Shown: one piece after another, positions 1 to 64,000 of the stretch
Layout: every line of letters starts with the position of its first letter
Numbering within the stretch: the first letter of the stretch is position 1
DNA from: Chitinophagales bacterium
GTDB lineage: Bacteria > Bacteroidota > Bacteroidia > Chitinophagales > LD1
Reading direction: 5' to 3'
NCBI GenBank assembly: GCA_016786765.1
Contig: JAEUUZ010000001.1
Span: 1 to 64,000, forward strand
Length of the DNA stretch: 64,000 nt
Position numbers and translations under genes: made by a program
Notes under the pieces: generated by a model
Databases searched by the model: none
What the model was told of the DNA's origin: nothing
What the model saw: only the letters and a program-made list of their open reading frames with translations

Positions 1-1
1 A

Positions 2-1108
2 TACATAGGCAAGGAGCGAGATGAGGAGAGTGGTTTGTATCAAATGGGAGCGAGATACTATGCGCCTTGGACGTGCAAGTTTTTGAGTGTAGATCCGTTG
101 GCTGTTAAACTGGCACATCAGAGTAGTTATTGTTATGCGGATTGCAATCCGATAATGTTGAAGGATCCGAGTGGGATGCAGACGCAGAGTAATGGAGGAG
201 CAGATAAGAACGATGTACAAAAAACTAATGAACTACATCTTTTAAAGATAGATGGAGAAGCGCTGAAAAAAAGTAAGTCAGCTCAGCCGATGGATGGGCA
301 AGTTGCTCCAGAAAATAATTCTGCGTTAAAAACAAAACAGCAACAAGAAGTTAATACCAATATAAAAATGCAACCGCAAGTTTCAAAAAAAACAGAACTT
401 AAAGCTGCTGCAGCAACTGCTAGTGTAAAACATCTACAAGAAATCAAACAAGGCTTACCTCCAGTAAAAAAGGAGGATAGTTTGTTAGGAATAACTCTAA
501 ATAAAATGGAAACATCTTTAACTACTGTAAAAGATAAATTGATAAATACGGTTGAGAAAGTGGACGATTTTGGCGTTAAACTTGGAGGGTATGGTGGCAA
601 ATTAGTAGAATCAACAATAAAACCGCCAGTTGATAAGTTAGATGATTATATGAAGTCTGCCTCTCAGGTTGGTGCTAATGTTGAGGCGAAAGTAGATTTC
701 AATAAATACTCTGTGGGAGGGAAACTCGGTTTTTACAGTACATCAGAAACAAATGGCGGTTTTGAGGCTTCAGCAAACTACACTATTAAAGCCAATATCA
801 AAAAAACTAAAGAAGAAGGCTGGTCAAGTACACTTACAACTTTCAAATTTAAACCAAGTGTCAAAATCAATTTTTATGTTTCCCGTGGTGAGGCTAATAA
901 AGATAGTGCTCTTTGGGATGTTTCAAATTCAACAATAGTTGAAGGTAAAGCATTTGCTGGACCACTTGAAATTTCTACCGATAGTAAAAAAGTTGATCAG
1001 TTCTCAATCGGATTGCTTAAATCCAAACAAGATTTTGGAGCTGAGTTTGGAGTTAAGAATCAAACTAAATGGTTTGGTTATTCAGGTACATTTCAAATTG
1101 GTCATTGA
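2..1108 (+). CDS. RHS-repeat polymorphic toxin, C-terminal part (5' end outside window)
   Basis: The reading frame is open from base 2, so the gene enters from the left; the TTG at 35 is internal. The first residues read YIGKERDEESGLYQMGARYY, the conserved end of the RHS repeat-associated core, followed by a DPSG motif that ends the core. Downstream lies a variable C-terminal region of about 310 residues: a Lys/Gln-rich linker, then a beta-rich segment (from about residue 215, counted from 35) with alternating hydrophobic and polar residues. In RHS proteins this region is the toxin, released from the RHS shell. I recognise no known toxin fold. The stop codon overlaps the start of the next gene (TGATG), as in toxin/immunity pairs. 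The RHS assignment is firm; the toxin activity is inference. Confidence 0.85.
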   Translation, partial: YIGKERDEESGLYQMGARYYAPWTCKFLSVDPLAVKLAHQSSYCYADCNPIMLKDPSGMQTQSNGGADKNDVQKTNELHLLKIDGEALKKSKSAQPMDGQVAPENNSALKTKQQQEVNTNIKMQPQVSKKTELKAAAATASVKHLQEIKQGLPPVKKEDSLLGITLNKMETSLTTVKDKLINTVEKVDDFGVKLGGYGGKLVESTIKPPVDKLDDYMKSASQVGANVEAKVDFNKYSVGGKLGFYSTSETNGGFEASANYTIKANIKKTKEEGWSSTLTTFKFKPSVKINFYVSRGEANKDSALWDVSNSTIVEGKAFAGPLEISTDSKKVDQFSIGLLKSKQDFGAEFGVKNQTKWFGYSGTFQIGH

Positions 1109-1524
1109 TGAAAAATTTTGTTGTAACAGTAATTGGCATTGGCTTGTTTTTGTTTGGTTGTTATATAATGATAACTACTTGCAAAGTGATTCTATCAGGT
1201 GGTAGTAGCAAAGGAGTCATAATAAGTAAGTCCCTGCTAAAGCATCCAGATGGAGATCAAGTATTTTCTGTTGTTAGGTATAACTACAATGCTATTAATT
1301 ATGAAACCGAGGTAAGTAACCACACTTCAGACTCAAGCATAGTTACCGTTGGTGACAGTATAACTGTCTTTTTCGACAAAAATGATCCAAATCATGTTTT
1401 CACTGACAAAAAACTTTCTTTTATAATCGGACTAGGATTCGTTTTTTTGGGTGGATTTTTCGTTTCAATAGGTATTTACTTATATAAAAACCCACATGTA
1501 TGGGATTACTTTGAAAATGAATAG
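1108..1524 (+). CDS. DUF3592-like membrane protein, candidate immunity protein
   Basis: A 138-residue protein starting at the ATG that overlaps the RHS stop codon, so probably translationally coupled. It has one N-terminal membrane helix (about residues 4-22), a beta-rich middle with the pattern of DUF3592 proteins (a SYxxxG-like and a VTVGDSITVFFDKNDPN stretch), and a second membrane helix near the C-terminus (LSFIIGLGFVFLGGFFVSIG). Position directly after a polymorphic toxin suggests an immunity role, perhaps against a membrane-acting toxin, but DUF3592 proteins also occur outside such loci. An in-frame upstream ATG at 1069 lies inside the RHS gene and is unlikely to be used. Confidence 0.6.
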   Translation: MKNFVVTVIGIGLFLFGCYIMITTCKVILSGGSSKGVIISKSLLKHPDGDQVFSVVRYNYNAINYETEVSNHTSDSSIVTVGDSITVFFDKNDPNHVFTDKKLSFIIGLGFVFLGGFFVSIGIYLYKNPHVWDYFENE

Positions 1525-1708
1525 CCCAACTAGTAGTATGAATTTATCTAAAGATAAAATAATATGCATATATTCATCTGATAAGGTGCCAATTCAATAT
1601 GCTGACGAAAATGAGTTTGGATACCTCATTCTAAAAAATGATTACCAATATTACCTTAACTATACTGATACCGAAAGACATGATATTGTAGTGACTGGAG
1701 TATATTAA
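1517..1708 (+). CDS. small hypothetical protein downstream of RHS toxin
   Basis: A 63-residue reading frame whose ATG at 1517 overlaps the last 8 bases of the DUF3592-like gene. It has no membrane segment; the C-terminal half is rich in Tyr, Asp and Asn. I do not recognise a family. The overlap with its neighbour and the order toxin - membrane protein - small acidic protein make it a candidate second immunity gene, or a decayed end of a longer one. An ATG at 1496 is also in frame but would overlap more deeply. Confidence 0.4.
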   Translation: MNSPTSSMNLSKDKIICIYSSDKVPIQYADENEFGYLILKNDYQYYLNYTDTERHDIVVTGVY

Positions 1709-2206
1709 AAGTGGAAAAAGGAATAGCTTTTCTCTCTGGCTCAAGAATGCAGGGTTGGCCTTGAGTTGGTGTTCTTGTGTCCAGATAAAATTAATTATTT
1801 TTTAATTATTAGTAATAAATATCTCTTCTAGTCGAAGTTTTCATCCTCTTATCTTCAACTCAAAACATACCAAGTGTTCAGCTAAACATAAACCGGAAAA
1901 TTTAATATATATAAAGAACATCGACTTTTATCTTCATACAATGAAAGAAAAATATTCCATATAGAGTTTCTTCAATAATATATGATTGTCTAGAATGAAA
2001 ATGCAGAATTGTTTTTAGTAGGTGTTCTTTTGTTATTTAAAATAGAATATTTTTGACTCTAACTCTCTAATATTCCTAGTAGTGCTTTTCAAATGATAGA
2101 TAAAGGATTTTATGTAAAGTTTTTTTAAAACAAATAACTTTTTCACTTGGTATACTGACGCAACTTTTTTAAGTTTAGTTATTAATGAAAATCAAACCCT
2201 TGAAAT
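1709..2206. other. AT-rich intergenic stretch, nothing recognised
   Basis: About 500 bases of very AT-rich sequence between the RHS toxin module and the next gene. No credible coding frame, RNA gene or terminator was found on either strand. Stretches of this kind are common between cassettes in RHS-bearing islands. Confidence 0.5.
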
Positions 2207-2602
2207 ATGCTAACAAACACCCTCATCCTCCCCACTGCTGACAAAGCTACATCTCGAAAAATGCTTTTGGATGCCATTCAAGAAAACCCAATTGTGTTGT
2301 TTATTGTACTAGGGACAAGTGAACAAGCAAAAAAGACTGTTGATCGAGCAGATAGGGCTAGTGAAGAGCCGGAACGCCATGTAATCTGGGCTATGAAGCC
2401 GGATCATATTTGGGATATTTTGCAGACGCTCGATAATGAAATAGGATACCCTGATGCAACCAATCAAAATATTGATTGGACAAAGGACATTATGGTTGTT
2501 GTTTCATCTTTAGGTGATACGATAAGGTTTGTTCAATATGATACCGGCAAGCCAATGGATATGCTCGATATTGAGATTGCTTATAATCTTGGCTCACGAT
2601 AA
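2207..2602 (+). CDS. hypothetical cytosolic protein, first gene of an unrecognised locus
   Basis: A 131-residue protein without signal peptide or membrane helix. It has an alternating alpha/beta pattern with hydrophobic strands (PIVLFIVLGT at about 29-38; DIMVVVSSLGDTIRFVQYD at about 94-112) and a central WAMKPDHIW stretch. I do not recognise a family. The next gene begins 11 bases downstream on the same strand, so the two are probably co-transcribed. Together with 2614-7446 it forms a same-strand block inside the island. Confidence 0.6.
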   Translation: MLTNTLILPTADKATSRKMLLDAIQENPIVLFIVLGTSEQAKKTVDRADRASEEPERHVIWAMKPDHIWDILQTLDNEIGYPDATNQNIDWTKDIMVVVSSLGDTIRFVQYDTGKPMDMLDIEIAYNLGSR

Positions 2603-2613
2603 AAAAATGAACT

Positions 2614-4650
2614 ATGAAAATCTACCCACTTCTTTTTTTGTCCTTCATTTCAGTTTTCTCCTTTGCACAATCGGATAGTGCGAGTAAGGCACAATTGCAA
2701 TTGCTAAAACAGCAGTATGAGGATGCTCAACGACAACTGAAGCAAAAGCAAAATGAATTAAAGCGTGTTGAGCTGCAATTGAATCTCGCCCGTAAAGAAA
2801 ATACTACAAGCGAAACTGAGCGTAAAGTTGATCCAACAGCAATAGTCTCCTTCGTGGAACGAACACAACATAACAAAGAGTATTTGAGAAACCCCAATAA
2901 AGCATCAGATAAAGGCTTGGACATAAATAGTGAACTGGTAGTGCGATTGAACAAAGATGAAATTCGCAAAGATATTGCCCTTGAGAAAACGAATCAAACC
3001 GACTTGAAAAACCTCTTTGTTTATTTACAAGCTCTGGAGCGTTACAAAGACCAAATGCCTGCTGCTCTTGAAAAAGTATCAAATTCATATTTAGTCTATA
3101 CGCAAAATCCTACACCTGCAAATACATTACTCTATACGCAAGCTATAAAAGCCAGAAGTGCTCTTTTTCTTGATATGGTTCAAGCTGCACAAAGTATACC
3201 CCAATTTAGAGAAGTGTATAACAGCGAATATGAACGAGCAATTGCTGATGAGAATGTTCTTCTAACCACTCAAGTAAAACATCAGATTGCCCTAACAGCT
3301 ATTGCTGCAGTAAAACCTGTCTTTGAACGTCAAATTGATTCGTTACTTACTAAAGATGGAGTACGTGTTGCTTTAGCGGCATGGATTACAAAGCGAGGCG
3401 AGGCAAATAGTAGCACTATACATATCGATGGATTTGATGATTATGCTCCCGGTACGTTTTATGCTTACGACCGTTTCCAGTTGGCACTTACGGAGGAACA
3501 ACAAGCGGAGTTAAAGCGATTAGATGAAAGCTTTAAAGGCATGCAGCCTGAGGAGGTATTCAAAAAAGTCGGTGAGCAAGTAAAAGGCCAAATTCAGACC
3601 GAACTCGATAATCAAGTCAGAATTTTAGATAGTCTATGGGAACAAACAAAGAATTCATTTAGAGAAAACTATACTCAAAATCTTGATTCACTACATATTA
3701 AATACCCTAAGCTGGTTTACGATATACATCGCTTAGATTCAGTCGTGAATTTACTTCAAGTAACCATCAACCGAGTTGTTAATCAGGTGAATAGCCCCTC
3801 GGTGGCTAACGTTAATCTAGCTAATATTTCATCCCTCCAAGGCGAAATTGTTGGTCATACTCAGGCTTTGAGTCAGGTAATACAGGCATTGAAAGAAGAT
3901 GTTAATGATCCACGTTTAAAAAGCGATGTGAAAAGTATTATTCAATCGGGAGTGGATCAATTAAAATCAACTGCTACTCAATTTGCATCAAGTAGTAATC
4001 CTGTCTTTACTATTATACAACAGTTATTCCCCGATAATGATTTAGCCTTTATTAAGAAACAAGCACTCGAACTTACAGATAAGGTAAAACAACATACTGT
4101 TACAGATTTACCCGAGGAAGGTGTGATAGATTTGCTTTACACCGGCAAACGAAAATTTGGCGATAGACTTACTGTTCGCTTATATTATTTTGGAAATGAC
4201 TCAGCCTTTGGAACGAAAGGAAAAATAAGAAAGCAAGCCACCTTTACGCTGATGAATGCATTACCTTCAGTAAATATGACGGTACAATATCAATTTGCTA
4301 AGCCTTTTGGATTGAAAGGCGATACAGCTCGCTTTGGAGGTAACTGGAAATCGGGACCCGGATATAGCACTCTCTTTAAATTCGGCAGTAGAAATGCAAT
4401 TTACAAAGAGTTTGTAGATGTTGGCTTAGGGGTAAATATCGCAGCTTTTGATTTCAATCGAGATGATATTCCCGAGTTTGCAGTAGCAGGTGTTGTGAGT
4501 ATTTTCAGAGATTATATTCAAGGAGGCATAGGCTATAATGTGAATGCAAAGAGTGCTTATGGATTTTTTGGCGTAAGACTTCCATTGCCTTATGCGCCAA
4601 TATCAATACCGGCATCGAAGACCAATTTTAACGAAGCAATTAATCCATAA
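2614..4650 (+). CDS. secreted coiled-coil protein with predicted C-terminal beta domain
   Basis: 678 residues. An N-terminal signal peptide (MKIYPLLFLSFISVFSFAQ) is followed by a Gln/Lys/Glu-rich coiled coil (about 20-65), a long helical middle (about 70-490), and a C-terminal 150-residue region with strand-like pattern and alternating aromatic residues (LTVRLYYFG; VNMTVQYQFAK; IQGGIGYNVNAK). The last part resembles a small outer-membrane barrel or beta-sandwich and ends in a Pro-rich tail. No known family is recognised. Exported location is supported by the signal peptide; an outer-membrane anchor is inference. It lies 11 bases after the 2207 gene. Confidence 0.65.
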   Translation: MKIYPLLFLSFISVFSFAQSDSASKAQLQLLKQQYEDAQRQLKQKQNELKRVELQLNLARKENTTSETERKVDPTAIVSFVERTQHNKEYLRNPNKASDKGLDINSELVVRLNKDEIRKDIALEKTNQTDLKNLFVYLQALERYKDQMPAALEKVSNSYLVYTQNPTPANTLLYTQAIKARSALFLDMVQAAQSIPQFREVYNSEYERAIADENVLLTTQVKHQIALTAIAAVKPVFERQIDSLLTKDGVRVALAAWITKRGEANSSTIHIDGFDDYAPGTFYAYDRFQLALTEEQQAELKRLDESFKGMQPEEVFKKVGEQVKGQIQTELDNQVRILDSLWEQTKNSFRENYTQNLDSLHIKYPKLVYDIHRLDSVVNLLQVTINRVVNQVNSPSVANVNLANISSLQGEIVGHTQALSQVIQALKEDVNDPRLKSDVKSIIQSGVDQLKSTATQFASSSNPVFTIIQQLFPDNDLAFIKKQALELTDKVKQHTVTDLPEEGVIDLLYTGKRKFGDRLTVRLYYFGNDSAFGTKGKIRKQATFTLMNALPSVNMTVQYQFAKPFGLKGDTARFGGNWKSGPGYSTLFKFGSRNAIYKEFVDVGLGVNIAAFDFNRDDIPEFAVAGVVSIFRDYIQGGIGYNVNAKSAYGFFGVRLPLPYAPISIPASKTNFNEAINP

Positions 4651-4788
4651 ACTTAAGCGTAAAGAAATTAACTAGTAAAAAGAAATGAATTTGACCTGTT
4701 AAACTAAACCCCAAATCTTGCTGGGTGTTTTTTTTGCAAGAAACCCGAAAAGCCGAAAAGGGAAAAAAGAGTAGGCGAAAACTAATCT

Positions 4789-5676
4789 ATGATAACCCTA
4801 TCAATTATGCCTTCGTTAGACACGGGGCAATGGTCGCTTGTATTAAATAGTCTGATTATTATAATTGGCTTGAGCGGTTTCTTCTTCATTTACGTTTTAA
4901 TGCGCAGAAAGACATTAGAACAGACACAACTAGACAAACTTATTGAAATTGGAAAGTGGATGATACTGTCTTTGGCAGTAACATCTATTGTTTCTATTGT
5001 TGCTGATGGATTTAAGGAAAGGACACAAGATCTAGCGGAACTTAATTACTTCGATAAATATTCAACAATCATCACTAAACATGAAGCGGTAGAAGAACAA
5101 TACTTACTCAGCGAATATTTTGCGGCAGTTTCTCCATCAGGATCGATGCGTGATTCGTGGACCCGTTACAAGGATATTTTACAGCCTAAGTATGATAGTA
5201 TGCTTGTTTTAAATCAAAGGTCTAAGCCTTTTGATGCCAAGATTTTAAACGGTGATACACTTACACCAAGAGAACAAAAGGAATATAATAAAATCAATAT
5301 TGAAAAGAAAATGATTAATGATCAGTTGGCCAAGACGACTGGAAATCAAAAGTTGAATATCGAGGTTTATTCAATTGAAAACGACAATAGTACATTGGAT
5401 CAAGAATCAGTGCAGAAGGCAAAGGATGTAACCTTGTTTCTCCAAAAACAGTTTCCGGACTACACCATTAGCAACGCAAGAGTAACGATTGACCAGAACA
5501 AAGAATTAAAAATTCAGCAAAATCAAATTAGATACACAACAAGCGAAACTGATGATGCAACTAAAGTTCGAGATGCAATAAATGGTAGCAATATTCTTAG
5601 CCTCGAAAAAGTCACATTAGTAAACGATGAAAAGAAAGCAAAAAGTGGTCTTGCAATTTATATCAGAAACATGTGA
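4789..5676 (+). CDS. membrane-anchored hypothetical protein with periplasmic-type C-terminus
   Basis: 295 residues. Two N-terminal membrane helices (about residues 16-38 and 52-70) are followed by a soluble region of about 220 residues. The last 90 residues (from about IEVYSIEND, then alternating strands and helices ending GLAIYIRN) have an alpha/beta pattern that vaguely recalls LytR C-terminal-like domains, but this is weak. I do not recognise a family. The gene lies 138 bases after the secreted coiled-coil protein and 65 bases before another membrane protein; all share one strand, suggesting one functional locus. Confidence 0.6.
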   Translation: MITLSIMPSLDTGQWSLVLNSLIIIIGLSGFFFIYVLMRRKTLEQTQLDKLIEIGKWMILSLAVTSIVSIVADGFKERTQDLAELNYFDKYSTIITKHEAVEEQYLLSEYFAAVSPSGSMRDSWTRYKDILQPKYDSMLVLNQRSKPFDAKILNGDTLTPREQKEYNKINIEKKMINDQLAKTTGNQKLNIEVYSIENDNSTLDQESVQKAKDVTLFLQKQFPDYTISNARVTIDQNKELKIQQNQIRYTTSETDDATKVRDAINGSNILSLEKVTLVNDEKKAKSGLAIYIRNM

Positions 5677-5741
5677 TTTTTTGTTTGATGCAATGCCAAT
5701 CACTTTGAAATATATAATTTGTAAACCCTAATAATTCAGAA

Positions 5742-6836
5742 ATGGAAAAGCTAAAACAAGGAAAATATTGGTTCCTATTTCTTATTGCAATACAAACATT
5801 GGTAGCAATTCTTTACATACTATCGCATGTCTTTTTTCATGGAAAGGAAGTAAAGACGTTAAGTACTAATCAATATCAAAATCTGTCATTAGTTGTGGCT
5901 GATTACAACAGCTCAACTGATAGTATAGAAAAAGCAAGTCGCTCAGAACGAGATACACGTATCATTTGCTTTTTAAAAACGTCATTTGAAGAAGATTCTA
6001 TTGTTCCACTCAATAGCATTTTTAATTGCCTTTCGTCTGTAAAGACCAAAGACGTGATGTCTTTTTTTAAAGATCAAGAGTTCAACGTTTCGTCCTATTT
6101 TTGGTTTAAAGGGTATCAGAGTTTCTTGGAAGTATTACTATGGTCTTTGGTTGGAGTATTGCTGAGCCTTATCTATTATGTTAGTTTGTCGAACAAAGCA
6201 AAGGAGAAGGATAACGATAATCCTGATTTGCCTCACACTTTTGAATACAAAGAGATATATGATCATGTTGCCAAGATGGTGTACGCTCCGATTTGCACAC
6301 TGGTTTTGATTTTGAGTTATACTTATATTTCATCAGATAATTCAGTAGCCAATGTCAGTGCTGGTAAAGGAATGCTTGTATTCTCGTTTATTGCTGGTTT
6401 TTATTCCGGCAGAGTAATGAAGTTTTTAGATAAACTGAAAGAGTTATTGTTACCAACCGGAGGGACAGATAAATCAGGAGGTTCATCTGTTACCCCCGCG
6501 AAACCATTGCCACCACAAGCTCCAATAATAACAGACAATACAGCGTTTACTTTGAATACAGGACAACTTGGGGGCGATGCTCCAACTGATTTTAAAAATC
6601 TGACTATTTCGTTGACTAAAGTTTCAAGTGAAGCATCTGAACAAATTCCTCTAGAGTGGAACGATGAACAAAAGCATTATCTCGCTAAGCAAAAGCTGAG
6701 TTCAGGGAAATATAAAGTAATAGCCGAACTAGTTGATGAGAATCAGAGTGTAATAAAAGAATATGGCGCAATCGATATTGAAATTGTAGACACCACCGCA
6801 ACAAAGGAATATGAAATTATTTTAAATAAAATCTAA
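5742..6836 (+). CDS. multi-helix membrane protein with C-terminal beta domain
   Basis: 364 residues. Four membrane helices are visible: about residues 11-32, 129-148, 180-198 and 208-225. Between helices 1 and 2 is a soluble loop of about 95 residues. After helix 4 comes a Gly/Ser/Pro-rich linker (about 237-265) and a C-terminal domain of about 100 residues with beta-sandwich pattern, including a repeated hydrophobic/charged strand layout. No family is recognised. Only 10 bases separate it from the L,D-transpeptidase-like gene, so co-translation is likely. Confidence 0.6.
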   Translation: MEKLKQGKYWFLFLIAIQTLVAILYILSHVFFHGKEVKTLSTNQYQNLSLVVADYNSSTDSIEKASRSERDTRIICFLKTSFEEDSIVPLNSIFNCLSSVKTKDVMSFFKDQEFNVSSYFWFKGYQSFLEVLLWSLVGVLLSLIYYVSLSNKAKEKDNDNPDLPHTFEYKEIYDHVAKMVYAPICTLVLILSYTYISSDNSVANVSAGKGMLVFSFIAGFYSGRVMKFLDKLKELLLPTGGTDKSGGSSVTPAKPLPPQAPIITDNTAFTLNTGQLGGDAPTDFKNLTISLTKVSSEASEQIPLEWNDEQKHYLAKQKLSSGKYKVIAELVDENQSVIKEYGAIDIEIVDTTATKEYEIILNKI

Positions 6837-6846
6837 AAACTAAACC

Positions 6847-7446
6847 ATGGCAAACGTTCCTAACAGCCGTCCAAGAATGTCAACTGAAAGACTTCGCGAG
6901 ATAATCAAAACATTGAATGTTGATTTATCTCAACACCCTTTGTTCCTAGTGGGAATAAGAGGGTATTATTTAAACTCTATGGGAGAAGGAAATAAAAACG
7001 ATAGAGGAATTTATGATGATGCTATTTTTATTGTTTCTCCTAATGCTGCGGTTTCTTTTAATGCGAATACGGATCCGTCAGTTGTTCGAAAAGGAAAGGG
7101 GACAGGTACAGGAAAAGGAATGGCAAAGTTGAAGAATGGACTATGGAAAGCCCATCAGTTCGGGAAACATAAGACCTATGAAGCTTTGATTCAAACTGGA
7201 GGACAAGTAACCGTAATCCGTGATGGAACACCCGATTATGAAGATACAGGCTGGTTTGGTATTAATATTCACCGTGGCGGATACAACACCACATCGAGTG
7301 AAGGTTGCCAAACAATTCATCCATCGCAATGGGATAGTTTTTATGCACTTGTCTCATCAGAGGCAAAGCGATTGTATGGAAATACTCAATTTAGAAAAGT
7401 TATTGTGCCTTATTTGTTGATTGAGAATGATGGGAGTTTGGTATAG
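6847..7446 (+). CDS. L,D-transpeptidase (YkuD)-like enzyme
   Basis: 199 residues, no signal peptide. The key stretch is GINIHRGGYNTTSSEGCQTI (about residues 138-157): an invariant-looking His142, then Ser151-x-Gly-Cys154. This matches the H...S-x-G-C pattern of YkuD L,D-transpeptidases, which use the Cys as nucleophile on peptidoglycan stem peptides, though spacing and the following Gln differ from the usual GCIRM. Similar SxGCQT motifs occur in phage- or effector-type proteins. The lack of an export signal suggests delivery by another route or lysis. It ends the same-strand block beginning at 2207. Peptidoglycan activity is inference from the motif. Confidence 0.55.
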   Translation: MANVPNSRPRMSTERLREIIKTLNVDLSQHPLFLVGIRGYYLNSMGEGNKNDRGIYDDAIFIVSPNAAVSFNANTDPSVVRKGKGTGTGKGMAKLKNGLWKAHQFGKHKTYEALIQTGGQVTVIRDGTPDYEDTGWFGINIHRGGYNTTSSEGCQTIHPSQWDSFYALVSSEAKRLYGNTQFRKVIVPYLLIENDGSLV

Positions 7447-7539
7447 ATTTTATAATCAAGTTATGTAAGTTATGGATGATAAAAGTAAATTGCTTTTCTT
7501 CTTATTATATCTTCCAATTTATATCTAGAATAACTCGTT

Positions 7540-10500
7540 ATGGATAATACTTTTTATACTCACATTAAAATTCTTAAACAAGCAATAGAGCATAATAAAC
7601 TTGTAGTGTTTGCTGGTGCAGGAGTTTCTCGCGATGCAGGAATCCCAACTTGGAATGAGTTGAAGAATGAACTTAAAAAAGATATTAATGTTGATGAAGA
7701 TGAAACAGATGCTCTAAAAATTGCCCAGATATATTTTAATGAGCGTGATGAAAAAGAATACATTGATAAGGTTCGACAGATATTGAAATATAAGCAGGTG
7801 AAATATTTGCCTACACATGAACTTATTTTCAAACTTAATCCTCTTCATGTTATCACTACAAACTTTGATGATCTTTTTGAGCAAGTAATTGAAGAGAAGC
7901 TTTACCCTTTCTCTGCAATTGTTAAGGACAGTGACTTCCCCTTTGCATTAAATACCAACTTTCTTGTAAAGGTACATGGGGATTTAACAGAGGCAAATAT
8001 CGTACTAAAAGAAGAGGATTTTTTAGGTTATGCTCGTAATCATCCACTTTTCGAGAGTTTTATTAAATCAGTGTTTGCATCTAAAGTTGTGCTTTTTGTT
8101 GGATATAGTTTTTCAGACCCCAATCTTCAATCAATAATTCATCATGTAAGAGATATTTTAGGAAAGAAATTTCAATATGCTTATCTTTTCAATTCGGCAT
8201 CTAATATTCATTCCTCACAGAAAGGATATCTTAAAAGCAAAGGTATACAACTTATTTCTTATAGAGAGCATAAAAAAGAAATAGAATCTTTTTTAAACGG
8301 AGAAAATAGTAGTAAAGTAAAATATTATAGACATTACAATCTTTCAACAGCTGGACAGTATACATGTAACTTTCTTAATTTTCTTAGTCAATATAAGGTG
8401 CAAAATGAAGAACTGAAGAATAGAAATTTTATTGATAAACTTTTCGTGTCTCTTGATAGATTTAATGATGTTGTTTGCCTTGATGGATACTTTGTAACTA
8501 GTTTATATCCAATTAAAACAGACAAAACTTATTTTAATGATTCTGTTATTACTACAGATAATATCGAATTGCTCTCTCTCTACAGGGACTATAGTAAAAT
8601 TCAAAATGGGGTAATGGTAATTACCAATATATCAGCGTTAGGAATAGTTGAAAGGGAACGCAAAGAATACGAGATAAAACTTAATACAATTACTAAGCAA
8701 TTAAATTATAGTGGTATTTCATGGCTTTCAGCAAGTAACGCTAAACATCCGGAAAAGTTTATACCTATTTCTCTTAAGAGTCAAAATTGTCAATGTTTAG
8801 GATGTCGATATTTATCTTTCAAGTTAGATGAAGTAGCAGAAGAAGTTAACTCAGAATCACAGTATCGAGATTTAAGGGATAGGCTTCTTTTCGGTTATGT
8901 AGTTTATAAGTTTGGCGATTGGGAAAAAGCACTAAAGGTTTTTTCTGAAATTGCTGCAGAAGCATGGAAGGCGCATAGATATATATTATATTATTTATGT
9001 AAAAAGAACATTAAAACTCTCCATAATCTGGTCAGAGGTGATTACAGGATGACCGAGAAAAAGAGAGAAGAACTTTTAAGTCAAATCAAGGATACGGATC
9101 TTGACATGTTATTAAATCAATTGACAGGGTTATCTGCTGAAGAATACAAATTATTGAGAATTATTCGCGATCGTGATGTACTTTATGATACTCTTGAAGA
9201 TGTCAATGAGGCATATTCCAATATATTTAAGACATATCACCATTTCATAAATGGGGGGTGGTCTAGTCATATTGGAGACTCTGATATAAATAAGCTAATA
9301 AATGCATTAAATAAGCTGTTTAACTTTCATTGGAATAACAATATTGTACTCGATGAGTATAAAGATTTCACAGACATTGCAAAAAAGGGGTTTGAAGGAA
9401 TTATAATCAGTAATGCTACTAGTGATTCATACAATGCTCGACTAGATCAATTCAACGCCTCTCAGCTTCAACTTATGGTCTTATATGGTGGCAATGAAAT
9501 AGGTAAGGCACTTGAAGATTTCGAAGTCAATAGGCTTCACCTAGATGAAGAAAACAGGAGAGTGTTTGTCGGTTGGGCTAAAAACTTTTTTCAATCCTTT
9601 TCAAATAAGAAGTCAACACATGGGAATTATCTTAACGAAAATATAAAGTCACAATTACGTTTTGAGAATTTTAGACGAAACTGTTCAAGATATTTTTCCA
9701 ACTTCGTTGTTTTACTTTCATATTTAGAACTTGATAACGAACTAACAGAAGGACTAATTGATAGTTTGCTTGTATTTCTTGAGGTGCAAGATTTTTTAAC
9801 TTGGCCAGACATTGAAAACTTATGTTTACTCTTAGAAAAGCAGCCCCAGACTTTTAATGAAGCACAACTATCAAAGCTTATAGCAATTAGTAAGCTTCGT
9901 AAGTATAATTTTAGAGTTGAGCGTGATTTTTGGTGGGCAGTTTACATTGTAAAAAGGGATCATTTGGAAAACTTTTTGATTTCTGATAAGAAACTTATAG
10001 ATGAAATAATATCTATTTCCAATAGTAAGGATTGGGCTTATCAAAATATTTTAGTTGCATTCTATTTTTTGACAGAAAGTGCTCTACGTAAAAAGGTGAA
10101 AGAACGCATTCTCAAACTTTTAAATGATAATTTTCAAATATCATATTATGAATATTTAGTAAAAGTAAAAATTATAGATAAAGGATTACTCAAAGAAATA
10201 TATATAGACAACCTAAATTTGCAATGTGATATTGAGATAAGAAATAACTTGCCATATTGGGTTAATACACATTCTGGTTGGGTAAGAGACTCAATAATGT
10301 TTCTTGTTTATTTTAAGTTTAAGTTCACTGGGAAACTGCTTAAGAAAATAAATGAGGCACCTGATTTTGTGAAATTTGCATTATTGCCCAATAAATATGA
10401 TTATAGTAACTTTAAAGTTGAATGGCTTTATCTATACAAGAATCGTCCAGATGTGCTACTTAACCTTGCAAAATCGAGGAAATTCAAAGCTGAATTGGCA

Positions 10501-10560
10501 AAACGTAAAAGCGAAATAGCTGACGAAAAACTCAAAGCACTTGTTTTTACATACTTTTAG
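7540..10560 (+). CDS. SIR2-domain protein, DSR2-like defence-associated sirtuin candidate
   Basis: 1006 residues. The N-terminal 250 residues form a SIR2 NAD-binding domain: GAGVS at 26-30, TTNFDD at 106-111 (Asn108 and Asp110), VHGD at 145-148 (His146, the usual catalytic His) and FVGYSFSDPN at 186-195. The remaining 750 residues are mostly helical with no domain I can name, apart from a CxCxxC cluster near residue 420. This length and layout match defence-associated sirtuins such as B. subtilis DSR2 (about 1005 residues), which deplete NAD+ on sensing phage tail proteins and cause abortive infection. It is a single-gene unit next to the integrase in a genomic island. SIR2 family membership is firm; the phage-defence role is inference. 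Confidence 0.8.
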   Translation: MDNTFYTHIKILKQAIEHNKLVVFAGAGVSRDAGIPTWNELKNELKKDINVDEDETDALKIAQIYFNERDEKEYIDKVRQILKYKQVKYLPTHELIFKLNPLHVITTNFDDLFEQVIEEKLYPFSAIVKDSDFPFALNTNFLVKVHGDLTEANIVLKEEDFLGYARNHPLFESFIKSVFASKVVLFVGYSFSDPNLQSIIHHVRDILGKKFQYAYLFNSASNIHSSQKGYLKSKGIQLISYREHKKEIESFLNGENSSKVKYYRHYNLSTAGQYTCNFLNFLSQYKVQNEELKNRNFIDKLFVSLDRFNDVVCLDGYFVTSLYPIKTDKTYFNDSVITTDNIELLSLYRDYSKIQNGVMVITNISALGIVERERKEYEIKLNTITKQLNYSGISWLSASNAKHPEKFIPISLKSQNCQCLGCRYLSFKLDEVAEEVNSESQYRDLRDRLLFGYVVYKFGDWEKALKVFSEIAAEAWKAHRYILYYLCKKNIKTLHNLVRGDYRMTEKKREELLSQIKDTDLDMLLNQLTGLSAEEYKLLRIIRDRDVLYDTLEDVNEAYSNIFKTYHHFINGGWSSHIGDSDINKLINALNKLFNFHWNNNIVLDEYKDFTDIAKKGFEGIIISNATSDSYNARLDQFNASQLQLMVLYGGNEIGKALEDFEVNRLHLDEENRRVFVGWAKNFFQSFSNKKSTHGNYLNENIKSQLRFENFRRNCSRYFSNFVVLLSYLELDNELTEGLIDSLLVFLEVQDFLTWPDIENLCLLLEKQPQTFNEAQLSKLIAISKLRKYNFRVERDFWWAVYIVKRDHLENFLISDKKLIDEIISISNSKDWAYQNILVAFYFLTESALRKKVKERILKLLNDNFQISYYEYLVKVKIIDKGLLKEIYIDNLNLQCDIEIRNNLPYWVNTHSGWVRDSIMFLVYFKFKFTGKLLKKINEAPDFVKFALLPNKYDYSNFKVEWLYLYKNRPDVLLNLAKSRKFKAELAKRKSEIADEKLKALVFTYF

Positions 10561-10723
10561 TACAACATAGCTTAAATCTTTACTGTATTCCATTGTAAAG
10601 GTATCTATACGGATACTTGATTTTTACTTTTTTTACGATGCGTTTGGATTGCTAAATTACACTCATTTTTTACTAAATTATTTATTGACCTCAACGGTCT
10701 AATATATATGTTATTGTTAGAAA
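10561..10723. other. AT-rich convergent intergenic region
   Basis: Space between the convergent SIR2 and integrase genes. A short imperfect hairpin at about 10600-10617 (GTATC ... GATAC) is followed by T-rich sequence and could act as a weak terminator for the SIR2 gene. Nothing else is seen. Confidence 0.3.
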
Positions 10724-11953
10724 TTATAAACTAGATTCTTCTCGTATGATTTTCTCGTGAAAATCATCAATAATATCACTTTGGAGTGAGTCTAAATAAA
10801 TTTCAGTTGTTTTTGTATCTGAGTGGCCTAACATGTCAGAAATTGCTGCAATTGGTATACCTAAATTCTTGGCTCTAGTAGCGAAACTATGACGAGATAC
10901 ATAGCTAGTAAGATTTTCTTCAATACCACATAACTCGGCAATTTTCTTCAACTTTTTGTTGAATCGCTTTCTTGCCCATTCAACATCTTTGTATTGCTCT
11001 TCAAGTTTAATTCGTTTTATTATAGGAAATAGATAATCATCTTTTTTCTTTCCGTAAAGATAAAGGGTAAGTATGTTCTGTATTTCAGGAGTAATTTTAA
11101 TGTCATAGGGCTTATCAGTCTTTTGGCGTTGATAAAATATTCGCCCATCTATAATATTTGAAAGTTTTAATTGAGCAAGATCGGCAAAGGGCATTCCTCG
11201 CATAAAGAAGCTTATGAGGAAGTAATTCCTTGAATGAAATAATGGATCACTTTCACTAAGTTCAAGGTTAATAATATTCTTTATTGAGTCGATACTAATT
11301 GCTCTCTTACGCGTCTTAGTTATTTTGATTTGATAGCTTTCAAATGGGTATAGTTCTTTTTCAATAATTCCGGCTTTGATGGCTCGATTAAAAATTGCTC
11401 TGTAAGATCTCATGTAAGTAGCTAATCCATTATGAGCATTCCCTTTAGCGAAATGATTCTTTTCGAATTGTTTTAGAAAGTTGTAATTCAACTCTTGAAA
11501 TGTGAGGTCTTTACCTTTACAATAGGTTCGTAAAACTCCAAGCGATGATTTATAGGAACGGGCATTCCCAATTTTGTTTGCTTCTTTTAGTTCTTGAATC
11601 AGACGTTCTCCAAATTTGAAAAAAGATAACTTGTCCGCTTTTCCTATTATAATTTCCTTAAGTTCAAGAACTGAAAGGTTAGAAAGCTTCTTTTCTTCCT
11701 CTAATTTAGTAATAACATCAAGTGCTTCAGTTTTTCTTTTTTGTAACTGATTGTTTAATCTAGTCACAGATTCTGTCCCCGTATAAGATGACTTAATCAC
11801 CCGTTTATTTGAATCCCAGTCTTTTTCTAGGAGCGAAATTCCGGTATTGATTGGGCTACTTTTGCCCCAATGGACAATTCTCATGAGAAGAGGGTAAGTG
11901 CCATCTTTTTTCTTAATTCGGGTGTCGAGTGTGAGTACAATATTTGTTTTCAT
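10724..11953 (-). CDS. tyrosine recombinase / integrase (Bacteroidota type)
   Basis: 409 residues. An N-terminal Arm-type DNA-binding region (TLDTRIKKKDGTYPL start, typical of Bacteroidota integrases) is followed by a SAM-like core-binding domain (about 105-200) and the catalytic domain. Catalytic residues seen: Arg in FFMRGMPFADL (about 252), Lys in the KTDKPYDIKIT beta-hairpin, SYVSRHSFAT box (Arg about 356, with Tyr where many integrases have His, common in this group), LGHSDTKTTEIY with the nucleophile Tyr near 385. It catalyses site-specific integration and excision. The start codon lies about 160 bases from the tRNA fragment at 12112-12153, so it is very likely the enzyme that inserted the island there. 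Confidence 0.93.
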   Translation of the reverse strand: MKTNIVLTLDTRIKKKDGTYPLLMRIVHWGKSSPINTGISLLEKDWDSNKRVIKSSYTGTESVTRLNNQLQKRKTEALDVITKLEEEKKLSNLSVLELKEIIIGKADKLSFFKFGERLIQELKEANKIGNARSYKSSLGVLRTYCKGKDLTFQELNYNFLKQFEKNHFAKGNAHNGLATYMRSYRAIFNRAIKAGIIEKELYPFESYQIKITKTRKRAISIDSIKNIINLELSESDPLFHSRNYFLISFFMRGMPFADLAQLKLSNIIDGRIFYQRQKTDKPYDIKITPEIQNILTLYLYGKKKDDYLFPIIKRIKLEEQYKDVEWARKRFNKKLKKIAELCGIEENLTSYVSRHSFATRAKNLGIPIAAISDMLGHSDTKTTEIYLDSLQSDIIDDFHEKIIREESSL

Positions 11954-11983
11954 AGCAATGCAAAAATGGATATTTAATTTTTC

Positions 11984-12005
11984 TTTCGCAAGTATTTCGC
12001 AAGTA
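11984..12005. repeat. two tandem 11-bp repeats upstream of the integrase
   Basis: TTTCGCAAGTA occurs twice head-to-tail (11984-11994 and 11995-12005), between the integrase start and the att site. Direct repeats in this position often are arm-type integrase or excisionase binding sites, or an operator for the int promoter. Repeat is seen directly; function is inference. Confidence 0.6.
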
Positions 12006-12111
12006 AAATTGAGATTTATATGGGTTAATGTGAAATCATAAAATAAATAAATAGCTCTAAATGAGTTTTTTATGATTTATCTTGCTTTGTATTTTTTAAT
12101 ATATCCACTCT

Positions 12112-12153
12112 CTTACAAGCAGAGGGTCACAGGTTCGAACCCTGTAGCTCCCA
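12112..12153 (+). other. tRNA-Val (TAC) 3' fragment, probable attachment site of the island
   Basis: The sequence runs from the anticodon loop (CTTACAA, anticodon TAC) through GCAGA of the anticodon stem, the variable loop, a perfect T arm (ACAGG TTCGAAC CCTGT) and the 3' acceptor strand AGCTCCC plus discriminator A. The 5' half is missing: the preceding bases (ATATCCACTC) do not form the D arm or complete the anticodon stem. This is what remains at one end after integration inside a tRNA gene; crossover in the anticodon loop is typical for tyrosine integrases. The intact tRNA should be at the other end of the island. Confidence 0.85.
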
Positions 12154-12160
12154 CAACTTA

Positions 12161-12188
12161 AACGCCTTACTTATGTAGGGCGTTTTTT
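12161..12188 (+). terminator. rho-independent terminator of the tRNA-Val unit
   Basis: A 10-bp stem (AACGCCTTAC / GTAGGGCGTT, one G-T pair), 4-base loop, then a run of six T. It lies 8 bases after the tRNA fragment, so it is the original tRNA terminator and marks chromosomal sequence to the right of the island. Confidence 0.8.
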
Positions 12189-12233
12189 ATTTCATGACTT
12201 ATTAAATGTTGCTTGCGTAGGCTATACCGATAG

Positions 12234-13754
12234 TTACTTATTGCGTAGTGGTTTCAACTTTTTCGCATTCCAACGTCTGTATATGTTCTCGTAAAGTTTT
12301 ATTTCTTCACTCAAAAGTGTTTGTTTCTTATTACTCCTTGCTTGTATTTGTAATGCCCAGTCTAATTCTACATTCGAAACGAAGTTGCTATCAATTGGAT
12401 TAACTTCATTTGGGAATTCACTTAATTTCGTTGCTATATACTTATATAAGTCAACCTCTTCTGAAATGGGCTGGTAACTGCTATCATTTGCTTTTTTCTC
12501 CAGCATAAGCGCCCAATTAATTTCATCTTGCATTTTTTTTGTCAATATAGAAAACGCTACACTATCATTTTTTGGTGAAGGTACAGCAGGTGGATTAAGC
12601 GATGTATTTGACATCTTTTCACCATTTTCAAGTTGCGTACTCAAATGTTTGACAGCATCTTGAGCGTTAGGAGAGGGACTATGTGGTTTTGACCAATAAG
12701 AAAAGTGTATAGGAACTTTGGGAGCCACTTTGTTTGGTGCTATGGAATTTGGTTGTGTATTGTTATTGAATTGCTGCGCACTCAACCTATTGGCAAAATT
12801 TTGATATTGGGTAGTCTCTTGTGCATTGGGGGTGTAGCCATTTTTTACTTTTTCTTCCAATTGTAAGGCCCATTTTATTTCTTGTTGCGAAGCGGTTGCA
12901 GCTACTGTATTTGCATCTTCTAAATTTGGGTTAGTATTTGCATTGAATTGTTGTCCGCTCAACCTTTTGGCCATATCTTGATATGCTTCAATTTCTTGCC
13001 CATTGGGTTGGTAGCCATTTTTTACTTTTTCCTCCAATAGTATGGCCCAATCTATTTCTTGTTGCGTAAGGGGTAAGGCTACTTTATCTAATGCAATGGA
13101 ATTTGGCTTAGTACTTTCTTTGGACTGTTGCGCGAGTAATCTTTTGAAAATATCTTCGTACTGTGCATTTTCTTGTGCATTTGGTGTATAGCCTTGACCT
13201 ACCATCATTTCCAATTGTTTAGACCATTCCAATTCTTTGTCCGATGGATTATTGCTTTGCGTTTTTACAGTTGTATCGGTATTTTTTTGTTGAAGATGTG
13301 GAGCGCTCTGTTCTTTGCTTTTGTGCTGATTCCATCTTTCGAAAATCTGCGCATATTTCTCAATTTCTTCATCTGTCGGAATTTTGCCCTGTTGAAAACT
13401 ATCCAAAAATTGGAGTGCCCACATCATCTCCTCATCTGATTCTGCTTTACTTTTATCGATAAGTACATTGTTTTTCTCTTGTTGTTGTTGTTGCTGATAT
13501 TGTTTATAAATAGCGGTATAACGTTCAATTTCTTCAACTGTTGTTCTATACCCCTCTTGAACATTTTGTTGTAATCCTAAAGCCCAATCTAAGTCGCTTT
13601 GTGAAGGAGCGGACGGAAGTAACTGCTGATTTGTATGCATTCTGTCGTTTGTTTTTTCGTTCGCACCCATTATCAGTATTTGCGAATTGGCCGAATGAAC
13701 TAAGCAAAACAGAAACAACCATATAAGTATAATACGCGATAGATATTTTTTCAT
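12234..13754 (-). CDS. secreted protein with seven ~40-residue helical repeats
   Basis: About 506 residues from the ATG at 13754, chosen because it begins a clean signal peptide (MKKYLSRIILIWLFLFCLVHSANSQ); an upstream ATG at 13784 would prefix 10 polar residues. The mature protein has seven copies of a unit of about 40 residues with the consensus (S/Q)xxExxWAxxLExxVxxGYxPxxxExxxYxxxxxRLxxQQ, separated by Asn/Pro/Gln-rich linkers. The repeat resembles a two-helix hairpin. I do not recognise a family, and no enzymatic motif is visible. An envelope scaffold or binding role is possible. It stands alone to the right of the tRNA fragment. Confidence 0.75.
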   Translation of the reverse strand: MKKYLSRIILIWLFLFCLVHSANSQILIMGANEKTNDRMHTNQQLLPSAPSQSDLDWALGLQQNVQEGYRTTVEEIERYTAIYKQYQQQQQQEKNNVLIDKSKAESDEEMMWALQFLDSFQQGKIPTDEEIEKYAQIFERWNQHKSKEQSAPHLQQKNTDTTVKTQSNNPSDKELEWSKQLEMMVGQGYTPNAQENAQYEDIFKRLLAQQSKESTKPNSIALDKVALPLTQQEIDWAILLEEKVKNGYQPNGQEIEAYQDMAKRLSGQQFNANTNPNLEDANTVAATASQQEIKWALQLEEKVKNGYTPNAQETTQYQNFANRLSAQQFNNNTQPNSIAPNKVAPKVPIHFSYWSKPHSPSPNAQDAVKHLSTQLENGEKMSNTSLNPPAVPSPKNDSVAFSILTKKMQDEINWALMLEKKANDSSYQPISEEVDLYKYIATKLSEFPNEVNPIDSNFVSNVELDWALQIQARSNKKQTLLSEEIKLYENIYRRWNAKKLKPLRNK

Positions 13755-13934
13755 TGCTGTAACCGGTTTTTCTATACTACACATTTCCGTTCTAATAGTT
13801 TAACATCTTCCTTTATTTTCAATAACTTATATGTGATTTACCTTTCATAGGACAAATGTTGATGTATATATGATTTTTTGGGAGAGGCTGTCGGAATCAG
13901 ATATATTCATCATTAAAACAAAATCAAAACAATT

Positions 13935-15245
13935 ATGATAAGACAGACCTTGGCATTGTTTGTAATACTGCTTTGTATGTCCACTGCAAATGGACAAAAA
14001 AATCCACCGGATCATTTTTTGGTGAGCTCTACTTTAATCAAGCAACATACAAAGGCAACCATTAGTGCTATTTGGAAAAAGAACCATATCCCTAAAGCCA
14101 TATTACCGGTAAGAAATGATGTGGATGTTTATGAGATTATTTACAAAGCTCCATGGATCGACAGTACAACGTGGATTAATTGCTCCGGAATTGTATATGT
14201 GCCGAAGTTAAAGAAAGGAAAGAAGGCTTCTACATTCATGTTTGGTCATGGTACAGAGATAAGAAAAGGAAGAAGTATTTCTGACGATGATTCCCAACAA
14301 GGGATTTGTTTAGGTTTTGCTGCCGATGGTTATTTTGCATTGTATCCAGATTATTACGGTATTGGAAAAGGGGATGGAAATCACTTATATCAGCATGCCT
14401 GGAGCGAGGGAATGGCTTTTATCTACATGCGCAAAGCGGTGGAAGAAATGAAAGCACAAGTTGGTGTTGAAACCAATGATCAATTATTTTTAACAGGCTA
14501 TTCGCAAGGCGGACATGCTTCGTTTGCAGCCCATAAATATTTTGAAGAAGTGAAAGATCCGCGATTTAAAGTAACAGCATCTTCACCAATGTCGGGCGCA
14601 TATGATATGACCGGAGAGCAAGCGAAATATATGTTTCAGAAATACCCTCGTCCGTTTTACTTGCCCTACTTGTTAATCTCTTACCAGGAGGCTTATAAAG
14701 TAATTAATACCGACAATATCTATTCGATTTTTAAATCGCCTTTCGATACTTTATTGCCTGGATTTTTTGGTGAAGTACGCGCTAAATCGTATGGCGATTT
14801 AGATAGAATTATGCCTCCAATTCCAAAAGATATAGTGAAAGATGAGTTGGTAGAGCAGTTTGTAAATAACCCGCAATTCAATTTTCTTTTAAGATTAAGA
14901 GAAAACAATTTGACCAATTGGAAGCCGGAAGCCCCGGTGCAATTGTGTTTCTGCAATGGCGACCGTGAAGTGAATTACAAAAACTCGGAAGTGGTATACA
15001 ATAACATGACCGCTATGGGCAAAAAAGACATTAAGCTAAATAATTTAAGTCCGAAGCTAGACCATAATACCTGTGCGGCTTTTGCAGTATTAGCAACTAA
15101 ATATTTCTTCGATCGTTATCGAAAACACGGCAAAAATCCGAAGATGAAAGACCTTCCTCCTTTCAAGAAGTTTCTTGTAGGAATCATCAAAAAGAAAATT
15201 GAAAAAGATTACGAGAAAACCGGAAGCGATCATGCGTATCGGTAA
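13935..15245 (+). CDS. secreted alpha/beta-hydrolase, lipase/esterase-like
   Basis: 436 residues with a signal peptide (MIRQTLALFVILLCMSTANGQ). The nucleophile elbow GYSQGGHA is at about residue 188, in the GxSxG form; FGHGTEIRKG upstream may form the oxyanion region, and LDHNTCA near residue 378 supplies a candidate catalytic His. The layout resembles secretory lipases and prolyl-oligopeptidase-like esterases that act on extracellular lipids or esters. The substrate is not evident. It is monocistronic, with a strong bidirectional terminator 20 bases downstream, shared with the convergent metH gene. Confidence 0.8.
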   Translation: MIRQTLALFVILLCMSTANGQKNPPDHFLVSSTLIKQHTKATISAIWKKNHIPKAILPVRNDVDVYEIIYKAPWIDSTTWINCSGIVYVPKLKKGKKASTFMFGHGTEIRKGRSISDDDSQQGICLGFAADGYFALYPDYYGIGKGDGNHLYQHAWSEGMAFIYMRKAVEEMKAQVGVETNDQLFLTGYSQGGHASFAAHKYFEEVKDPRFKVTASSPMSGAYDMTGEQAKYMFQKYPRPFYLPYLLISYQEAYKVINTDNIYSIFKSPFDTLLPGFFGEVRAKSYGDLDRIMPPIPKDIVKDELVEQFVNNPQFNFLLRLRENNLTNWKPEAPVQLCFCNGDREVNYKNSEVVYNNMTAMGKKDIKLNNLSPKLDHNTCAAFAVLATKYFFDRYRKHGKNPKMKDLPPFKKFLVGIIKKKIEKDYEKTGSDHAYR

Positions 15246-15265
15246 ACTTTAAAGTTATTGAACAT

Positions 15266-15296
15266 AAAAGGTCGTATGCTACATCCGACCTTTTTT
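15266..15296. terminator. bidirectional terminator between lipase and metH
   Basis: A hairpin with stem AAAAGGTCG / CGACCTTTT around an 11-base loop, with T run on the plus strand and A run on the other side. It sits between convergent genes and can serve both. Confidence 0.8.
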
Positions 15297-15299
15297 GTA

Positions 15300-18200
15300 T
15301 TAATAAGCAAGATTAGGTCTAAGCCATTTCTCCACTTCCTGAATATTTAGGCCACGTGCAGTGGCCAATTGCTCAATTTGATCTTTCTGTACTTTTCCTA
15401 CACCAAAGTATTTTATGTGCGGACTGGCAAAATAAAACCCGCTCACTGCAGCAGTTGGATACATAGCGTGACTTTCAGTTAATGTAATGCCTGTTTTGTT
15501 TTCTACATCCAACAATTCCCAAATCGTTTTCTTTTCAAAATGATCAGGGCAGGCTGCATAACCCGGTGCCGGACGAATACCCACATATTTTTCTTGAATC
15601 ATCTCTTCAATGCTCAGGCTTTCGTTTTCAGCATAGCCCCAGTATTCTGTCCTCACTTTTTTGTGTAACAACTCGGTGAAGGCTTCCGCCAAACGATCGG
15701 CTAATGCTTTAATCAAAATGGCAGAATAGTCATCGTGGTCCGCTTCATATTTAGCAATCCACTTTTCGATGCCAATGCCCGTGGTTACTGCAAATGCGCC
15801 TACATAATCTTTATTTGGAGAAATGAAATCTGCCAAACAAGTATTCGTTTGTGTTCCTTGCTTTTTTGTTTGCTGGCGAAGGAAATTAAACGCTTTGCCA
15901 TTCGCCATTTGCACTTGCTCATTCACCGATTTCGCTTCGAAAATGCCAAAGGTGGCATTAGCGGTTAAGCGGTTTTCAGCTATAATTGCTTTCAACATGG
16001 CTTGCGCATCTTCATATAGTTTCTTGGCTTCAGCCCCATAGCGCTCGTTCTCAAAAATACGAGGGAAAGTGCCGCTCATTTCCCATGTTGCAAAGAATGG
16101 CGACCAATCGATATACTCTGCTATTTCAGCTAAAGGATAATTGTTCAACACCTTTGTACCAAGAAGTTTTGGTGTTAGAATTACCTCTTTCTCCCAATCA
16201 ATTTTCAATTTGTTTTTCCTTGCTTCTTCAATGCTGATGTAGTCTACATTTGATTTTCTGTTGGCAAAATCATCACGAAGTTGTGCATACTCGGCATCCA
16301 ATTCTTCGATAAAAGAGGCTTTGTTATCGTCACTCAATAAGCTACTCGCTACCGTTACACTCTTCGAAGCATCTAGAACATGCACAATTGGCGCATTGTA
16401 GGCTTGTGCAATTTTAACGGCTGTATGTATCTTTGAAGTAGTAGCACCTCCAATCAATAAAGGAATCTTCATGCCCAAACGCTCCATTTCCGATGCTACA
16501 TGCACCATTTCATCGAGCGATGGCGTAATCAATCCACTTAATCCAATTATATCTACTTTTTGTTTTTGTGCTTCTTCCAAAATTTTATCGGCAGAAACCA
16601 TCACACCCAAATCCACAATTTCGTAGTTGTTACACGCTAACACAACACCCACAATATTTTTCCCAATATCGTGCACATCTCCTTTTACGGTAGCTAACAA
16701 AATCTTTCCAACGCCTCGCGTGTCTTGCACTACAGCATTTCTTTTTTCTTCTTCCAAGAAAGGCTGAAGGTAAGCCACTGCTTTCTTCATCACACGCGCA
16801 CTTTTCACCACTTGCGGCAAAAACATTTTACCTGAACCGAACAAGTCGCCCACAATGTTCATGCCGGCCATCAACGGACCTTCAATCACATGCAATGGAC
16901 GGCCGTATTTTACACGCGCTTCTTCTGTATCTTCATCAATAAATGTTGTGATGCCTTTCATTAACGCATGTGCCAAACGATCTTCAACTGAAGTTTTTCG
17001 CCATGCTTCATCCACTACTACCACTTTGCCTTTCTGCTTAATGGTTTCTGCAAACGAAAGCAATCGCTCTGTAGCATCATCACGTCTATCGAGCAATACA
17101 TCTTCTACATGCTCCAATAAGTCTTTCGGAATATCGTCATATACTTCCAACATCGATGGATTTACAATACCCATATCCATGCCGTGTTGGATGGCATGAT
17201 ACAGGAAGGCCGAGTGAATCGCTTCTCGCACGGTGTTGTTTCCACGGAACGAGAACGAAACATTGGATACTCCTCCACTTACTTTGGCATATGGTAGGTT
17301 CTCTTTAATCCATTTCGTGGCATTGAAGAAATCCAGCGCATTTTTGCGATGCTCTTCCATTCCCGTTCCTACCGGGAAAATATTCGGGTCGAAGATGATG
17401 TCTTCAGCTGGAAAGCCTACCTGTTGGGTTAGAATATTATAAGCTCTTTGACAGATTTCAATTCTTCTTTCATACGAATCGGCTTGTCCTTGTTCATCGA
17501 AAGCCATAACAATAACAGATGCACCATATTGCTTCACCAAATTCGCTTCACGTATAAATGCGGCCTCACCTCCCTTTAATGATATAGAGTTCACAATACC
17601 TTTACCTTGAATGCATTTCAAGCCTGCTTCAATAATATCCCACTTCGAAGAGTCAATCATAATAGGCACTCTAGAGATATCAGGCTCAGCAGCTATGAGG
17701 TTTAAGAAGGTTACCATCGACTCTTTTCCGTCAATCATACCCTCGTCCATGTTAATGTCAATCACCTGTGCTCCACCTTCTACTTGCTCGCGGGCCACAC
17801 TCAAGGCTTCATCAAATTTTTCTTCTTTGATTAATTTCAAGAATTTGGCTGAACCCGTTACGTTAGTTCGCTCACCAATGTTCATGAAGTTCGATTCAGG
17901 CGTAATGACCACTGGCTCTAAACCACTCAAACGCATGAATTGGATAGGCTGTGCTTTTTTACGAGGCGCATGTTTTTCTGCTACCTTTTTAAAGGCACGA
18001 ATATGCTCCGGTGTAGTACCGCAACAACCACCTATAATATTGACGAATCCGCTTTTGATAAACTCTTCCAATGCCTCTGCCATCATCTCAGGTGTTTCAT
18101 CGTACCCCCCGAAAGCGTTTGGTAGACCGGCATTCGGATAGGCACTTACCCAACATTGTGCAGTTTTTGAAATGGCTTCAATGTGCGGACGCATATCTTT

Positions 18201-18950
18201 TGCGCCTAAGGCACAGTTCAATCCCACCGAAAATAAATTCGCATGGGCTACTGAAATATAGAACGCTTCAGGCGTTTGTCCGCTCAAGGTTCTACCGCTT
18301 GCATCTGTGATTGTTCCACTTACCATTACCGGTAATTCCGTGCCCTTTTCACGTTGAATTTTTTCCACAGCAAACAGGGCGGCTTTACAGTTCAACGTAT
18401 CAAAAACGGTTTCAATCAACAGTATATCTGCACCCCCATCAATCAACGCTGTAGCTTGTTCGGAATAAGCATCCACCAATTGATCGAAGGTAATGGCTCT
18501 ATACCCTGGATTGTTAACATCCGGAGAAAGTGATGCAGTTCTGTTGGTTGGTCCGAATGCCCCTGCAACAAAGCATTTACGCTCGGGGTGTTTTTGCATA
18601 AAATCCAAACAAGCTTGTTTGGCTACTTTGGCCCCTTCATAGTTGATTTTATAGACTTCCTTCTCTAAATGATAATCAGCCTGGGCAATCCATGTGCCAC
18701 TGAACGTATTGGTTTCAATAATATCAGCTCCTGCTTCTAAATATTCTGTATGAATGGCATGAATAATATCGGGGCGGGTAATCGATAATAAGTCGTTATT
18801 CCCTTTCAAATCTGAAGGATGGTTCGGATAAAAATCTCCTCTGAAATCTACTTCTTTCAGTCCATATCGCTGAATCATAGTGCCCATGGCACCATCTAAA
18901 ATGAGTATTTGTTTTGAAGCTAAGTCGTTTAATGTTTCTTTGATATTCAT
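15300..18950 (-). CDS. metH: methionine synthase, cobalamin-dependent
   Basis: 1216 residues, full length for MetH. It transfers the methyl group of 5-methyl-THF to homocysteine through cob(I)alamin, giving methionine. Domains in order: homocysteine-binding ([12 protein letters not shown] near 18; zinc Cys in GLNCALG and [11 protein letters not shown] near 308), pterin-binding (about 350-630), B12-binding cap and Rossmann domain with DVHDIG near 758 (His ligand to cobalt), and reactivation domain binding AdoMet ([12 protein letters not shown] near 1127). All key motifs are intact. A SAM-I riboswitch precedes it, so expression should fall when AdoMet is plentiful. metF, which makes its methyl donor, lies 650 bases away on the opposite strand. 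Confidence 0.98.
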
Positions 18951-18997
18951 ATTACAGCACTATTTAAATGAATATCCGAAAAAGAGAGGGAGGTATA

Positions 18998-19084
18998 GTT
19001 ATCTCTCAGGAATTGGCACCACTTTCAGTATGTGAAAAGGTTGTCAAGACTTCATCGGGCCTGTCCCTCCGTCTTTCTGGATAA
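18998..19084 (-). promoter_or_regulatory. SAM-I (S-box) riboswitch upstream of metH
   Basis: Read on the minus strand, the leader contains the S-box core in order: TTATCCAGAAAGAC, GGAGGGACAGGCCCGATGAAG, TTGACAACC, GTGGTGCCAATTCCTGAGAGATAA. These match the conserved P1 closing strands, the GAUGA/kink-turn region, the GGCAACC-like segment and the GUGCCAAUUCC core of SAM-I aptamers. It ends about 50 bases before the metH ATG. Downstream, CCTCCCTCTCTTTTT could pair with GAGAG or with GGAGGGA of the aptamer, suggesting a terminator/antiterminator switch, although the terminator stem is short. AdoMet should turn metH off. Confidence 0.92.
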
Positions 19085-19105
19085 TCAATAATTTAAAGAA
19101 CAGCG

Positions 19106-19113
19106 CAAAAATA
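19106..19113 (-). promoter_or_regulatory. probable -7 box of the metH riboswitch promoter
   Basis: On the minus strand this reads TATTTTTG, a perfect match to the Bacteroidota -7 box TAnnTTTG, and places the start of transcription just before the SAM-I aptamer. A clear -33 TTTG at 19-bp spacing is not seen. A near-match on the plus strand (TATTATTG, 19116-19123) could serve the divergent gene. Confidence 0.5.
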
Positions 19114-19143
19114 ACTATTATTGCGAATAAATAAACTTTTAGT

Positions 19144-19578
19144 ATGAATTGTAAAATATTAACGGCTTTCTTGCTAACGCTGTTGTTTGTTTTTCAGCAA
19201 CCGGCTATTGGTAAATGTAATGGTGGGAAAGCTAAAGGCGATATTTTTCGAAATTGGACATTAACAAAATTGCCTAGTTTTACAACAGAACAGATTAATA
19301 CCATTGGAACCGTTATTCCGAATATACATTTTACCGATGGACAAGTGGTAGGTTTTGGGGGCTGTAATACCTTACGGGGAGGAAAATATACCATCCGAAA
19401 AGATAAAATTAAGCTTGATAACATTGGCTCAACTCGTAAGATGTGTATTGGCATTGAAGCTGATGTTGAACGCGAATTTATACCCTTGTTAAACAAGGCC
19501 GATCACTTTGTTGTTGATGGAAAAAAACTGATCATCTACACTACCGATAACAAGGAAATTGAATTTATATCCAAATAA
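19144..19578 (+). CDS. META-domain (HslJ-like) secreted protein
   Basis: 144 residues with an N-terminal signal segment (MNCKILTAFLLTLLFVFQQPAIG). The rest fits the META fold: NWTLTKLPSF opening, FTDGQVVGFGGCNTLRGGKY (the GxxGCNxxxGxY signature), a KMC motif and a closing LIIYTTDNKEIEF strand. META proteins include HslJ of E. coli, linked to heat and novobiocin resistance, but the biochemical role is unknown. It lies 25 bases upstream of metF on the same strand; a shared transcript is likely but a functional link is not evident. Confidence 0.8.
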   Translation: MNCKILTAFLLTLLFVFQQPAIGKCNGGKAKGDIFRNWTLTKLPSFTTEQINTIGTVIPNIHFTDGQVVGFGGCNTLRGGKYTIRKDKIKLDNIGSTRKMCIGIEADVEREFIPLLNKADHFVVDGKKLIIYTTDNKEIEFISK

Positions 19579-19603
19579 AATTGACGATAAAAGCAAATAA
19601 GCA

Positions 19604-20560
19604 ATGAAGGTTACTGAACATTTAGCAAAGGCAAATGGGAAAACGTTATTTTCCATTGAAATATTACCACCGCAGAAAGGAAAAACCATTGACGATTTGT
19701 TCAGTGCCATCGAACCTTTAATGGAATTCAAACCGCCATTTATTGATGTTACCTATCACCGCGAAGAAATTATGTATAAAAAGCGTAGCGATGGTTTGAT
19801 GGAAGAAGTGCCGTTGCGTAAACGTCCGGGTACAGTTGGGATTTGTGCTGCTTTAAAAGGGCGATTCAATGTAGATACTGTACCTCACTTAGTGTGTGGA
19901 GGATTTACACCGGAAGAAACAGAAGATGCCTTGTTTACATTGCACTACTTAGGTATTAATAATTTGTTGTTGTTGCAGGGTGATGCCGATAAGAATCCTA
20001 AAACTTCGGATGCACCAAAATCAAGTTATAAATATGCTTCCGACTTAGTGAACCAAGTATCCAAAATGAACAAGGGCCACTTTTTGCATGAAGAAACAGA
20101 GAATGAATTGAAAACCAATTTCTGTATAGGGGTAGCCGGTTATCCTGAAAAGCATTTCACTGCTCCCAATTTGAAAACCGATTTGAAATGGCTCAAAAAT
20201 AAAGTCGATTTAGGAGCGGATTATATTGTAACCCAAATGTTTTTCGATAATCAAAAGTTTTTTGAGTTTGTAGATAAATGTAGAAAAGCGGGCATCAATG
20301 TGCCGATTATTCCTGGAATTAAACCATTAGACAGTAAACGCCAATTAGAGTTGTTGCCGAAAATGTTCTATATCGATTTGCCGGATGATTTGGTGGATGA
20401 AGTAGAAAAATGCAAAACCGATAAAGATGTAAAAGAAGTGGGTATCAAATGGGCTATTCAACAATCGTTAGAGTTGAAAAAAGCCGGTACGCCTTGCTTA
20501 CACTATTATACGATGAGTAAAAGCGCCTCTACCATTGCTATTGCAAAAGAAGTGTTTTAA
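19604..20560 (+). CDS. metF: 5,10-methylenetetrahydrofolate reductase
   Basis: 318 residues, the normal length for bacterial MetF. It reduces 5,10-methylene-THF to 5-methyl-THF with FAD, providing the methyl group used by MetH. Recognisable motifs: SIEILPPQKG at the N-terminus (the catalytic Glu of the F(E)xxP region), DVTYHRE, LLLLQGD, and QMFFDNQKFFEFVDKCR with PIIPGIKPL near residues 210-245. All fit a full-length enzyme. It is close to metH but on the other strand and outside its riboswitch, so regulation by AdoMet is not shared at this site. Confidence 0.97.
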   Translation: MKVTEHLAKANGKTLFSIEILPPQKGKTIDDLFSAIEPLMEFKPPFIDVTYHREEIMYKKRSDGLMEEVPLRKRPGTVGICAALKGRFNVDTVPHLVCGGFTPEETEDALFTLHYLGINNLLLLQGDADKNPKTSDAPKSSYKYASDLVNQVSKMNKGHFLHEETENELKTNFCIGVAGYPEKHFTAPNLKTDLKWLKNKVDLGADYIVTQMFFDNQKFFEFVDKCRKAGINVPIIPGIKPLDSKRQLELLPKMFYIDLPDDLVDEVEKCKTDKDVKEVGIKWAIQQSLELKKAGTPCLHYYTMSKSASTIAIAKEVF

Positions 20561-20565
20561 TTTAT

Positions 20566-21003
20566 TTAGCTTTTTTCGGCTTCTTGCTTTAGTTTTTCGT
20601 TCATTTGACGGAAACCTTCTACTGTATTTGTGTCGAGCATTTTGTTGAACAAAGGCACAAGTATTCCCTCGAATTGTTCACTTTGAATGAATGTGGTAGA
20701 TCCGTCTTTATTGTCGATTAGCCGAAAAGAATGTTCTCCATCGAACAATCCTTTAATAAATAAATGACCAATCCATCGGAATTCTTTTGCTTCAGCATAC
20801 ACTAGTACTGTTGGTTTGAAGGTCATGCCACTTGCGCCCGGGGTCTCTATACGCGCTTTGATTGTATTCCCAACGGCAACATTCCCTGTTATTGATTTGA
20901 TAAAAGGATTCCACTTTGGGTATTGATCGAAGTCGGTTAATACACCCCACACTTTTTCAGGAGTGGCTTGAATCAGAATTTCGGTTGTAATTGCTTTTGC
21001 CAT
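20566..21003 (-). CDS. SRPBCC-fold (polyketide cyclase/START-like) protein
   Basis: 145 residues. The pattern ITTEILIQATPEKVWGVLTDFDQYPKWNPFI at the start, then GNTIKARIETPG and FRWIGHLFIKGLFDGEHSF, is typical of SRPBCC ligand-binding proteins related to polyketide cyclases and coenzyme Q-binding proteins. Such proteins hold hydrophobic ligands; the ligand here is unknown. It is convergent with metF, 5 bases apart, and separate from the operon that follows on the minus strand. Confidence 0.85.
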   Translation of the reverse strand: MAKAITTEILIQATPEKVWGVLTDFDQYPKWNPFIKSITGNVAVGNTIKARIETPGASGMTFKPTVLVYAEAKEFRWIGHLFIKGLFDGEHSFRLIDNKDGSTTFIQSEQFEGILVPLFNKMLDTNTVEGFRQMNEKLKQEAEKS

Positions 21004-21083
21004 AATCTATCTTTTATTGTTCGTTATTAACAACGCAAAGATGCTAGGTAAATAGATAGTATGGCTTGATATAAATCAAGAAA

Positions 21084-21653
21084 TCAAATTCGGTTCTTAT
21101 TTCTGATTCTACTGAACGTCTCAGGTGTCATCCCTAACATAGATGCTAAATATTGCAGTGGAACTTGATTGAATAATTCGGGTTGTTGTGCAAAGAAAAA
21201 CTGATACCGTTCTTCAGCACTCATAGATAAATGACTGAAAATTCGATCTTCCAACATGGTAAAACATTTCGCAATAAACAATTTTTCCAACGCATGCCAT
21301 TGAGGAATAAGTTGTCCGATTTTTTGATAATCCGATTTTTGAATGGTGTATAGTTCTGTGTTTGCTAATGCCTGAATGGTCCATCGGGCGGGCTGTTCAA
21401 ACACTAAGCTTGATAAGTCGGTTACGAAAAATCCTTTTGTTGAAATCCATTGTGTTACTTCTTTTTCAGCAGTGGTAACATAAATACGCAACATCCCATT
21501 TTTGATAAAGCTCAATTTGTTGCAATACTTTCCGGTATGTAAAAAGTAATCGCCCTTTTTGATTTCTTCTTCGTGAAATAGTTCGGAAATCTGCATTAAA
21601 TTATCGCTACTTACTCCAAAATACGATTGTATGTATTGCTCTAGTTCTGTCAT
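21084..21653 (-). CDS. Crp/Fnr-family transcriptional regulator
   Basis: 189 residues. An N-terminal cyclic-nucleotide-binding-like domain (about 25-115; KGDYFLHTGKYCNKLSFIKNG) is followed by a short helix-turn-helix (QVPLQYLASMLGMTPETFSRIR, about 165-187). This is the common compact Bacteroidota form of the family. The ligand is unknown. It is the last gene of a tight minus-strand unit (dioxygenase - TauE-type transporter - this regulator, gaps of 14 and 5 bases), so it may regulate its own operon. Confidence 0.9.
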   Translation of the reverse strand: MTELEQYIQSYFGVSSDNLMQISELFHEEEIKKGDYFLHTGKYCNKLSFIKNGMLRIYVTTAEKEVTQWISTKGFFVTDLSSLVFEQPARWTIQALANTELYTIQKSDYQKIGQLIPQWHALEKLFIAKCFTMLEDRIFSHLSMSAEERYQFFFAQQPELFNQVPLQYLASMLGMTPETFSRIRNKNRI

Positions 21654-21658
21654 ACCAA

Positions 21659-22432
21659 TTAAATAATTCCTAAACTTAAGAGTACCCCAAAGCCAATCAA
21701 CATAACAGCTACAATAGTTTGCACAGATTTGATGGTTACTTTTTTCAGTATTTTGTTGCCTAGGTATGCCCCCCCAAAAGCCGACAACGTTGCTGCAAAA
21801 AGGAGAAACGCGTTACTTTGATTCGCTATAGTGAAAAATTGTTTTGAATAAACAAAAAGCCTTGTGGTGTCTATTAAGCAGGCAATCACTACTCCGGTAG
21901 CTACATAGGCTTCTTTGGATAAATTAGCGCGAATAAGAAAGGCTGAACGCAAGGCCCCTTGATTGCCTGATAACCCACCAAAAAAACCACTCAATAGGCC
22001 TCCCACCGGTAAATACTTTTTGTCGAATTGTAAGTTTGCAAACAAAGGAATGATGTCGAATAGTGCAAAGAAAATAAGCAGTAGGCCAATGATGAGCTTT
22101 AATGGCAGAACAGAAAATGTTTTCCCAATAAAATCGTAAGTGGCAATGGGCGATAGACTGTTGAGCTGAGTGAGAATGTATGCCCCTAGTAATGCGGCAA
22201 AAACAGAAGGGATGCCAAACCGAATGATGGTTGTTTTATCCGCATATTTCCCTAAAAGCGATAACTTGAAAAGATTGTTTAGGAAATGTACAATGGCTGT
22301 GAGTATTATAGCTATCTCAATCGGGAAGAACAGTCCGAAAATAGGCACCAATAATGTTCCTAAACCAAAGCCTGAAAATAACGTTAAGCCCGAGCCCAAG
22401 AAGGCTACACTACAAATAAGGATGTATTCCAT
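21659..22432 (-). CDS. TauE/SafE-family membrane transporter (sulfite/organic anion exporter)
   Basis: 257 residues starting at the ATG at 22432, chosen because the hydrophobic MEYILICSVAFLGSG begins the first membrane helix; an upstream frame extension overlaps the neighbouring gene. About eight membrane helices are seen. The repeat GLLSGFFGGLSGNQGALRSAFLI near the middle is the conserved Gly-rich motif of TauE/SafE (DUF81) proteins, which export sulfite or small organic anions. The exact substrate is not evident. It sits between the dioxygenase and the Crp-type regulator in one operon. Confidence 0.88.
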   Translation of the reverse strand: MEYILICSVAFLGSGLTLFSGFGLGTLLVPIFGLFFPIEIAIILTAIVHFLNNLFKLSLLGKYADKTTIIRFGIPSVFAALLGAYILTQLNSLSPIATYDFIGKTFSVLPLKLIIGLLLIFFALFDIIPLFANLQFDKKYLPVGGLLSGFFGGLSGNQGALRSAFLIRANLSKEAYVATGVVIACLIDTTRLFVYSKQFFTIANQSNAFLLFAATLSAFGGAYLGNKILKKVTIKSVQTIVAVMLIGFGVLLSLGII

Positions 22433-22446
22433 TTTTCTAAGATGGC

Positions 22447-22959
22447 CTATTGCGGTGGAACCATAACAGTTCCACAATTTTTGCATGTGCGTAAGTCCTC
22501 ATTTTTATAAAAATCTTCCATTACTATCGGCAGATCTTTTACAATATCTTTTACTTGCATTTTTACTTCGTGCAATTGGTGCTCACAGTTTTCGCAATAC
22601 CATTGAAAGCCGTCTTGTACATTCTCTGGGCGATACACTTCCATCACCAAACCTACTGTGTTAGCCGGCCTGCGGGGAGAGTGCGGTGTTCTGGCGGGTA
22701 AAAGATAAATGTCGCCTTCGTTAATATGGATATCTTTTATCTTACCGTCCTGCACAATTTTTACGGTTATGTTGCCTTCCAGTTGATAGAAAAACTCTTC
22801 GGTTTCATTGTAATGAAAATCTTTTCGTTTATTTGGGCCTCCAACCACCATCACCATGAAATCTTGATTGCCCTTGTAAACAACTTGATTCATTACCGGT
22901 GGTTTAAGTAAATGACGATGCTCGTCTATCCATTTTTTGAAATTGAAAGGCTGTTGCAT
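22447..22959 (-). CDS. nbaC: 3-hydroxyanthranilate 3,4-dioxygenase
   Basis: 170 residues from the ATG at 22959; a longer frame upstream runs into the divergent gene and is rejected. The enzyme opens the ring of 3-hydroxyanthranilate in kynurenine degradation or quinolinate/NAD synthesis. Fe ligands of the cupin are in place: His49, Glu55 and His93. A C-terminal rubredoxin-like metal site is formed by CENC (122-125) and CKNC (159-162). Length and motifs match the bacterial form. The divergent SDR gene starts 43 bases away. Other kynurenine pathway genes are not in the window. Confidence 0.96.
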   Translation of the reverse strand: MQQPFNFKKWIDEHRHLLKPPVMNQVVYKGNQDFMVMVVGGPNKRKDFHYNETEEFFYQLEGNITVKIVQDGKIKDIHINEGDIYLLPARTPHSPRRPANTVGLVMEVYRPENVQDGFQWYCENCEHQLHEVKMQVKDIVKDLPIVMEDFYKNEDLRTCKNCGTVMVPPQ

Positions 22960-23002
22960 AACATTGAAATTTTTAATTGAATACCTAAAAATAGAATAAT
23001 TC

Positions 23003-23800
23003 ATGAACATTGATTTAACCGGAAAAAATGCTTTTGTATCGGGTGGAAGCCAAGGAATTGGAAATGCAGTCGCCATTGAATTGACCAAGTTAGGCGCTAA
23101 TGTTACTATTGCTGCTCGGACCGAGACCGCTTTGATAGATGCAGTAGTAAATTTGAACATGATCAGTTCGCCTTTTCAGCAACACGATTATGTTGTAGCC
23201 GATTATAGCGATCCCGATAAGTTAAACACAGCAATAAATCGCCATTTACGAAAACACAACAAGCCTTTTCATATTTTAGTAAATAATGCGGGTGGCCCTC
23301 CGCAAGGTTTAGCTATAGATGCTAATGAAGAAGATTTTTTGGCGGCCTTTAACACACATTTAGTATCCAATCATGTTTTGGTGAAAGCCTTTGTGGAAGG
23401 GATGAAACAAAGTAACTACGGTCGTATCATCAATATTATCTCCACTTCCGTAAAACAACCTTTGCCTAATTTAGGGGTTTCGAACACCATTCGAGGTGCT
23501 GTAGCCAGTTGGTCTAAAACATTGGCAAACGAGCTGGGTCAGTTTGGCATTACGGTCAATAATGTTTTGCCCGGTGCAACAGAAACAGAGCGTTTGAAGG
23601 CAATTATTGCCAATAAAAGCAAGAAAGTAAATAAAGATTTAGAAACGGTAGCGAAAGAAATGATGAATGAAGTGCCATTGCATCGTTTCGCTAAACCCGA
23701 GGAAGTGGCTTTTGCTGTGGCCTTCTTGGCTTCCCCTTCTGCGTCCTACATCAATGGAATTAACTTGCCTGTTGATGGCGGAAGAACAAGCAGTTTGTAA
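23003..23800 (+). CDS. SDR-family oxidoreductase with altered active site
   Basis: 265 residues, Rossmann fold of classical short-chain dehydrogenases. The cofactor motif is VSGGSQGIGNA (about 12-22) and NNAGG is near residue 94. The usual YxxxK active site is replaced: the aligned stretch reads GVSNTIRGAVASWSKTLANE, with Ser where Tyr is expected and Arg where Lys is expected. Ending (PEEVAFAVAFLASPSASYINGINLPVDGG) is typical of 3-oxoacyl-ACP reductase-like members. Divergent from the 3-hydroxyanthranilate dioxygenase gene, which suggests a shared pathway. A classical reductase mechanism is doubtful. Confidence 0.85.
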   Translation: MNIDLTGKNAFVSGGSQGIGNAVAIELTKLGANVTIAARTETALIDAVVNLNMISSPFQQHDYVVADYSDPDKLNTAINRHLRKHNKPFHILVNNAGGPPQGLAIDANEEDFLAAFNTHLVSNHVLVKAFVEGMKQSNYGRIINIISTSVKQPLPNLGVSNTIRGAVASWSKTLANELGQFGITVNNVLPGATETERLKAIIANKSKKVNKDLETVAKEMMNEVPLHRFAKPEEVAFAVAFLASPSASYINGINLPVDGGRTSSL

Positions 23801-23823
23801 ACAAAAGGGTTGCATTATTTTTC

Positions 23824-23831
23824 TAAATTTG
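23824..23831 (+). promoter_or_regulatory. candidate -7 promoter box before accA
   Basis: TAAATTTG followed by CG, a perfect match to the Bacteroidota -7 box TAnnTTTG, 18 bases before the accA start codon. No well-spaced -33 TTTG is found, so this is a weak call. Confidence 0.4.
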
Positions 23832-23849
23832 CGTTTCAATTAGTACGTC

Positions 23850-24809
23850 ATGATTTTTCTTGAATTTGAAAAGCCTATAGAGGACCTCTATGCACAGATC
23901 GAAGAGCTGAGGCAAATGGAGCAGAAAACGGGCATGACTATGGCCGACAAAATAGAGCGCTTAGAACACAAAATAAAGGACACACGCGAAGAGCTATACA
24001 GTAAACTCACTACATGGCAACGAATTCAAGTGTCTCGTCACCCGGAACGCCCCTACACCCAGTTCTACAGCAATTACCTATGTAACGATTTCGTAGAGTT
24101 GTATGGCGATAGAACGTTTCGTGACGATAAAGCCATCATTGGTGGTTTTGGCGATCTCAACGGTCAAACCGTTATGTTTATTGGGCATCAGAAAGGTCAC
24201 AATACCAAAATGCGTCAATACCGTAACTTCGGCATGCCTTACCCTGAGGGCTATAGAAAGGCTTTACGCTTGATGAAGTTGGCAGAAAAATTCAATAAAC
24301 CTATTGTAACACTTATTGATACTCCGGGAGCTTATCCGGGGGAGGATGCTGAGCAACGCGGACAAGGAGAAGCCATTGCCCGTAACCTCATTGAAATGGT
24401 ATCGTTGAAAGTGCCTGTATTGTGCATTGTGATAGGAGAGGGGGCTTCAGGTGGTGCTTTGGGTATTGGAATTGGCGATAAATTGTTAATGTTGGAGAAT
24501 ACTTGGTTTTCGGTGATTTCACCTGAGTCGTGCGCTTCAATTCTTTGGCGCAGTTGGGATTTCAAAGAGAAAGCAGCTGTTGCTTTACAACCTACGCCAC
24601 AAGAATTATTAAAGTACGGTATTATCGATGAAATCGTTAAAGAACCTATTGGTGGCGCACACCTTCAACCCGAAGAAATGGCGAAAACCTTGAAAAAAAC
24701 AATTATCAAGCATTTAGCTGAGTTGACCAAAATCGATCCCCAAACCCGTATCGAAAATCGAATCAAAAAATATAGCGCTATCGGGCAATTTGAAACCGTA
24801 AATGTATAA
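23850..24809 (+). CDS. accA: acetyl-CoA carboxylase carboxyltransferase, alpha subunit
   Basis: 319 residues. With AccD it transfers CO2 from carboxybiotin to acetyl-CoA, the first committed step of fatty acid synthesis. Clear motifs: [18 protein letters not shown] at the start, the [11 protein letters not shown] stretch, [34 protein letters not shown] and [17 protein letters not shown] with the paired Gly of the crotonase-like fold, and [11 protein letters not shown]. Length is normal. It leads a plus-strand run that continues with a DUF6913-like protein and dapA, with gaps or overlaps of only a few bases. Confidence 0.98.
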
Positions 24810-24811
24810 CC

Positions 24812-25342
24812 GTGGAGTTACTCGAAAATATTAAAAATCGTTTTTTCCATTCGGTTATTGAACATCGTTCGGAAGGGTTTAAGCCTACTCGTAAGTTAAT
24901 GAATTTCGAGTCGGCCAAAACCTTTGGCATTATCTACGACTCTACTATTTCGGGATCAGATATTGCTGTTACGAAAATTGCGGAAAGTCTGCGCAATAAA
25001 GGGAAAGAAGTAGCTGTTTTTGCTTTTTTAAACGATAAAAAGATTGAACAGAAAGATGATGTAGTGATCTTTAATGCCAATGATGTAAACTGGTATGGTG
25101 TACCCAAATCGGATAAGGTGTTGCAATTCTGTGACCGTAAAATGGATGTTATACTTTGTGCTATTCCAACGCCCAATCGGCCATTAGAATATATCGGTCA
25201 TTTCTCAAAAGCGTTATGCCGTATTGGTGTTTTTCGTGAAGGCAATAACGACTTCGAATTAATGGTGAATGTAGCAGAGCAAACTACCATTCCAAAAGTG
25301 TTAGAACAAATGATTCAGTTACTTAATCAAATAAAATTATGA
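24812..25342 (+). CDS. DUF6913-like conserved Bacteroidota protein
   Basis: 176 residues beginning with GTG, two bases after the accA stop, and ending in an ATGA overlap with dapA. The sequence has a Rossmann-like alternation (FGIIYDST; VAVFAFLN; DVILCAIP) and a central WYGVPKSDKVLQF. It matches my recollection of DUF6913 proteins, small Bacteroidota proteins of unknown function often next to dapA. No signal peptide or membrane helix. The tight packing suggests co-translation with accA and dapA. Confidence 0.65.
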   Translation: MELLENIKNRFFHSVIEHRSEGFKPTRKLMNFESAKTFGIIYDSTISGSDIAVTKIAESLRNKGKEVAVFAFLNDKKIEQKDDVVIFNANDVNWYGVPKSDKVLQFCDRKMDVILCAIPTPNRPLEYIGHFSKALCRIGVFREGNNDFELMVNVAEQTTIPKVLEQMIQLLNQIKL

Positions 25343-26229
25343 GTTATCAGGCATTTCGCGGCTCCGGTGTAGCCCTTGTCACGCCATTTACTGCAAAAGG
25401 CGAAATCGATTTCAATGGTTTGGGAAAGCTTATCGATTACTGTATTGGAGGTGGAATTCAATATTTGGTTTCGTTGGGAACTACTGGCGAGTCGGTGAAT
25501 TTAAGCAAAGAAGAAAAAGTAGCTGTATTGGATTTTACAGTAGAACATACCATGGGAAGAGTGCCTATTGTTGCGGGTTTTGGCGGAAACAGTACCCATC
25601 AATTGATCAAAGAAATTGGTGCATTTCATTTCAATGGCATTGACGCTATTTTAAGTGTTAGTCCGTATTACAATAAACCAACCCAGCAAGGTATAATAGT
25701 GCACTACAAAGAAGTAGCGAAAGCGGCTCCTAAGCCGGTGATACTCTACAATGTTCCCGGCAGAACCGGTTCAAATATGACGGCTGAAACAACCATTGCC
25801 CTTTCGGAAGTCGAAAATATTATAGGTGTGAAAGAAGCCAGCGGTAATTTTAGTCAGTGTATGCAAATTGTAAAGCACACACGAAAAGAGTTTTTGAAAA
25901 TTTCGGGTGACGATAATATTACGCTCCCATTGATTGCCTTAGGTTTTGATGGTGTGATTTCGGTATCCGGACAAGGTTTTCCAAAACAGTTTTCCGAAAT
26001 GGTGAACTTGTCGTTAAAAGGGGATTTTGAAAGCGCTAAAGTATTGCATTATGCACTAGTGGATGTAACCGATATGCTCTTTGCGGAAGGGAATCCGGGT
26101 GGTATTAAAGAAGTGTTACGGTTAGCCGGTATTTGTGAGGCGAATATGCGTTTACCTTTAGTGGGTATTTCTCCCGCACTGCAAGCGAAAATCAAAACGG
26201 AGTTCGACAAAATTCTCAAAAAAGATTAA
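25339..26229 (+). CDS. dapA: 4-hydroxy-tetrahydrodipicolinate synthase
   Basis: 296 residues, usual length. It condenses pyruvate and aspartate semialdehyde in lysine and diaminopimelate synthesis. The TIM-barrel motifs are present: GTTGESVNLSKEE near 48-60, ILSVSPYYNKPTQQG near 105-119, YNVPGRTGSNM with the catalytic Tyr and Arg region near 138-148, and GVKEASGN with the Schiff-base Lys near 167. The ATG overlaps the upstream stop by 4 bases. Confidence 0.98.
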   Translation: MSYQAFRGSGVALVTPFTAKGEIDFNGLGKLIDYCIGGGIQYLVSLGTTGESVNLSKEEKVAVLDFTVEHTMGRVPIVAGFGGNSTHQLIKEIGAFHFNGIDAILSVSPYYNKPTQQGIIVHYKEVAKAAPKPVILYNVPGRTGSNMTAETTIALSEVENIIGVKEASGNFSQCMQIVKHTRKEFLKISGDDNITLPLIALGFDGVISVSGQGFPKQFSEMVNLSLKGDFESAKVLHYALVDVTDMLFAEGNPGGIKEVLRLAGICEANMRLPLVGISPALQAKIKTEFDKILKKD

Positions 26230-26279
26230 CAGCACTTGCCCTTACTGTTTATTTAATGATATTTGAAAAAAAATAGGAT

Positions 26280-27440
26280 TTGACTTCTTTCAGCAAACAT
26301 ATCGGAAAATACAGCCTAATAGCATTGTTTTTTCTGCTTCTTCAGTCGTGCGAAACACCTGAAAAAGTATTGAAAAGCAACGATTTAGATTACAAAATCA
26401 AAACCGCCACCGCTTGGTACAACAAAAAGCAATACGTAAAGTGTATTCCGGTGTTCGAGGAATTAATGGGCTTATTGAAAGGAACTAAGTCAACGGAAGA
26501 TATTTATTATATGTACTGTATGTCGAATTACAGACAAGGCGATTATCTAATTGCGGCATACCACTTTAATAATTTTGGGAAACTTTATCCCAATAGCCCC
26601 AAAGCGGAAGAATGTTCATACATGGCAGCGCGAAGTCATCAAAAATTATCGCCTAAGTACCAACTCGACCAAACGAATACCTATAAGGCTATTGAAACTT
26701 ACCAAACCTTTGTGAATTTGTATCCGGAAAGTAATCGGGTAGACAGCGCCAATATTGAGTTCCAAAAGTTAAAAAAGAAACTTGAAATTAAAGCGGTAAA
26801 AAATGCAGAGTTGTACTATAAAACCGAAAATTACAAGGCTGCAGCTACTTCATTTAAAAACTTATTGGTCGATTATCCGGATGTGGACAATCCCGATTAT
26901 GTTTATTTTATGATTATTAAGTCTTACAATAAGTATGCGGGGAACTCCGTTGCTTATAAAAAAGCGGAACGATACCGCGATGTAGCTAAATCTTACGATG
27001 AATTTGTGTATCGTTTCCCTAAAAGCAAGTATATCGCACAAGGAAAGAAGATTGCTGAAGATTCGCATTTCAATACCGTAATGGGAGCTTCTGAACTGAT
27101 GAATACGGTTCGCTTGGATGAAAAACCTCGCGAATACCCAAAAGCGATTCGTGAAATCGAAACACAAATCCCTTTAATTGCCAACGAAAAGCAAAAAAAG
27201 AAGGCACAACAAATTCTCGAAAAGACCTATTTGCAATGGATGAAGAATGATGTATTGCTAGCGGAAGAGGCTAAACCGGAGCAGAAGATTAATTTATACG
27301 AGCAAAGTATCAAGAATTATTATACTTTTGTGGACAAGTATAAAGCGAGTAACTACGCGAAAGCGGCAGAAAAGAACTTTTTACAGGCATCTGATAAACT
27401 GAAAAAACTTAAAGAAAATGGACAAGAGCAGAAGAATTAA
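26280..27440 (+). CDS. bamD: outer membrane assembly lipoprotein BamD
   Basis: 386 residues from a TTG start; no ATG lies before the signal peptide, and an AGGA stretch precedes the TTG. The lipobox LLQSC puts the lipidated Cys at residue 24. TPR-like helical repeats follow (AxYxxKQYxxCIPxFEEL, GDYLIAAYHFNNF, PESNRVDSA), the outer membrane lipoprotein fold of BamD/YfiO. As part of the BAM complex it helps insert barrel proteins into the outer membrane. It is longer than the E. coli protein, as in other Bacteroidota. Its 3' end overlaps the omega-like gene by 23 bases. Confidence 0.93.
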   Translation: MTSFSKHIGKYSLIALFFLLLQSCETPEKVLKSNDLDYKIKTATAWYNKKQYVKCIPVFEELMGLLKGTKSTEDIYYMYCMSNYRQGDYLIAAYHFNNFGKLYPNSPKAEECSYMAARSHQKLSPKYQLDQTNTYKAIETYQTFVNLYPESNRVDSANIEFQKLKKKLEIKAVKNAELYYKTENYKAAATSFKNLLVDYPDVDNPDYVYFMIIKSYNKYAGNSVAYKKAERYRDVAKSYDEFVYRFPKSKYIAQGKKIAEDSHFNTVMGASELMNTVRLDEKPREYPKAIREIETQIPLIANEKQKKKAQQILEKTYLQWMKNDVLLAEEAKPEQKINLYEQSIKNYYTFVDKYKASNYAKAAEKNFLQASDKLKKLKENGQEQKN

Positions 27441-27744
27441 ATTAAGCCAATTGTTGAACACAATTGAAACGCAAAACATGAAAGACATTGGCGCTAGAAC
27501 GGGTAACGTTTATGAGTCGTTGGCTATTATTGCTAAGCGCGCTAATCAAATTCACGCTGATTTGAAACAAGAATTACACGCTAAATTGGAAGATTTTGCT
27601 TCACACAGCGATTCATTGGAAGAAATCCATGAGAACCGCGAGCAAATCGAAATTTCAAGATTTTATGAGCGCTTACCACATCCAACTATTATCTCTACCA
27701 ATGAGTTTTTAGAGTCTGGTTTAGAAGCTCGCTATAACGACTAA
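27418..27744 (+). CDS. rpoZ: RNA polymerase omega-subunit-like protein
   Basis: 108 residues, starting inside the end of bamD. The core NVYESLAIIAKRANQIHADLKQEL (about 30-53) is the omega fold signature in the divergent Bacteroidota form, with a C-terminal extension containing FYERLPHPTIISTNEFL. Omega helps assemble beta' into RNA polymerase. The position after bamD and before coaC/coaB is usual for this phylum. A strong terminator follows 22 bases after the stop. Confidence 0.85.
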   Translation: MDKSRRIKLSQLLNTIETQNMKDIGARTGNVYESLAIIAKRANQIHADLKQELHAKLEDFASHSDSLEEIHENREQIEISRFYERLPHPTIISTNEFLESGLEARYND

Positions 27745-27766
27745 TTCTGAATGCTATAAAAATATT

Positions 27767-27798
27767 AGCCAAGTCTCTACCGAGATTTGGCTTTTTTT
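27767..27798 (+). terminator. strong terminator after the omega gene
   Basis: An 11-bp stem (AGCCAAGTCTC / GAGATTTGGCT, one G-T pair) with a 4-base loop and a run of seven T. It closes the accA-to-omega run, so coaC needs its own promoter. Confidence 0.88.
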
Positions 27799-27834
27799 AT
27801 GTTTGATATTGCAGATTCTAATATCTTCGTAACA

Positions 27835-28371
27835 ATGAAAGGGAAAAAAATTCTTTTAGGTGTAACAGGAAGCATTGCCGCTTACAAATCGGCAAGTTTG
27901 GTTAGACTCTTAGTCACCAACGGAGCAACGGTTAGAGTCATCATGACCAAGGATGCCGCCCATTTCATTACTCCGTTAACCATGTCTACTTTATCGAAAA
28001 ACGAAATCTATACCGATTTTGTGACCGGTAACGGACATTGGAATAATCATGTAGAATTGGGTTTGTGGGCTGACGCTATGGTCATTGCGCCTGCCTCTGC
28101 AAACACCATGGCCAAAATGGCCAATGGCTTATGCGATAATTTGTTGATGGCTACTTATCTTTCCGCTAAATGCCCTGTGTTTTACGCTCCGGCAATGGAT
28201 TTGGATATGTGGAAACATCCTGCCACGAAACGCAATTTGGAACAATTACATGCTTATGGCAATCTCTTGATTCCTGTTGGACAAGGCGAATTAGCCAGTG
28301 GGTTAAACGGAGAAGGCAGAATGGCCGAACCGGAAGAAATTGTAGCACTGTTGGAAGACTTCTTCAACTAA
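27835..28371 (+). CDS. coaC: phosphopantothenoylcysteine decarboxylase (CoaC half)
   Basis: 178 residues from the ATG at 27835, which directly precedes KGKKILLGVTGSIAAYKSA, the FMN-binding start of the family; an earlier in-frame ATG at 27787 lies within the terminator T run. Other motifs: HVELGLWADAMVIAPASANT (catalytic His and the Asn-rich region) and PAMDLDMWKHP (PAMNxxM-like). It decarboxylates 4'-phosphopantothenoylcysteine in CoA synthesis. In most bacteria this is fused to CoaB; here it ends at 28371 and CoaB follows as a separate gene in another frame. Confidence 0.93.
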   Translation: MKGKKILLGVTGSIAAYKSASLVRLLVTNGATVRVIMTKDAAHFITPLTMSTLSKNEIYTDFVTGNGHWNNHVELGLWADAMVIAPASANTMAKMANGLCDNLLMATYLSAKCPVFYAPAMDLDMWKHPATKRNLEQLHAYGNLLIPVGQGELASGLNGEGRMAEPEEIVALLEDFFN

Positions 28372-28387
28372 AACGAATCCCCATTAC

Positions 28388-29044
28388 ATGTCAAAACTCA
28401 GTAAAAAGAAGATATTGCTCACTACGGGTCCCACACGTGAGCCCATCGATCCTGTTCGTTTTATAAGTAATTATTCCAGCGGCAAAATGGGCTTTGCACT
28501 TGCCGAAGAAGCCGTTCAGCGTGGTGCCGAGGTGTTGATGGTGAAAGGACCAACTTCTGCTCCTTTTAAAAATGTTGCTGTAGAAGTTATCGAAATTCAA
28601 ACAGCCGAAGAAATGTATAATGCTGTAAATGCCAATATAGAAGGCTATGATATCATTATCTATGCTGCCGCTGTGGCCGATTATACACCAAAGCATATCG
28701 CTGAAAGTAAAATCAAGAAGAATGACAGCGAATTCTCGCTTGAATTGGTGAAAACTAAGGATATAGCCTTCGAAATGGGAAAAAAGAAATTAGCAACACA
28801 ATTTTCTGTGGGATTTGCGTTAGAGACAGATAATGAAGAAGCGCATGCATTGTCTAAGCTCACTAAAAAGAATTTGGATATGATTGTACTAAATTCGTTA
28901 AGAGATGCCGGTGCAGGGTTTCAAGTAGATACAAACAAAATTACCATTTTGGATAAACAGGGAAATGTAGTTAAGTTTGATACGAAGTCTAAAGTCGAAA
29001 CCGCTAAAGATATTTTGGATTATGTGGAGCAGTTGTTGAACTAG
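28388..29044 (+). CDS. coaB: phosphopantothenate-cysteine ligase (CoaB half)
   Basis: 218 residues. It joins 4'-phosphopantothenate and cysteine. KKILLTTGPTREPIDPVRFI at the start and SNYSSGKMGFALAE are the classical CoaB motifs, followed by AAAVADYTP and VLNSLRDAGAGFQVDTNKI with the nucleotide and substrate region. It starts 16 bases after coaC in a different frame. Both halves carry intact motifs, so this is a real gene split or a single old frameshift at the linker rather than decay. Confidence 0.93.
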   Translation: MSKLSKKKILLTTGPTREPIDPVRFISNYSSGKMGFALAEEAVQRGAEVLMVKGPTSAPFKNVAVEVIEIQTAEEMYNAVNANIEGYDIIIYAAAVADYTPKHIAESKIKKNDSEFSLELVKTKDIAFEMGKKKLATQFSVGFALETDNEEAHALSKLTKKNLDMIVLNSLRDAGAGFQVDTNKITILDKQGNVVKFDTKSKVETAKDILDYVEQLLN

Positions 29045-29087
29045 GCTTAAGTTCAATCATTGAAATAGGAATATTGAAAACAGATAT

Positions 29088-30002
29088 ATGAGATTATTTT
29101 TTTCAGGAGTGCTAACGTTTTTGTTTTTGACAGTCAACGCACAAGAACTAAAATGTAACGTCACCGTTAACGCACAGAAAATTAGCGGAGTTGACCAGCG
29201 TGTATTTCAAAAATTACAGCAAACTGTATACGAGTACATGAACAATCGGGCATGGACGCAAGATGTATATGCGCCTGACGAAAAAATAGAATGTTCCCTC
29301 TTAATCATCTTAGAGTCTAATCCCTCACAAGATTTTTATTCCGGTACTATTGTTGCGCAATCTTCACGTCCGGTTTTTAATAGCACATACAGTTCACCCA
29401 TCATTAACTTTAGAGATTTGGATTTAAATTTCTCTTATACAGAGAACACTCCAATGGAGTTTAATCTCAATCAATATACAACGAATCTTTCTTCTGTTTT
29501 TGCTTATTATGCTTACCTATTCATAGCATTAGACTACGAGTCGATGGGCAAAGGGGGAGGTGCAAAATATTTCACAAACCTGGAAACCATCTTGAATCAA
29601 GTACCTACCTCTGGTCCTGAAGCTAAGGGGTGGAGCGCATTCGATAAAAATCCTATCAGTGGAAATAAAACGCGATATAATATTATCACAAGTTTGCAGA
29701 ATCCGCGTTTTGATGCCTTCAAAATTTTCTATTCACAATTTCACTTACAAGGCTTGGATGTGTTTTACGATAAACCGATTCAAGCCCGTCAAGCCATTTT
29801 ACAATCGCTTGAGAAGTTAGATAACACCTTTAGAGATAATCCCAATAATGTACTCATTACTTTGTTAATGCAAACAAAAGGCGAAGAACTCATCAGTATA
29901 TTCAGTGGGGCAGAACAAGGGGAAAAAATAAAAGCTGTAACGTTATTGAAACGCATAGATCCTGCCAATGCGCCTAAATACGATAAGATACTTAAAGGTT
30001 AA
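29088..30002 (+). CDS. DUF4835 family secreted protein (PorD-like)
   Basis: 304 residues with signal peptide (MRLFFSGVLTFLFLTVNAQ). ELKCNVTVNAQKISGVDQRVFQKLQQT and SSRPVFNSTYSSPIINFRD are the hallmark segments of DUF4835. The family is conserved in Bacteroidota, typically between coaBC and recN as here; I recall it being tied to the type IX secretion system under the name PorD, but this link is from memory. No enzymatic motif is seen. The gene ends overlapping the convergent GNAT gene by 4 bases. Confidence 0.88.
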   Translation: MRLFFSGVLTFLFLTVNAQELKCNVTVNAQKISGVDQRVFQKLQQTVYEYMNNRAWTQDVYAPDEKIECSLLIILESNPSQDFYSGTIVAQSSRPVFNSTYSSPIINFRDLDLNFSYTENTPMEFNLNQYTTNLSSVFAYYAYLFIALDYESMGKGGGAKYFTNLETILNQVPTSGPEAKGWSAFDKNPISGNKTRYNIITSLQNPRFDAFKIFYSQFHLQGLDVFYDKPIQARQAILQSLEKLDNTFRDNPNNVLITLLMQTKGEELISIFSGAEQGEKIKAVTLLKRIDPANAPKYDKILKG

Positions 30003-30496
30003 TTCATTTTACTCCATTCCATAATGAAGTCATCCATGGAGTAGCCTTCCCCAATAGCAAAATCTTTCGCTTCTTTAATAACAAAGCCTACTTTAAAGTA
30101 AAAGTTGATAGCGTTAATATTTCTGCGATTTACCTGTAACCCAATTTGTTTAGGCGCCATCATTTTTTCGCGTAATAATGCAAAAACTTTTTTGCCTATA
30201 CCTTTGCCTTGTTGGGTTTGATCGATATAGAATTTATTGAGGAAATAAATAAAGGGCTCTTTTTCAGTAAAGGAACAATAGCCAATGCGCTCTTCATCTA
30301 CTTGAATAAGGAAATAGGCTTGTCCGCTCTCTATTTGCTGTGTCAATACCTGGGGTGAATGAAATTTAGCCAGCATATAATCGATTTGCTCAACTGTAAT
30401 TATACTGGGATAATGCTGATGCCAGATGATATCCGATAGCTTGGAAACAAGTCGGATATCGTATTCGTTATCTACTTTTTTGAGTGAAATGTTCAT
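29999..30496 (-). CDS. GNAT-family N-acetyltransferase
   Basis: 165 residues. The acetyl-CoA loop is QTQQGKGIGKKVFALL (about 93-108, Q/RxxGxG form), followed by IGLQVNRRNINAINFYFKVGF, the usual motif B with Asn and Tyr. The acceptor substrate is not evident. It lies divergent from recN and convergent with the DUF4835 gene. Confidence 0.92.
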   Translation of the reverse strand: MNISLKKVDNEYDIRLVSKLSDIIWHQHYPSIITVEQIDYMLAKFHSPQVLTQQIESGQAYFLIQVDEERIGYCSFTEKEPFIYFLNKFYIDQTQQGKGIGKKVFALLREKMMAPKQIGLQVNRRNINAINFYFKVGFVIKEAKDFAIGEGYSMDDFIMEWSKMN

Positions 30497-30566
30497 TCCT
30501 AAATATAAATTTATTCTTCTTTATTATCTTACGATTTGTTTACCGCTAACTTATTATTTTCGCATT

Positions 30567-32225
30567 GTGTTAAAGCATTTATCTATATCTAATTACGCCA
30601 TTATCGAAGCACTCGATGTTGAGTTTGCTTCCGGAATGAATGTAATAACAGGAGAAACCGGTGCCGGTAAATCGATTTTATTAGGCGCACTCTCCTTAGT
30701 TTTGGGCGAGCGTGCCGATTCAAAAGTGTTGCTCGATCAACAAAAAAAATGTGTGATTGAAGCTCAGTTTACAGTGGATAATGCTTTGCTTCCTGAAATC
30801 AACGGTGAAGAATTTGATATCGATACATCTATAATTTTACGTAGAGAAATTGCTATTACAGGTAAGTCGAGATCATTTATCAACGATACTCCTGCTACAT
30901 TACAGCAATTAAAGCATGTGGGGGAATTGTTAGTGAACATGCACTCGCAGCACGAAACATTAGATTTGATTGAACGCGGTTTTCAAATGAATGTACTCGA
31001 TACTTATGCCGGATTGAGAGAGGATGTGAAATCGTTTCGAGACGATTTTTTTGCGTATAAAAAGGAAGTTAAAGCCCTTGAGGAGTTACGTGCCAATGCT
31101 CATCGAAATGCACAAGAAGAGGACTATCTCCGGTTTCAATTGAATGAGTTCACACAAGCGAACCTTGTTTCCGGTGAGCAGGATGTGCTAGAACAGGAAC
31201 AGCAGTCGCTAGCCAATGTAGAAGATATTAAAGTTGGACTCGACAAAGCAATTCATATAATTGATGCAGGTGAAGTGAGTATGTTGTCCTTAATGAGTGA
31301 AGTCCTTGCTGCTTTAAAGCCTATTGCCGGGTTTCATGCCGATGTGCAATCGCAATATGAACGATTGATAACAAGTGCTGAAGAAATACGGGATATCAAA
31401 AAAGAAATTGAGCATTTGAGCGATAATGCTGAAAGTAATCCTGAGCGATTAGAGGAAATTAATCAACGTTTACATGTTATCTTCAAATTACAGAAACGGC
31501 ATGGTGTTACAACCATTGATGAACTGTTAACATTGCAAGATTCGTTTGAACAGAAATTAAATTTGGTATCCGATAGCAACGGAGCTATTGAAGCGCTAGA
31601 GCGTAGCACCGGCAAGCATTTCCAAGATTTAATCAAAAAGGCAAAAGCAATGCATGCAGCCCGTGCGCAACGAATCGAACAGGCATCTGCAATTGTTCAA
31701 CAATTACTTCAACAAGTGGGTATGCCATCGGCTACATTTTCCATTGCGTTGAGTCCTCTCAACGAAAGTAACATGAACGAAAATGGGTTAACGGATATTT
31801 CGTTCTTGTTTTCAGCGAACAAAGGATTTGCACCAAAACCCTTAAAAGACATGGCTTCGGGAGGCGAGTTGTCGCGATTAATGTTATGCATCAAAACACT
31901 TTTAGCCAATGCTGATCATACGCCTACCATGATTTTTGATGAAATCGACACCGGTATTTCAGGAGAAGTGGCGCTGCGTGTGGGCGATATTATGGGCGAT
32001 TTGGCAAAGAAGCACCAATTGATTTGCATAACACATTTACCGCAAATAGCACGATGTGGCGATGCGCATTACTTTGTGTACAAAGAGAATTCAGGTGCGC
32101 GGACGAATACCAACATTAAATTACTTGGAAAGGCGGAACGGGAGACTGAAATCGCCAAGATGATAGGAGGGGAGCAATATTCCGATGCTGCACTGAAACA
32201 CGCCAAAGAGTTGATAAAAAGCTGA
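30567..32225 (+). CDS. recN: DNA repair ATPase RecN
   Basis: 552 residues from a GTG at 30567, giving VLKHLSISNYAIIEALDVEF, the standard RecN N-terminus; the longer upstream frame overlaps the divergent acetyltransferase. Walker A GETGAGKS is at 29-36, a long coiled coil runs about 160-360, and the signature ASGGELSRLMLCIK and Walker B MIFDEIDTGISGEVA lie near 430 and 456. RecN is an SMC-like ATPase that acts early in double-strand break repair. Length is normal. Confidence 0.96.
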   Translation: MLKHLSISNYAIIEALDVEFASGMNVITGETGAGKSILLGALSLVLGERADSKVLLDQQKKCVIEAQFTVDNALLPEINGEEFDIDTSIILRREIAITGKSRSFINDTPATLQQLKHVGELLVNMHSQHETLDLIERGFQMNVLDTYAGLREDVKSFRDDFFAYKKEVKALEELRANAHRNAQEEDYLRFQLNEFTQANLVSGEQDVLEQEQQSLANVEDIKVGLDKAIHIIDAGEVSMLSLMSEVLAALKPIAGFHADVQSQYERLITSAEEIRDIKKEIEHLSDNAESNPERLEEINQRLHVIFKLQKRHGVTTIDELLTLQDSFEQKLNLVSDSNGAIEALERSTGKHFQDLIKKAKAMHAARAQRIEQASAIVQQLLQQVGMPSATFSIALSPLNESNMNENGLTDISFLFSANKGFAPKPLKDMASGGELSRLMLCIKTLLANADHTPTMIFDEIDTGISGEVALRVGDIMGDLAKKHQLICITHLPQIARCGDAHYFVYKENSGARTNTNIKLLGKAERETEIAKMIGGEQYSDAALKHAKELIKS

Positions 32226-32295
32226 TTGACTTATTACACGTAAATTTTACATTTTTTTATCGCTTTGCTCTTGCATTGCTTTGTAATATTGCAAC

Positions 32296-33351
32296 ATGAA
32301 ATTTTTACTGAGTTTATTGAATTTTCAATTTTATCACAATCCGGTAAACGACTGGGGTATAGCATTGGGTATAATAGTGTTCTCCCTTTTGTTTGCCCGT
32401 GTATTCTATTGGATGGTCAGTAAATCATTATCGTGGCTTTCTCGCAATACCAACACAAAAATTGACGATTTAATTATTCAGCGTATCGATACACCTATTG
32501 CTATGGGTATTGTGTTGATTGGTATTCGCTCTGCTTTGAAATTTTTGGAATTCCCATTAGTCGTTGAACGTTATGTACATCGTGGTTTTGTGATGATGAG
32601 TGCGCTTACGGTGACTTGGTTAGTGACTCGAATCGTTCGTGCCATTATCGAAAATCAGTATAAAAAATATGCTGAAGAAGAAAATGTAAAGGTAGATGAG
32701 CAAATGCTTTTGTTTATCAAACGCGCAAGTCTTATTCTACTTTGGTCGATGGGAGCTGTTGTTGGCTTAAATAACGCAGGTGTAGATGTAAGTGCCTTGA
32801 TAGCAGGATTAGGGATAGGAGGTTTAGCCTTTGCCTTAGCTGCACAAGACACTGTCAAGAATTTAATTGGGGGCTTAATTATCTTTTTCGATAAGCCTTT
32901 TCACATGGGCGATGTCATTCAAGTGAAGGAATTTCAGGGAACGGTCATCTACATTGGTATGCGAAGTACACGTATTCGCAATGCAGCAGGTAGAATTATA
33001 ACGATTCCTAATGCCCAATTTTCGGATAGCGGTATTGAAAATATTACAGTTGAACCTACTCGTAGAGTTGCAACTGTAATTAATTTATCTCCTGAAATCC
33101 AAGCCGATAAGGTGAAAGAGGCTATCGCTTTAGTAAACGATGTAATCAAAAAAGTGGCAGGTGTTTTTCATGATGATGCTGATACTTATGTCGAGAAGTT
33201 TTCTGGAGCTTCCATTGATGTATCCGTCATCTATTTTATTCAGAAGGGGAATAATATTCATCAAAAGCAAAATGAGGTGAATTTGGCTATTCTACAACGT
33301 TTTCAGCAAGCCGGAATTCCATTGGCAAATGCATTGCAAAACGGGAAATAA
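32296..33351 (+). CDS. small-conductance mechanosensitive channel (MscS family)
   Basis: 351 residues. About three to four membrane helices lie in the first 180 residues, the last being the pore helix with alternating Gly and Ala (VSALIAGLGIGGLAFALAAQDTVKNLIGG). The beta-domain follows (FHMGDVIQVKEFQGTVIYIGMRSTRIR and IPNAQFS), then the C-terminal alpha/beta region. The channel opens under membrane tension and releases solutes during osmotic downshock. The first helices include a four-helix-like extension relative to E. coli MscS. It appears monocistronic. Confidence 0.94.
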   Translation: MKFLLSLLNFQFYHNPVNDWGIALGIIVFSLLFARVFYWMVSKSLSWLSRNTNTKIDDLIIQRIDTPIAMGIVLIGIRSALKFLEFPLVVERYVHRGFVMMSALTVTWLVTRIVRAIIENQYKKYAEEENVKVDEQMLLFIKRASLILLWSMGAVVGLNNAGVDVSALIAGLGIGGLAFALAAQDTVKNLIGGLIIFFDKPFHMGDVIQVKEFQGTVIYIGMRSTRIRNAAGRIITIPNAQFSDSGIENITVEPTRRVATVINLSPEIQADKVKEAIALVNDVIKKVAGVFHDDADTYVEKFSGASIDVSVIYFIQKGNNIHQKQNEVNLAILQRFQQAGIPLANALQNGK

Positions 33352-33420
33352 TTGCTTCTTCTACAGCAATAGTTCGGCTCTCTTCAAAGGTTTCGATATA
33401 TTGCAGTGCAACTTCAAGCT

Positions 33421-34734
33421 ATGAACTATAAACAACTGTTATCGCATTTAAACATTTCGCAACTCAACGAAATGCAACAAGCATCCATTGATGCAATTAA
33501 CAGAACAAGCGATGTTCAATTGATTTCCCCTACTGGTTCCGGAAAAACATTGGCTTTTTTGTTGCCGATTACTGATATGCTCAATGCTGAAAAGCAAGGC
33601 GTACAAGCCATGATTGTTGTCCCATCGCGCGAATTGGCCATTCAAATCGAGCAGGTGTTCAAACAATTGAAAACGAATTTTAAGGTGAATTGTTGTTATG
33701 GCGGACATAATGTTCGCATAGAAAAGAATAGCTTACAACCTGCACCGGCTTTGCTTATTGGCACACCGGGTAGGATTGCCTATCATATTCGCAACGAGAA
33801 TATCGGCACACAAAGTGTTCAAGCTTTGGTTTTGGATGAGTTTGATAAGTCGTTGGAATTCGGATTTCAGGAAGATATGGCGTATATCATTGGAAAGCTG
33901 AAAGGACTAAAAAAACGCATACTCACATCGGCTACTACACTGAAAGAAATTCCCGGTTTTGTTGGCATCCGACAAGCGGAAGTACTTGATTTTTCTGCGC
34001 ATGACGAAGAATTGAAGACAACTTTAAAGTTAAAAACGGTACGCGTAGCAGGTGATGATAAGTTAGAATCTTTGCTGATACTCATTGGAAAGCTAGGCGC
34101 ACAATCAAAAATTGTTTTCTGTAACCATCGTGATGCGGTGAATCGTGTTCACGAGAGTTTAAAAACGTTGCGCGTTGCACATGGTATTTATCATGGCGGA
34201 ATGGAGCAGATAGATCGCGAAAAGGCATTGATTAAGTTCAGAAACGGAAGCACAAATTTACTTATTACCACCGATCTTGGCGCTAGAGGGCTTGATATAC
34301 CTGAAATTGAAGCGGTCATTCATTATCAATTACCTACAACTGAAGATAGCATGATTCACCGCAACGGACGAACAGCCCGTATGCATGCCGAAGGTACAGC
34401 ATATCTGCTTTTGGATAAACATGATTATTTACCTAAGTATCTTACCGAAGAACCGGAAGAAGTAATTTTGCCGGATGCTTTTATTGCTCCGCCTCCTGTA
34501 GAATGGAGAACCTTGTATATTGCTGCGGGCAAAAAGGATAAGGTGAACAAAATGGATATTGTAGGTATGCTATTGCAAAAAGGTGGATTGCAAAAAGAGG
34601 AGTTAGGAAAGATAGAAGTGCTCGATAATTCAGCATATGCTGCAGTAAAAAGCAACAAGATTGAGGGATTGCTTCGATTAATCCGACAAGAGAAAATCAA
34701 AAACAAAAAAGTAAAGTTTGAAATTTCAGATTAA
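33421..34734 (+). CDS. DEAD-box RNA helicase, DbpA-like, with DEFD motif
   Basis: 437 residues from the ATG at 33421; an upstream GTG at 33406 is less likely. Motifs: PTGSGKT at 37-43, PSRELAIQ, GTPGRI, LDEFDKSLE near 139 (motif II reads DEFD instead of DEAD), TSAT, and HRNGRTAR near 312. The last 75 residues (TLYIAAGKKDKVNKMDIVG onward) resemble the RRM-like RNA-binding domain of DbpA, which directs helicases to 23S rRNA hairpin 92. A role in ribosome assembly is likely by family. The DEFD variant keeps the two acidic residues needed for ATP hydrolysis. Confidence 0.92.
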   Translation: MNYKQLLSHLNISQLNEMQQASIDAINRTSDVQLISPTGSGKTLAFLLPITDMLNAEKQGVQAMIVVPSRELAIQIEQVFKQLKTNFKVNCCYGGHNVRIEKNSLQPAPALLIGTPGRIAYHIRNENIGTQSVQALVLDEFDKSLEFGFQEDMAYIIGKLKGLKKRILTSATTLKEIPGFVGIRQAEVLDFSAHDEELKTTLKLKTVRVAGDDKLESLLILIGKLGAQSKIVFCNHRDAVNRVHESLKTLRVAHGIYHGGMEQIDREKALIKFRNGSTNLLITTDLGARGLDIPEIEAVIHYQLPTTEDSMIHRNGRTARMHAEGTAYLLLDKHDYLPKYLTEEPEEVILPDAFIAPPPVEWRTLYIAAGKKDKVNKMDIVGMLLQKGGLQKEELGKIEVLDNSAYAAVKSNKIEGLLRLIRQEKIKNKKVKFEISD

Positions 34735-34736
34735 GC

Positions 34737-35288
34737 TTAACTTTTCTTACCCGTAGCTTCAAGTTTTTTAGTTATCTCTTTCATTTTAGCCTCTAGAATT
34801 TTTGTCTGTTCAGGGCTACAGCGCTTCGTCCAAATCATAAATTCAATCACTTTCTTTTTCAGTGCCAAGTTATCATCAATAAAATTGGGGTTAGAGAATA
34901 TAACTTTAATGTCTTCGTCAATGTGTTTGTTGAAGCCTAAAAAGGAAGGAAGAAAATGCTCTAACATAAACCGCATAAATCGCAATTCAGGGTCTTTACT
35001 GTCTTTTTCCACTGCACTATTTAGCGCATTTTTGGCTTTTACTACATGTTTGAATTTGCTCCAGTTGCTTTCGTCATACTGACAACAAATGCCATTGCAA
35101 ATACCAAAGTAACACTCCTCTGCTGGCGTTTTTTTATCGATATTTTCCAGTTTACTTAAAAAAGAATCCAAAGCAGTTTTGCGTTCGCTGGCTTGAAGAA
35201 AGTGCAAACGTAACTGATCACGGCTCAGTGTTTGTGCGAATAATGAGATTCCGAATAAAGCGAATAACAGGACGAACAGTGGCTTCAT
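34737..35288 (-). CDS. secreted hypothetical protein
   Basis: 183 residues with signal peptide (MKPLFVLLFALFGISLFAQ). The mature part is mostly helical, with four Cys (CYFGICNGICC) clustered near residue 65 and a conserved-looking LRFMRFMLEHFLPSFLGF stretch (about 105-122). I recognise no domain, although similar small secreted helical proteins are common in Bacteroidota. It is convergent with the helicase gene, 2 bases apart. Confidence 0.65.
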   Translation of the reverse strand: MKPLFVLLFALFGISLFAQTLSRDQLRLHFLQASERKTALDSFLSKLENIDKKTPAEECYFGICNGICCQYDESNWSKFKHVVKAKNALNSAVEKDSKDPELRFMRFMLEHFLPSFLGFNKHIDEDIKVIFSNPNFIDDNLALKKKVIEFMIWTKRCSPEQTKILEAKMKEITKKLEATGKKS

Positions 35289-35363
35289 AGACTATTCAGT
35301 TTTCTCTAAGTTAATTCTTTTTTAAGAAAACAACAACCTCCACGATTTTATTTCAAAGAAAAA

Positions 35364-36416
35364 TTAAAACTGTAAATCATTTAATGGAATGCTGTATTTC
35401 AGTTTTTCGGTGCCCTGTAACAGACCAATTTTCATGTTCAGTAAAACATTGTTTGGGTCTTGCCAATCAATATCAATCATTCCGAAATTGTAATCCAATT
35501 CCACATCACCCACACGGTTCACGTTAGGTATATCAACGCCTTCTAACTGAGTGAGTCCACTTGATGTTAGGTCGTAGATTGGGTATAGTCCTGCAGGATT
35601 AATTTTCGAGAGTTCGCCTAAATGGACATCCCCTGAAATAAAAACAACACCATTAGCATGCGCATCTTTAATGGTCTGTATCATTTTCTCTTGTTCATGG
35701 GGGAAATTATCCCATGCTTCGTAACCATCATGGGAGCGAGCAAATTGGGTGCTGCTCACAATAATTCTTATTTTTGAAGGAACTGTCAATTCTGTTTTCA
35801 ACCATTTCCACTGCTCACTTCCAAGCATAGTTACATTTGGATCCTGATTTTGTGTATAGTTTCCGTTGGCATCTGTCACTAAATCATCGCGAAAAGTTCT
35901 GCAATCTAAAAGTATTACTTGTACTCGGTGGATAGAATCGCCCCAATAATAGGACGTGTAAATACCTTCATGAATAGCGCGTTCCAGATTATTGAACTCC
36001 CCCCAAAAATTCAGGAATTTTAATTTTGATTCTGCTTTTTTACTGTAATGCTTTCCCGAATCGTTAGCACCGTAATCGTGATCATCCCATGTGGCAATGG
36101 TTTTCACATTGGATATTAATCGCTGAAATTCGTCTTTTTTACATAGCTTATAATATTCAGCCTCCATGGCTTTCATATCATCGGTATCGGCATACATGTT
36201 ATCGCCTGCATAGATGAACAAATCCGGTTTCTTGTCAACAATAGTATTTAATATCGGCTGTGCCTTATTCTGACTTGAACAAGAACCAAAGCAAATTCTT
36301 GAAAGCTGAGGAATGGGATCGTTCTTGAAATGGCGAGTACAATCGTCAATTTTCTTGCAACTGGAAAGAATAAAAGTGAATGCAACAAATAGCATTGCGT
36401 TTTGTAGTAGTTTCAT
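35364..36416 (-). CDS. PhoD-like metallophosphatase, lipoprotein
   Basis: 350 residues. Lipobox LSSC gives a lipidated Cys at about residue 20. Metal-binding motifs of PhoD/alkaline phosphatase D are in order: RICFGSCSSQ, IYAGDNMYAD, TIATWDDHDYGANDSG, STQFARSHDGYEAW and VVFISGDVHLGEL. These enzymes are phosphodiesterases/phosphatases needing Ca and Fe; here the protein is probably anchored in the outer membrane or periplasm. It precedes the GH92 gene in reverse order on the same strand (20-base gap), so they may be co-transcribed. Confidence 0.92.
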   Translation of the reverse strand: MKLLQNAMLFVAFTFILSSCKKIDDCTRHFKNDPIPQLSRICFGSCSSQNKAQPILNTIVDKKPDLFIYAGDNMYADTDDMKAMEAEYYKLCKKDEFQRLISNVKTIATWDDHDYGANDSGKHYSKKAESKLKFLNFWGEFNNLERAIHEGIYTSYYWGDSIHRVQVILLDCRTFRDDLVTDANGNYTQNQDPNVTMLGSEQWKWLKTELTVPSKIRIIVSSTQFARSHDGYEAWDNFPHEQEKMIQTIKDAHANGVVFISGDVHLGELSKINPAGLYPIYDLTSSGLTQLEGVDIPNVNRVGDVELDYNFGMIDIDWQDPNNVLLNMKIGLLQGTEKLKYSIPLNDLQF

Positions 36417-36436
36417 CTTAATCTAATATGTGTTAT

Positions 36437-38626
36437 TTACCATCCCTTTTTATTCGGCTTGGCACTCATTTCAAATTCCAGCACACCTCCATTAATAATA
36501 TCGGCATGATGTATAAAAGGCTCAGTAAGTTGAATACCGTTGAGTTTCACCGATTTTATATACTTGTTGATACCGGAAACATGATGGGCAATAATCTCGA
36601 ATTTCTTTGATCTGTCGTTTGGATTAGGGTACAATATTGCCTTCGGAAATTGCGGTGTACCTATGGCATAAACATCCGTTCCGGGTGTAACAGGATAAAA
36701 GCCTAAAGCACTGAAAACGTACCATGCGCTCATTTGTCCACAATCGTCATCCCCATCCATTCCATCCGGATTGTTGCGATAGAAAATGGTTCGGCACAAA
36801 GCTACCAAACGCTGTGTCTTCCATGCTTGCCCAACATAATCGTAGAGGTATGTGTAATGGTGCCCCGGCTCATTCATGTGAATGTAATGCCAACCCCGAA
36901 AATTTACATCTAGTTTTTGGGTGAACTTTTCTTTGCCGCCCATCAAATCAATTAGTCCCGGAATATCGTGCTGCACACCAAACAAGTAGGTCCACGGACT
37001 GCCTTCTGTAAAACCATCACGCGTATTTTTAGCCCAACTTCCATCTGCATTGCGAGGAGCCATCATGCCTGTTACCGGATTATACACATTGCGGTAGTTC
37101 TTGCTGCGTTGCATTAGATTGTTGTAATCGTCTGTATGTCCCGCAGCCTTCGCCACTTGTGCTACACAGAAATCATCGTAAGCCCCTTCTAAAGTGTTCG
37201 AAACCGATTCGTTGGTTTTGTCGACCGGCACATAACCCAGTTTCATATACCAACTCAAACCCGCTCTAGCTTCAATGCCATTAAAGGGGGCACGATCAGC
37301 CCATCGATTAATACTATCGCCCACCGAAGGCACCATAGCATCTTTCCTACATGCTTGAAAGGCTTGTTCAATATCAAAACCTTTTACACCTTTTGCCACT
37401 GCATCCGCCACCACTGCATCGGCATGTGTCCCAATCATAATACCCGTATAGGTGGGGTTGGGCCATTTCGGCATATAACCACCTTCTTGATACATTTGAA
37501 TGAGTGATTGTACCATCTTTCCTGCATGCTCAGGGGCTACTAAAATCAGCAATGGATGTTCAGCACGATAGGTGTCCCACAACGAGTAATCATTGTAGCT
37601 GAAACCCTTGTGTATAGTGTCATCAAAGGCACTGTAATAACGACCGTATTCATCAAACTGGCGAGGGAAAAGTAAACTATGATATAGTGCTGAATAGAAA
37701 ATATGTTTTTCGCGTTTGGATGCGCCTTCAAGTTCAATTCGGCCAAGAAACTGATTCCATACTTGCTTTGTGTTTTGTACTGTTGTATCATATGATTGCG
37801 TTCCCACTTCTTTTTCTAAATTCTCACGTGCCTGTTCAATGCTGATAAAGGAAGTGCCAATTTTTGCGGTAACCTTTCTGCTGTTAGTATTAAAATATAC
37901 CCAAGCCCCACACGCATTGGCTTTTTGTTCGGTGTTGAGTGAAATAAAGGAATCGTTTACCCATGTTCCATAATTCACAAACGGTTCATCAAATCGAATC
38001 ACGAAATAGCCTTTAAAATTTGGTAGAGGTGGACCTAACTTCCACGAATGACGATCGCTATTCCAACCAATTATTTCATTTTTTTCGGGAATAATCTTTA
38101 TCCAACCGTCAAAGTCTGGCGCCTGACTCGCTTCTATCAATACGCCCGGTTGCTTGTGTTTCTGGAATTCAAACTGCAGCACAGCACATCGTTCTGTTGC
38201 TGTTAATGCTGTTTTGATGGCTGTAAGTTGAGCGGTTATTGCTGTGTTTGAATAAGCATAAGCCTTTGCCTGTTCTGCACAATGGGAATATAAATAGGTT
38301 TGGTTCATACCTTTTTTAGGAATATCGCCAATAAAGGGCTTTAGCGTTACATAGCCATAATCACCCATCCACATGGCCGGTTTATGTGAACCGCGAAACC
38401 CACGCAAACGGGTATCAAAATAATGGTAGTTCGGAATTCTGATTTTGCTATTGCGGGTGCAAGCTGTCCATTGCGTCATGCCAAAAGGAGGCGTAACAAA
38501 GGGTGTAGTTCGACCATACAAAAACAATCCCTTTGTGCCAATGAGTGGATTTGCAAAATCGGCTAAATCTTGTGCCTGTATGCAATTAAAAGATAGTGCA
38601 AATAAGAAGAAAAATAGTTTCTTCAT
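36437..38626 (-). CDS. GH92 alpha-1,2-mannosidase, secreted
   Basis: 729 residues with signal peptide (MKKLFFFLFALSFNCIQAQ). The family hallmarks are present: FANPLIGTKG at the start, TPFVTPPFGMTQW, GFRGSHKPAMWMGDYG, FYSALYHSLLFPRQF, YSLWDTYRAEHPLLIL, YVGQAWKTQRLV, DGDDDCGQMSAWYVFSALGFYPV. GH92 enzymes are calcium-dependent exo-acting alpha-mannosidases that trim N-glycans and mannans. The start overlaps the stop of the upstream hydroxylase gene (ATGA), so translation is coupled. Confidence 0.97.
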   Translation of the reverse strand: MKKLFFFLFALSFNCIQAQDLADFANPLIGTKGLFLYGRTTPFVTPPFGMTQWTACTRNSKIRIPNYHYFDTRLRGFRGSHKPAMWMGDYGYVTLKPFIGDIPKKGMNQTYLYSHCAEQAKAYAYSNTAITAQLTAIKTALTATERCAVLQFEFQKHKQPGVLIEASQAPDFDGWIKIIPEKNEIIGWNSDRHSWKLGPPLPNFKGYFVIRFDEPFVNYGTWVNDSFISLNTEQKANACGAWVYFNTNSRKVTAKIGTSFISIEQARENLEKEVGTQSYDTTVQNTKQVWNQFLGRIELEGASKREKHIFYSALYHSLLFPRQFDEYGRYYSAFDDTIHKGFSYNDYSLWDTYRAEHPLLILVAPEHAGKMVQSLIQMYQEGGYMPKWPNPTYTGIMIGTHADAVVADAVAKGVKGFDIEQAFQACRKDAMVPSVGDSINRWADRAPFNGIEARAGLSWYMKLGYVPVDKTNESVSNTLEGAYDDFCVAQVAKAAGHTDDYNNLMQRSKNYRNVYNPVTGMMAPRNADGSWAKNTRDGFTEGSPWTYLFGVQHDIPGLIDLMGGKEKFTQKLDVNFRGWHYIHMNEPGHHYTYLYDYVGQAWKTQRLVALCRTIFYRNNPDGMDGDDDCGQMSAWYVFSALGFYPVTPGTDVYAIGTPQFPKAILYPNPNDRSKKFEIIAHHVSGINKYIKSVKLNGIQLTEPFIHHADIINGGVLEFEMSAKPNKKGW

Positions 38627-39423
38627 AAACCTTCTGCTTGGGTATTGTTCTTAAGTGCTTGTCTGCGTTTTACACCATTTTCAAATTCTTCATGGTATTT
38701 CGGATGATTGGTGCCCATCACACTGTCCCAAATGTTGAAATACAGTCCATAGTTGCAATTCACAAATTTATGATGCATGTTATGATGTGTAGATGTATTG
38801 CTCCATCGGCTGTATAAGCGTTGCGTAAAGCCACTTCTGAAAAATTCAAAGCCAAGATGACCTCCAACATTCAACGTGAGCTGATACATACTCCAAATGA
38901 AAATGGCTAATGGATGTAGCGGTAAAATAAAAACCATAATCGGTAAAATGGCTACTTGCACGATGGCTTCCAAAGGATGAAAAGCAAATGTAGCCCAAGG
39001 CGATGGATTGTAGCTCTTATGATGAATGAGATGTACGTATGGATAAATTGATTTATGGTGTATGAGTCGGTGCGACCAATAAAAATAAGTATCGTGGGCA
39101 ACTATAAAAGCAATCACGGAAAAGATGAAATAGGTAGTAGAATGCGCATTAATCTCGGTGTAAATTTTTGTATAGCCTGCTTTGTGCAAGAAGTAAACAC
39201 ATGTTCCTACAAACGAAAAAATGAGCATTGATAAAAATGAATACCCTATTTCTCGCTTGTAATGCAGTAGTTCCGGGAACTTCTGTTGAATTTTGAAACG
39301 CGAAAACGTGTTCTTAAATAGCACATAAAAAATCAGGAATGCACCACCTGCAAAGAGGAAATAGCGCAATACATCAATACCAAAGCCTTTTGTGTAGCGG
39401 AGTAAGAAGTCGGATAATTCCAT
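38623..39423 (-). CDS. sterol desaturase / fatty acid hydroxylase family membrane protein
   Basis: 266 residues with four or five membrane helices. The di-iron His clusters are HDTYFYWSHRLIHH, HLIHHKS and HHNMHHKFVNCNYGLYFN, in the order and spacing of the family. Such enzymes hydroxylate or desaturate lipids; the substrate here is unknown. It is followed with a 4-base overlap by the GH92 gene on the same strand, an unusual partnership. A divergent GH3 gene begins 94 bases away. Confidence 0.93.
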   Translation of the reverse strand: MELSDFLLRYTKGFGIDVLRYFLFAGGAFLIFYVLFKNTFSRFKIQQKFPELLHYKREIGYSFLSMLIFSFVGTCVYFLHKAGYTKIYTEINAHSTTYFIFSVIAFIVAHDTYFYWSHRLIHHKSIYPYVHLIHHKSYNPSPWATFAFHPLEAIVQVAILPIMVFILPLHPLAIFIWSMYQLTLNVGGHLGFEFFRSGFTQRLYSRWSNTSTHHNMHHKFVNCNYGLYFNIWDSVMGTNHPKYHEEFENGVKRRQALKNNTQAEGL

Positions 39424-39517
39424 GTTGTGTAATCAAATTGATAATTGTGACTGTTGTTCAAATATATCGATATTTTGTTGTGCTGCATTATTGCCTTATG
39501 TTTAAAGCTTAACTCTG

Positions 39518-41695
39518 ATGATGCGAATAGTTCTATTGCTGTTTATTGTTACCTGCGGAAACGTGTCTGCACAATCTTCATTCCCTACCAACCCCTTTAA
39601 AGATGTTGTTGCTGTGCATTATGCCGATAGTATGACACGTTTAAAGCTTCAGGAACTGAGCTTGGAAGAAAAATGTGAAGAAATGGCGGGGCCAAAGAAT
39701 TTCGTGGCACTAAATATGAAAACACTTTTTGCCGGCAAAGGCATGGCGATAACACCAATTGGAGGCAATAGCAAGAGCGGTATTCCATCCGTATACTTTA
39801 CCGATGGTCCCCGTGGAGTAATTGTGGGTAAGGGTAAAACCGGATTTCCAGTGCCCATGGCCCGTGCAGCCACTTGGAATGTGGCATTAGAGCAGAAAAT
39901 CGGTATGGCTATTGCCGATGAAGTGCGCGAAGAAGGGGCAGGGTTAATCGGTACACCATGTATGAATTTGTTACGTCACCCTGCCAACGGCCGAGCACAA
40001 GAGGGTTTTGGTGAAGATCCGCATTTGGTGGGGCAAATGGCCTTGCATTTAATGCAAGGGATACAAAGTAGAGGAGTTATGGCTACAGCAAAACATTTCG
40101 CTTTAAACAGTTTGGAAAATTCGCGTTATACCGTTAATGTGAAAATTGATGAACGTACCTTGCAGGAAGTCTATTTGCCGCATTTTAAATTATGTATCGA
40201 TAATGGTGTGGCATCTGTAATGAGTGCCTACAATAAAGTAAACGGACAATATTGTGGCGAAAACAATCACTTGCTAAACGATGTGTTACGCAAACAATGG
40301 GGCTTTCGTGGCTTCGTGCATTCCGATTGGGAGAAAGGGGTGTATTCAACAGCTCCATCTATTAGAGCCGGAATGAATGTAGAAATGATGATTCCTAAAT
40401 TCTACAAGTACAGTGTGGTGAATAAAGCTATTCAATCTGGAGATTTGACTTTAGCACAAATTGATTCGTTGATTTATCCTACACTGTTCACTAAGTTTTT
40501 GTTTGATTATCAACAACACCATATTCGAATTAAAGACGCCAGCGATCATCGAAAATTAGCCTATCAAGCAGCAGCAGAGAGTGCGGTATTGTTGAAAAAT
40601 GAAAATCATTTTCTCCCTTTGCAACACGATAAGATGAAAACCATTGCCATTGTTGGTTCTTTGCTCGAATCACAAAACGAAGGCGATCATGGCAGCAGCT
40701 ATGTACGCAACAAGCATTATACATCATTGCTTACCGCATTTACAACGTATGCAAAGGAAAACCACATTACGCTGTTGCATGATGATGGACGAAATGTAAA
40801 ACGACTACAATCCATTTGTAAAAAAGCGGATGTTGTTGTAGTTATTGCCGGTTATCGATTTGATGAAGAGGGCGAGTATGTATCGCGTACCGGTAAGCCC
40901 AGAAAAGATCCGTATAAACGTCCTTATGGTGTATTCGGCACCATTGGAGTAGGAGGTGACCGACCTTCACTGTCACTTAAACAAAGAGATTTAGATTTGC
41001 TGAATAATGTAACTCGTGTAACGAAAAGTGTTGTTGTGAATCTGATTGGAGGAAGCGCTATCACCATGGAAGAATGGAAAGACAAAGTGCCGGCTATCAT
41101 GATGAATTGGTACTATGGTTGTGAAGGCGCTAAAACCATTCCTCAACTGTTGTTTGGCGAAATCAATCCATCCGGTAAATTGCCGTTTACTATTCCGGTA
41201 AGCGAAAAAGATTTACCTGATTTTCCACTCAAGGCCGATAGTATCACTTATGGTTATTATCATGGTTATACTTTACTCGATAAAAAACAGATTAAACCTG
41301 CGTTTCCGTTTGGTTTTGGGTTGAATTATGCTGATATCGAAATAGGAGAAGGAAAGGTTACTAATCGATTCCAACTGCATGAGGAAGATACAATTCATAT
41401 TGAATGTGAAGTGACCAACACGAGTGACATATCTGGGACTGAAGTAGTGCAATTATATATCGGATGTGAGAATACACAAGTGGATCATCCTATTAAATTG
41501 TTACGTTCTTTTATGAAACTAGAGTTTCGTTCCAAAGAAAGCATGTTTGCCTTCTTTAGACTTCCTGTAAAAGAATTAGCCTACTACGATGAGAAAACCC
41601 AAAGTTGGAAAGTAGCCAAAGGCGATTATAAAGCTTGGTTGGCCAACTCATCAGATGTGTCGAACACAAAGCCTATAACATTCTCTATTCGTTAG
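39518..41695 (+). CDS. GH3 beta-glucosidase-type glycosidase, secreted
   Basis: 725 residues with signal peptide (MRIVLLLFIVTCGNVSAQ after the first Met). The GH3 N-terminal barrel has TDGPRG, GTPCMNLLRHPANGRAQEGF, ATAKHFALNS, MSAYNKVNGQYC and the nucleophile Asp in GFVHSDWEKG (near residue 265). The C-terminal alpha/beta domain and an Fn3-like domain follow (NPSGKLPFTIP; FPFGFGLNYADI). It removes terminal beta-linked sugars from glycans in the periplasm or outside. It is adjacent to the SSS symporter and GH92, forming a small sugar-use neighbourhood. Confidence 0.95.
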   Translation: MMRIVLLLFIVTCGNVSAQSSFPTNPFKDVVAVHYADSMTRLKLQELSLEEKCEEMAGPKNFVALNMKTLFAGKGMAITPIGGNSKSGIPSVYFTDGPRGVIVGKGKTGFPVPMARAATWNVALEQKIGMAIADEVREEGAGLIGTPCMNLLRHPANGRAQEGFGEDPHLVGQMALHLMQGIQSRGVMATAKHFALNSLENSRYTVNVKIDERTLQEVYLPHFKLCIDNGVASVMSAYNKVNGQYCGENNHLLNDVLRKQWGFRGFVHSDWEKGVYSTAPSIRAGMNVEMMIPKFYKYSVVNKAIQSGDLTLAQIDSLIYPTLFTKFLFDYQQHHIRIKDASDHRKLAYQAAAESAVLLKNENHFLPLQHDKMKTIAIVGSLLESQNEGDHGSSYVRNKHYTSLLTAFTTYAKENHITLLHDDGRNVKRLQSICKKADVVVVIAGYRFDEEGEYVSRTGKPRKDPYKRPYGVFGTIGVGGDRPSLSLKQRDLDLLNNVTRVTKSVVVNLIGGSAITMEEWKDKVPAIMMNWYYGCEGAKTIPQLLFGEINPSGKLPFTIPVSEKDLPDFPLKADSITYGYYHGYTLLDKKQIKPAFPFGFGLNYADIEIGEGKVTNRFQLHEEDTIHIECEVTNTSDISGTEVVQLYIGCENTQVDHPIKLLRSFMKLEFRSKESMFAFFRLPVKELAYYDEKTQSWKVAKGDYKAWLANSSDVSNTKPITFSIR

Positions 41696-41698
41696 TGC

Positions 41699-43372
41699 CT
41701 ACCAGAAAAAGGCATACAAACCAACGAGCGATGCCATTACTATTGCTGCACCAATCATAAAGCCGGTATCCACTTTAAAGCGAGTTGTATCGAGCTCGAT
41801 TTCTTCTCCGGTTAAAACTGTTTTTTTGCTTTCCAATAAACTTATAATAATCATTCCTCCAATACATAGTGCGAATACAATACCCATTCTGTCGAGGAAC
41901 GGAATTTCATAAACGCCATTGCCGCCCATTGTTGCTAATCCTACATTGGCTAACGAAGATAAATCTACTAAGCCGGGTAAGAATTTTAAAAGAACAGAAA
42001 ATCCTAAACTGCCTATAGCCCCAAAGGCTGCAGCAGAAGCCGTGGTACGTTTCCAAAACATACCTAACAGGAACAGTGCAAAAATACCCGGACTAATAAA
42101 ACCGGTGTACTCTTGAATCAATTGAAATCCGCCTTGCTTATCTATGCCTAAAAATGGAGCGATAAAAATGGCCAATACTAAAGCTACAATGATGGTGATT
42201 TTCCCCACTTTCACTAGCTGCTCTTCGCTTGCATTTTTGTTGAGATACTTCTTATAAATGTCTAACGAAAAGATGGTCGAAATCGAATTTGCTTTTCCTG
42301 CTAAAGAGGCTACAACTGCTGCTGTGAGCGCAGCAAATGCTAAACCTTTTAAGCCGGTAGGCAATAAATTAAGTAACACCGGATAGGCTTTATCGGCCAC
42401 CACAGTGCCGTTTACATTCATTTCGTTGGCGAATCCTCCTTCTTGAAATAAAACATATGCAGCTATACCAGGTAATACAACAATAATTGGCATCATTAAT
42501 TTAAGAAACGCAGCAAATAGAATCCCTTTTCTTGCTGTTTGTAAATCGGCTCCCAATGCACGCTGCGTGATGTATTGATTACAACCCCAGTAGCTGAAGT
42601 TGGCAATCCACATACCACCTGCTAACACGGTTAACCCGGGGAGATCCATAAATTGCGCATTATCTCTTTGTAATATCATGTGGAAATGCTCCGGTGCCGC
42701 TTTCATCATACTTTGAAAGCCGTTTACTACTCCGCTAACCCCAAATTTATCGGCTACCAGATGTAATGCCAAATAGGTTGTTACCAATCCACCTAACACC
42801 AAAAAGAAAACTTGAATTACATCGGTGTAGCCAATCACTTTCATGCCTCCAAGGGTAATAAAAATGGCAAATACAGCTAGTCCTATCATACAAAGTGTAA
42901 TAGAAATCCCTGAAATACTATTGATGGCCAATGCGCCTAGATAAAGAATAGCAGTGAGGTTTATAGTTACATACAAAAACAACCAAAAAATTGCCATAAT
43001 TAATGCCACTGTAGCATTATATCTTTTCTCCAAGAATTGTGGCATCGTATAGATCTTATTTTGGAGATATACCGGCATGAAAAAGATAGCAATTATAATG
43101 AGCGTAGCAGCTGCCATCCATTCGTAACTCGCAATGGCAAGCCCCATTTTAAAGCCGGCACCACTCATACCAATAAACTGCTCCGCACTAATATTCGAGG
43201 CAATGAGCGAGGCCCCAATTGCAAACCAAGTTAGTGTCCCTTCTGCTAAAAAGTAATCGGTTGAATTTTCGTTTTCTTTCTTTTTCTTGTTGTAAATCCA
43301 ATATCCGTAACCGGCTACTACAATGAAATAAAATAAGAAAACTAGAAGGTCGGGTGTTTGTAAATGCGACAT
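41699..43372 (-). CDS. sodium:solute symporter, SGLT-like sugar transporter
   Basis: 557 residues with about 14 membrane helices. The SSS family signature includes DYFLAEGTLTWFAIGASLIASNISAEQFIGMSG, FLEKRYN, LGGMKVIGYTDVIQV and GLAFAALTAAVVASLAGKANSISTIFS. It is of the SGLT-like branch that couples Na+ entry to sugar or inositol uptake. It lies convergent with GH3 (3 bases apart), suggesting uptake of sugars released by GH3/GH92. The C-terminus is complete. Confidence 0.95.
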   Translation of the reverse strand: MSHLQTPDLLVFLFYFIVVAGYGYWIYNKKKKENENSTDYFLAEGTLTWFAIGASLIASNISAEQFIGMSGAGFKMGLAIASYEWMAAATLIIIAIFFMPVYLQNKIYTMPQFLEKRYNATVALIMAIFWLFLYVTINLTAILYLGALAINSISGISITLCMIGLAVFAIFITLGGMKVIGYTDVIQVFFLVLGGLVTTYLALHLVADKFGVSGVVNGFQSMMKAAPEHFHMILQRDNAQFMDLPGLTVLAGGMWIANFSYWGCNQYITQRALGADLQTARKGILFAAFLKLMMPIIVVLPGIAAYVLFQEGGFANEMNVNGTVVADKAYPVLLNLLPTGLKGLAFAALTAAVVASLAGKANSISTIFSLDIYKKYLNKNASEEQLVKVGKITIIVALVLAIFIAPFLGIDKQGGFQLIQEYTGFISPGIFALFLLGMFWKRTTASAAAFGAIGSLGFSVLLKFLPGLVDLSSLANVGLATMGGNGVYEIPFLDRMGIVFALCIGGMIIISLLESKKTVLTGEEIELDTTRFKVDTGFMIGAAIVMASLVGLYAFFW

Positions 43373-43433
43373 GGTTTGTGTTGATGTTTAGCTAAATGTA
43401 AACTTCTGTGGGAAGAATTCAAAACGGAAGTAA

Positions 43434-43470
43434 AACAAAAAAGCCACCCGAAATCGGATGGCCTTTTGTT
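43434..43470 (-). terminator. terminator after the beta-helix gene
   Basis: A large near-palindrome, AACAAAA ... GCCACCCG / CGGATGGC ... TTTTGTT, with T run in the minus direction. It lies 18 bases after the stop of the beta-helix protein. Confidence 0.8.
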
Positions 43471-43488
43471 ATAATGAAATGTGTTGTA

Positions 43489-44694
43489 TTAGTTAGCCGG
43501 CATTACTTTTTCAATCATGATTCCGTTCGCTGATACGCTCAACGCTTGGTTGCTTTGTGGAGGCAATTGATTGAAATAATCTTTGTAAGTGTTACCCAAG
43601 ATAGTATAACCACCTGTTCCTAAGTCGAAGAAAATGTTGTTAGTTAAGTTGATGTTTTGACCAGAACCGATGTTCATATAGAACGCTTGGTTTGCTGCAT
43701 TAACTGTAGTAGGAGTCAATTTAACACGGTTGAAGTTCAACACTTGATTATCTGTTTTACCACTCAAATACAAACCGTACAAAGTTCCTTGTCCGCCTAA
43801 GTAAAACGAGTTGTTAGTTATGTTTCCGTATCCTGAAATCAAACCTTCGCAGTTGTTCATAGCTAAACCGTATCCACCGTTGATGGTGTTAACGATATTG
43901 TTACTTACGATTAAGTTTTCGTTTACGCTGTTTAACGTGATAGCTTTAAAACCTTTATAGTTCGAAACTGAACTCAAAACGTTATAGCTTAATACCGGAG
44001 ATTTTTCGCCATTAATTACTAATCCTCCTTCGTATTGATTGAAGAATGTTGTTCCGGAGATGCTCGTTGCTTCGTCAGCTACTTCTAAACCTCCTTTGTA
44101 TACACCAACGCTTCCGTTGTTCACTGTGCAATCTTCTAACGATAAACCTCTTTTTGTTCCGTTTGAAGTAGAGTAGATAACTGCATTATTTGCGCCTGTA
44201 ACTTGTTTTTCTGAACCGTCAAAAATTACGTTTTTGAATTTTAGAGCACTTACGTTTCCGTCAATTCTTACCACGTTTCCGGTTAAACCAGAGTTGTTTT
44301 GTAATGTTAAGTTTGAAAAATTAACGTAAGAAGTGTTTGTAATTCCAACTGTAAATGATTGATCTTGAGAGCTTGATGCTAAAATTACATCTGATTCTGC
44401 CCCTGAAAGCGATTCGAACGTAATTGTGTTTTGGGCAGAAACTCCACTTATATTTGTCAAGTCAATTTTGTCTGTGTATTTTCCTGATTCAATCAAGAAG
44501 CGAACTGAACCTGAAACGCCACCGCATTTCAAATTGCTAACTGCCTCAGTAATAGTGGCGAAGTCTCCGTTTTCTTTCGCGATTTTGTACTCACCTGAAA
44601 GGGATGAACAATCTCCGGCAAAAGATGTTAATGAAGAGCCGACTACTGCGATAATACCGAAAAAACTTTTCAAATTTGTCATATAGTATTTCAT
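43489..44694 (-). CDS. secreted right-handed parallel beta-helix protein
   Basis: 401 residues; a second in-frame ATG at 44682 also gives a good signal peptide (MTNLKSFFGIIAVVGSSLTSFA). The mature protein carries short strand repeats, NxI, VxxxNL, LxxxxI, with Asn ladders (YVNFSNLTLQNNSG; GYGLAMNNCEG; NLTNNIFFDLG), typical of pectin-lyase-like or surface beta-helices. It lacks visible lyase or hydrolase residues. No C-terminal sorting domain is seen. Function unknown; surface glycan or particle binding is possible. Confidence 0.82.
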   Translation of the reverse strand: MKYYMTNLKSFFGIIAVVGSSLTSFAGDCSSLSGEYKIAKENGDFATITEAVSNLKCGGVSGSVRFLIESGKYTDKIDLTNISGVSAQNTITFESLSGAESDVILASSSQDQSFTVGITNTSYVNFSNLTLQNNSGLTGNVVRIDGNVSALKFKNVIFDGSEKQVTGANNAVIYSTSNGTKRGLSLEDCTVNNGSVGVYKGGLEVADEATSISGTTFFNQYEGGLVINGEKSPVLSYNVLSSVSNYKGFKAITLNSVNENLIVSNNIVNTINGGYGLAMNNCEGLISGYGNITNNSFYLGGQGTLYGLYLSGKTDNQVLNFNRVKLTPTTVNAANQAFYMNIGSGQNINLTNNIFFDLGTGGYTILGNTYKDYFNQLPPQSNQALSVSANGIMIEKVMPAN

Positions 44695-44751
44695 TATTTA
44701 ACGCAATATAGTACCTAAAGCACCATTTGTCAACACTAAATTTAAAAAAAA

Positions 44752-45327
44752 ATGAAAAAATCCACAAAAACTAACAAATTCAACCGTTTTGCACTATCTA
44801 TATTGTTGGTAGCTAGCAGTTTATCTGTTTTTGCGCAAAATAATGTACATGGCTTTACTGTTGAGGATATTGATGGGAAAAAGGTGAATTTAAGTCAGTA
44901 TAAGGGAAAAGTTATACTTATTGTAAATGTGGCTTCTAAATGTGGCTTGACTCCGCAATACGAAAGTTTGGAAGCTTTCTACAAGAAATACAAGTCGAAG
45001 GGATTGGTTATTTTAGGCTTTCCGGCCAATAATTTTATGGGCCAAGAGCCGGGGGAAAATGCCGATATTAAGCAGTTTTGTTCTCGAACGTATAATGTGA
45101 CTTTTCCGATGTTCTCGAAAATCTCAGTAAAAGGGAAAGATATTGCTCCTTTATATAAGTATCTGACTGAGAAAAAGGAAAATGGGGTGTTAGATTCAGG
45201 TGTTAAATGGAATTTCCAAAAGTTCTTAATTGGAAAAGATGGAAAAGTAGTTACTTCTTTCAGTCCGCCAACTACTGTTGACAACGAAGACTTAATTAAG
45301 GCAGTTGAAGCAGAATTAAAGAAATAA
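44752..45327 (+). CDS. glutathione peroxidase-like protein, Cys type, exported
   Basis: 191 residues with signal peptide (about residues 1-29). The catalytic tetrad of GPx is present: Cys64 in VASKCGLTP, Gln98 in NNFMGQEPG, Trp153 in KWNFQKF, with Asn154. With Cys in place of selenocysteine, such bacterial enzymes usually use thioredoxin and reduce hydroperoxides. Location is periplasmic by signal peptide. It is convergent with the cytochrome c/FTR1 permease gene and shares no intergenic space. Confidence 0.95.
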   Translation: MKKSTKTNKFNRFALSILLVASSLSVFAQNNVHGFTVEDIDGKKVNLSQYKGKVILIVNVASKCGLTPQYESLEAFYKKYKSKGLVILGFPANNFMGQEPGENADIKQFCSRTYNVTFPMFSKISVKGKDIAPLYKYLTEKKENGVLDSGVKWNFQKFLIGKDGKVVTSFSPPTTVDNEDLIKAVEAELKK

Positions 45328-47184
45328 CTATTTCGTTTGTAGGTTTTTATATAAGAACCACAAGAATCCAATCATGAATACTTGTGCAGAAAGGGTTTGC
45401 CATGTTGGGAAAATACCCAGCAAGTCAATGGCTTCAAAATTCAGGAATGTTTGGTTAATTACACCGGCTTCTTGAAAAGAGTGTATCCCTTTACCCACCA
45501 ATGTAACCGCTAAAATACTCAGAACGGCAATCGAAAGGTTAATGATCTTTTTAAACGGAATGTTTTTCGATACTTTCGTGAATATAAAATATAAGGCAAC
45601 GATAAGTGCAAAGGCAATTAAACAACCGAGAAGTATGTATGCACGATGTTCACCACGACTTTGAATATCTACGGTTGATATAAAGAGTATCGATTCAAAA
45701 ATTTCGCGGAACACTACTAAGAAGGCTAAACTAAATATACCCCAAAAGCTGGCCTTGCCGGTTTCTGATTTTATTTTTTGTTGAATGAACTCCTTCCATT
45801 GTTCGATAGATGATTTTTTGTGCAGCCAAAACCCAACGTATACTAATAGAATTACTGCGGTTAGTGTTAAGCTGCCCTCTAATAATTCCATTTTCAATTT
45901 ACTGCTTTTGATAATTTCACCTAATAGAAGCCACAGTAGTGCACCTACTCCTATAGCCGAAATCCAACCTAAGTGAACATACTTTTTCCATTGCTCGAGG
46001 TTGGTTACCGATAAGATATTCATGAAAATAATGATGACTAACAGGGCTTCAAGTCCTTCTCGCATTAGTATTGACAAGGTCATAAAAGCCGAGAACAGAG
46101 GTTTGTAATCTTTGCCACCTACTGATGTTTCCACTTTTGCAAGTAATTCATCCAACTTTTTGAGTTCAGCAATAGTTTGTGCTGATTCTTTATTTTGAAT
46201 TGTTTCGTGAATTTTGGCAATTTGTTTCTCGATGATTGGAATGAGCTCCGGATTGGTTTTTTTGAGTTCAAATTCGTAAGGCTCTATTCCCTCTAAATAG
46301 GCAAGGGTTACTAATTTATCGGCCCCTTCCAAATCTGCCGATAGACATAACTCGCGCGCTTTGGCTAGTAACGATTTTGCTTTATCGATTGCCTTTTCAT
46401 TATTCGAATCGGGTTCATACGTTCGGATACCAACAAGTGAAGCGGAATCAACCAACACCTTTAACTCATCGTCTGATTTAGTGGCAATATTTTCCAGCGA
46501 AAGGCTAGGATTGAGATGCGAACGTTGCCCGTAACGTAGATTCAAAACAAAAAAGGAAACATCCCATACTTCATTGTCAGACAAGTTGTTATGAGCTTTC
46601 ATTCCTGTTCCTTCTATGCCATATCTTACTGTGTTAAACACAGCAAATGGCGATAAGCCTATCATTTTATTGTTGTCTAAAAAATTGCGTGGTTTAGGAT
46701 CGAGGAGTTTTCCTTCTTCACCTTCTCCATTGCCTCTATCGCCATGGCATTTTGCGCAGTTCTCAATGTAAATGGTTTTCCCTTTTGAAATCGAAGGGTA
46801 GTTTGACGGAAATGTTTTTAATCCGGTGTTCAGCAATAAAAAGCGCTTAGCGGCTGCACTCACTGCTTTAATTTTGGATTGGTCTTCATGCTTATTTACC
46901 AATTCCACCATCTTGCCGCTGTAGCTTAAAAGGGTATCTTTTTGAACTGTATTGATTTCCAAAGCCTTAATCTCTTTATCGATATTTGCAGCAAAACCAA
47001 TCATTTCTTTAAGTTCATCTTCACTCTTCACTTTCCCATTTTCAACTGCGTTGATGTAGTCGTTACTCAAGTAGTTCAACATGTGCACAATATACCCGGC
47101 TTGGTTGGCAGTAATTTTGCCCGGTTCAGCGCTAAGTGGAGCGGAGATGGCTATATATATAAGGAGAAAAATGAATTTTCGCAC
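45328..47184 (-). CDS. cytochrome c / FTR1-family iron permease fusion
   Basis: 618 residues. A signal peptide (MRKFIFLLIYIAISAPLSAE) is followed by a cytochrome c domain with CAKCH at 143-147 (covalent heme) and an axial Met in MKAHNN, then a helical linker (about 235-360) and a seven-helix FTR1/EfeU domain. The FTR1 iron motifs are REGLE near 376 and REIFE near 494. FTR1 permeases take up ferric iron; the cytochrome may pass electrons for ferrous oxidation at the mouth of the channel. This fused form is known in Bacteroidota. The EfeO/EfeB partners are absent here. Confidence 0.93.
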   Translation of the reverse strand: MRKFIFLLIYIAISAPLSAEPGKITANQAGYIVHMLNYLSNDYINAVENGKVKSEDELKEMIGFAANIDKEIKALEINTVQKDTLLSYSGKMVELVNKHEDQSKIKAVSAAAKRFLLLNTGLKTFPSNYPSISKGKTIYIENCAKCHGDRGNGEGEEGKLLDPKPRNFLDNNKMIGLSPFAVFNTVRYGIEGTGMKAHNNLSDNEVWDVSFFVLNLRYGQRSHLNPSLSLENIATKSDDELKVLVDSASLVGIRTYEPDSNNEKAIDKAKSLLAKARELCLSADLEGADKLVTLAYLEGIEPYEFELKKTNPELIPIIEKQIAKIHETIQNKESAQTIAELKKLDELLAKVETSVGGKDYKPLFSAFMTLSILMREGLEALLVIIIFMNILSVTNLEQWKKYVHLGWISAIGVGALLWLLLGEIIKSSKLKMELLEGSLTLTAVILLVYVGFWLHKKSSIEQWKEFIQQKIKSETGKASFWGIFSLAFLVVFREIFESILFISTVDIQSRGEHRAYILLGCLIAFALIVALYFIFTKVSKNIPFKKIINLSIAVLSILAVTLVGKGIHSFQEAGVINQTFLNFEAIDLLGIFPTWQTLSAQVFMIGFLWFLYKNLQTK

Positions 47185-47294
47185 TTCTTATTTAGATTTA
47201 ATATAAATAAGGGTAAAAGTATAATGTTCTATTAAAAACGCAATACTAAAACAAAGTAATTTTCGGAAATCTGACTTTTGTCATGCTTTTTAAC

Positions 47295-47330
47295 GAAAAA
47301 AGCGACTGCCGTTAGCCGACAATCGCTTTT
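47295..47330 (-). terminator. terminator after the outer-membrane barrel gene
   Basis: A hairpin with AAAAGCGA / TCGCTTTT outer stem and CTGCCG / CCGACA inner pairing, flanked by A and T runs. In the minus direction it lies 22 bases beyond the barrel gene's stop. Confidence 0.75.
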
Positions 47331-47352
47331 CATTGCTAAACTAGTTAGTAGC

Positions 47353-48393
47353 TTATAACTTACCTGTAGGGTTCTTAAATAAATCTTTACTCATGTTTAT
47401 GGTAATGCCAACGCTAAAGCCAATAGCATTAAAGTTAGCTGATGTTCTCAATACTTGTCGTGGTTTATCTTCATCTACATAAGATTTGCCCGGAATTTGA
47501 GGTTTATCTTTAGATTGATGAATTTTTCCAAATGTTGTCGTGTTGCTATTCGCATCAATTTTATCTACAAACTCAGTAACGGTGCTAAAGGTAGACAGTT
47601 TAAGCAGTCGATCTTCTTTATCGCCATCAATACTTAAATCGTACTTGGTTAGGGTAGATTTTTTCGATTTTACGAAAAGCATTTGTCCGTTCATTTCTAT
47701 TCCAATTGTTACTAATGGAATGGGTCTGTAGCTGATACCTACACCCCCGTTAGCTCCTATCGAAAAATCGGATTCGGTTTTCACGTTAATTTGCGTTTTT
47801 ATGGCATTGTAAGAGCCTAATCCCGGGATGAGTTCTGCTCTAGGTGCATCTATGGCTAATTCGTGATAGGTAGCCCCGAAAACAGGTACCGAAAGGCCTA
47901 AGCGCATATAAGGCGCTAACTTTGCTTCGGGTTTTGCGGCTCTTACATAAAAGCCAGGCATCAAGCTCAATCCATTGGTGCGCGTGTTCGTTGTTGAAGT
48001 GGCTCCAATGCCTAATGTTGGATCATTCTCAACTACAGTAGAACTGATGGTACTCCCCAATAAATACGTTAAGCCTAATTCCACTCCGAAATAAGGATTA
48101 ATCATATAGCCGCCAAACATATTAATAGTTGCTCCTTTGGCATAGCCACTGTTCACATTCGAAATGGCCCATTTTGAAGTATCGGAAGTGTTTTGATTAA
48201 TCATGGGCACAATCATACTGTTCGAGGGGTCGAGTCCTGCAGCTCCTTGTCCGGGTTTAAAGGTCATTACTTGTCCTGTTTTTTGAAATGCATTCCAAGA
48301 ATATCCACTACTCATTCTAAAATATCCGTATTGTGCTTGCAGCGTATGTATAGCTCCTCCGAGTAGGAGAGCCATGGTAAAAATTCGTTTCAT
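47353..48393 (-). CDS. outer-membrane beta-barrel protein
   Basis: 346 residues from the ATG at 48393, which starts a signal peptide (MKRIFTMALLLGGAIHTLQAQ); an in-frame ATG at 48462 would prefix a non-signal stretch. The mature protein has the alternating pattern of a barrel (FGGYMINPYFGVELGLTYLLG; GLSLMPGFYVRAA; APYMRLGLSVPVFG; NGGVGISYRPIPLVTIGIEM) and ends FSVGITINMSKDLF. Family assignment is to general outer-membrane beta-barrels (OmpA/porin-like); transport or structural role cannot be told. Lies upstream of a hypothetical secreted protein on the same strand. Confidence 0.8.
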   Translation of the reverse strand: MKRIFTMALLLGGAIHTLQAQYGYFRMSSGYSWNAFQKTGQVMTFKPGQGAAGLDPSNSMIVPMINQNTSDTSKWAISNVNSGYAKGATINMFGGYMINPYFGVELGLTYLLGSTISSTVVENDPTLGIGATSTTNTRTNGLSLMPGFYVRAAKPEAKLAPYMRLGLSVPVFGATYHELAIDAPRAELIPGLGSYNAIKTQINVKTESDFSIGANGGVGISYRPIPLVTIGIEMNGQMLFVKSKKSTLTKYDLSIDGDKEDRLLKLSTFSTVTEFVDKIDANSNTTTFGKIHQSKDKPQIPGKSYVDEDKPRQVLRTSANFNAIGFSVGITINMSKDLFKNPTGKL

Positions 48394-48474
48394 TTGGTTT
48401 GATTTTGGTTTGATAATCTTTCCGAAGTTAGAAAGATAGGAACTAAAAACAAATAAAATCAAAGCGGAGTTATG

Positions 48475-49461
48475 TTACTTGTCGAGCTGATTAGGCAGTT
48501 CAGGTTGTTTTTTGGGTGTGCCAAATAAGGGTACAGGAATGGGTGGATTATCGTCTTCGTTGATGGCAAAAGTAAATACTGTATGCAGCCATTTCCAATG
48601 GTCTTTAAACCATTTAAAGCCTTCATACGTTCCGTCAGGTACATAGGTAAAATAAGCGCCTTGCCCTTTTGGATCTAAAGGTGCCAAATGATCGAAAACA
48701 ATTAGCTCTAGCTCTTTATCGTAATTCAGCGTTGGACATGCATTCCATTTGTATTCAATAAAAAAGCGCGATAAAGTGTCGTTGATTTTGTTTTTTGATG
48801 AATCGGTGAAATAGAAAAAAGGGGCACCAAATACCGGTTTTTGTTGCTCGTCAAAATGTAGCATTTCAACAATTTTTCTGCGCGAAGCAAAGTCGGCCGC
48901 CTCGAAACCAAAGAGCGTGTAGTAGTTCTGGCGGTTGATGGTGTGTTTGATGATATTGTAATATACACAACCATACCAGTTTTCAGGAGTAAGGATTTGT
49001 TGGGTATGAAAAGGCAATGTGTCGCGCAAATCTTTTAATGGGAAGAGTTTCAGTGACGAAGAACGCATTTGGATAAAACCATAATAACGGAAACTTCCTT
49101 TCGGATAATGCAGTTGCCATGTAAAAATACGGAAGCTACTATCGGGGGCATAAATTTTCGCTACGGGTTTTAATGAATCAAACGGATAGTAAAACGAATT
49201 TTCGGTTTTCAGTGCGTTCAACAATTTCGGAATGAATTGATAGCATGCTTTTTTTCGGTTCTCTAAACTTAAGGTATCGAACATCCAAATGTTAGCGAGC
49301 AGGCGCAACGAGTCTTCTGTTTTGGTGAGTTTCGCCAATGCCTGTTTTGAAAGTGTTGGTGTTTCAAGCAAAGATACGATTGGTGGAGCAGACTTACTTT
49401 TTTGTCCGTAACCATGAATAACACTGCCAAAAATGAAAAGCAAGAAAATGTATTTGTTCAT
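48475..49461 (-). CDS. secreted hypothetical protein
   Basis: 328 residues with signal peptide (MNKYIFLLFIFGSVIHGYGQ). Conserved-looking blocks include FTWQLHYPKGSFRYYGFIQM, WYGCVYYNIIKH, YTLFGFEAAD and GFKWFKDHWKWLHTVF. The alternation of strands suggests a beta-rich secreted domain. I have seen similar uncharacterised Bacteroidota proteins but cannot name a family. It lies 81 bases upstream of the barrel gene on the same strand. Confidence 0.65.
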   Translation of the reverse strand: MNKYIFLLFIFGSVIHGYGQKSKSAPPIVSLLETPTLSKQALAKLTKTEDSLRLLANIWMFDTLSLENRKKACYQFIPKLLNALKTENSFYYPFDSLKPVAKIYAPDSSFRIFTWQLHYPKGSFRYYGFIQMRSSSLKLFPLKDLRDTLPFHTQQILTPENWYGCVYYNIIKHTINRQNYYTLFGFEAADFASRRKIVEMLHFDEQQKPVFGAPFFYFTDSSKNKINDTLSRFFIEYKWNACPTLNYDKELELIVFDHLAPLDPKGQGAYFTYVPDGTYEGFKWFKDHWKWLHTVFTFAINEDDNPPIPVPLFGTPKKQPELPNQLDK

Positions 49462-49536
49462 ATTGTACTTAACGAAAAGCGAATGCCAAATATTGTATAA
49501 TCACTCGAATCAGAAAAAAATTGGGATTATTTGTGA

Positions 49537-50997
49537 TTAGAATCCAACTACTCCTTTCACTTGATTATTAAGGTAAGTTCCATCCGGAATTCCGGTAAGC
49601 GGATTCGAATTCCGCTTAATGGCTAAGCCCGGGAATCCTCCTCCCGGTCCATAGTACGGCAATAGTCCACCAGGAATTGGAATAGGGATACACACTTGTC
49701 CGATCAGCGGAATATCAATACATACTGTAATGGCTAAGTCAACATAACCTTGTTTGCCAGGCTCACCAAATCCACCTCCATCGCCTCCATAAGCGCTAGG
49801 CGAAAGATTTACGGTTACAATACTAATCGATATAGGAATTGTAGTGTTGCCCGTTGCACCTAAACCGGGTACTGAAGCTACATGTGCAGTTGCATCACCA
49901 CCACTGTTAAACGAACCAAAGTTAATCGATCCATTAGGTACTGCACCCCCTTGTCCTAGTTCAGATCCCCCTCCACCACCGTAGCCAACACCAATAGCAA
50001 TTGAACCCACCAATGGTAAACTTGGCGTTTGCAATAAAAATCCAACCGAGCCACCACCACCGCCACCGCCATAAATAACACCGTTATTGATGATGATTGT
50101 TTTGGTAGTCAGGTTGATGGCGTTTCCACCATCACTTCCTTTATTTCCACCCACAGTAATGAGGTTGCCTGAATAAACAAAACCGGCACCATCGCCCCCT
50201 CTTCCTAAAAAGGCTCCATTATTAATTATGCCCACTTTCGAAAGCGGATTTAAATTTCCGGTTGTATAGGCGGGCACTGTGCTCGTATCTGCAGTAACTT
50301 CAACGGAGTTATTGACCGTAAGCACAACACATTTTTTGGAGCCGGCAGGCAGCTGTGTTGCATTCTGCGCTTGCAGATCGTAAGTTTTGGTGTCTACAGG
50401 AATTGTAACTCTAACACAGGGTTCGATGTACACATTGTAGGAAAGGAAGTGTACCTGATCACCGCAGAAGGCCTGAACAATAATTTGTACTAAACCATCT
50501 CCGGCAAAGATGTCGGCTTTTACATTAATTTTAACTGTGCCGGAGGTATCGATGGTAGTATTTCCTTCAAAATAAATATTTACGCCCGGAGGAGGCACAG
50601 CTAAGTAAATGACATTAATGGGATGTGTACTCTTGAATTTTTTAAGAGTAATTGTTGAAAAAACGGAATCGTCTACCAGTCGATCAAGGGTATCTGTTGG
50701 ATCGTCTATCGACATCGAAAAATCGCACTCATTGCAATTGCGTTCGTAAGCTCTTAACCAACATTCTCCGGTCCAATATTCAACAAAACTATCGGTAGTA
50801 TTAAAAATAGTAAGCCCACGAAGCGGTTTAACTATAGAATCGCGTTGTCCTAAAGTAAGTCGGGATAACCCAAGCCCTTTTTTATTCGATTCCAATTGCA
50901 ATACCGCACTCGAATCAGGAATCAAGATGTTTATGCCCACTTGAGCAAATGTTGTAGACGATACAAGCAAAAATACAATCGCCAAAAATTTACGCAT
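49537..50997 (-). CDS. secreted glycine-rich surface protein
   Basis: 486 residues with signal peptide (MRKFLAIVFLLVSSTTFAQ). The opening IPDSSAVLQLESNKKGLGL followed by RLTLGQRDSIVKPLRGLTIF is a recurring head motif of Bacteroidota surface proteins. A Cys pair (CWLRAYERNCNEC) and a beta-rich middle are followed by a Gly-rich C-terminal half with GGGGGGSVG, GYGGGGGSELGQGG and GGDGGGFGEPG blocks, similar to glycine-rich adhesin or PE-PGRS-like regions. No type IX sorting domain is seen at the end. Surface or matrix role is inference. Confidence 0.7.
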   Translation of the reverse strand: MRKFLAIVFLLVSSTTFAQVGINILIPDSSAVLQLESNKKGLGLSRLTLGQRDSIVKPLRGLTIFNTTDSFVEYWTGECWLRAYERNCNECDFSMSIDDPTDTLDRLVDDSVFSTITLKKFKSTHPINVIYLAVPPPGVNIYFEGNTTIDTSGTVKINVKADIFAGDGLVQIIVQAFCGDQVHFLSYNVYIEPCVRVTIPVDTKTYDLQAQNATQLPAGSKKCVVLTVNNSVEVTADTSTVPAYTTGNLNPLSKVGIINNGAFLGRGGDGAGFVYSGNLITVGGNKGSDGGNAINLTTKTIIINNGVIYGGGGGGGSVGFLLQTPSLPLVGSIAIGVGYGGGGGSELGQGGAVPNGSINFGSFNSGGDATAHVASVPGLGATGNTTIPISISIVTVNLSPSAYGGDGGGFGEPGKQGYVDLAITVCIDIPLIGQVCIPIPIPGGLLPYYGPGGGFPGLAIKRNSNPLTGIPDGTYLNNQVKGVVGF

Positions 50998-51143
50998 AAG
51001 TCAATTTTATTACTGAACTGAAAGATAGCTAAAGATAGGATATTTTGAATTATTAAGCAGAAATTAAACACTCTGCTTTTACTTCTTTTTCATTTCTTTT
51101 GAAATCAGGTAAGAAAGTTTAGCTTTATACAAAACAACAACGT

Positions 51144-53000
51144 ATGAGAAAAATATTGACGCTTTTATCATTACTTTGGTCGTTCTCAGTTGCTCATGCA
51201 CAAACCGGGCACACGCGAAGCGATCGTTCAATTCTTGATCCCACTTATGCTCCTTTTTACCATGGCGTAGCTTCTGGAGATCCATTGATTGATAGGGTGA
51301 TTATTTGGACACGTGTAACTCCTCCAAACTTTGCACCTGTGAGTGTGAGTTGGGAGTTAGCCACAGACAAGAATTTTACTACCATATTTAAATCGGGTTC
51401 GGTATCTACCGATTCTTCTAAAGATTACACTGTAAAAGTGGATGTAACCGGTTTACAAGCCGGTGCTTGGTATTATTATCGTTTTAATGCGTTGGGTAAA
51501 AATTCACTGATTGGAAGAACAAGAACCGCTGATGCAGGAAACAATGATTCGTTGCGTTTTGCTGTAGTTTCATGCTCGAATTATCAGGCAGGTTATTTTA
51601 ATGCTTATAAAGATATTTCGAAACGAAACGACATTGCTGCCGTATTGCATTTAGGGGATTATATTTATGAATATCAAAGCGGTGGTTATGGTTATACCGG
51701 AGATACTATGCGTAGGCATGAACCGGCTAATGAAATTTTATCTTTAGCCGATTATAGAATGCGTCATTCACAATATAAGCTCGATCCGGACTTAAGATCT
51801 TGCCACCAGCAATACCCATTTATTACCGTTTGGGATGATCACGAAACCGCCAACGATGCCTATAAAGATGGCGCAGAAAATCATACTGCGGGTACAGAAG
51901 GTTTATGGACCGATAGACGATTTGCAGGTGAGAAGGCTTATTTCGAATGGATGCCAATTCGTGAAAACAATCCGGGCGATGTGATTCACCGCGAAATCAC
52001 TTTCGGAAACTTAGCCGATTTGATTATGGTGGATACACGCTTAGAAGGAAGAGAACAACAAGTAACCGCCACCAGCCCACTCTTGAACGATACAAACCGA
52101 ACATTAATGGGACCGGTGCAGTTCGCTTGGTTTAAGTCTACGCTTGCGGGCGCCACTTCTACATGGAAAATTATCGGCAATCAAGTGATGGTTTCGCCTT
52201 TGAAGGTTGGAGCTAACGCACTTAATTTAGACCAATGGGATGGATATCCTGAAGAACGAAAGAAAATGTATAATCACATTACCGGTAATAACATTAAAAA
52301 TGTAGTATTTCTTACTGGCGATATTCACACCTCTTGGGGCAACGATTTACCGGCCGATTTAACTGCTTACAACAAAAATACAGGTGCCGGTTCTATCGCG
52401 GTTGAATATGTATGTACTAGCGTAACCTCACCAGGGCTGCCGGGTATTGGAAATTCAACCATTCCAATTGTGAAGAATACAAATCCGTATATGAAGTATG
52501 TAGATTTAGAAAAGAAAGGCTATCTACTTTTAGATATTAATAAGCAAAAAGTACAAGGCGATTGGGTGTATGTGAGTACAGTAACCAGTCGTTCGTTTTC
52601 AACAAGCATAGGCGGTTCATGGTACACCGATAAAGATCAACCTTTCTTAAAAGAGGCAGCAGCAGTATCGACACCAAAAATAAATCCTGTTCCTTTTGCG
52701 CCAGATATAACAACAGCTATATCGCCAATTGCAGAGCAAAAAACGGTATTGATTTCATGCTATCCAAATCCTACTGCCGACAGATTAGATTTGCAGTATT
52801 ATATTTTCAAACCGGGAGTAGTGGACATTGAAGTGTATGATTTAACCGGTAAGATAGTGTATGCGACTAAGGAAGAAAAGAAGACAGCCGGACTTTATGA
52901 AACGAATTGTTCATTAGCTTCTTTGCCTGCAGCCAATTATGTAGTAACATTGAGAACAGACGGTAAAACTACCTTCTCGAAACAAATTGTGAAGCAATAA
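51144..53000 (+). CDS. phoD: PhoD-type alkaline phosphatase with type IX sorting domain
   Basis: 618 residues with signal peptide (MRKILTLLSLLWSFSVAHAQ). An N-terminal PhoD beta-sandwich (YHGVASGDPLIDRVIIWTRVTP) is followed by the metal site: RFAVVSCSNYQAGYFNAYKD, LHLGDYIYEYQ, TVWDDHETANDAYKDG, NQVMVSPL, VVFLTGDIHTSWG. The final 80 residues (CYPNPTADRLDLQYY onward, ending FSKQIVKQ) form a Por secretion tail, so the enzyme is exported by the type IX system and likely attached to the cell surface. It releases phosphate from phosphodiesters and monoesters. It has its own terminator. Confidence 0.95.
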   Translation: MRKILTLLSLLWSFSVAHAQTGHTRSDRSILDPTYAPFYHGVASGDPLIDRVIIWTRVTPPNFAPVSVSWELATDKNFTTIFKSGSVSTDSSKDYTVKVDVTGLQAGAWYYYRFNALGKNSLIGRTRTADAGNNDSLRFAVVSCSNYQAGYFNAYKDISKRNDIAAVLHLGDYIYEYQSGGYGYTGDTMRRHEPANEILSLADYRMRHSQYKLDPDLRSCHQQYPFITVWDDHETANDAYKDGAENHTAGTEGLWTDRRFAGEKAYFEWMPIRENNPGDVIHREITFGNLADLIMVDTRLEGREQQVTATSPLLNDTNRTLMGPVQFAWFKSTLAGATSTWKIIGNQVMVSPLKVGANALNLDQWDGYPEERKKMYNHITGNNIKNVVFLTGDIHTSWGNDLPADLTAYNKNTGAGSIAVEYVCTSVTSPGLPGIGNSTIPIVKNTNPYMKYVDLEKKGYLLLDINKQKVQGDWVYVSTVTSRSFSTSIGGSWYTDKDQPFLKEAAAVSTPKINPVPFAPDITTAISPIAEQKTVLISCYPNPTADRLDLQYYIFKPGVVDIEVYDLTGKIVYATKEEKKTAGLYETNCSLASLPAANYVVTLRTDGKTTFSKQIVKQ

Positions 53001-53021
53001 TCAACAACATAATCATTTTAG

Positions 53022-53055
53022 AAAAAGGATTAACCTCAGGGTTGATCCTTTTTTT
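53022..53055 (+). terminator. terminator after phoD
   Basis: A stem of about 14 bp, AAAAAGGATTAACC / GGTTGATCCTTTTT with one G-T pair and a 4-base loop, then a T run. It lies 22 bases after the stop codon. Confidence 0.88.
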
Positions 53056-53227
53056 GTTACAGAAGAATTGTCACTGCATGCATAGCTTTCATTATAGTAA
53101 AGACAAGGTGTGCGTGCCCCCGCTGGGAAGCGGTGTCGGGTCGTTCGCTCCAATTTTTTTGTAGCGCCAAAGCCCGCCACAAAAAAGATTTCCGCTGCCA
53201 CCCCTCACGCGCATTGTGGTGCATAAG

Positions 53228-53399
53228 TAAATTGATTTGGTGATGGATAGATTTGATGATTTGGTGATGAGCGGAAAAGGAGTGGTGCGTTGATAACACC
53301 GACCACTGGGGAAGTAGGTAATTTGATGATGGATTGATTTGATGATTTGGTGATGGGAGGAATTGGAGAGGTGCGGTGATAACACCGAACACAGGGGAA
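53228..53399. repeat. two tandem 86-bp imperfect repeats
   Basis: Unit one (53228-53313) and unit two (53314-53399) share ATTTGATGATTTGGTGATG, GGTGCG, TGATAACACCGA and GGGGAA in the same order. Each contains further short GATTTGGTGATG sub-repeats. They lie inside the intergenic mosaic. Confidence 0.7.
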
Positions 53400-53408
53400 A
53401 TTGAAAAC

Positions 53409-53495
53409 GTCACTTCGATCCGCCAAAGGTGGAGAGAAGTCTCATCTTTTTTTTGCAGAGATTTCTCCGCCTCTGGCGGACTCGTTCGAAATGAC
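53409..53495. repeat. REP-like inverted repeat hairpin
   Basis: GTCACTTCGATCCGCCAAAG / its near-complement CTCTGGCGGACTCGTTCGAA ... ATGAC flank a T-rich centre. Arms are about 36-40 bases with a small insertion in the right arm. The words GTCATTTCGAACGAGTCCGC are typical of palindromic intergenic repeats in Bacteroidota. Confidence 0.65.
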
Positions 53496-53622
53496 GAAAA
53501 ATTATTTATGAAGCATTATTTCGCGTAAGGGGTTGCAGCGGAAAGCCCGCAGTGAAACGAGGACTTGCAGCGGAAAACCCGGTGCGCTTCTTAGCGGCAT
53601 ACGCCCAAACGAATGATTTTAA

Positions 53623-53650
53623 AACAGGATTAACCTTAGCGTTGGTCCTG
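53623..53650 (-). terminator. possible terminator overlapping the end of phoH
   Basis: In the minus direction CAGGACCAACG ... GTTAATCCTG forms an imperfect hairpin that includes the phoH stop, followed by TTTTAAAA. Stem quality is moderate. Confidence 0.45.
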
Positions 53651-54592
53651 CTTTAGTTTATCGTAAGCCTTAATAATTTCTTTCACTAAGCGGTGGCGAA
53701 CCACATCCATTTCAGTAAGTTGAATCATGGAAATTCCTTCTACATCTTTCAAGATATTGATGGCTGTTTTTAAACCCGATTCTTGCGTACGTGGTAAGTC
53801 GATTTGCGATGTATCACCGGTGATGATGCATTTTGAACTTGGTCCGATACGGGTGAGAAACATCTTCATTTGCGGGTTAGTGGCGTTCTGCGCTTCATCC
53901 AATAGAATGAAAGAGTAGTCGAGCGTTCGTCCGCGCATGAAGGCCAAAGGCGCCACTTCAATGATACGGTTTTGCATATAATACAAGAGCTTTTCAGGCG
54001 GAATCATATCATCGAGGGCATCGTAGAGCGGACGTAAATACGGATCTACTTTTTCTTTTAAGTCGCCCGGAAGGAAACCAAGGTTTTCACCGGCTTCCAC
54101 AGCAGGACGTGTAAGAATGATTTTCTTCACCAACTTTTCTTTCAAGGCGCGGACCGCAAGGGCTACAGCGGTATAGGTTTTTCCGGTTCCGGCCGGACCT
54201 GTAGCAAACAGAATATCGTTTTTATCGGATTCGGTTACCATTAATTGCTGGTTTGCCGTTCGAGCACGAACGATATGTCCGTTGTTGCCAAACACCAACA
54301 CATTGTTCAATTGCTTTTCGCTTTGAGCAGCAGCACCTGCATCCTGCAAAATCAACTTATCTAAATCATCTTCCGTTAGCTTGCCATAGCGCTCGATGTG
54401 CGTGATGATTTGCTTTGTTTTTGCATTAAAGTTGTTGAGTTCCTCTTCAACGCCTTCGGCTTTTATAATATTGCCCCGAGAAACCATTCGGATGGCGGGG
54501 AATAATTTTTTGAGATAATTAAACTTGGAGTTATTTATTCCAAAAAAATGTAGCGGGTCGATACCGTCTATTTCAATAGTCAATTCTTTCAA
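53636..54592 (-). CDS. phoH: PhoH-family ATPase
   Basis: About 318 residues from a TTG at 54592 (LKELTIEIDGIDPLHFFGIN, the usual N-terminus of Bacteroidota PhoH). A longer frame to an ATG at 54679 adds 29 atypical residues and reaches within 9 bases of the divergent gene, so I prefer the TTG. The nucleotide-binding domain has Walker A FATGPAGTGKTYTAVALAVR, LTRPAVEAGENLGFLPGD, Walker B FILLDEAQNAT and TGDTSQIDLPR. PhoH is a phosphate-starvation-inducible ATPase linked to RNA metabolism. The gene is often next to the SAM hydrolase-family gene, as here. Confidence 0.93.
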   Translation of the reverse strand: MKELTIEIDGIDPLHFFGINNSKFNYLKKLFPAIRMVSRGNIIKAEGVEEELNNFNAKTKQIITHIERYGKLTEDDLDKLILQDAGAAAQSEKQLNNVLVFGNNGHIVRARTANQQLMVTESDKNDILFATGPAGTGKTYTAVALAVRALKEKLVKKIILTRPAVEAGENLGFLPGDLKEKVDPYLRPLYDALDDMIPPEKLLYYMQNRIIEVAPLAFMRGRTLDYSFILLDEAQNATNPQMKMFLTRIGPSSKCIITGDTSQIDLPRTQESGLKTAINILKDVEGISMIQLTEMDVVRHRLVKEIIKAYDKLKQDQR

Positions 54593-54687
54593 TCGTGTAT
54601 AATTTAGGTATGTGCAAATTAAGAATTGAAGCACCATTCTTCTACATTGTGAGCGGTTTTTAATCAACACCTTTTCCACTTTTTAAT

Positions 54688-55437
54688 ATGCCCATCGTCA
54701 CATTCACATCTGATTTGGCCGGAAGCGGATATTATTTAGCGGCCATAAAGGGCTCTATTTTGAAAGCATTTCCGGAGGTGCAGTTGGTGGATGTATCGAA
54801 TCATATTGGTCCGCTCGATTATAAAGCAGCCGCATTTACCATTCAAAAAGCGTATAGTTATTTTCCGGAAGGTGCAATTCACCTTGTGCATATCAATGGT
54901 GCTGATGGTAGAGGACGAATGCTGATTGCCGAAAAAGACAATCATTTTTTCTTGGTGTTTGATAATGGCACCGGGCCGTTGATTTTTGAACATGAGCCGG
55001 TTCGCTATTATGAAGTGGGGACAGAGCCAGAATCAGGAAGTTTGTTTATTCAAACGATTTTGAAAGGCTTGCGAATGGTTATTGAGCGGCAAGACTTGGG
55101 CGAAGCGGTACAGCAATATAAAGTGTTGCGCAGATTGAATCCTTTCGGCAATGATGGTACTATTAAAGGGAGTATTTTATATATCGATCACTTTGGGAAT
55201 GCGATTACCAATATTACGGAAGAATTCTTCAATCGATACATTACATCAGCTTATACCATTTCAGCCGGAGGTGCAAGTTTAGATCGAATTTCAAAACACT
55301 ACAATGTAAATGAGCCCGGCATTGCTGTTGCTTTTTTCAATAGTCAGGGTTTGTTAGAGATTGCGCAAAATAACTCGAGGGGTTCGCAATTGTTTGGTTT
55401 GAAGGTCGATGGTCCGGTGTTGATTATGGAACGCTAA
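54688..55437 (+). CDS. SAM hydrolase / SAM-dependent halogenase family protein (DUF62)
   Basis: 249 residues. The family fold is supported by LVDVSNHIGPLDYKAAAF, YFPEGAIHLVHING, FLVFDNGTGPL and the C-domain SILYIDHFGNAITNI. The N-terminal nucleotide motif reads TSDLAGSGYYLAAIKGSIL rather than the common TDFGxxDxYVGxMKG, a variant seen in this phylum. Members hydrolyse AdoMet to adenosine and methionine, or halogenate it; most non-actinobacterial ones are hydroxide adenosyltransferases. Divergent from phoH. It is followed after 15 bases by an aminotransferase gene. Confidence 0.88.
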   Translation: MPIVTFTSDLAGSGYYLAAIKGSILKAFPEVQLVDVSNHIGPLDYKAAAFTIQKAYSYFPEGAIHLVHINGADGRGRMLIAEKDNHFFLVFDNGTGPLIFEHEPVRYYEVGTEPESGSLFIQTILKGLRMVIERQDLGEAVQQYKVLRRLNPFGNDGTIKGSILYIDHFGNAITNITEEFFNRYITSAYTISAGGASLDRISKHYNVNEPGIAVAFFNSQGLLEIAQNNSRGSQLFGLKVDGPVLIMER

Positions 55438-55452
55438 TTTTAAATTTTTTTT

Positions 55453-56571
55453 ATGGATTATAAGCGAATGCCTATTGAGGTGGAATCGCCTGAAATGATA
55501 GGCTATTCTAACATCCCCTTTAATTTAGCAGAGAGTTCGGTTACAGACCTGCGCTTTAAAGATTTAGACTTGAATTTAGATGATTTGGTGATTGCTTATA
55601 CCGATCATTTTGGAAAGCCGGAGTTGCGTGCACTACTTGCTGAAGAGCATAAAAACATTGCTGCATCGGAGGTGTTGCTTACGCCAAGTGCTGCAACGGC
55701 TTTGTTTATGATTCATACCACTTTATTGAATGTTGATTCGCATTTGATTGTAGTGAAACCGAATTACGGAACAAACATTGAAACCCCTAAAGCCATTGGC
55801 TGTGCTGTTGATTATGTTGACTTAAAATTTGAAGACGGTTACTGCATTGATGTGGAGGACGTAAAACAGAAAATTAAACCGACTACGCGTTTAATCAGTA
55901 TCACATCGCCACACAATCCAACAGGGACAATTGTTCCGGAAGAAACGATTCAAGCATTAATTGCATTGGCTGAGGAGCGTGGATGTTATTTGCTAATCGA
56001 TGAAACATATAAGTTTTTACAACTTACCGAGAATACAATTCCGGATTATGTTTCACGAAGTAAGCAAGTAATAAGTGTTTGTTCGTTTTCTAAAGCCTTT
56101 GGTTTACCGGGGATTCGCTTGGGCTGGTTAATCACAAAAGACGCAGCGTTGTATCATCAATTGTTGGCGGCAAAGGAGCAAATCATTATTGCGAATTCAG
56201 TGGTGGATGAAGAAATTGCTTTTCAATTTTATAAGCACAAGAATGCTTTTTTATTGGCTACCATGGAGCAAGTGAATGCTAATTTTAAAACGTTGCAAAC
56301 GTTTATGGCGGAACATCCAATTTTGGAATGGGTTGAGCCCAATGGGGGAGTGGTATGTTTTCCAAGAGTGAAAGCAAATTTGAGATTTGATACCGAAAAA
56401 TTTTATCATCGACTTTTAGCAGAGTATGCCACATTTGTTGGAGCAGGCCATTGGTTTGATGAGTCGGATCGCTCGTTCCGACTGGGTTTTGGGTATTTGA
56501 GTACGCAAGATTTTAAAGAAGCATTGGTGCGATTAAATAGTTGCTTGGAGGATGCCATTGTAAATGCATAG
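55453..56571 (+). CDS. PLP-dependent aminotransferase, class I/II
   Basis: 372 residues, fold type I. SPHNPTGT lies near residue 157, and the Schiff-base Lys is in SFSKAFGLPGIRLGW near 213; RLGFGY near 348 holds the carboxylate-binding Arg. The N-terminal third is short for the family (MDYKRMPIEVESPEMIGY). Substrate cannot be told from sequence; capreomycidine-synthase-like or aspartate-type enzymes are similar. Same strand as the SAM hydrolase-family gene, 15 bases apart, so an operon. Confidence 0.9.
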   Translation: MDYKRMPIEVESPEMIGYSNIPFNLAESSVTDLRFKDLDLNLDDLVIAYTDHFGKPELRALLAEEHKNIAASEVLLTPSAATALFMIHTTLLNVDSHLIVVKPNYGTNIETPKAIGCAVDYVDLKFEDGYCIDVEDVKQKIKPTTRLISITSPHNPTGTIVPEETIQALIALAEERGCYLLIDETYKFLQLTENTIPDYVSRSKQVISVCSFSKAFGLPGIRLGWLITKDAALYHQLLAAKEQIIIANSVVDEEIAFQFYKHKNAFLLATMEQVNANFKTLQTFMAEHPILEWVEPNGGVVCFPRVKANLRFDTEKFYHRLLAEYATFVGAGHWFDESDRSFRLGFGYLSTQDFKEALVRLNSCLEDAIVNA

Positions 56572-56577
56572 GAAAAA

Positions 56578-57153
56578 TTAATCTACAATTTCGATATCAA
56601 AATGCTGCAGTAAACCCGGTAAGCCCGAAACGGAAAACTTTGCTTTTTTCAGTCGGTTTTTCTCGGGATGAATGATGTAGTTATAGGCCGTTCTAAAATC
56701 AGCCTTTTCCAAAAGCGTATTGTCGAAAATGGCATTCAATAAATCACATTGGTCGAAAGTGGCTTGCGTTAAATCGGCATCCGAAAAATCGACTTCCTGC
56801 AAAGTTGTGTTTTTGAATAATGTCTTTTTGAGTTTCAAGCCATAGCAAGAGGACAAATTGAGCTGACAATTCTCAAAAGAGACTGCAAACAGAAATTCAT
56901 TACAATGGTCGAAATGCAGACCGAGCATTTTGCAATCTTTAAACTGAACGGTGCAAAAGCTAGTTTGTGAAAGCTTTGCCATACTTAGGTTACAGCCTAC
57001 AAATTCACATTCAGTAAAATGTACACTGCTAAGGTCGGCATTCAGGAAATTACAATTCACAAAACGGCAGTTTTCGTATTTTCCTTTAGGAATTGGCGAT
57101 ACAGCGTAATCGATTTTTTGATAGTCTTCGTTTTCGAAATAGGGGAGTGCCAT
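56578..57153 (-). CDS. Qnr-like pentapeptide-repeat protein
   Basis: 191 residues made of pentapeptide units A(D/N)LxX, visible as CRFVNCNFLNADLSSVHFTE, FVGCNLSMAKLS and VDFSDADLTQATFDQCDLLNA. The break after about residue 85 (HFDHCNEFLFAVSFENC) and the C-terminal dimer-like helix (HPEKNRLKKAKFS) are as in Qnr and related proteins that bind DNA gyrase as DNA mimics. Such chromosomal homologues may protect gyrase; resistance to quinolones is not proved. It faces a heptamer repeat array upstream. The gene is convergent with the aminotransferase. Confidence 0.85.
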   Translation of the reverse strand: MALPYFENEDYQKIDYAVSPIPKGKYENCRFVNCNFLNADLSSVHFTECEFVGCNLSMAKLSQTSFCTVQFKDCKMLGLHFDHCNEFLFAVSFENCQLNLSSCYGLKLKKTLFKNTTLQEVDFSDADLTQATFDQCDLLNAIFDNTLLEKADFRTAYNYIIHPEKNRLKKAKFSVSGLPGLLQHFDIEIVD

Positions 57154-57209
57154 ATTTTGATTTAAGATTTTTTTGATTTAAGATTTACGATGAATGGTTT
57201 AAGATGTGT

Positions 57210-57299
57210 GATTTAAGATTTATGATTTATGATTTAAGATTTATGATTTATGATTTATGATTTATGATTTAAGATTTAAGATTTAAGATTTATGATTTA
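57210..57299. repeat. heptamer tandem repeat (GATTTAA/GATTTAT), about 13 copies
   Basis: Seven-base units GATTTAA and GATTTAT alternate irregularly through 90 bases, with degenerate copies continuing to about 57157. The array lies between divergent starts of the pentapeptide gene and crtI. Slippage could alter promoter spacing and give phase variation; that is inference. Confidence 0.85.
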
Positions 57300-57409
57300 G
57301 AGGTGTTTAATAATCATATTCAATATTAATATTTTCTTTTTGAGGGAATTCCTTTTTGGTGTAAACAATTCGTTTAAGTTGTTGTTTCTATACCAAAGCA
57401 CAAACATTC

Positions 57410-58906
57410 ATGGCGCGTATTGGGGTTATTGGTTCGGGATTTTCGGGGATAAGTGCGGCTGCATATTTGTCGGCAGCAGGGCATGAGGTGCATGTGTTTG
57501 AAAAAAATAGTACAATTGGCGGACGTGCTCGTCAGCTTAAAACCGACAATGGTTATGTTTTTGATATGGGCCCGAGTTGGTATTGGATGCCCGGGGTTTT
57601 TGAAAAATTCTTTCAAGATTTTGGGTACAATGTTTCCGATTTTTATGCATTGAAATTGTTGGATCCGTCATTTGATGTGGTTTTTGGTGAAAAAAACACT
57701 ATGCATGTGCCCGAAAATTTTGAGAAGTTGTGTGCAATGTTTGAATCGATTGAATTGGGCAGTGCAGAAAAGTTGAAGTTGTTCATGCAGGAAGCGGAAT
57801 ATAAGTACAAAACGGGCATAGATAATTTGGTGTACAAGCCGGGTTTATCGCTCACTGAGTTTGCCGATATGGAGTTGATTCGTGGCGTATTCAGATTACA
57901 AGTGTTTTCTTCTTTCAGTAAGCATGTGCGCAGTTTTTTTCAGCATCCCAAACTAATTGCGCTGATGGAGTTCCCGGTGTTGTTTTTAGGTGCTATGCCA
58001 CAAGATACGCCAGCGCTCTATAGTTTGATGAATTATGCCGGATTGAAATTAGGGACTTGGTATCCGGAAGGTGGCTTTGGGAAAGTGGTAGAAGGTATGG
58101 CGGCTGTGGCCTCTAAACATGGTACTGTTTTTCATCTGAATGCCAATGTGCAGAAAATAGAGGTTGAAGAAGGCGAAGCAAAATCGTTGTTAGTGAATGG
58201 TGTTGCTGAGCACTTTGATGGTATTATTGCTGCTGCCGATTACCATCATGTAGAAAGCAAATTGTTGCCTGTTGCTTTGCGTAATTATGATGAGAAGTAT
58301 TGGGACAAAAAAACATTTGCCCCTTCATGCTTGATTTATTACATCGGTGTAAAAAAGAAGATTGATGGATTACAACATCATACGCTGTTTTTTGATGAAT
58401 TGTTAGATGAACATGCTGTTGAAATCTATAAACAACCACAATGGCCTGCCAAACCTTTGTTTTATGTGTGTTGCCCCTCAAAATCGGATGAAACGGTTGC
58501 TCCGGCCGGACATGAAAACATATTCCTATTGATGCCTATTGCTCCCGGATTAGAAGATTCGGAAGCGATGCGAGAAAAATACTTTCATATTATGATGGAT
58601 CGACTGGAAAAGCAAACAGGGGAAACTATTCGAGACTACATGGATTATAAGAAAAGTTATTGTGTGGCCGATTTTATCACAGATTATAATTCATATAAAG
58701 GGAATGCTTATGGCCTAGCCAATACCTTGATGCAAACAGCCATCCTAAAACCGAAGATTAAAAATAAAGCTGTAAGTAATTTATTCTATACCGGGCAGTT
58801 GACCGTGCCGGGACCCGGAGTGCCACCATCCATCATATCCGGAAAAATTGCAGCCGAACAATTATCTAAACATCTTAACGCTATTGCCCATGAAATCGCT
58901 ATTTGA
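57410..58906 (+). CDS. crtI: phytoene desaturase
   Basis: 498 residues. The FAD Rossmann motif is IGVIGSGFSGISAAAYLSAAG (near 4-24), with an FEKNSTIGGRA continuation. The C-terminal signature is LFYTGQLTVPGPGVPPSIIS with the Gly-rich CrtI end. It introduces double bonds into phytoene to give lycopene. First gene of the carotenoid operon; its stop overlaps the crtB start by 17 bases. Likely membrane-associated. Confidence 0.95.
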   Translation: MARIGVIGSGFSGISAAAYLSAAGHEVHVFEKNSTIGGRARQLKTDNGYVFDMGPSWYWMPGVFEKFFQDFGYNVSDFYALKLLDPSFDVVFGEKNTMHVPENFEKLCAMFESIELGSAEKLKLFMQEAEYKYKTGIDNLVYKPGLSLTEFADMELIRGVFRLQVFSSFSKHVRSFFQHPKLIALMEFPVLFLGAMPQDTPALYSLMNYAGLKLGTWYPEGGFGKVVEGMAAVASKHGTVFHLNANVQKIEVEEGEAKSLLVNGVAEHFDGIIAAADYHHVESKLLPVALRNYDEKYWDKKTFAPSCLIYYIGVKKKIDGLQHHTLFFDELLDEHAVEIYKQPQWPAKPLFYVCCPSKSDETVAPAGHENIFLLMPIAPGLEDSEAMREKYFHIMMDRLEKQTGETIRDYMDYKKSYCVADFITDYNSYKGNAYGLANTLMQTAILKPKIKNKAVSNLFYTGQLTVPGPGVPPSIISGKIAAEQLSKHLNAIAHEIAI

Positions 58907-59726
58907 CGAAGTTTCTGTTGAATGCAGTAAACTCACAACAAAGCGTTACAGCACCAGCTTCTCGCTTGGTATTTATTTCTTGAGTAAACGCATGCGTAAT
59001 CATATCTATGCTATTTACGGTTTTCTGCGTTTTGCCGATGAGATTGTAGATAGTTTTGAAGGTTATAATCAAACGCGATTATTTTCTCAATTCAAAGCGG
59101 CTACTTATGACGCATTGAACGATAAAATTTCTTTGAATCCCATTTTAAATGCGTTTCAGAACACCGTTCATCAAAATAACATCGACCACAGTTTGATTGA
59201 TATTTTCTTTCACAGTATGGAAATGGATTTGCAGAAAATGGATTATTCGGAGGAGAAATATGAGCAATATATTTTGGGCTCAGCCGAAGTAGTAGGGTTG
59301 ATGTGTTTGCAGGTATTTACAGAAGGGGATAAAATCAAGTATCAAAGTTTACAGCCTTTTGCCATGAAATTAGGTGCAGCTTTCCAGAAGATTAATTTCT
59401 TGCGCGATTTGCAAGCTGATTATGAAGGATTAGGCAGAACATACTTCCCAAATGTGGATATGACACGTTTCAATGCACAAACAAAGAAGAAAATTGAAGT
59501 GGAGATAGAACTCGATTTCAAAGAAGCATTAACAGGTATTAAATTGTTACCGGCATCTTCTAAAGGTGGTGTATACTTGGCTTATGTCTATTACTATGCA
59601 TTGTTCAATAAAATAAAACGTATTCCGGCAGAGCGTGTATTACTCGAACGTATTCGAATCAATAACCTGCGCAAATTTACTTTAATGTTGAATAGCTTAT
59701 TTCAATACAAACTTAAACTCGTTTAA
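58890..59726 (+). CDS. crtB: phytoene synthase
   Basis: 278 residues from the ATG at 58890 (MKSLFDEVSVECSKLTTKRY); an in-frame ATG at 58848 lies further inside crtI. Diphosphate/Mg motifs: DEIVD at 50-54 and NFLRDLQADYEGLGRTYFP near 168-186 (second Asp-rich motif). It joins two geranylgeranyl diphosphates to phytoene. Translation is probably coupled to crtI by the overlap. Confidence 0.95.
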   Translation: MKSLFDEVSVECSKLTTKRYSTSFSLGIYFLSKRMRNHIYAIYGFLRFADEIVDSFEGYNQTRLFSQFKAATYDALNDKISLNPILNAFQNTVHQNNIDHSLIDIFFHSMEMDLQKMDYSEEKYEQYILGSAEVVGLMCLQVFTEGDKIKYQSLQPFAMKLGAAFQKINFLRDLQADYEGLGRTYFPNVDMTRFNAQTKKKIEVEIELDFKEALTGIKLLPASSKGGVYLAYVYYYALFNKIKRIPAERVLLERIRINNLRKFTLMLNSLFQYKLKLV

Positions 59727-59735
59727 AATTCGCTA

Positions 59736-60194
59736 ATGGCCATTTATCAATATACCGCAGAACAGTTCCTCCCCATAAGCATTCGTAAGGCTTGGGATTT
59801 TTTTTCATCGCCCAAAAACCTTTCGGTGATTACTCCTCCGGAAATGGATTTTAAAATTCTGACAGCGCTCGATGATAAAGAAATTTATGATGGAATGCTT
59901 ATAGATTATACTGTTAAACCACTGCTTGGTGTTCCAATGCATTGGCAAACCAAGATTATCAATGTTAAGCCGCTGGAAGTATTTGCAGATACCCAATTAA
60001 AAGGTCCATATAAATTGTGGCATCATACCCATACCTTTGTTGAGAAAGATGGTGGTGTACTAATGAAAGACATTGTGCGGTATGAATTGCCCTTCGGTGT
60101 TTTAGGCGATTGGGTACACAGTTTGATTGTACGAAAGAAGATAGCATCTATTTTTGCTTATCGTAAGTTGGTGTTGGAAAAGCTATTTGTGTAG
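59736..60194 (+). CDS. SRPBCC-fold protein in the carotenoid operon
   Basis: 152 residues of the SRPBCC/coenzyme Q-binding type: FLPISIRKAWDFFSSPKNLS at the start, then LGVPMHWQTKI and GPYKLWHHTHTF. It fits a START-like hydrophobic-ligand pocket. Its place between crtB and crtZ, 9 and 3 bases from them, suggests handling of a carotenoid or isoprenoid intermediate. That role is inference; members of the family are often seen in Bacteroidota carotenoid clusters. Confidence 0.85.
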   Translation: MAIYQYTAEQFLPISIRKAWDFFSSPKNLSVITPPEMDFKILTALDDKEIYDGMLIDYTVKPLLGVPMHWQTKIINVKPLEVFADTQLKGPYKLWHHTHTFVEKDGGVLMKDIVRYELPFGVLGDWVHSLIVRKKIASIFAYRKLVLEKLFV

Positions 60195-60197
60195 ACA

Positions 60198-60650
60198 ATG
60201 ATGTATTGGAATATCATATATGTTTTACTCGCATTTTGCAGTATGGAGTTAGTGGCATGGTTTACCCATAAATATGTTATGCACGGTTTTTTGTGGTTTT
60301 TGCACGCAGATCATCATCAAAAAAATCCGACATCCTTTTTTGAGCGCAACGATTACTTCTTTGTTATTTTCGCAATTCCGGGCATTTTAGGATTATATTT
60401 TGGAATGCAGGCACATTATAATTTTCTATTCTGGATTGGCTTAGGCATTACGATTTATGGCTTTGCTTATTTCTTTATTCATGATATCTTTATTCATCAG
60501 CGATTTCGTTGGTTGAGATATACGGATAATGCCTATTTCAGAGCCATACGAAAGGCGCATAAAACACATCATAAGTACACCCAAAAGGAAGATGGAGAAT
60601 GCTTTGGTATGCTTTGGGTGCCTGTTGTTTATTTCAAAAAGGAGCGTTGA
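60198..60650 (+). CDS. crtZ: beta-carotene 3-hydroxylase
   Basis: 150 residues with four membrane helices. The di-iron His motifs are HKYVMH (24-29), HADHH (36-40), HDIFIH (95-100) and HKTHH (121-125), in the arrangement of CrtZ. It adds hydroxyl groups to beta-ionone rings, giving zeaxanthin from beta-carotene. It lies 3 bases after the SRPBCC gene and 1 base before the cyclase gene. Confidence 0.95.
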   Translation: MMYWNIIYVLLAFCSMELVAWFTHKYVMHGFLWFLHADHHQKNPTSFFERNDYFFVIFAIPGILGLYFGMQAHYNFLFWIGLGITIYGFAYFFIHDIFIHQRFRWLRYTDNAYFRAIRKAHKTHHKYTQKEDGECFGMLWVPVVYFKKER

Positions 60651-60651
60651 T

Positions 60652-61326
60652 ATGAAAGGGCTGTATTTACTTATAGACTTTTGTACGGTGATTGTTCCGT
60701 TTCTGTTTTCTTTTCATCCTAAGCTTCAATTTTACAAACATTTCAAAGCTTTTTTTCTTTCTTGTTTTACCGTTGGAACGTTGTTTGTGCTTTGGGATGT
60801 ATACTTTACTTCTATTGGTGTTTGGGGGTTTAATTCGGATTATTTAATTGGGATCTACTTCTTCAACTTACCCATTGAAGAAGTTCTTTTTTTTGTTTGT
60901 GTTCCATTTTCATGCGTATACAGTTATCACTGTTTGAATTTGTTTTACGACTTCAATATGGAGCAGAAAACTGAGCAACGAGTGGTGGCTATTCTTTCCA
61001 GTTTATTGCTATTCGTTGGCCTTGTTTTTTATGATAGATTATACACATCTGTTACATTCATAAGTTTAGCATTGCTGTTGGTATTCTTTTCGTTTATGAG
61101 AAGAACTTCGTGGTTAGGCCGACTGATGAACATCTATTTGTTTTTACTTTTACCTTTTTTTATTGTGAATGGAATCCTTACTGGCACAGGACTTGAGGCT
61201 CCGATTGTTTGGTATAACAATCACGAAAATTTAGGGATCAGACTTTTAACCATTCCCATTGAGGACGCTTTTTATGGCTTCGCGTTAATCTTGCTGAATG
61301 TGTTTTTTTATGAAAAGTGGAAGTAA
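60652..61326 (+). CDS. crtYcd: lycopene cyclase, fused CrtYc-CrtYd type
   Basis: 224 residues from the ATG at 60652; the longer upstream frame lies within crtZ. Six or seven membrane helices form two homologous halves: the first has FNLPIEEVLFFVCVPF near residue 74, the second has IPIEDAFYGFALIL near 205, both with the PxE(E/D) motif of heterodimeric-type lycopene beta-cyclases. The two halves are fused. It closes lycopene ends to beta-rings, so the operon has a full path from GGPP to zeaxanthin. Confidence 0.92.
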   Translation: MKGLYLLIDFCTVIVPFLFSFHPKLQFYKHFKAFFLSCFTVGTLFVLWDVYFTSIGVWGFNSDYLIGIYFFNLPIEEVLFFVCVPFSCVYSYHCLNLFYDFNMEQKTEQRVVAILSSLLLFVGLVFYDRLYTSVTFISLALLLVFFSFMRRTSWLGRLMNIYLFLLLPFFIVNGILTGTGLEAPIVWYNNHENLGIRLLTIPIEDAFYGFALILLNVFFYEKWK

Positions 61327-61329
61327 CAT

Positions 61330-62064
61330 CTACTTCACAAAACCTCTATCAATACCAAATTTTTTGTAGTTATCCAGTAAGGTTTTGGTAATGGTATAAT
61401 CAGAACTTTCTCGAAGGAATTCAACCGGCAGATTCATGTAATCGATAAACTGATCGTAGTATTCTTCCGGTAAATCGAATAGTTGTTTTTCTCTGAAATA
61501 GTCGAAAAGTTCACGGTATATTCTTCTGCGCTCATCATCTAAATATTGTTTGCGCAATTTGTTGCGTTCTTTGGCACGGGCACTTACTAAATCATAAATA
61601 GCAGAAATTGGCGACATAAATTCTATCTCCGGTTTCATCAATTCTCGAGGCATTGAGCCAAGATTTTTTCGTTCTTTCTCGATATCATCCAAGTCTTTTT
61701 TCGGGCGAACAATGACCGGTTGTGAAAGCGAAGTAGAAAGCGGGTTGAAGGTTAGATTGACAAAGTAGCTGCTACTTTCCGAAGTGCTATCGGCAACTGA
61801 AAAACGAATTGTTTTATATCCGGGAAAAAAAAGGTACAGTGTATCGTGCTTGTCGCAAGCCAATGAAAATCGCCCTTGCGCATCGGTCATGTACGACACA
61901 TTTTGTTCGGCTACAATCACGCTTACACCACTGATTGGGCGTTTGGTATAGCCGTCAATTACTTTTCCGGAAAGGGTTATGGATTGTGCTATAGCCGATG
62001 GAGCTATACATCCCAATAAGATGAACAGCAACAACGTTGTAAAGGTTGGAAGGCGTTTAATCAC
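61330..62064 (-). CDS. secreted protein with carboxypeptidase-regulatory-like domain
   Basis: 244 residues. Signal peptide (LLLFILLGCIAPSAIAQ) then a beta-sandwich typical of CarboxypepD_reg-like domains: ITLSGKVIDGYTKRPISGVS, MTDAQGRFSL and FFPGYKTI (about residues 28-108). The rest is helical and charged, with no domain I can name. In Bacteroidota such proteins are on the periplasmic or outer membrane side. It is convergent with crtYcd, 3 bases apart. Confidence 0.85.
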   Translation of the reverse strand: MIKRLPTFTTLLLFILLGCIAPSAIAQSITLSGKVIDGYTKRPISGVSVIVAEQNVSYMTDAQGRFSLACDKHDTLYLFFPGYKTIRFSVADSTSESSSYFVNLTFNPLSTSLSQPVIVRPKKDLDDIEKERKNLGSMPRELMKPEIEFMSPISAIYDLVSARAKERNKLRKQYLDDERRRIYRELFDYFREKQLFDLPEEYYDQFIDYMNLPVEFLRESSDYTITKTLLDNYKKFGIDRGFVK

Positions 62065-62115
62065 AAATTAAAGATAAAATAATCGGGAATGGCTACTTCT
62101 TAAAATATGCCAATT

Positions 62116-62146
62116 CTTGTGTTTTTGCCGGAAAACTTTACTTTTG
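62116..62146 (+). promoter_or_regulatory. promoter of the fluoride riboswitch transcript
   Basis: CTTG (62116-62119), 19 bases, then TACTTTTG (62139-62146). This fits the Bacteroidota promoter TTTG-N19-TAnnTTTG well (one mismatch in -33) and puts the transcript start directly before the aptamer. Confidence 0.7.
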
Positions 62147-62149
62147 AAG

Positions 62150-62206
62150 GACAGGAAATGGTGTCTTCCTGATATAAACCGCCCTAAAAAGCTGATGGCG
62201 CCTGGT
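62150..62206 (+). promoter_or_regulatory. fluoride riboswitch (crcB motif)
   Basis: The sequence shows P1 strands AGGAA / TTCCT around ATGGTGTC, then ATAAACCGCC, a short loop, and GCTGATGGCGCCTGG. These correspond to the GGnGAUGG, AACCGCC and CUGAUGGCxCCU conserved blocks of fluoride-sensing RNAs and allow the expected pseudoknot. It lies 33 bases before the start codon of a CLC-type antiporter, so it should switch on the exporter when fluoride is bound. Confidence 0.88.
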
Positions 62207-62238
62207 TATTCAATGTTAAGCGCATTCAATCAGGTAGT

Positions 62239-63519
62239 ATGTCAACTTTAGATTCAAAACAAAACAGTTTAGCTCAACAGTGGCCGAGTATTGTCTACTT
62301 ATTCAAGTGGATTTTCTTGTGTTCCATAATAGGAGTAGTAGTGGGCTCTGCTTCAGCCGTTTTCTTGATTTCGCTGGAATGGGTAACTCAATTTCGAGAA
62401 GCTCATGTATGGCTAATTGCACTCTTGCCATTAGCTGGATTCGGCATGGGATTGCTCTACCATTATTACGGAAATGAAGTTGAATCCGGTAATAATTTGC
62501 TGATTGATTCCATTCATTATCCATCACAAAAAATACCGTTTCGAATAGCACCCTTTGTTTACTTCGCAACAATAGTTACGCATTTATTTGGCGGTTCGGC
62601 CGGAAGGGAGGGAACTGCCTTGCAAATGGCCGGAGGAATAATGGATCCTATTGGTCGATGGATGAAGTTGGGTGATGAAGATCGGAGAGTATTGTTGATT
62701 GCTTCTATAGCTGCCGGTTTTGGGTCTGTTTTCGGAACACCCTTGGCTGGTGCGGTTTTCAGCATGGAGTTTTTTCTTACCGGACGAATCCGTTACAATG
62801 CAATTTTTCCGGCATTTCTAGCCGCTATCATTGCCAATTACGTAACCATACTCTGGCCTGCACAGCATACGCATTATAGTATTACAAGTATTCCAGCTGT
62901 AAATCCATTGAATTTAATCTACAGTTTGTTGGCAGGAATAGTCTTTGGACTGTGTGCATTATTGTTTACAAAATTCATGCATAGTTTAACCGCATTTTTC
63001 AAATCAAAAATTAGCTATCCGCCACTTCGTCCGTTTGTTGGAGGTAGTATTGTTGCACTTGCAGTTTATTCACTTGGAACAACAAAATATATTGGATTGG
63101 GTATTCCTTCTATTGTTGATTCGTTTAATCACATGCAGCCCACATATGTATTTGCATTGAAGATACTGTTAACAGTGATAACACTTTCAGCTGGCTTTAA
63201 AGGAGGAGAAGTAACACCTTTGTTTTTTATTGGCGCCACATTTGGTAGTGCATTGAGCTGTTGTATTCCTTTGCCAACAGCACTTTTAGCAGGTATGGGT
63301 TTTGTGGCTGTATTTGCCGGAGCCACAAATACTCCCTTGGCATGTATGTTGATGGGGATAGAATTGTTTGGTGTTGAAAGCGGTTTGTATATCGCCATTT
63401 CCTGTGTTATGGCCTATTTAGTTTCAGGGCATAACAGCATATATGGGAAGCAACGTATAGGTGAAGCCAAATCGGAGCATTGGAAACACCATGAAGGTAA
63501 TTCGATAAGCGAACTTTAA
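62239..63519 (+). CDS. CLC-F type fluoride/proton antiporter
   Basis: 426 residues with about 10-12 membrane helices of the ClC fold. GGSAGREGTALQMAGG (near 118-133) has GREGT where chloride ClCs have GREGP, and GGEVTPLFFIG (near 320) and GATNTPLACM follow; these are the traits of the fluoride-exporting CLC-F clade. The fluoride riboswitch in its leader supports this directly. It expels fluoride in exchange for protons. The C-terminus is short, with no CBS domains. A channel-like gene follows 11 bases later. Confidence 0.93.
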   Translation: MSTLDSKQNSLAQQWPSIVYLFKWIFLCSIIGVVVGSASAVFLISLEWVTQFREAHVWLIALLPLAGFGMGLLYHYYGNEVESGNNLLIDSIHYPSQKIPFRIAPFVYFATIVTHLFGGSAGREGTALQMAGGIMDPIGRWMKLGDEDRRVLLIASIAAGFGSVFGTPLAGAVFSMEFFLTGRIRYNAIFPAFLAAIIANYVTILWPAQHTHYSITSIPAVNPLNLIYSLLAGIVFGLCALLFTKFMHSLTAFFKSKISYPPLRPFVGGSIVALAVYSLGTTKYIGLGIPSIVDSFNHMQPTYVFALKILLTVITLSAGFKGGEVTPLFFIGATFGSALSCCIPLPTALLAGMGFVAVFAGATNTPLACMLMGIELFGVESGLYIAISCVMAYLVSGHNSIYGKQRIGEAKSEHWKHHEGNSISEL

Positions 63520-63530
63520 ATTCTTTAGCA

Positions 63531-64000
63531 ATGAATAAGAACAATAAATTATGGTTGGCTGTGGCGATGGATGTAATGATGATTGCGCTGATTTTGGTGA
63601 ACATCAACCTCATTATTTTCGATAGTTTTTTCAGTATTCATGTTATCTCAGGATTTTTTCAAAACTACATTCCTTGGTTTTTTGAATTTTATAATACCAA
63701 CATTCATCAGCATTTTGCGGTGATTGATTTGTGTTTTGTAGCGATATTTTTAATCGAATTTATTGCGCGTTGGGCCAGAGCTGCCTATCGTAAAACCTAC
63801 GATAAATGGTATTTCTTTCCTTTTTTCTTTTGGTATGATGCTTTAGGTTGTGTTCCAGTAGCGGGGTTTCGATGGTTGCGTTTAATTCGGATTTTCTCGT
63901 TGCTTATTCGTATGCAGAAACTTGGTTTAGTGAATTGGCGAAAGACCGGATTTTACAGCTATTTCGTGCGGTACTCTAATATTTTTATTGAGGAAATTTC
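63531..64000 (+). CDS. ion-channel-like membrane protein, voltage-sensor type (3' end outside window)
   Basis: An open frame from the ATG at 63531 to the window end, 156 residues so far. Membrane segments are visible at about 8-30, 62-82 and around 100-125. RWLRLIRIFSLLIRMQKLG resembles an S4 voltage-sensor helix with Arg at every third or fourth place. FFWYDALGCVPVAGFRW precedes it. This fits the ion transport superfamily. It begins 11 bases after the fluoride antiporter and may share its riboswitch-controlled transcript. Full identity needs the missing end. Confidence 0.65.
   Translation, partial: MNKNNKLWLAVAMDVMMIALILVNINLIIFDSFFSIHVISGFFQNYIPWFFEFYNTNIHQHFAVIDLCFVAIFLIEFIARWARAAYRKTYDKWYFFPFFFWYDALGCVPVAGFRWLRLIRIFSLLIRMQKLGLVNWRKTGFYSYFVRYSNIFIEEI

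Follow-up and report, generated by a model that had tools for sequence, protein, structure and literature searches.

A SIR2 protein of DSR2 architecture from a Chitinophagales bacterium and the predicted sensor module that it shares with nuclease-type relatives

Gene content of the locus

The window analysed here comprises the first 64,000 nucleotides of contig JAEUUZ010000001.1 from a Chitinophagales bacterium (assembly GCA_016786765.1). An earlier note on this DNA had described a 1006-residue protein of the size and layout of the sirtuin DSR2, encoded by a single gene beside an integrase. The reading frame is indeed uninterrupted (Table 1), and the gene stands on its own, as the last position of the preceding ORF is 7446, and the gene that follows is convergent, 163 bases away. 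The identity of that neighbour as a real integrase was confirmed by matches in Pfam, NCBIfam and phrog.

Table 1. Position of the SIR2 protein gene, its parts and the adjacent integrase in the window
Feature	Coordinates	Strand	Remarks
Gene of the DSR2-like SIR2 protein	7540..10560	+	complete ORF, ATG start, 1006 aa, stop-free
SIR2 (NADase-type) effector domain, residues 2-240	7543..8259	+	Pfam, PADLOC and PDB matches
Asn108 codon	7861..7863	+	aligned with DSR2 catalytic N133
His146 codon	7975..7977	+	aligned with DSR2 catalytic H171
C-terminal sensor module (predicted), residues 295-1006	8422..10557	+	equivalent to DSR2 middle domain and CTD (DSR2 304-1004)
CQCLGC (CxCxxC), residues 417-422	8788..8805	+	hallmark of the Bacteroidota branch
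YDYSNFKVEW, residues 953-962	10396..10425	+	C-terminal motif; family pattern [FY]DYxxFxxxW
Tyrosine recombinase (integrase)	10724..11953	-	Phage_int_SAM_5 4.8e-20, Phage_integrase 5.7e-16, phrog_1 5e-30; NCBIfam match

The GC content of the gene is approximately 0.31, compared with 0.37-0.42 on its right side. The C-terminal module was found in 7 of the 298 genomes of the same order, distributed over seven genera; the other genomes listed for the same family lack it. Of 26 family genomes, a single one has the upstream gene of 678 residues (2614-4650), whereas relatives of the hydrolase on the right of the integrase occur in 25. The patchy occurrence, the low GC content, the integrase and the differing distribution of the flanking genes in combination indicate that the gene and its neighbours probably constitute an accessory, mobile segment. 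No convincing direct repeat that might serve as an attachment site was found around the integrase, nor was there synteny with relatives by which to define an empty site, and the ends of the segment were not found.

Five accessory genes, the 678-residue one included, lie directly upstream (2207-7446), one of them with a match to phrog_3000 (3.4e-21). Further to the left, in the region 35-1524, the ORF at 35-1108 opens as the end of an RHS-like core (YQMGARYYAPWTCKFLSVDPLA) and continues into a variable tail; it overlaps a 151-residue ORF with a sub-threshold DUF3592 match, an arrangement resembling the end of an RHS polymorphic toxin with its neighbour gene. On the other side, a 516-residue ORF at 12234-13784 on the reverse strand contains three consecutive 177-nt repeats of 64-73% identity (59-residue units) and belongs to no family of known function.

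The SIR2 domain

The N-terminal domain is matched by the Pfam model SIR2_2 with an E-value of 2.1e-26, well past the cut-off, while SIR2 (PF02146) remains below its cut-off. Its best match in the PDB is DSR2 (8wkt, E 8.5e-31, residues 2-240), followed by ThsA (7uxt, 1e-20). In PADLOC the best models for the N-terminus are those of ThsA (5e-37), covering residues 7-225. The NAD-dependent deacylase models of NCBIfam give weak N-terminal matches (E 5.5e-7) that fall far under the curated cut-offs.

The profile search against DSR1 and DSR2 that the earlier note had proposed was carried out. DSR1 resembles the protein in combining a SIR2 domain with a large C-terminal region, and its model (Dsr1, NF041818) reaches 49.9 bits over residues 12-246, i.e. 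the SIR2 part alone, against a cut-off of 1400 bits and short of a full-length match. The Dsr2 model of PADLOC-DB 2.0.0 fires neither on the protein nor on L072, a DSR2-type protein of Virgibacillus alimentarius, on which the ThsA models score best as well. Consequently, DSR2-type proteins may be called Thoeris or missed altogether, and ThsA was rejected as the family assignment.

The residues Asn108 and His146, previously proposed as the SIR2 site, are located in the stretches HVITTN108FDDL and KVH146GD, and align with N133 and H171 of DSR2, mutation of which lowers the NADase activity of that protein (PMC10981675). Judged from these domain and residue matches, the SIR2 domain is a predicted NADase. 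The two active-site stretches, residues 84-118 and 145-168, have pLDDT values below 50 in the AlphaFold model, probably because the SIR2 rows in the alignment were few.

Sequence match of the C-terminal module to DSR2

Pfam is silent over the C-terminal two thirds of the protein, the NCBIfam and PADLOC matches are almost all N-terminal, and the C-terminal part alone is without a match in PADLOC; as a family, the module is absent from all three libraries. Pattern scans with the protein itself returned zero relatives in genome contigs as well as viral contigs, owing to its divergence. With the C-terminal part as sole query, four diverged relatives were found, which together with the query gave a five-row profile, later extended to nine rows. 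The nine-row profile is free of SIR2 domain, and the five-row profile contains a SIR2 remnant in one row, in columns gapped in the others.

When 177,635 PDB sequences were screened up to E 10, DSR2 was the sole match of either profile, with E-values of 6.1e-8 (five rows) and 1.2e-10 (nine rows). Both matches run in order and reach the C-terminus of both partners, the latter over 563 aligned positions. The composition-bias term of HMMER is high (38 bits), yet no other helical-repeat proteins are among the PDB matches. The earlier note had considered that the C-terminal region might prove to come from a non-defence family; what it matches is DSR2. The divergence that had been suspected in this region is likewise apparent, as the identity to L072 is 30% in the SIR2 domain and 14% over the sensor, so that the trigger may differ entirely from that of DSR2. 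Near the C-terminus, D954, Y955, F958 and W962 are invariant in the family alignment (A3), and the equivalent stretch of DSR2 reads FDYKKFIPSW.

Predicted structure

The AlphaFold model of the protein, computed from a 38-row alignment, has a pLDDT of 78.9. The long C-terminal region is helical as had been anticipated, and between residues ~290 and ~890 its pLDDT is mostly 85-97. Full-length DSR2 chains occupy the top 44 rows of a Foldseek search, with E-values from 6e-22 to 9e-17. Comparison with DSR2 by VIA gave Z 28.2 and an rmsd of 8.8 over 827 aligned residues spanning 1..1006, against Z ≤11.5 for non-DSR2 folds; the whole-chain rmsd between the model and DSR2 structures is 6-10 Å. Sensor-only DSR2 chains match residues 289-1006 with Z 23.5-25.2 (8ygo_B, Z 25.1), and the sensor module superimposes on 8k98_C with Z 25.2 and rmsd 5.6 over 632 residues.

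The alignment behind this model included the DSR2-type row L072, and a cleaner test was therefore made with L033, a relative from Algoriphagus aestuarii in which an MmeI_N domain precedes the module, modelled from 34 further rows without Bacillota or SIR2 domains. The pLDDT of this model is 86.5. Between its residues 222-958 and DSR2 302-1004 the match has Z 25.9 and rmsd 5.6 over 607 aligned residues. All Foldseek rows under E 0.001 belong to DSR2, and the fold next in rank reaches Z 9.8. The DSR2 entries among the matches were released in 2024 or later. AlphaFold2 was trained before that release, and recall of the DSR2 structure is consequently unlikely.

The protein thus resembles DSR2 of Bacillus subtilis (PDB 8k98, 8wkt, 8wy8 and others) in having an N-terminal SIR2 domain with the same Asn and His, a middle domain and a helical solenoid C-terminal domain (CTD), and the two are of nearly equal length (1006 and 1005 residues) with a fold match from end to end. 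The likeness, at first a guess from size and layout, is now supported by the SIR2 match, the C-terminal profile and the predicted fold.

A family with exchanged effector domains

The family was collected with a manually designed DNA motif that represents the [FY]DYxxFxxxW stretch near the C-terminus, and the collection samples motif-bearing members only. The motif identified 62 loci in the contigs of 84,980 genomes, 51 of which, mostly from Bacteroidota, were confirmed by profile as carrying the module, and 0 loci in viral contigs. No relatives of the C-terminal part were found among annotated phages, and a fold search of viral predicted structures gave no match under E 0.001. On plasmids, relatives of the C-terminal part were limited to Hymenobacter tibetensis, with Priestia megaterium in addition when a DSR2-type query was used.

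Clustering of 42 family proteins by their N-terminal domain revealed that a nuclease replaces SIR2 in most relatives, e.g. in L033, in L006 from the Hymenobacter plasmid, and in L057, L086 and L084. The effector is PIN_12 in twelve proteins (Pfam E 8e-17 to 3e-10 in the six tested), MmeI_N in nine (3.5e-7 and 6.7e-6), DUF4365 in eight (2e-6 and 1.8e-7) and SIR2 in six. SMEK occurs in two (2.7e-30 and 2.6e-23) and in a truncated third, L063; two more are Mrr-like, with Mrr_cat at 0.0016 and hence below the cut-off, and the N-terminus of L025 is named by no library. The C-terminal module is accordingly a family of its own, joined to several effectors. The nuclease-type Bacteroidota relatives have the same module, CxCxxC cluster and [FY]DYxxFxxxW motif as the 1006-residue protein, and differ from it in the effector.

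A rapidly built maximum-likelihood tree of this module, to be read with caution on account of long branches, above all those of the Bacillota rows, requires at least nine effector changes, compared with 20.2 for shuffled labels. The 1006-residue protein groups with L050, also of SIR2 type (97*), inside a set (98*) that holds eight MmeI_N proteins and, besides the protein itself, two Bacteroidota SIR2 members; this set lies apart from the DSR2-type proteins of Virgibacillus and Paenibacillus. A single clade of all SIR2 rows was rejected (p-AU 0.006), as was one of all DUF4365 rows (p-AU 0.003). The protein is a SIR2 member of the Bacteroidota sensor family with DSR2 as a distant relative, its place in the tree not being that of a strict DSR2 orthologue. 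The sensor has the look of an interchangeable part.

The CxCxxC cluster near residue 420 had been pointed out before as unusual. It is present in one copy, and the description as unusual holds in comparison with DSR2 only, since all three Cys are kept in 32 of the 38 aligned rows. They are missing from all three Bacillota rows, and the entire set is lost in L050, the Mrr-like protein L082 and L030. In the AlphaFold model the cluster comes after the strands of the middle domain and before the first solenoid helices. On the simplest supposition it would bind metal, probably lending rigidity to the link between these two parts. A conserved His in the alignment column of residue 296 was considered as the fourth metal ligand, but as it occurs in 20 of 36 rows and is missing from the 1006-residue protein, the assignment was not retained, and no fixed fourth ligand emerged. 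Both the cluster and the [FY]DYxxFxxxW motif are present in this protein, which in this respect has the features of the Bacteroidota sensor family.

Several relatives adjoin defence genes: Lamassu LmuA and LmuB (L025), a type II methyltransferase and a UvrD/GajB-like helicase (L013), and HEC-05 (L026).

Proposed function and alternative explanations

It is highly probable that the 1006-residue protein acts on its own as an abortive-infection system built like DSR2. The most likely function is abortive infection via NAD+ loss after binding of a phage protein by the C-terminal arm. From the working mode of DSR2 (PMC10981675, PMC11087589, PMC10973363) we infer, by analogy, the oligomer, the phage trigger, the depletion of NAD+ and the role in defence. 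In the resting state the SIR2 domain would be kept inactive within the oligomer. Upon infection, the arm, consisting of the middle domain and the helical solenoid, would bind a phage protein, whereupon arm and middle domain would shift and the movement would be relayed to the SIR2 domain, resulting in its release. Asn108 and His146 would then support the hydrolysis of NAD+, and the cell would come to a halt before phage release. In the relatives the arm carries a PIN, MmeI_N, DUF4365, SMEK or Mrr-like nuclease domain in place of SIR2, which suggests that the sensing step is preserved and the killing step exchanged.

The protein differs from DSR2 in having the CxCxxC cluster and in a sensor branch held in common with nuclease effectors. 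Moreover, the interface residues Y71 and D188, jointly required for tetramerisation of DSR2, align with Asn50 and Glu159, and loop 143-148 is not conserved. The assembly may therefore differ from that of DSR2.

With regard to the trigger, the chances are about even that the DSR2-like arm senses something other than a tail tube, such as another protein of the virion, an inhibitor of host defence made by the phage, or components of a plasmid. The occurrence of the module on many effectors and beside varied defence genes is typical of sensors diversified in an arms race, and the CxCxxC cluster is an extra missing from DSR2; however, the fold that binds the tube in DSR2 is retained. That the protein is a true DSR2 orthologue, sensing the siphophage tail tube protein exactly like its B. 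subtilis counterpart, appears doubtful. Architecture and fold are the same, and the middle domain and CTD, where the tube site of DSR2 is located (PMC10981675, PMC11087589), are both present. Conversely, the sensor groups with MmeI_N members away from the Bacillota DSR2-types, a single SIR2 clade is rejected and the sensor identity is low, and DSR2 itself is narrow in the tubes that it reads, sensing the SPR tube and not that of SPbeta (PMC10973363).

A housekeeping, non-defence sirtuin-like deacylase with a scaffold arm is very improbable: the weak N-terminal matches to deacylase models would fit it, but the best matches are to the NADase-type SIR2 of DSR2 and ThsA, the occurrence is patchy, and the relatives have nucleases at the position of SIR2 and sit among defence genes. 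Membership of Thoeris (as ThsA) or of the short-pAgo systems (as SIR2-APAZ) is a negligible prospect in spite of the leading ThsA models in PADLOC, as these span the N-terminal domain only and lead on L072 too, no ThsB-like (TIR) or Argonaute gene is found among the neighbouring ORFs scanned, and the C-terminal part is predicted to fold as DSR2, a match by which this reading is already refuted unless the match itself proves wrong.

The relation to both systems is nevertheless instructive. ThsA has a similar SIR2 NADase domain, coupled to a SLOG-like domain that answers a cyclic ADP-ribose signal (PMC10981675), whereas the present protein has a predicted protein-binding solenoid instead. The partners of short prokaryotic Argonautes are SIR2-, DUF4365-, SMEK- or REase-APAZ proteins (PMC10810196), i.e. 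an overlapping repertoire of effectors is exchanged on one common module. In those systems the common module is APAZ with an RNA-guided Argonaute, in contrast to the DSR2-type protein sensor of the family described here.

Returning to the DSR2-type reading, we are inclined to extend it to the family. On balance the evidence favours the view that a large superfamily of sensors for phage proteins, as yet without a name, includes the DSR2 sensor as one of its branches. These sensors would be plugged onto at least six effectors (SIR2, PIN, MmeI_N, DUF4365, SMEK and Mrr) to form single-gene systems of abortive infection throughout Bacteroidota, and in most of these systems the conserved Cys cluster would belong to the joint at which sensing or gating takes place. 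In that case the two halves would be freely recombinable, and the phage protein that is read may differ from branch to branch. DSR2 has been studied as a one-off sirtuin defence, and the 1006-residue protein shows that the sensor half is an independent module; undetected single-gene defence systems are thus predicted in Bacteroidota. Domain exchange could separate sensing from killing, and the many diverged sensors could be used to map what is read in the phage. Nuclease effectors on the DSR2 sensor were not found in the literature searched (mostly without subscription journals and bioRxiv), and the novelty of such fusions is relative to that literature only.

Individual family members

Some members of the family deserve separate mention. 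L006 (NZ_CP094674.1, Hymenobacter tibetensis plasmid, 11344-14241) is annotated as a type IIL restriction-modification enzyme MmeI, yet it consists solely of the MmeI N-terminal nuclease domain and the sensor module, and is likely misnamed. In the SIR2-type member L003/L067 (Chitinophagales MAG-100) the SIR2 part extends across two frames, a frameshift attributable either to decay of the gene or to the assembly. L025 (4656-10423) directly follows the Lamassu genes LmuA (2.5e-137) and LmuB (5.8e-228) and could belong to that operon. The SMEK-type member L015 (5550-12517) overlaps by a few bases a 1417-residue gene of STAND/NLR-like appearance without a PADLOC match. In Flavobacterium tructae (L011 = L082; G530:C35) an Mrr-like and an MmeI_N-type member are encoded side by side, at 2117-4750 and 4795-7692.

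Follow-up and report, generated by a model that had tools for sequence, protein, structure and literature searches.

At the end of a 64,000-nucleotide stretch of a Chitinophagales genome (the window, positions 1 to 64,000 of contig JAEUUZ010000001.1), a fluoride riboswitch precedes the gene of a CLC-F exporter, and a second gene, whose product has an arginine-rich S4 helix, starts directly behind it. The initial annotation called this second product channel-like and pointed out that co-transcription would place an ion channel under fluoride control. Does the second gene belong to the fluoride response, and what kind of protein does it encode? The reading favored here, at a probability of roughly three in four, is a known type of fluoride-detoxification unit with a translational switch, followed by an unrelated gene of a pore-less voltage-sensor type.

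The fluoride switch and its exporter

The unit is bounded upstream by a divergent gene on the minus strand (61330–62064) that encodes a protein with a CarboxypepD_reg-like domain (PF13715, 44.2 bits). Elsewhere in the window, a plus-strand run of genes from 57410 to 61326 presumably serves carotenoid synthesis (desaturase, phytoene synthase, hydroxylase and cyclase); the one protein of this run that was scanned, at 60198–60647, has no Pfam match. The promoter of the unit spans 62117–62146 on the plus strand and consists of TTG at 62117–62119, a 19-base spacer, and TACTTTTG at 62139–62146, an exact TAnnTTTG. We take TTG-N19-TAnnTTTG to be the Bacteroidota promoter form. Among the over-cut-off aptamer copies of the order, with L066 left out for its few upstream bases, a TAnnTTTG-like box with at most one mismatch lies at −20 to +4 in 22 of 25 copies (this one included), compared with 25% of shuffles. 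The well-formed promoter seen in the initial annotation is borne out by this exact element and by its recurrence, and sequence and conservation suggest that it fires directly ahead of the aptamer.

A covariance search with RF01734 recovers the crcB-type aptamer that had also been proposed. The match covers 62145–62211 on the plus strand, scores 40.4 bits against a gathering score of 34 (E 9.5e-08), and is the single one in the 3.62 Mb genome. The window holds RNA elements of other kinds as well: a SAM riboswitch (RF00162, 18996–19087, minus strand, 69.9 bits) and a Flavo-1 RNA (RF01705, 53130–53215, minus strand) whose 42.5 bits lie just over the cut-off of 42. Within the fluoride aptamer, the pseudoknot strands GGUGU (62160–62164) and GCGCC (62198–62202) form all five pairs. 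All five are likewise kept in 26 of 26 aptamers of the order, a set made up of the over-cut-off RF01734 matches from 198 genomes, this one included; aptamers L067, L068, L071 and L072, which fall below the curated cut-off, were left out of the pseudoknot and stem comparison.

The 3' strand of the pseudoknot has a second potential partner. CCUGGUU (62201–62207) is complementary to AAUCAGG (62228–62234) over 7 bp, one of them a G-U pair, and the resulting stem ends four bases 5' of the CLC-F start codon. The bases CC at 62201–62202 are common to both pairings, which makes pseudoknot and stem mutually exclusive. A stem beginning at the pseudoknot CC is found in 22 of the 26 order aptamers (21 of 25 when this one is set aside), and 20 of the 22 stems end 0–6 bases 5' of an in-frame ATG; of the remaining two, one stem overlaps an in-frame ATG and one has no ATG in reach. 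Several stem positions show changes on both sides, position 4 being A-U in 11 aptamers, G-C in 6 and G-U in 5. For 20 of the 26, no more than 5 in 500 shuffles equal the stem; for the stem of the window the figure is 21 of 500. Scripted scoring finds no stem in four aptamers, and two of these exceptions (L044 and L048), by eye, have a longer complement that includes the ATG itself and extends past the scored stretch. The minimum-energy fold of the whole leader is no better than that of shuffles (z 0.06), so the competing stem rests on the comparison across genomes.

This element shares with fluoride riboswitches of the RF01734 class its range of score, its pseudoknot and its place ahead of a fluoride exporter gene. 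It differs in that no terminator-type platform is seen; instead, the stem formed by the pseudoknot strand ends beside the start codon. Because the two pairings exclude each other and the stem is conserved next to the ATG, we infer control at the start of translation rather than at termination, and the switch most likely acts on CLC-F translation, not transcription. Without fluoride, the 3' strand of the aptamer would pair with bases 5' of the start codon and hinder ribosome entry. With fluoride, the pseudoknot would form and free the start, allowing CLC-F to be made and fluoride to be exported. In the same order, aptamers at L045, L048, L049, L057, L062, L065 and L066 stand, by eye, ahead of small CrcB/Fluc-like proteins, and the same kind of competing stem occurs at L045, L049, L057 and L066.

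The gene behind the switch (62239–63519, plus strand) encodes a CLC protein of 426 aa that matches PF00654 with 246.6 bits (cut-off 24.8). Among solved structures it is closest to the CLC-F of 6d0j, at 207.6 bits over residues 26–418, whereas the best chloride CLC reaches 48.9 bits. The protein shares the GGSAGREG stretch with the solved CLC-F structures (6d0j, 6d0k, 6d0n) and differs from them in having Thr rather than Val after GREG; otherwise it is an ordinary member. The GREGT signature and the family assignment given in the initial annotation therefore stand, and the protein is by its sequence a CLC-F fluoride/proton antiporter and a predicted fluoride exporter. Used as a query against its own genome, it finds one CLC-F match, and a search of the genome for CrcB/Fluc (PF02537) gives none. 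Riboswitch, promoter and CLC-F together are a real fluoride-detoxification unit of a known, routine kind.

A likely voltage-sensor fold in place of a channel

The second gene begins with the ATG at 63531, 11 bases past the CLC-F stop. The window cuts it off at 64000, after residue 156; the contig completes it on the right as a frame of 328 aa from 63531 to 64517 on the plus strand. Its stop overlaps that of a convergent gene, which closes off the two-gene unit. Farther downstream on the contig, as judged by eye, L002 holds two similar lipoprotein-like tandem ORFs (10636–11175 and 11530–12069) and a series of tandem genes for repeat proteins that resemble one another at the C terminus (12770–14185, 14200–15627, and 15749 onward).

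The complete protein has four helices, S1 at about residues 7–35, S2 at 59–86, S3 at 95–110 and S4 at 112–131, followed by some 190 helical residues. The stretch between S1 and S2 (31–61) carries no Lys or Arg, while those between S2 and S3 and after S4 are rich in both, a distribution that fits N- and C-terminal ends that are both cytoplasmic. Beyond residue 135, 19-residue hydropathy peaks at 1.08 in the window protein and at 1.45 among relatives (in the 49 of 53 where the cut could be placed), values that leave no clear S5–S6, and the secondary-structure pattern of a homologue model shows no pore helices either. Thus, of the initial description, the arginine-rich S4 (R114, R117, R120 and R127) and the 11-base gap are present as stated, and the ion channel is not supported, since S1–S4 without an S5–S6 pore does not fit that name. 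The gene product would be a membrane protein with a voltage-sensor-type S1–S4 and a long helical cytoplasmic part, without a pore.

Could the pore lie on a separate protein, the second gene coding for just the sensor part of a split channel? One PF00520 match in the genome covers pore-region positions 132–234 only (contig C19, 25.3 bits), as such a partner might. It sits on another contig, however, and no recurrent channel partner appears, by clustering and by eye, near the 80 named loci of the family described below. A split channel is therefore highly improbable.

Pfam finds nothing over cut-off on the full protein. Ion_trans (PF00520) reaches 10 of the required 25 bits over residues 13–133, and at E ≤ 0.01 it is found in 3 of 53 aligned members. 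As a candidate for the C-terminal part, DUF445 was rejected at 15.2 bits against a cut-off of 33.8, with 0 of 53 members matching at E ≤ 0.01. Searches for solved relatives by sequence gave none that is credible, either for the single window protein or for the family profile, and single-sequence structure prediction of the window protein gave no usable model (pLDDT 41.4).

Two alignments of the family carry the comparison instead. The broader one has 53 rows, namely the window fragment and 52 of 80 named loci, and the other has 33 rows, the window protein and 32 of the 33 further family loci from whole genomes (all but L013). The broader profile aligns with the six-transmembrane channels of the same order over S1–S4 with 96.2% probability (hhalign, E 2.4e-09). 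Two of those channel rows (L020 and L042) had first been met as weak family matches, their real identity being six-transmembrane channels, and for this reason they were removed for a repeat comparison, which gives 95.1% (E 3.2e-08) over S1–S3 only; a control with a CLC alignment gives 0.2%. Homologue L102, 42% identical to the window protein, yields a structure model with a pLDDT of 91.9. Foldseek finds no PDB match to it at E ≤ 0.001, and its top rows are chemoreceptor helices. With VIA-align, 47 of the 50 rows shown are voltage-gated channels. The alignment to NavMs (6yz2) covers model residues 13–131 with a Z of 8.2, middling for helical bundles, and an rmsd of 2.7 over 94 residues.

The residues expected of a voltage sensor are in place. 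The window protein has F73 and E76 in S2 (F-x2-E), D103 and P109 in S3 (D-x5-P), and R114, R117 and R120 in S4. Across the 53 rows, the S1 Asp is kept in 53, the S2 acid is Glu in 51 and Asp in 2, and the S3 Asp and Pro are kept in all 53, the S3 residues being partly contained in the peptide patterns that found these loci. The three S4 arginines, which were not in those patterns, are kept in 53 of 53, the window protein included. The profile match to six-transmembrane channels and the confident homologue model together make S1–S4 a probable voltage-sensor domain, and the second protein likely has a voltage-sensor fold.

A fold may outlive its function, and S1–S4 could have lost voltage sensing to serve as a membrane anchor or a ligand sensor. 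The 33-row alignment gives this idea some footing: R120 is kept in all 33, R117 in 26 and R114 in 23 (Lys in 3, Asn in 7), and in 10 members R114, R117 or both are replaced. These losses point to one branch with a weakened S4. In the branch L035–L041 (family f72 of the order), the first two arginines are replaced by Asn and by Gly or Ala, and R120 is kept. The invariant arginines of the 53-row alignment, with its S2 acid and S3 Asp and Pro, speak against such a loss, which is a tentative proposal, though one of some weight. On the favored reading, a voltage-sensor-type protein without a pore, S1–S4 would most likely pass a signal of membrane potential, or of another membrane state, to the cytoplasmic helices.

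The known systems closest to this protein differ from it in instructive ways. It has S2 F-x2-E, S3 D-x5-P and S4 R-x2-R-x2-R in common with the voltage-sensor domains of bacterial Na/Ca and K channels (NavMs, NavAb, Kv-type), and in place of their S5–S6 it has the long helical cytoplasmic part. With the eukaryotic Hv1, voltage-sensing phosphatases and TMEM266, it shares a voltage-sensor-type domain without a pore, whereas it is bacterial and carries a different cytoplasmic part. A phosphatase domain after the sensor is found neither in the full protein (Pfam, E ≤ 1) nor in the 53 members (0.01). The S4 signature of Hv1 is R-x-W-R; the window protein reads R-W-L-R, with its Trp one residue early, and so departs from the Hv1 spacing. 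A 2023 review (PMC10377628) describes the S4 Trp as invariant among Hv1 proteins and as missing from the S4 of prokaryotes. A signalling role of the second protein by analogy with the eukaryotic pore-less sensors may be proposed, and it is the least supported element of the favored reading.

Linkage to the exporter and fluoride control

The family reaches far beyond this locus. Of 30 genomes in the taxonomic family, 4 have it, as do 23 of 198 in the order and 13 of 395 in the phylum, own genome counted and one match in each of the latter two sets being a weak one to a six-transmembrane channel. A scan of species genomes finds at least 538 bacterial stretches that encode relatives, of which 80 named loci were kept, many of them metagenome-assembled. 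By record titles, these come from Cytophagales, Balneolales, Salinibacter, Salinivenus, Calditrichota, Alcanivorax, Marinobacter, Myxococcota and others.

If exporter and sensor were a functional pair, deliberately co-made under fluoride, the second protein would sense or relieve the change in potential or pH that arises from the electrogenic fluoride/proton swap of CLC-F. The tight gap with no clear promoter or terminator in it, the membrane location of both proteins, and the convergent gene that closes the unit all agree with this proposal. The comparative evidence speaks against it. No CLC gene lies near the 33 family loci from other whole genomes (1.5 kb flanks) or near the 80 named loci kept from the at least 538 stretches (flanks up to 6 kb), some flanks being shorter where contigs end. 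Conversely, 0 of 58 riboswitch/CLC loci (L044–L101) contain a family member. At 25 CLC-F loci of the order (L046, L094 and L095 left out), what follows CLC-F is a varied set of genes or a convergent one, with no member of this family among them, and in other lineages the family gene lies tightly next to other, unrelated genes. A conserved linkage is thus rejected, with the pairing seen once among the loci compared, and a functional pair is improbable. The one other genome of the genus that was covered, 87% complete, matches neither CLC-F nor the second protein. Among the genomes compared, only this one has the gene behind CLC-F, and the second protein is accordingly probably not for fluoride handling.

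The neighbors of the family were also considered as a clue to its function and discarded, as they differ in each lineage. By eye, the gene after the voltage-sensor gene is Fe-S-enzyme-like at several loci, being HemW-like at L110, L127 and L173, QueG-like at L109, L111 and L116, and NadA-like at L140, L144, L153 and L174; gaps are often under 25 bases in the HemW-like and QueG-like sets.

A terminator or promoter between the two genes would have separated them, and no terminator and no clear promoter is seen there. The single terminator-like site, at 63380–63395, falls within the CLC-F coding region (1 site, against 2.6 expected), and no TAnnTTTG box with at most one mismatch and a TTG 17–23 bases upstream occurs in 63351–63535. 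Given this and the 11-base gap, a joint transcript is plausible; the polymerase would then read through the 11 bases into the second gene. A different account gives the second gene its own promoter inside the end of the CLC-F coding region and no fluoride control at all. A sigma-70-like site at 63337–63364 matches 10 of 12 positions, and a switch that gates translation of the first gene agrees with independence of the second. Such sites are, however, within chance (7 found, 7.5 expected from shuffles), and the absence of a Bacteroidota-type promoter in the interval just given counts against it as well, making a separate promoter rather unlikely. On a joint transcript, a switch that gates the translation of the first gene would leave translational coupling or mRNA stability as the only routes by which fluoride could affect the second. 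It is therefore possible that the second gene is under fluoride control only indirectly, and fluoride control of its product, if any, is probably incidental.

Possible pore-less sensors in bacteria

The 2023 review holds that every prokaryotic voltage-sensing domain known so far is joined to a pore domain, and from this it reasons that sensors without a pore first appeared in early eukaryotes (PMC10377628). A 2024 review reports that neither bacteria nor archaea have been found to possess Hv channels (PMC13095418). The open PMC literature yielded no description of a prokaryotic pore-less voltage sensor; an earlier report may exist in subscription papers or preprints. Against this background, the second gene may represent a broad bacterial family, hitherto overlooked, of voltage sensors without a pore, in which S1–S4 would drive a long helical cytoplasmic module in Bacteroidota, Balneolales, Salinibacter-type bacteria, Calditrichota and marine Gammaproteobacteria, and which in this genome was possibly brought under fluoride control. 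From sequence comparison and the homologue model, we give this proposal even odds.

For the order itself, the conserved start-codon stem offers a clear, testable account of how its fluoride switches work. The voltage-sensor-like family outweighs the routine riboswitch and exporter in interest. If the proposal is true, bacteria too have stand-alone voltage sensing, so far regarded as an invention of eukaryotes, and cultivable Alcanivorax, Marinobacter and Salinibacter would lend themselves to its study. A bacterial family that combines all three leading S4 arginines with the S2 acid and the S3 Asp and Pro but has no pore would reopen the question of where pore-less sensors originated, and would provide small, culturable models of how bacteria signal through membrane potential.
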